From: an uncultured Eubacteriales bacterium
GTDB lineage: Bacteria > Bacillota > Clostridia > Christensenellales > Christensenellaceae
DNA length: 12,954 bases
Assembly (NCBI GenBank): GCA_902782475.1
Contig: CACZNR010000146.1
Coordinates: 1 to 12,954 of the forward strand
Direction of reading: 5' to 3'
Shown here: piece by piece, positions 1-12,954 of the stretch
Numbering within the stretch: position 1 is the first letter of the stretch
Layout: each line of letters starts with the position of its first letter
Translations under genes and position numbers: made by a program
Notes under the pieces: generated by a model
Told to the model about the DNA's origin: nothing
The model's input: the letters and a program-made list of their open reading frames with translations, nothing else
Database searches by the model: none

Positions 1-198
1 ATCACAGATGTCATAGATATACTCTTTCACATATGGTTCGGTTATTATGTCATAACAGGCGTGATAGCCCATGAGAAGCTTAAGGGATATCCTTCTGAAA
101 CACCGGAGGATGCGGAGAAAACAGAGAGCCCCGAGGAAGATGACAATGCCAGTTATGACGATGAGCCCGAAACTGAAGACTCAGGGTCAGAAGGATAA
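1..198 (+). CDS. C-terminal end of an unrecognised membrane-linked protein (5' partial)
   Basis: Frame 1 is open from the window edge to a TAA at 196-198, giving 65 residues. The first part (ITDVIDILFHIWFGYYVITG) is hydrophobic and aromatic and looks like the end of a transmembrane segment. It is followed by about 40 residues that are very rich in Glu and Asp (for example PEEDDNASYDDEPETEDSGS) and are probably a disordered cytoplasmic tail. The codon use (ATA, AGC, GAG/GAA) matches the genes downstream. It ends 24 nt before the mannitol-1-phosphate dehydrogenase-like gene on the same strand, so the two may be cotranscribed. I do not recognise the family from this fragment. That it is coding rests on the open frame, the coherent hydrophobic-then-acidic composition and the operon-like spacing. 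Confidence 0.6.
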   Translation: MTDVIDILFHIWFGYYVITGVIAHEKLKGYPSETPEDAEKTESPEEDDNASYDDEPETEDSGSEG

Positions 199-222
199 AG
201 AGAGAACGGAAAGGAAAAAGAG

Positions 223-1440
223 ATGGTTAAGAACGCAGTTATATGTGGTGCAGGAAAGATAGGAAAAGCATATCTTGCTGAGATACTGCAGAACGGTGGA
301 TACCACATGACCTTCCTTGTGCATTCGGATGAGATGACAGGAAAGCTCCGTGAGGCAGGAAAGTACACCATATTCCGCGGAAGCAGGGATGAGAAGTCAG
401 TGGAGGAGGTCGTTATCAGTGATTTCGACGCTTTCTGCACAGTGACAGAGGAAGACCTCTGTGTTAAGGCTCTAAGCGATACAGAACATGTTTTTCTCCC
501 GGTATATCCGGCTGCATGCCCTGATTTCGGAAGGATGATAGGAAAGGCCATAAACATAAGGGCAGAGAAGGTTCCGGAAGATTTCTACAATATATATATG
601 TGTGTAAACTTCATGGATGCCACAAAGACCATAGTGGATGCCATACTTCCTTACCTTGATGAGAAGGGGAAGAAGTATTTCGAGGAAAAGACCGGAGTGA
701 GCGAAACGCTTGTGGGAAGGATGTGCGTTGACGCCACTGAGGAGATGAAAAAGAAGGACCCTCTTTCAGTGGTCGGCGGATACGGAGACCCTCTCAAAGT
801 CGATAAGGATACATATAAGGGAGAGCTTCCGGACTGTGAATGGATAGAGAGCCTTGACAGGATCCCGGCAAGATTCACATACAAGATCTGGGTCACCAAC
901 ATGAAGCACTTCGGTGTATCCATGTATGGTGATTACTATGGATATACCTATGTAAGGGAAGCCTGTGCCGACGAAAGGATCGAAAGGGAAGTGAGGGTCC
1001 TGGCAGAAAAAGAGGCTACTCTTGGAGTTGCATACAGGTATTCGATCCCTGTGGAGGAGATAGTTGAAGGCTTCAAAAAGAAGAGCGATCCATGGGAGAC
1101 ATGGAAAAATCCCAATTCCAATGATGGATTTGCCAGGGTGGTCTTCGATCTCAGAAGAAAACTGGCAAAGAACGACAGAGTTATAGGACCGGCACTTTCA
1201 TGCCTCAGGAGCGGAGTCAAGCCGGATGCGCTCTCAAAGATAGCAGCCCTTGCCATGATCTACAGGAATGACAATGATCCTTCTTCTGTTGAAGTCCACA
1301 GGATACTGGAAGAGAACGGCGTAAGGGAAGTCCTCCATGAATTTGCAGGTCTCTCTGAGGATGACAGAGATGAAAGGGAACTCATGGATCTCATAGAGGA
1401 TCAGTATTACATACTTGCAAGGAAAAGTGATCTTAAGTAA
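223..1440 (+). CDS. Mannitol-1-phosphate 5-dehydrogenase family protein
   Basis: A 405-residue NAD(P)-dependent polyol-phosphate dehydrogenase-like protein, probably cytosolic. The N-terminus carries a Rossmann dinucleotide-binding loop, GAGKIGKAY, at residues 9-17. The family catalytic pattern K-x4-N-x2-H is present as K221, N226 and H229 (KIWVTNMKH), where classical MtlD has KLFTxNTGH. Other MtlD-like stretches are DPLKVDKDTYKGELP around 189-203 and RRKLAKNDRVIGPAL near 312-326. Family members oxidise mannitol 1-phosphate to fructose 6-phosphate. The substrate here is unproven, since Thr-Gly in the NTGH core is replaced by Met-Lys and no mannitol PTS gene is visible. The ATG at 223 follows AAGGAAAAAGAG at suitable spacing. 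It lies 24 nt after the upstream partial gene and 18 nt before a chorismate mutase gene, so it is likely part of an operon. Confidence 0.8.
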   Translation: MVKNAVICGAGKIGKAYLAEILQNGGYHMTFLVHSDEMTGKLREAGKYTIFRGSRDEKSVEEVVISDFDAFCTVTEEDLCVKALSDTEHVFLPVYPAACPDFGRMIGKAINIRAEKVPEDFYNIYMCVNFMDATKTIVDAILPYLDEKGKKYFEEKTGVSETLVGRMCVDATEEMKKKDPLSVVGGYGDPLKVDKDTYKGELPDCEWIESLDRIPARFTYKIWVTNMKHFGVSMYGDYYGYTYVREACADERIEREVRVLAEKEATLGVAYRYSIPVEEIVEGFKKKSDPWETWKNPNSNDGFARVVFDLRRKLAKNDRVIGPALSCLRSGVKPDALSKIAALAMIYRNDNDPSSVEVHRILEENGVREVLHEFAGLSEDDRDERELMDLIEDQYYILARKSDLK

Positions 1441-1458
1441 AGGATACGGGAGGCAGCA

Positions 1459-1725
1459 ATGGATCTTAGGGATATAAGAAACAGGATAGATGAGATTGAT
1501 ACTGCACTTGTGGATCTCCTTGTGAAAAGGATGGAGATAACAAAGGAAGTTGCAGACTACAAGAGGAAGAACGGCATTCCTGTCCTTGATAGGGAGCGGG
1601 AGCTGGCTGTTCTTGAGAAAAGGGCACAGCAGGCCGGTGATGTCTATAGCCCATATATCCGTGAGATATATGAAAAGATATTTGAGCAGAGCAGGGCTCA
1701 TCAGGAAAAACTGCTTGAAGGATAA
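1459..1725 (+). CDS. Chorismate mutase, AroQ class (type II)
   Basis: An 88-residue all-helical protein, the usual size for a monofunctional AroQ chorismate mutase, which rearranges chorismate to prephenate for phenylalanine and tyrosine synthesis. Aligning by eye with the E. coli mutase domain, every main active-site residue is present: R7, R24, K35, D44, R47, E48, S78 and Q82 (E. coli R11, R28, K39, D48, R51, E52, S84, Q88). The N-terminal pattern IRNRIDEIDTALVDLL is typical of the first helix. The ATG at 1459 follows GGGAGG (1448-1453) at 5 nt. It is a stand-alone domain with no prephenate dehydratase, dehydrogenase or DAHP synthase fused to it. It follows the polyol dehydrogenase-like gene by 18 nt and is followed by a terminator-like hairpin, so it is probably the last gene of its transcript. 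Confidence 0.9.
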   Translation: MDLRDIRNRIDEIDTALVDLLVKRMEITKEVADYKRKNGIPVLDRERELAVLEKRAQQAGDVYSPYIREIYEKIFEQSRAHQEKLLEG

Positions 1726-1731
1726 AAACAT

Positions 1732-1756
1732 TGCAGCTGCGCAGGACGCAGCTGCA
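1732..1756 (+). terminator. Probable intrinsic terminator after chorismate mutase
   Basis: A perfect 10-bp stem, T+GCAGCTGCG (1732-1741) paired with CGCAGCTGC+A (1747-1756), closes a 5-nt loop CAGGA. It is preceded by an A-rich stretch (1724-1728) and followed by TTTATATATG, a weak U-rich tail. It starts 7 nt after the chorismate mutase stop. The stem is strong and well placed; the interrupted T-tract is the reason for caution. Confidence 0.6.
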
Positions 1757-1787
1757 TTTATATATGTGGTTTTATCAGGACAGACAG

Positions 1788-1793
1788 TATGAT
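1788..1793 (+). promoter_or_regulatory. Possible -10 element ahead of the DUF2232-rplI-dnaB operon
   Basis: TATGAT lies between the hairpin at 1732-1756 and the start codon at 1818. No convincing -35 hexamer is visible at 16-18 nt (TGTGGT is the 17-nt candidate) and there is no TGn extension. It is listed only because the operon needs a promoter in this gap if the upstream hairpin terminates transcription. Confidence 0.25.
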
Positions 1794-1817
1794 AAAATAG
1801 ACCTCAGTGAGGTGGAG

Positions 1818-2834
1818 ATGAACGGTACGGACGAAAAAAAGGATAATGTATTTCTTGAAGTCTTCCTGTGCATGCTTGCATTCATGCTGATGTATCTTCT
1901 TGGAAGATATGTCTTTGTTACGGTAGTGCTTGCAGGGGTCCCTTTTGTGTACCTTACTGTCAAAAGGAATTATTTCCTGTCAGTGGGTGCATACATATTG
2001 AGCCTCGGAGCATTGATGTTCGTCGATCTGATATATGCAGGAACGGTGCTTTTCCTTACGGCGGTACCGGTAATAACTGCCGCATACATGATCAGGAACA
2101 GAAAAAATGTCTGGCAGAGCCTTCTGATGACGGGCTGTGCTGCAGTTGCAGGCATAGTCATGACGGTGATATTCTTCCACTATCTCGGTAATGGAGAGAT
2201 ATCCAGCTATATTACGTCCGTCTTCATGGAGAAGGCGAAGACAAGTCCGTATTTCAGGATGTTCGTATACTCCATGATAATGACGAGACATATTGTTCAG
2301 GGCATATCCGTCAATGAGATAATGAGCATCATGAACGAACAGGATCTCATGAGATACATAGCTTCAGAAGAGAGCTTCATATCCTTAAAGATGATAATAG
2401 AGGAAATGGCTCCGAATATCATTGCACTGTTCATTTTTACGTGCTCACTTGCACTGTATATGCTTTCCAAGTATCTGCTGAAAGCACGTGGTATAAAGGT
2501 CAAGGCGACGAAACAGTTCGATGAATGGCAGCTGCCAAGGGATCATGGATTCTATGTGCTCATACTCTTTATCCTGGGATATGTATTCATGCTTCTGGGT
2601 GAAAAGAGCTACCAGGCACCGGGGCAGATCATGGTCTACCTTACCACGTATATATTCAGGCTCGTCGGAGCAAGCTATGTGTCACACATGATGCGACCCA
2701 TGGTGAAAAGCAAAGCCTTAAGGGCAGTTATAGGCATTGCAGGATATCTGATACTGCCAAACTTCGTAGTGATAATAGGTATAGCCGATCAGGTCCTGGA
2801 CCTGAGACACCGGCTGTTTATAAAAAGGATATAA
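1818..2834 (+). CDS. DUF2232 (YybS-like) integral membrane protein
   Basis: A 338-residue polytopic membrane protein with about eight or nine hydrophobic segments (roughly residues 11-28, 31-48, 53-70, 72-91, 102-121, 199-221, 244-261, 268-291 and 300-321). The motif FDEWQLP (234-240) before the last helices and the terminal DQVLDLRHR resemble the DUF2232/YybS family. Its position directly upstream of rplI and dnaB matches yybS in Bacillus. The molecular function of the family is not known to me. I place the start at ATG 1818 because AGTGAGGTGGAG immediately precedes it. The open frame extends back to 1731, but that stretch contains the hairpin and has no ribosome binding site. The stop codon overlaps the Shine-Dalgarno of rplI, which points to tight coexpression. 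Confidence 0.75.
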   Translation: MNGTDEKKDNVFLEVFLCMLAFMLMYLLGRYVFVTVVLAGVPFVYLTVKRNYFLSVGAYILSLGALMFVDLIYAGTVLFLTAVPVITAAYMIRNRKNVWQSLLMTGCAAVAGIVMTVIFFHYLGNGEISSYITSVFMEKAKTSPYFRMFVYSMIMTRHIVQGISVNEIMSIMNEQDLMRYIASEESFISLKMIIEEMAPNIIALFIFTCSLALYMLSKYLLKARGIKVKATKQFDEWQLPRDHGFYVLILFILGYVFMLLGEKSYQAPGQIMVYLTTYIFRLVGASYVSHMMRPMVKSKALRAVIGIAGYLILPNFVVIIGIADQVLDLRHRLFIKRI

Positions 2835-2846
2835 GGAGGTCAGGAA

Positions 2847-3287
2847 ATGAAAGTTATTTTGCTTCAGGATGTTAAAGGACAGGGAAAAAAGGGAGAGATA
2901 GTCAATGTAAGTGATGGTTATGCCAGGAATTTCCTTTTCCCGAGGAATATGGCAGAGGAAGCCAATGCCCAGAACCTCAACAATGCACAGGTAAGAAAGG
3001 ATGCTGCAGCACACAGAGTCGTAGTTGAAAGGGAAAAAGCAGCTGAGCTTGCCAAAAAGCTTGAGCAGAACGGCATAGTGATAAAGGGAAATGCCGGATC
3101 AGCAGGAAGACTTTTTGGTTCCATAACAAATACAGAGATATCCCAGGAGCTGGAGAAGCAGACAGGATATCAGATAGACAAGAAGAAGATAGTCCTTCAG
3201 TCACCTATCAAGGAGATCGGAACATATGATGTGACCATAAAGCTGTTTCAGGGGATATCCGCAAACATAAAGGTCACAGTTGAATAA
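2847..3287 (+). CDS. rplI: 50S ribosomal protein bL9
   Basis: A 146-residue protein, close to the usual 147-150 residues for bL9. The N-terminal domain is canonical: [20 protein letters not shown], followed by [13 protein letters not shown], the conserved 23S rRNA-binding region. A long charged connecting helix then leads to a C-terminal domain with the family's GRLFGSIT stretch near residues 86-93. bL9 binds domain V of 23S rRNA at the base of the L1 stalk and helps keep reading frame. A very strong ribosome binding site, AAGGAGGT (2833-2840), overlaps the stop codon of the DUF2232 gene and is well spaced from ATG 2847. dnaB follows after 11 nt, the order common in Firmicutes. Confidence 0.97.
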
Positions 3288-3298
3288 GAGGTAAGACA

Positions 3299-4648
3299 AT
3301 GCCTGAGAGTATCAGAAGGACTCCGCCAGCCAGCATGGAGGCAGAACAGTCAGTCCTTGGAGCGATGCTTCTGGACCAGAACTGTGTACTCATAGCGGTG
3401 GAGAAACTTAAGGAAGAAGATTTTTATTTCAACCAGCATAAGAAGATCTACAATGCCATGTACGATCTTGCTTCAATGAACAAGCCGGTGGATATCGTTA
3501 CTGTGTCTGAAAAGATGGGCGAAGGTGAAGCACTTTCATCGGAAGAGATACTCTATCTTACATCTCTCACCGAATCTGTGCCCAGCCTCAGTAACATTGA
3601 GCACTACATAGACATACTCAAGGAAAAGGCTAAATTAAGAAAGCTTATATCGGTGGCTGCTTCCATAGCAGACATGGGATACACATCTGAAGGCACGGCC
3701 TCACAGATCATAAACATCGCTTCAGATGAGATATACAAGATAGAGAATGCAGCTACTACAAATACCCTGCAGCCCCTTAAGGATGCACTGGTGCTTGGAT
3801 ATCAGAGCATAGCAAAGGCTTCAAATTCCAAGAACGGTCTCATGGGAGTCTCCACAGGATTCAATCTGATGGATAAGAAGCTCTCGGGCCTTCAGCCGTC
3901 ACAGCTCATAGTGGTGGCAGGAAGACCTGGTATGGGCAAGACCAGCTTTGCGCTCAACATAGCGGAACATGTTGCAACGAAGGAAGGAAAGGCTGTTGCC
4001 ATGTTCTCACTTGAGATGAGCAGGGAGCAGCTGGGACTCAGACTTCTGTGTTCCACTTCAGGAGTAAATTCACAGTCGGCGAGGACAGGAGATCTTTCAG
4101 AGGAGGATTTCTATGCCATAGCTGATGCCATGGGCCCTCTTTCAGCCGCACCGATATATATCGACGATACAGCAGTCATAGGACCTACAGAGATAATAGC
4201 AAAGGTAAAGAGACTTCAGAGGACCATCTCCCAGGAGATAGGGCTTGTTATCATAGACTATCTGCAGCTCATGCAGGGCAGCAGTACCTTCAGAAATGAG
4301 AACAGGCAGCAGGAGATCTCGAATATCACCAGGAACCTCAAGGTTGCGGCAAAAGAGATAGGGGTACCGATAATGCTCCTTTCACAGCTGAGCCGTGCTA
4401 CAGAGAAGAGAGAGAACAAGAGACCTATGCTGTCAGACTTAAGGGAGTCCGGTGCAATAGAGCAGGATGCTGACGTGGTACTCTTCCTTCACAGGGAGGA
4501 TTACTATCAGGAAAATACTTCCGGAGAACAGTCACGGAGCCAGATCATAATAGCAAAACAGAGATCAGGACCTACAGGAACCATAGATGTGACCTGGAGA
4601 GGAGATCAGACGAAATATACAGAAACTGATTTCAGAGAAGGAGAATGA
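3299..4648 (+). CDS. dnaB: Replicative DNA helicase DnaB
   Basis: A 449-residue hexameric replicative helicase (called DnaC in B. subtilis) that unwinds DNA ahead of the replication fork and recruits primase. The N-terminal primase-interacting domain begins with PPASMEAEQSVLGAMLLD. The RecA-like motor has a Walker A GRPGMGKT at 208-215, a Walker B LVIIDYLQL at 316-324, the LSQLSR region at 361-366, and RPMLSDLRESGAIEQDADVV with the arginine-finger neighbourhood at 375-394. The full length matches the family and there is no intein in the motor. GAGGT (3288-3292) precedes ATG 3299. Only 11 nt separate it from rplI, and the next gene begins 3 nt after its stop, with that gene's ribosome binding site lying inside the dnaB 3' end. 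Confidence 0.97.
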   Translation: MPESIRRTPPASMEAEQSVLGAMLLDQNCVLIAVEKLKEEDFYFNQHKKIYNAMYDLASMNKPVDIVTVSEKMGEGEALSSEEILYLTSLTESVPSLSNIEHYIDILKEKAKLRKLISVAASIADMGYTSEGTASQIINIASDEIYKIENAATTNTLQPLKDALVLGYQSIAKASNSKNGLMGVSTGFNLMDKKLSGLQPSQLIVVAGRPGMGKTSFALNIAEHVATKEGKAVAMFSLEMSREQLGLRLLCSTSGVNSQSARTGDLSEEDFYAIADAMGPLSAAPIYIDDTAVIGPTEIIAKVKRLQRTISQEIGLVIIDYLQLMQGSSTFRNENRQQEISNITRNLKVAAKEIGVPIMLLSQLSRATEKRENKRPMLSDLRESGAIEQDADVVLFLHREDYYQENTSGEQSRSQIIIAKQRSGPTGTIDVTWRGDQTKYTETDFREGE

Positions 4649-4651
4649 TAC

Positions 4652-6037
4652 TTGAAAACGCTGAAAGTCCCCGGAGATATGGAGGGCATAACCGCCGTCG
4701 ATTTTCTTCGGGAATATTTATATAACAATGAAAAGACACAGATCCTCTTTGAAGAAGGCAAGGTAAGGAAGTCCTCCTTCTTAAAAAAACTCTCACCTGA
4801 TGATGTCCTGCACAGGGATGACAGGATTCGCATATTTGACATAAAGGACGAGGATTTTAATGTAAACGTTGCGGAGATAGTCTATGAAGACGAAGAATTC
4901 ATAGTGTTCAATAAGCCTCAGAACATGGAATCCATAACGAAGGTGGAGAACGGAACGAATCTGCATCTATTTGCTGTGGATCATATGAAGAGGCTTGGGG
5001 AATATGACGTTGACACACTGAGGGTCCCGTATGTCTGCAATGTGCTTCCGAAGGAATTCGGGGGCCTCTCGATAGTTGCAAAGGATCAGTATCTTTTCGA
5101 GGAGCTTATCCGTGCATTCAGGGAGAGAAGGATAAAAAGGCTCTTCAGGGTGATAGTCACAGGTGAACCTAAGGAAGAAGACCTTCTTTACGGGTATATA
5201 CAGTACAGGAACCTTGGAAACAGAGCCAGCATGAATGAGAACATGAACAGGAAGGCCAGGCCGGCAGCTCTTCGGTACAGGCTCCTGGAAACGAAAGGGG
5301 AGCTTTCCCTTCTTGAAGTGGAGCCCCTGTCATTTCTGAAGGACCAGATAGCATCCCAGCTTGCAGGAGCAGGGCTTCCCATACTTGGGGATGAGACTTT
5401 CGGAAGCAGGGAGATGAACCGCAGATATTCTGTGGAGGTGCCTGCGATCTGGGGCAGCAAGCTCGTGTTTGAAACAGGCACGAACAATTATCTTGATTAT
5501 CTTAACGGCAGGGAGATAGAAGTTGTACCATATCACATGAGTGGCATCGGCTATTTCATTGAAAGAAAGGAAATGGTAAGGGATAGAAGAGTGGAAGCTC
5601 TGAATCCAAAACAGCTCAAGAACGCCTCGAGGATAGTCTGGAACAGCTTCAACAAGTCTCTCATAAAGGAGTTTGACAGGGAATTCATTTCAGATTTCAG
5701 AAATGCCAACAGGGCAGTGACGCTGGCAAAGGAAATGGAGACTGGTACTGTCTTCTTTGGATGCTATACAGATTCCGGCATAGCAGGAGTGATATCTGTA
5801 AACGGGAATGGAGAGATAAGAAGGCTCTATGTACTGAGATCCCAGCAGAACAAGGGAGTAGGGGAACTTCTTTTAAGGTATGCTGAGGACTGGTGCTTTG
5901 AGCATCATATAGAGCACACAAGAGTGTTTGCTCCGGGGACTTCATATCTTTATTTCAAGAAAAAGGGATATGTAGAATCGGATGAAATGGCTGACAGACC
6001 GCAGATGACAGTCCTTACAAGGACGAATCTTCAGTAA
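4652..6037 (+). CDS. S4-like / degenerate RluA pseudouridine synthase-like / GNAT acetyltransferase fusion
   Basis: A 461-residue protein with three parts. Residues about 1-65 resemble the S4-type RNA-binding domain that leads RluA enzymes (EGITAVDFLREYL, LFEEGKVRKSSF). Residues about 74-255 follow the RluA fold: IVYEDEEFIVFNKPQ, then CNVLPKEFGGLSIVAKD where active enzymes have HRLDxxTSGLLxxAK, then SFLKDQIASQLAGAGLPILG where they have TGRTHQIRxHLA. The catalytic Asp is replaced by Pro133, and the HRLD and HQIR motifs are lost, so pseudouridine synthase activity is unlikely. Residues about 317-455 resemble a GNAT N-acetyltransferase, with an acetyl-CoA loop RSQQNKGVGELLL (396-408) and a late YLYFKKKGY. 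The start is TTG at 4652, after AGAAGGAG (4636-4643); no better ATG exists nearby. It is the last gene of the rplI-dnaB operon. The substrate is unknown. Confidence 0.82.
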   Translation: MKTLKVPGDMEGITAVDFLREYLYNNEKTQILFEEGKVRKSSFLKKLSPDDVLHRDDRIRIFDIKDEDFNVNVAEIVYEDEEFIVFNKPQNMESITKVENGTNLHLFAVDHMKRLGEYDVDTLRVPYVCNVLPKEFGGLSIVAKDQYLFEELIRAFRERRIKRLFRVIVTGEPKEEDLLYGYIQYRNLGNRASMNENMNRKARPAALRYRLLETKGELSLLEVEPLSFLKDQIASQLAGAGLPILGDETFGSREMNRRYSVEVPAIWGSKLVFETGTNNYLDYLNGREIEVVPYHMSGIGYFIERKEMVRDRRVEALNPKQLKNASRIVWNSFNKSLIKEFDREFISDFRNANRAVTLAKEMETGTVFFGCYTDSGIAGVISVNGNGEIRRLYVLRSQQNKGVGELLLRYAEDWCFEHHIEHTRVFAPGTSYLYFKKKGYVESDEMADRPQMTVLTRTNLQ

Positions 6038-6892
6038 TCATGAAGCTGAGATCCTGTATTTTTCACAGAGCTCATCGATAAACCCGCTGGACTTCAGGGC
6101 CTCGATCTCACGGTTGAGGACTTCAAGAGTAGCACTATTGCCCTTCCATATCATTATCCTATATGAGACCTGACCTACAGGCTCATCTATATTCTTTAGA
6201 CCTATGTCATCAGGCACCATGTTCTTTGGAGCCACGATGGCTACACAGTCTTCCCTTATAAGGGATTCGATCCCTTCGTCGAAGGATGAGCAGAGGTGCA
6301 GGTCCACAGTTACTCCCAGCTTTTTGAACATGCTGTTCACAGAATTTTTTGTTATGTCTGAAGACAGCACCCTTACACGCTTGTTGGTAAGAGAGAACAG
6401 ATCTTCATATTTTCCGTGCTTTGGAACATATGCATATATGGTGTCGGTAAAATAAGGAGTGGACAATGATAATCCCTGGGTCTTTACAGGACCGCTGGTG
6501 AACATTCCAATGGCGATATCTATCTCTCCCGTACGGAGCTTGTATGAAGCTTCCTGGGAAAGCACTTCAACGATACGCACTTCCGGTTCGGGGAAAAGAT
6601 CAGAGACTATTTTCTCGATCAGTTCTCTTTCAAATCCTGAGATGCTTCCTTCTTCTGATGTAGCAAAGGCCGTACCCGTAACTATGCCTATATTCAGTTC
6701 ACTTTTGGAATAAAGAGGAGAATCCTCGGGTTTTGCCCTGTTCATGAGTTTAAGTAGCACGGCACTACCTGCCACGATGACAAGCACACCAAATATGATG
6801 AGGATCCTTTTAAGGGTGAGGACCTTCCTTAGATTCTTCAGCATATATTTGATGTTATAGATGAATTCCTCGAACTTTTCCTTTTTAAACAT
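6038..6892 (-). CDS. Membrane-anchored solute-binding (SBP_bac_3-like) protein
   Basis: 284 residues from the ATG at 6892. A charged cytoplasmic N-terminus of about 27 residues is followed by one hydrophobic helix (about 28-48, RILIIFGVLVIVAGSAVLLK) with no lipobox Cys, so the protein is probably tethered facing outward. The rest resembles a family 3 extracellular solute-binding domain: SGFERELIEKI (85-95), LRTGEIDIAIGMFT (119-132) and LSLSTPYFTDTIYAYVPK (141-158). The Arg of the usual TPER motif, which holds the amino-acid carboxylate in this family, is not evident (FTSGPVKTQG), so the ligand may differ. No ABC permease or ATPase is nearby. It follows ispE on the same strand. Start choice is uncertain: the frame also opens at a TTG at 6922, and neither start has a Shine-Dalgarno. 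I prefer the ATG, which sits 10 nt downstream of a TATAAT. Confidence 0.72.
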   Translation of the reverse strand: MFKKEKFEEFIYNIKYMLKNLRKVLTLKRILIIFGVLVIVAGSAVLLKLMNRAKPEDSPLYSKSELNIGIVTGTAFATSEEGSISGFERELIEKIVSDLFPEPEVRIVEVLSQEASYKLRTGEIDIAIGMFTSGPVKTQGLSLSTPYFTDTIYAYVPKHGKYEDLFSLTNKRVRVLSSDITKNSVNSMFKKLGVTVDLHLCSSFDEGIESLIREDCVAIVAPKNMVPDDIGLKNIDEPVGQVSYRIMIWKGNSATLEVLNREIEALKSSGFIDELCEKYRISAS

Positions 6893-6902
6893 AGCAATAC
6901 TA

Positions 6903-6908
6903 ATTATA
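6903..6908 (-). promoter_or_regulatory. Candidate -10 element for the solute-binding-like gene
   Basis: On the minus strand, TATAAT ends 10 nt upstream of the preferred ATG at 6892. No good -35 is visible at the usual spacing, where the sequence is T-rich. If used, the transcript leader would be only a few nucleotides long, which would agree with the lack of a Shine-Dalgarno sequence. Confidence 0.35.
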
Positions 6909-6945
6909 TCTGTAAGAAGCAAAAATAAAATACAAACCGGAAAAA

Positions 6946-7794
6946 TTAAAGAATAATTAAAGATTCCCTGGTGTCATGTATGACTACACTCTGTCTGTCA
7001 CCGAAGAGCTTCCGTGAGAGAACTGCATCCTCATCAGTCCTGTAGATCCCTATGACAGCCGTACCGCTTCCCGTGAGGAAACTGTGAAGGCAGCTGCTGT
7101 CACTTCTGAAGATATCCATTACTGTAGCACAGTCCGGGCACAGGTGGAGGCAGGATCTTTCAAGAGCATTGGCACTGTACCTGATAAGGGAATCCATATC
7201 ACCTGACTTAAGGGAATCTATCACTTTCTCCGTATCCGGATGATCTCCTCCAATGGAGTCATATGTACTGTATGCCCTGCCGGCAGTCACGAATCCGTTT
7301 CCTCTTACTGCAAGGGCTGTGAAATGAAACTCTGAAGGCACGTTTTCAAGTATCTCCCCGATACCTCTGCACCTCTGGCAGCCGCCTGTCATAAGCACAG
7401 GGACATCCGCTCCTATCCTGGAACCGATGGATAAAAGCTCATTCTCGGAATAAGGACCATCATAGAGCATGTTAAGGCATCGGAGAACTGCTGCAGCATC
7501 TGAACTGCTCCCTCCCATTCCTGCAGCAAAGGGGATACCCTTCCTTATGGATATGCTGCATCCACCGGATATCTGCTTTCCTGCAAAGAATGCCTCTGCA
7601 GCCTTGTATGCGGTGTTGGTCTTTTCATCTATCCCGGGACAATCGACACTGATGGTATCGGAGATATCGATGCTTAAGGCATCGTAAACATCCACAGTCT
7701 GTATGACTGTATCCACACTGTGATAACCGTTATCCATGCTGCCAAGTATGTCAAGGCAGAGATTTATCTTTCCTGATACCTTTATGTCCATCAT
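6946..7794 (-). CDS. ispE: 4-diphosphocytidyl-2-C-methyl-D-erythritol kinase
   Basis: A 282-residue GHMP-superfamily kinase that phosphorylates CDP-methylerythritol in the non-mevalonate (MEP) isoprenoid pathway. The N-terminus has the IspE signature KINLCLDILGSMDNGYHSVD (9-28). The ATP loop is PFAAGMGGSSSDAAAVL (88-104), and IGADVPVLMTGG (128-139) carries the expected catalytic Asp130, with Lys9 as its partner. A late GSGTAVIGIY (C-terminal third) matches the third GHMP motif. The length is normal for IspE. Two consecutive ATGs (7794 and 7791) follow AAAGGAAAG on the minus strand; the first is chosen. It has its own extended -10 promoter at 7821-7829, and it lies 53 nt upstream of the solute-binding-like gene, which it could lead in an operon. 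Confidence 0.93.
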   Translation of the reverse strand: MMDIKVSGKINLCLDILGSMDNGYHSVDTVIQTVDVYDALSIDISDTISVDCPGIDEKTNTAYKAAEAFFAGKQISGGCSISIRKGIPFAAGMGGSSSDAAAVLRCLNMLYDGPYSENELLSIGSRIGADVPVLMTGGCQRCRGIGEILENVPSEFHFTALAVRGNGFVTAGRAYSTYDSIGGDHPDTEKVIDSLKSGDMDSLIRYSANALERSCLHLCPDCATVMDIFRSDSSCLHSFLTGSGTAVIGIYRTDEDAVLSRKLFGDRQSVVIHDTRESLIIL

Positions 7795-7820
7795 TACTTT
7801 CCTTTCGGGATGCTGCCTAG

Positions 7821-7829
7821 ATTATACCA
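7821..7829 (-). promoter_or_regulatory. Extended -10 promoter for ispE
   Basis: On the minus strand the sequence reads TGGTATAAT, a perfect TATAAT preceded by the TGn extension. It lies 26 nt upstream of the first ispE ATG. The -35 region is poor (GGAACA at 16 nt), which is tolerated by extended -10 promoters. Confidence 0.55.
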
Positions 7830-7889
7830 TATGGGAAAAGTTTGTTCCTGAGGCTTCTGCACTCCTATAAAATAAGCATCTGTATGTAT

Positions 7890-7895
7890 TATAAT
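7890..7895 (+). promoter_or_regulatory. -10 element for the methyltransferase-RluA pair
   Basis: A perfect TATAAT lies 56 nt upstream of the methyltransferase ATG at 7952, in the 157-nt gap between divergent genes. The -35 is weak (TATAAA at 7866-7871, spacer 18). Together with the ispE promoter it makes a compact divergent promoter region. I see no obvious operator or riboswitch in the rest of this gap. Confidence 0.45.
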
Positions 7896-7951
7896 CTATA
7901 CGGATGGAGCCATGATGCCTTCCAATATATAAGGATGACCGGAGAAAAGGA

Positions 7952-8800
7952 ATGTTTATAGTAGATAATCTTGAACAGTACAGGATACTTGATGCAGGAG
8001 ACGGAGACAAGCTCGAGAGCTGGAACGGCATAATAATGTCAAGACCGGATCCCCAGGTCATATGGAACAGGGAACATGAGGGGCTGTGGCATGATGCCAG
8101 TGCAGAATATATCCGCAGCAGCAAGGGCGGCGGAGAATGGAAGATAAGAAGGAAACTGCCCGAGGACTGGATACTCGAAGAGCTTGGGATGAGATTCAAG
8201 GTGAAGCCCACAGGATTCAAGCATATGGGCCTTTTCCCTGAACAGGCATACAACTGGCAGTTCATAATGGAGCATGTCAGGGAAGGTGACTATTTTCTGA
8301 ATCTGTTTGCATATACAGGAGGAGCGTCAGTGGCTGCAGCCAAGGCAGGGGCAAAGGTGACCCATGTCGATGCTTCAAAGGGGATAGTTCAGTGGGCAAA
8401 GGAAAATGCAGAGCTCTCTTCTATACCAGGGGACAGGGTCAGATACATAGTTGATGACTGTCTTAAATTCGTACAGCGTGAGTACAGACGTGGAAGGAAA
8501 TATGAAGCCATCATAATGGATCCTCCAAGCTACGGGAGAGGGGCAAACAAGGAGCTCTGGAAGCTCGAGGATACCATAGAGGAGCTGATCACTGAATGTG
8601 TGAAGATATTGAGCGATGATGCAAGGCTTTTCATACTCAATTCATATACGACGGGCCTGAGCAACATCGTTACAAGGAATCTTCTGCAGAAACACCTTGG
8701 CGGACGCGGAGGCCAGATAGAAGCGGATGACCTGGCGATCCCCATTGAAGATTCAAAACTGTTCCTCCCCTGCGGTGCAACAGCCAGGTGGTATGTATGA
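7952..8800 (+). CDS. RlmI-like class I SAM-dependent rRNA methyltransferase
   Basis: 282 residues related to the COG1092/Methyltrans_SAM group that includes the 23S rRNA cytosine methyltransferase RlmI. The SAM-binding core is clear: NLFAYTGGAS (117-126) as motif I, VTHVDAS (136-142) with the acidic D140 for the SAM ribose, then a motif IV of DPPSYG (190-195), the usual DPPxF/Y catalytic loop of base methyltransferases. It lacks the N-terminal PUA domain of full RlmI and begins with a short beta-rich region instead, so the exact rRNA target is not assigned. The C-terminus KLFLPCGATARWYV is typical of the short Firmicute form. GGAGAAAAGG (7941-7950) precedes ATG 7952. Its stop overlaps the start of the next gene (ATGA), which also encodes an RNA-modification enzyme. 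Confidence 0.82.
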   Translation: MFIVDNLEQYRILDAGDGDKLESWNGIIMSRPDPQVIWNREHEGLWHDASAEYIRSSKGGGEWKIRRKLPEDWILEELGMRFKVKPTGFKHMGLFPEQAYNWQFIMEHVREGDYFLNLFAYTGGASVAAAKAGAKVTHVDASKGIVQWAKENAELSSIPGDRVRYIVDDCLKFVQREYRRGRKYEAIIMDPPSYGRGANKELWKLEDTIEELITECVKILSDDARLFILNSYTTGLSNIVTRNLLQKHLGGRGGQIEADDLAIPIEDSKLFLPCGATARWYV

Positions 8801-9447
8801 TAAATGTCATATACGAAGACAATCATGTGATAGTGGTGGAAAAACCGAGGAACATACCGGTACAGGTAGATTCCTCCGGGGATACAGACCTCATATCCAT
8901 GGTCAGGGAATATATCAGGGAAAAATATGACAAGAAGGGAAATGTATACCTAGGTCTCGTTCACAGGCTTGACAGGCCTGTAGGGGGACTGATGGTATTT
9001 GCCAGGACTTCAAAGGCGGCATCAAGACTTTCCGAAGAGATAAGGAAAGGAAATGTAGAAAAGTATTATACTGCACTGGTGCATGGAGTCCCGAAAAAGC
9101 ATGGAGTCCTGGAGGACTGGCTGCTCAAGGATGAAAGGACGAATACCACAACGGTGGTTCCTGAAGGAACGGCTGGAAGCAAATATGCAAAACTTGAGTA
9201 CGAGGTCACGGATTCGGATGGCAGGGATTCACAAGTGTACATACATCTTTACACGGGAAGATCACATCAGATAAGGGTGCAGTTTGCGTCCCGGGGATAT
9301 CCTCTCATAGGGGATATGAGGTATGGCAGACAGGAAAAAGGCAGGATAGCCCTTTTTGCAAGCGGACTCTCATTTATCCATCCCACTCTGAAGGAAAAAA
9401 TGTCATTCTCTCTTGAACCGGACATGAAACTTACAAAAAATGAATAA
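8797..9447 (+). CDS. RluA-family pseudouridine synthase (short form, no S4 domain)
   Basis: 216 residues from ATG 8797. The RluA fold is intact: INVIYEDNHVIVVEKPRNIP at the N-terminus, VHRLDRPVGGLMVFART (55-71) with the catalytic D59, and YTGRSHQIRVQFASRGYPLI (152-171) ahead of GDMRYG. It should isomerise uridine to pseudouridine in rRNA or tRNA; the target site cannot be told from sequence alone. It starts directly with the catalytic domain, without the S4 domain of RluC or RluD. The frame also offers a GTG at 8788, but AGGTGG (8786-8791) is correctly spaced only for the ATG, which overlaps the methyltransferase stop as ATGA. Translational coupling with the methyltransferase is likely. Its stop codon lies inside a terminator hairpin. 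Confidence 0.9.
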   Translation: MINVIYEDNHVIVVEKPRNIPVQVDSSGDTDLISMVREYIREKYDKKGNVYLGLVHRLDRPVGGLMVFARTSKAASRLSEEIRKGNVEKYYTALVHGVPKKHGVLEDWLLKDERTNTTTVVPEGTAGSKYAKLEYEVTDSDGRDSQVYIHLYTGRSHQIRVQFASRGYPLIGDMRYGRQEKGRIALFASGLSFIHPTLKEKMSFSLEPDMKLTKNE

Positions 9448-9471
9448 TTTGTTTTCAAAATATTCATTTTT
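9436..9471 (+). terminator. AT-rich intrinsic terminator overlapping the RluA gene stop
   Basis: AAAAATGAATA (9436-9446) pairs perfectly with TATTCATTTTT (9461-9471). After one A-A mismatch the stem continues as TTTG/CAAA around a TTTT loop. The flanking A and T runs make it functional in either direction in principle. The left arm contains the last codons and part of the TAA stop of the pseudouridine synthase gene. Confidence 0.75.
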
Positions 9472-9486
9472 AAACTGCTTCAGAGT

Positions 9487-9515
9487 TTGAACTCACGTAA
9501 AAGATGGTATATTAT
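9487..9515 (+). promoter_or_regulatory. Promoter of the HPr-like small gene
   Basis: TTGAAC (9487-9492) and TATTAT (9510-9515) are separated by exactly 17 nt, a good fit to the housekeeping sigma consensus. A TG dinucleotide at 9505-9506 also precedes an overlapping TATATT. The predicted start near 9522 gives a leader of about 67 nt before ATG 9589. The site lies between a strong terminator and the gene, which supports separate transcription. Confidence 0.6.
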
Positions 9516-9588
9516 ATGCGAAAGGAAAATTGAAGCTCACTAGTTGAGCGGGGATCCTCAAAAGAGAATATATAAGGAGGTAATGTTT

Positions 9589-9822
9589 ATGAAAGTTAAG
9601 AACATTAAAGAACCCAAGAAATTTTTCGAAGTTTTAAGCAAGTGCAAAGGTACAATCGAACTGGTTACTTCAGAAGGTGACAGATTGAACCTGAAGTCCA
9701 AACTAAGTCAGTACATAGCTTTGACACAGATGTTTAAAGATGCACAGATCGACGAGATAGAGATCGTTGTTTCTGAGCCGGAAGACATGGGTCTGTTATT
9801 GGATTATCTCGTAAGAGGCTGA
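9589..9822 (+). CDS. Small HPr-like protein lacking the phosphocarrier histidine
   Basis: 77 residues of unknown function. By eye the C-terminal two-thirds resembles HPr of the phosphotransferase system: EGDRLNLKSKLSQYIAL (29-45) against the B. subtilis NGKTVNLKSIMGVMSLG around regulatory Ser46, followed by an IEIVV strand and a final PEDMGLLLDYL helix. Ser37 falls at the Ser46 position. The N-terminal region KEPKKFFEVLSKCKG would match the first HPr helix, but the protein has no His at all, so it cannot carry PTS phosphate. The start is ATG 9589, because AAGGAGG (9574-9580) is 8 nt away; ATG 9583 is only 2 nt from it and 9544 is upstream of it. Codons such as GGT, GTT and ATC are commoner than in its ATA/GGA-rich neighbours, which suggests high expression. 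It is flanked by its own promoter and terminator. The HPr link is inference. Confidence 0.85.
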   Translation: MKVKNIKEPKKFFEVLSKCKGTIELVTSEGDRLNLKSKLSQYIALTQMFKDAQIDEIEIVVSEPEDMGLLLDYLVRG

Positions 9823-9841
9823 TAACAATCTGACTGAAATG

Positions 9842-9864
9842 GGTCGCGCATGCGGCCTTTTTTT
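9842..9864 (+). terminator. Intrinsic terminator after the HPr-like gene
   Basis: GGTCGC (9842-9847) pairs with GCGGCC (9852-9857), including one G-T wobble, around the loop GCAT, and is followed immediately by seven T residues. It lies 19 nt after the stop codon. A second T run follows at 9870-9876. Confidence 0.9.
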
Positions 9865-9885
9865 GTACCTTTTTTTGATCCGAAT

Positions 9886-9903
9886 TGTCCGTTTTTCCGG
9901 ACA
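9886..9903 (+). repeat. Inverted repeat in the addB promoter region
   Basis: TGTCCG and CGGACA form a perfect 6-bp inverted repeat separated by 6 nt (TTTTTC). It sits about where the -35 region of the addB promoter should be and ends 10 nt before the -10 TATAAT. There is no T-tract after it, so it is not a terminator; a repressor operator is one possibility. Confidence 0.5.
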
Positions 9904-9910
9904 GCTTCTT

Positions 9911-9919
9911 TGCTATAAT
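9911..9919 (+). promoter_or_regulatory. Extended -10 promoter of addB
   Basis: TGCTATAAT combines a perfect -10 hexamer with a TGn extension, 30 nt upstream of the addB ATG. No good -35 is seen; the corresponding positions fall in the T-rich loop of the inverted repeat at 9886-9903. Confidence 0.6.
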
Positions 9920-9949
9920 TACAATAGAAGATTATATCCTGGAGCGAAT

Positions 9950-12900
9950 ATGAAAATAATACATTCGAGGGATTACAGAGCCCTTTTATCATATCTGTAT
10001 AGGATCTCAGACCATGTCCTTGATGAAGGCAGGAAACTGCTGGTGCTGGTACCTTCCCAGGCAACGTATCTTGTGGAGAAGGCCATAATAACCCATCTTG
10101 GAGATGAAGGGATAATGGACATAGAGGTCCTTTCGTTTGAGAGCCTTGTGGAAAGGATCACAAACCTAAGCGGCGGAAGATCAAGGGAAGTGCTTGATGC
10201 TGCCGGCTTCTCGATGCTTGCAAAGCTTGCAATGACCAACATAAAGGATGAACTTCAAGTATTTGACAGTGAGGATTTTACTCTGAATGTCCAGGTAGGA
10301 GAACTCATATCTTCCCTGAAATCCGAAAATGTATCACTGGAGGATCTGGAAAGGATGGCTGGTGATTCGGAAGGGATCACCAGGGAAAAGCTGTCTGACC
10401 TTTCAAGGATATACAGAGAGATAGACAGGATATCCGAAGGAAGATACCAGGACAGGATGGATGTGGAACGGTCAGTGCATCAAGTCCTGAGATACAGCAC
10501 ATATCTGAAGGAAAGAAGGATAGCCGTATTTGGTTTTGACATACTTCCAAGGCTCCGCATGCAGACCATATGCGAACTGGACAGAGCCAGTCAGGGAGTG
10601 GAAGTCCTTGCAATGGGAACAGAAGGAGACTATGTAACTGAGAAACAGTGGGAGAACATAAAACAGCTGGAGGAAATGGGGTTCCGAAATGAAAGGAATG
10701 TTACATTAAAGGAACTCGGAGCTGAATCCGGAAACAGTGAAGTCGATCTGCTCTTTGAGAACCTTTATGCCTATCCATACAAGACCATGAAGGGAGAACC
10801 AAAAGACATATTCGTGTCTTCATATAAGGACCGCAGGGATGAGGTCCAGGATATAGCAAAGCAGATACTTGACTATACCTGCAACAGAGGCTTCAGGATG
10901 GATGACATAGGGATCATAACCGGAGACGTTGGTGGCTATTCCACCTATGTGACAGATATCTTTTCTGCCTACGAAATACCTTATTTCCTGCAGAGCAAGA
11001 GAAACCTGTCAAAGAGCGTGCTTTATGCGTATATGAAACCGCTGCTGAAACTACTGAGCAGGAGATCATGGATACTTCAGGATGTGCTCATGTATCTCAA
11101 GAGCGGACTCGTCAGGGACAATCTTGAAACGGACAGATTCATAAGGTTCGTGCTTGAACGCGGATACAGAGGCTACAGATTCATGAGGGAGTTCACGGAT
11201 CCTGATGCTCAAGAGTTTGAAAACTTCAGACATGAAGTGTTTGATCCAGTCCTTGAACTGAGAAAGGATGTGGAGAAGGGAAATATCAGCAGCAAGCTTC
11301 TTAAGTTCTGTCATGATATGAAAATACCGGTAAAGATAGCGGAGCTGGAAGCCAGGGCAAGAGAGGACAGGCTGGAAGAGGAAGCAAGGTTCCTTGCACA
11401 GGTGTGGCCTGCCACGGAAGAGATAATAAGGAGCTCAAAGCTCATAGAGGATATTGACATAAAGGAATATGCAGAAGCTGTATCGGTGGGAATGGAGTCA
11501 AAGGACATCTCAGTCATTCCACCGACTACGGATGAAGTACAGATAGGCGATGCCATACAGTCCATCTGGAGTGGAAAGAAGATACTTTTTGTCATGGGAG
11601 TAAATGAGGGAGTGCTTCCGAAACCACTGGACAGAGGAGAGATATTTTCTGATTTTGAAGTCGACAGCATCAAGAAGGGCAGACATGTATTCCCGGAAAG
11701 TACATTGTTCCAGGATCAGAAGGCCTTTTTAAGGAAGAACCTTTCCATCACTAAACGACTTCATCTTTCCTATGTTACAGAGAACATGGAAGAATCCTTC
11801 CTTATCGACAGGGTAAAGAGACTGTTCCCGGATCTGAAGGAAAACAGAGCAAAGGATCCTGAGATATATCACAAAAGAGCATCTCTTCCTGCACTGGCAA
11901 AGGAATTAAGGGAATACAGAGATTACAGGGAAGACCTTACCACAGTTACCTCACTGTACATAGAAAAGGACAGGAAAGCCTATGACAGAGTCATGGACAA
12001 GATAGAGAATGACCGTGATGTTGCGGTTATAGATGAAAGATATGCGAAGCTCCTCTATGGTGAACCGAGAGCATCAGTAAGCGGGATACAGGATTATTAC
12101 ACCTGTCCTTACAGGCATTTCATCAGCTCAGGCATAAGGCCTGATGAGATAAAAGAACTGAACGAAGATGCTGCGGATGTGGGTACATACATACACGGCA
12201 TCATGGAGGGGTTCACTACATATATTGAAAATGAAGGTGTCCGCTGGGATGCCTTAAGTGACTCTGAGATCGACAGAAGGATAGATATCATCGCTGCAGA
12301 TCTCAGAAAGAAACACAACAATTCCATCTTTGAGGAAAAACGCTTTGAATTCTCTGAGAAGAGACTCAGGGAAGAAGCAAAGTATGCGGCTAAGGCAGTA
12401 AAGCGCCAGCTGGAAGGCACATCTGCAAAGGTAGTGGCTGGAGAAAAGAGATTTGGAAAAGGGACCCTCAGGATCGATACGAGATTTGGACCACTCATAG
12501 TACAGGGGATAATCGACAGGGTGGATGAATCGGAAAGCGATGCAGGAAACGAGTATATACGTATCGTGGACTACAAGACCGGAGGCAAGGATTTCAGACT
12601 TTCCGAGGTATATTACGGGATAGGCATACAGCTTATAGTCTATCTAATGGCTGCCATCAGCTATTACAGGGAACACGGAAAGGAAGTCACGGGAGCAGGA
12701 GGATTCTATTTCTCCATAAAGATGCCGTATCTTGATGAGACAGTGGACGATGAAGCAAGACTTAAGAGCTATCGCATGAGCGGATATCTCCTCTCTTCCG
12801 AGGATGCCCTGAGATCCCTTGACAGCGGGGACAGGAAGGCCATAAGTATGAACGTCTCTGCTTCAGACCTGGTCTTTGATGAGGATAAGGGATCCGTAAA

Positions 12901-12954
12901 GGGAAATAACTGTTTTACAGAGGAAGAACTTGCGGATATTTTCTCATATGTAAA
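9950..12954 (+). CDS. addB: AddB subunit of the AddAB helicase-nuclease (3' partial)
   Basis: An open frame of 1001 codons with no stop, running off the window edge. AddAB resects double-strand DNA ends to a Chi-type site and loads RecA for recombination repair. The N-terminus (KLLVLVPSQATYLVEKAII, then EVLSFESLVERI) matches the AddB helicase-like region, and QSIWSGKKILFVMGVNEGVLP (524-544) matches its later part. The RecB-type nuclease domain shows H749 (GTYIHGIMEGF), IDRVD (855-859), and VDYKTGG with D874 and K876, followed by YYGIGIQLIVYL. Cys719 in YYTCPYRHF is the first ligand of the AddB iron-sulfur cluster; the C-terminal CxxC ligands would lie beyond the window. No Walker A motif is present near the N-terminus, where B. 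subtilis AddB has GRSGSGKT; Streptococcus and Lactococcus RexB also lacks it. GGAG (9941-9944) precedes ATG 9950. addA probably follows. Confidence 0.93.
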   Translation, partial: MKIIHSRDYRALLSYLYRISDHVLDEGRKLLVLVPSQATYLVEKAIITHLGDEGIMDIEVLSFESLVERITNLSGGRSREVLDAAGFSMLAKLAMTNIKDELQVFDSEDFTLNVQVGELISSLKSENVSLEDLERMAGDSEGITREKLSDLSRIYREIDRISEGRYQDRMDVERSVHQVLRYSTYLKERRIAVFGFDILPRLRMQTICELDRASQGVEVLAMGTEGDYVTEKQWENIKQLEEMGFRNERNVTLKELGAESGNSEVDLLFENLYAYPYKTMKGEPKDIFVSSYKDRRDEVQDIAKQILDYTCNRGFRMDDIGIITGDVGGYSTYVTDIFSAYEIPYFLQSKRNLSKSVLYAYMKPLLKLLSRRSWILQDVLMYLKSGLVRDNLETDRFIRFVLERGYRGYRFMREFTDPDAQEFENFRHEVFDPVLELRKDVEKGNISSKLLKFCHDMKIPVKIAELEARAREDRLEEEARFLAQVWPATEEIIRSSKLIEDIDIKEYAEAVSVGMESKDISVIPPTTDEVQIGDAIQSIWSGKKILFVMGVNEGVLPKPLDRGEIFSDFEVDSIKKGRHVFPESTLFQDQKAFLRKNLSITKRLHLSYVTENMEESFLIDRVKRLFPDLKENRAKDPEIYHKRASLPALAKELREYRDYREDLTTVTSLYIEKDRKAYDRVMDKIENDRDVAVIDERYAKLLYGEPRASVSGIQDYYTCPYRHFISSGIRPDEIKELNEDAADVGTYIHGIMEGFTTYIENEGVRWDALSDSEIDRRIDIIAADLRKKHNNSIFEEKRFEFSEKRLREEAKYAAKAVKRQLEGTSAKVVAGEKRFGKGTLRIDTRFGPLIVQGIIDRVDESESDAGNEYIRIVDYKTGGKDFRLSEVYYGIGIQLIVYLMAAISYYREHGKEVTGAGGFYFSIKMPYLDETVDDEARLKSYRMSGYLLSSEDALRSLDSGDRKAISMNVSASDLVFDEDKGSVKGNNCFTEEELADIFSYV

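Follow-up and report, generated by a model that had tools for sequence, protein, structure and literature searches.

An RluA-Type Fold Lacking Both Active-Site Arginines Is Fused to a GNAT Domain in the rplI-dnaB Neighborhood of Uncultured Gut Bacteria

Introduction

RNA acetyltransferases of the TmcA/Kre33/NAT10 type join an RNA-handling body, an RNA helicase, to a GNAT domain.

Among pseudouridine synthases, the available passages of PMC3919597, from which the roles of the active-site residues are taken here, report that the RluB variant Arg108Ala has 0.6% activity, that RluA variants with methionine or lysine in place of the base-flipping arginine are inactive, that mutants of the catalytic aspartate lose their activity, and that a tyrosine-to-phenylalanine change leaves about 3%. 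According to the accessible text of PMC11194073, catalytically inactive RlmB and RlmKL restored the growth of Escherichia coli lacking ten rRNA enzymes; RluC(D144A) helped neither growth nor 50S assembly, and an inactive synthase therefore need not serve as an assembly factor.

Here we describe a gene, X, that combines an RluA-type body with a GNAT domain. Its parts are known, and the combination of RluA and GNAT with the loss of the first chemistry appears to be undescribed within the reach of our literature search, in which no such fusion was found among the matches listed and the portions available of PMC8316566, PMC7600485, and PMC12672651 held nothing on dead RluA proteins.

Results

Architecture of X. 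The window, i.e., the whole 12,954-nucleotide (nt) stretch of DNA that was analyzed, contains the fused open reading frame X (Table 1). By Pfam and predicted fold, X begins with a degenerate S4 domain, continues with a full RluA fold, and ends in a GNAT domain, the order that a sequence-only reading of this DNA had proposed. The S4 domain is recognized by its fold despite a missing sequence profile: PF01479 matched neither the X of the window nor four other fused proteins when each was scanned singly, and an S4 assignment by profile therefore failed in all five. The C-terminal region is a GNAT by both fold and profile, again as that reading held.

Table 1. Features of the window that bear on the analysis of X
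Feature	Coordinates	Strand	Remarks
Fused gene X (S4-like + pseudo-RluA + GNAT)	4652..6037	+	461 aa, TTG start
Degenerate S4-like N-terminal domain	4652..4849	+	aa 1-66
Pseudo-RluA domain	4859..5566	+	aa 70-305
Motif II, HRLD to N130-V131-L132-P133	5039..5050	+	base-flipping Arg and catalytic Asp lost
F165 in conserved Tyr position	5144..5146	+	alignment column
Motif III, HQIR to D231-Q232-I233-A234	5342..5353	+	motif-III Arg lost
Low-confidence hinge between RluA and GNAT domains	5567..5581	+	aa 306-310, pLDDT < 50
GNAT domain	5579..6034	+	aa 310-461
GNAT P-loop Q399-x-x-G402-x-G404	5846..5863	+	alignment; consensus Gln/Arg-x-x-Gly-x-Gly/Ala from the text available of PMC4964394
F435 in place of usual GNAT general-acid Tyr	5954..5956	+	alignment
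rplI (bL9)	2847..3287	+	upstream of X, order kept across genomes
dnaB	3299..4648	+	immediately upstream of X
Intact RluA paralog, contrast to X	8797..9447	+	start possibly 8788

Going by entry titles, 7bl5, which has RluD in a pre-50S particle, is among the best fold matches of X, as are 6yxx and 7aoi, in which RluD-like chains belong to mitoribosome assembly intermediates from trypanosomes. The chains 6yxx_EC, 7aoi_XP, and 7am2_BZ resemble X in having an S4 domain and an RluA body and, from the entry titles, in a pre-ribosomal setting, but as matched they carry no GNAT. X differs from RluC and RluD, which act on 23S rRNA, in its added C-terminal GNAT and in lacking active-site residues; the helicase domain of the TmcA/NAT10 type has no Pfam counterpart in X.

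Active-site columns. Five active-site columns were read after the X proteins had been aligned with outgroups. The near-copies P0008, P0010, and P0013 and the fragments P0069 and P0071 were left out, giving 16 of 19 fused rows, several of which are close relatives of one another. All 16 lack the base-flipping arginine (V in 13, L in 2, and I in 1; V131 in the window) and the motif-III arginine (P in 13, A in 2, and F in 1; A234 in the window), so the changes of HRLD to NVLP and of HQIR to DQIA noticed in the sequence-only reading are confirmed on the alignment. The catalytic aspartate is gone in 14 of the 16 (P in 13 and S in 1; P133 in the window); the two rows that have it, L008 and P0011, belong to one species, and its loss is thus not universal among fused proteins. 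The tyrosine column contains Y in 11 rows and F in 5, including F165 of the window. Asparagine occupies the histidine column of HRLD in every fused row, but it is not a sign of loss, being present in most outgroup rows as well.

The outgroup proteins and the genomes' own RluA paralogs retain the base-flipping arginine, aspartate, tyrosine, and motif-III arginine in 17 of 17 rows (with N in the histidine column in 11). The unfused X orthologs (L010 to L019, L021, L024, and L025 from the same family; L020, L022, and L023 from family f103) are without the GNAT part and, unlike fused X, keep the aspartate and the motif-III arginine in 16/16 rows; the base-flipping arginine is present in only 4 of them (K in 7, P in 3, D in 1, and V in 1) and the tyrosine in 5. 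That the base-flipping arginine is altered in 12 of the 16 unfused rows indicates that drift from canonical chemistry predates the fusion. What sets the fused clade apart, as judged from the alignment, is that both arginines are lost. The lysine-bearing unfused X proteins of genus g2 may be pseudoenzymes too, because the RluA Arg-to-Lys variants described in the passages available of PMC3919597 are inactive.

PF00849 has 5 or 6 matches in three of the five fused genomes, compared with 4 in most genomes of the family (loci concerned, G000:C114 and C60, G008:C17, and G010:C51). A replacement synthase in the fused genomes is possible, yet G013 has 4 such matches and the less complete G009 has 3.

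Distribution. Single-sequence and profile searches of 5.8 billion proteins, with the best 8,000 candidates scored in the profile search, agreed on 14 fused-type clusters, to which the profile search added P0071. Twelve clusters with both Pfam domains comprise 312 member sequences among these best 8,000 candidates. The metagenome clusters P0004 (2 members), P0016 (6 members), and P0071 (1 member) have a GNAT that is cut short or disrupted in frame and a pseudo-RluA part that reads through; P0004 and P0016 may reflect sequence errors.

Seven of the 18 whole genomes of the family match X at 1e-60 (5 fused and 2 unfused), and all seven belong to the genus of the window, in which the fusion is present in 5 of 7 genomes. 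With at most four candidates scored per genome, 21 of 396 genomes in the order sample match at 1e-45, with 5 fused, all of them from this genus, and 3 of 391 match in the class sample, of which only the window's own is fused. A scan of contigs with the single X protein as the query found no relative; with an alignment as the query, it yielded 20 loci, 4 of which are fused, on contigs of Clostridia or Eubacteriales metagenome-assembled genomes (MAGs), two from goat omasum and sheep rectum. Sixteen plasmid records match, none covering 80% of X, and the five listed match its RluA part. On the three contigs read from family f103, X alone matched among the window genes compared.

Phylogeny and gene order. 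A 43-row tree of the RluA part, built after P0003, P0014 to P0016, L011, and P0002 had been dropped, groups the X proteins, fused and unfused, in one clade (100/99), within which fused X is a single clade (100/100) on a long stem. A tree of dnaB and rplI from 12 genomes likewise unites the fused genomes (100/99), with the unfused genome G011 as their sister (100/98). The X tree does not place G011 beside the fused rows, yet that grouping is not rejected (p-AU = 0.186). The fusion is one evolutionary event, and the joint loss and gain form a correlation without replication.

All five fused genomes have the order rplI-dnaB-X::GNAT. The order is rplI-dnaB-GNAT-X in unfused G003, G005, G007, G011, and G017, in which X adjoins the GNAT gene or sits 1.5 to 2.3 kb away, and rplI-dnaB-X in the two g4 genomes; several f1 genomes with unfused X thus share the rplI-dnaB neighborhood. 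In the sister lineage, the HRLD motif is intact, X is unfused, and dnaB and X flank a separate GNAT gene.

This neighboring GNAT gene (GNATa) has TIGR04045 and PRK10314 (ElaA-like) as its best NCBIfam matches, both below the cutoff. It occurs in 11 of 18 genomes, representing 11 of the 13 unfused f1 genomes and none of the 5 fused ones, and lies within about 2.3 kb of X on the same contig in 9 of those 11. Its profile found nothing at an E value of 1e-8 in the fused genomes, which are 80 to 97% complete and whose locus, although intact, does not contain the gene. Unfused G014 and G015 also lack it.

Origin from the neighboring gene is not supported for the fused GNAT, which matches the GNATa profile with an E value of 3.5e-12 over only 71 columns of the GNAT core and not over its full length. 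The fit to free GNATs of a different group is far closer: those of PF13673 with a DGIRYTPM-like end (P0070 and P0072 to P0077; G011 and G012) give a full-length match (E value of 1.1e-34 over 153 columns). These proteins differ from the fused domain in being free-standing and without an RluA part, and the G011 and G012 copies score 157 to 159 bits. Fused genomes G000, G008, and G009 contain free GNATs that weakly resemble the fused one (35 to 37 bits), so that the donor is not pinned down. Apparently, a fused domain of different origin took the place of the neighboring acetyltransferase gene on the branch on which the arginines were lost, a replacement that we infer from the absence of the one where the other is present.

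Upstream of the DUF2232 gene, mannitol-dehydrogenase-family genes occur 2 to 4 in tandem in G008, G009, G010, and G011 (L047 to L050), and the window has a single one (positions 223 to 1440). At positions 7952 to 9447, a SAM methyltransferase gene adjoins or overlaps the intact RluA gene, and G003, G005, G008, G010, G013, and G017 each have this pair and X within one 19-kb stretch. Between RluA and a long open reading frame running off the end of the window, positions 9544 to 9822 encode a small protein (77 to 92 amino acids, depending on the start codon) that matches nothing in Pfam or NCBIfam and is 77% identical in G003 and 69% identical in G008, where DnaB is only 52% and 66% identical.

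Constraint on the pseudoenzyme. Synonymous sites are saturated and dN/dS is not usable, and we compared 4-fold sites among the five fused genomes. At conserved residues, third bases agree at 0.31 in the RluA part (0.26 by chance) and at 0.22 in the GNAT part (0.24 by chance). Amino acid identity across these genomes is highest in the RluA part (61%), followed by the linker (51%) and the N terminus (36%), and is lowest in the GNAT (34%). A 61% identity with randomized 4-fold sites signifies strong constraint on the RluA part. Among 11 fused rows, 85 positions within amino acids 1 to 311 are invariant, 70 of which fall within amino acids 75 to 255, and at 11 of the 85 the residue is present in no unfused X row. 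These 11 include S227, at the start of motif III, where 14 of 14 outgroup rows have threonine, and N130, but asparagine is the commonest outgroup state at the latter position. The sequence-only reading would have been undermined by intact homologs that exposed an isolated decay; the intact homologs (L010 and L011) prove to be the unfused sister lineage, and all 16 fused rows lack both motif arginines, an outcome that favors that reading. On this sequence evidence, X is a maintained pseudoenzyme rather than a product of decay.

The fused GNAT. The P-loop of the window reads Q399-NK-G402-V-G404, and Gly-x-Gly is kept in 14 of the 14 fused rows that have this stretch; phenylalanine replaces the Gln/Arg of the loop in G010. 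Among the 14 fused rows that extend over the usual catalytic tyrosine, 8 have phenylalanine instead (F435 in the window) and 6 have the tyrosine, which is present in 7 of 7 free-standing relatives aligned. Since Gly-x-Gly is retained, the tyrosine is often phenylalanine, and 62% of characterized GNATs use a general-acid tyrosine (PMC4964394, text available in part), activity of the fused GNAT is likely but not certain. The domain scores 14.1 bits against the RimI equivalog TIGR01575 (cutoff, 86.4), and its best NCBIfam matches, ArsN2 and PaiA, are weak, below the cutoff, and mixed.

Net charge. Across 11 fused rows, the net charge of the pseudo-RluA domain ranges from -9 to +3; the RluA domain spans -9 to +7 in 16 unfused rows and -2 to +8 in 14 outgroup rows. 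Judged by these counts, the pseudo-RluA domain is not basic and lies below most outgroup rows, which counts against RNA docking.

Discussion

Loss of X's own chemistry, retention of its fold under strong selection, and gain of a GNAT suggest that an old RNA-binding fold has been given a new job. X is most likely a repurposed RNA- or ribosome-docking module that carries an acetyltransferase, and we put the probability that it docks on rRNA or the pre-50S particle and acetylates a component there at roughly two in five. The S4 and RluA body that is kept corresponds to the body of RluD in the pre-50S particle, going by entry titles, and by this analogy points to docking. The simple RNA-guided acetyltransferase of the sequence-only reading is disfavored by the net charge, the weakly conserved GNAT, and the frequent substitution of phenylalanine for tyrosine.

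Under the docking-module reading, the ancestor of X would have been an RluC/RluD-like pseudouridine synthase gene in the rplI-dnaB neighborhood. Both active-site arginines would have been lost in the ancestor of a subclade within the genus of the window, and the catalytic aspartate in most of its members, and X probably can no longer flip or isomerize a uridine. Strong selection would have preserved the S4 and RluA body as a module that docks on its former partner, 23S rRNA or a pre-50S particle being the most likely candidates. A GNAT of the free-standing type still found in sister species would have been joined to it via a short hinge, the separate GNAT gene beside X being missing in the fused lineage. 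The fused GNAT would in this way be brought to the docking site and could acetylate an amine there, the target being most likely a ribosomal or assembly-factor protein and less likely RNA. More tentatively, the S4/pseudo-RluA part could be an address module on rRNA or the pre-50S particle whose emptied uridine pocket reads a modified base or RNA loop while the GNAT acetylates a component there, in which case X would represent a new class of acetyltransferases directed to RNA or ribosomes and would have succeeded the neighboring free GNAT.

On the main rival view, X assists ribosome assembly, or acts as an RNA chaperone, independently of catalysis; its pseudo-RluA part does the work and its GNAT is accessory or being lost. 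The far better conservation of the pseudo-RluA body, the tyrosine replacements in 8 of 14 GNATs, the existence of truncated-GNAT clusters, the drift at the base-flipping arginine that is older than the fusion, the fold matches to entries with pre-ribosomal titles (7bl5, 6yxx, and 7aoi), and the growth restored by inactive RlmB and RlmKL in the part available of PMC11194073 all speak for it. Against this stand the P-loop Gly-x-Gly, kept wherever the stretch is present, the failure of RluC(D144A) to rescue (same source), and the absence of the neighboring GNAT from all five fused genomes, which suggests that an acetyltransferase function is carried by X; we consider this rival unlikely.

Less probable again is a GNAT that modifies a small molecule or general protein lysines, with the pseudo-RluA part only stabilizing or regulating it. 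The mixed, subcutoff NCBIfam matches and the low net charge of the RluA domain speak for such a role, but it explains neither the constraint on the RluA body, which is stronger than on any other part, nor the retention of an RNA enzyme with a dead active site. That X is still a pseudouridine synthase with an unusual chemistry is very improbable: one fused species (P0011/L008) has the aspartate and 11 of 16 fused rows have the tyrosine, but both arginines are absent from all 16, and the base-flipping mutants in the text available of PMC3919597 were inactive or nearly so. A decaying pseudogene or assembly chimera, as a MAG contig and truncated-GNAT copies might lead one to suspect, is hardly credible and was rejected in view of five separate assemblies with the same gene order, the strong constraint, and the 12 two-domain clusters with their 312 members.

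So far, the reach of these findings is one genus of uncultured gut bacteria. Within it, X lets one follow step by step how an RNA-modifying enzyme became a pseudoenzyme and acquired a second catalytic domain at a single locus, and the sister species without the fusion provide internal controls. Should RNA docking hold true, pseudouridine synthase bodies can act as targeting modules, which would bear on the long-standing question of what roles RNA-modifying enzymes have beyond their chemistry.
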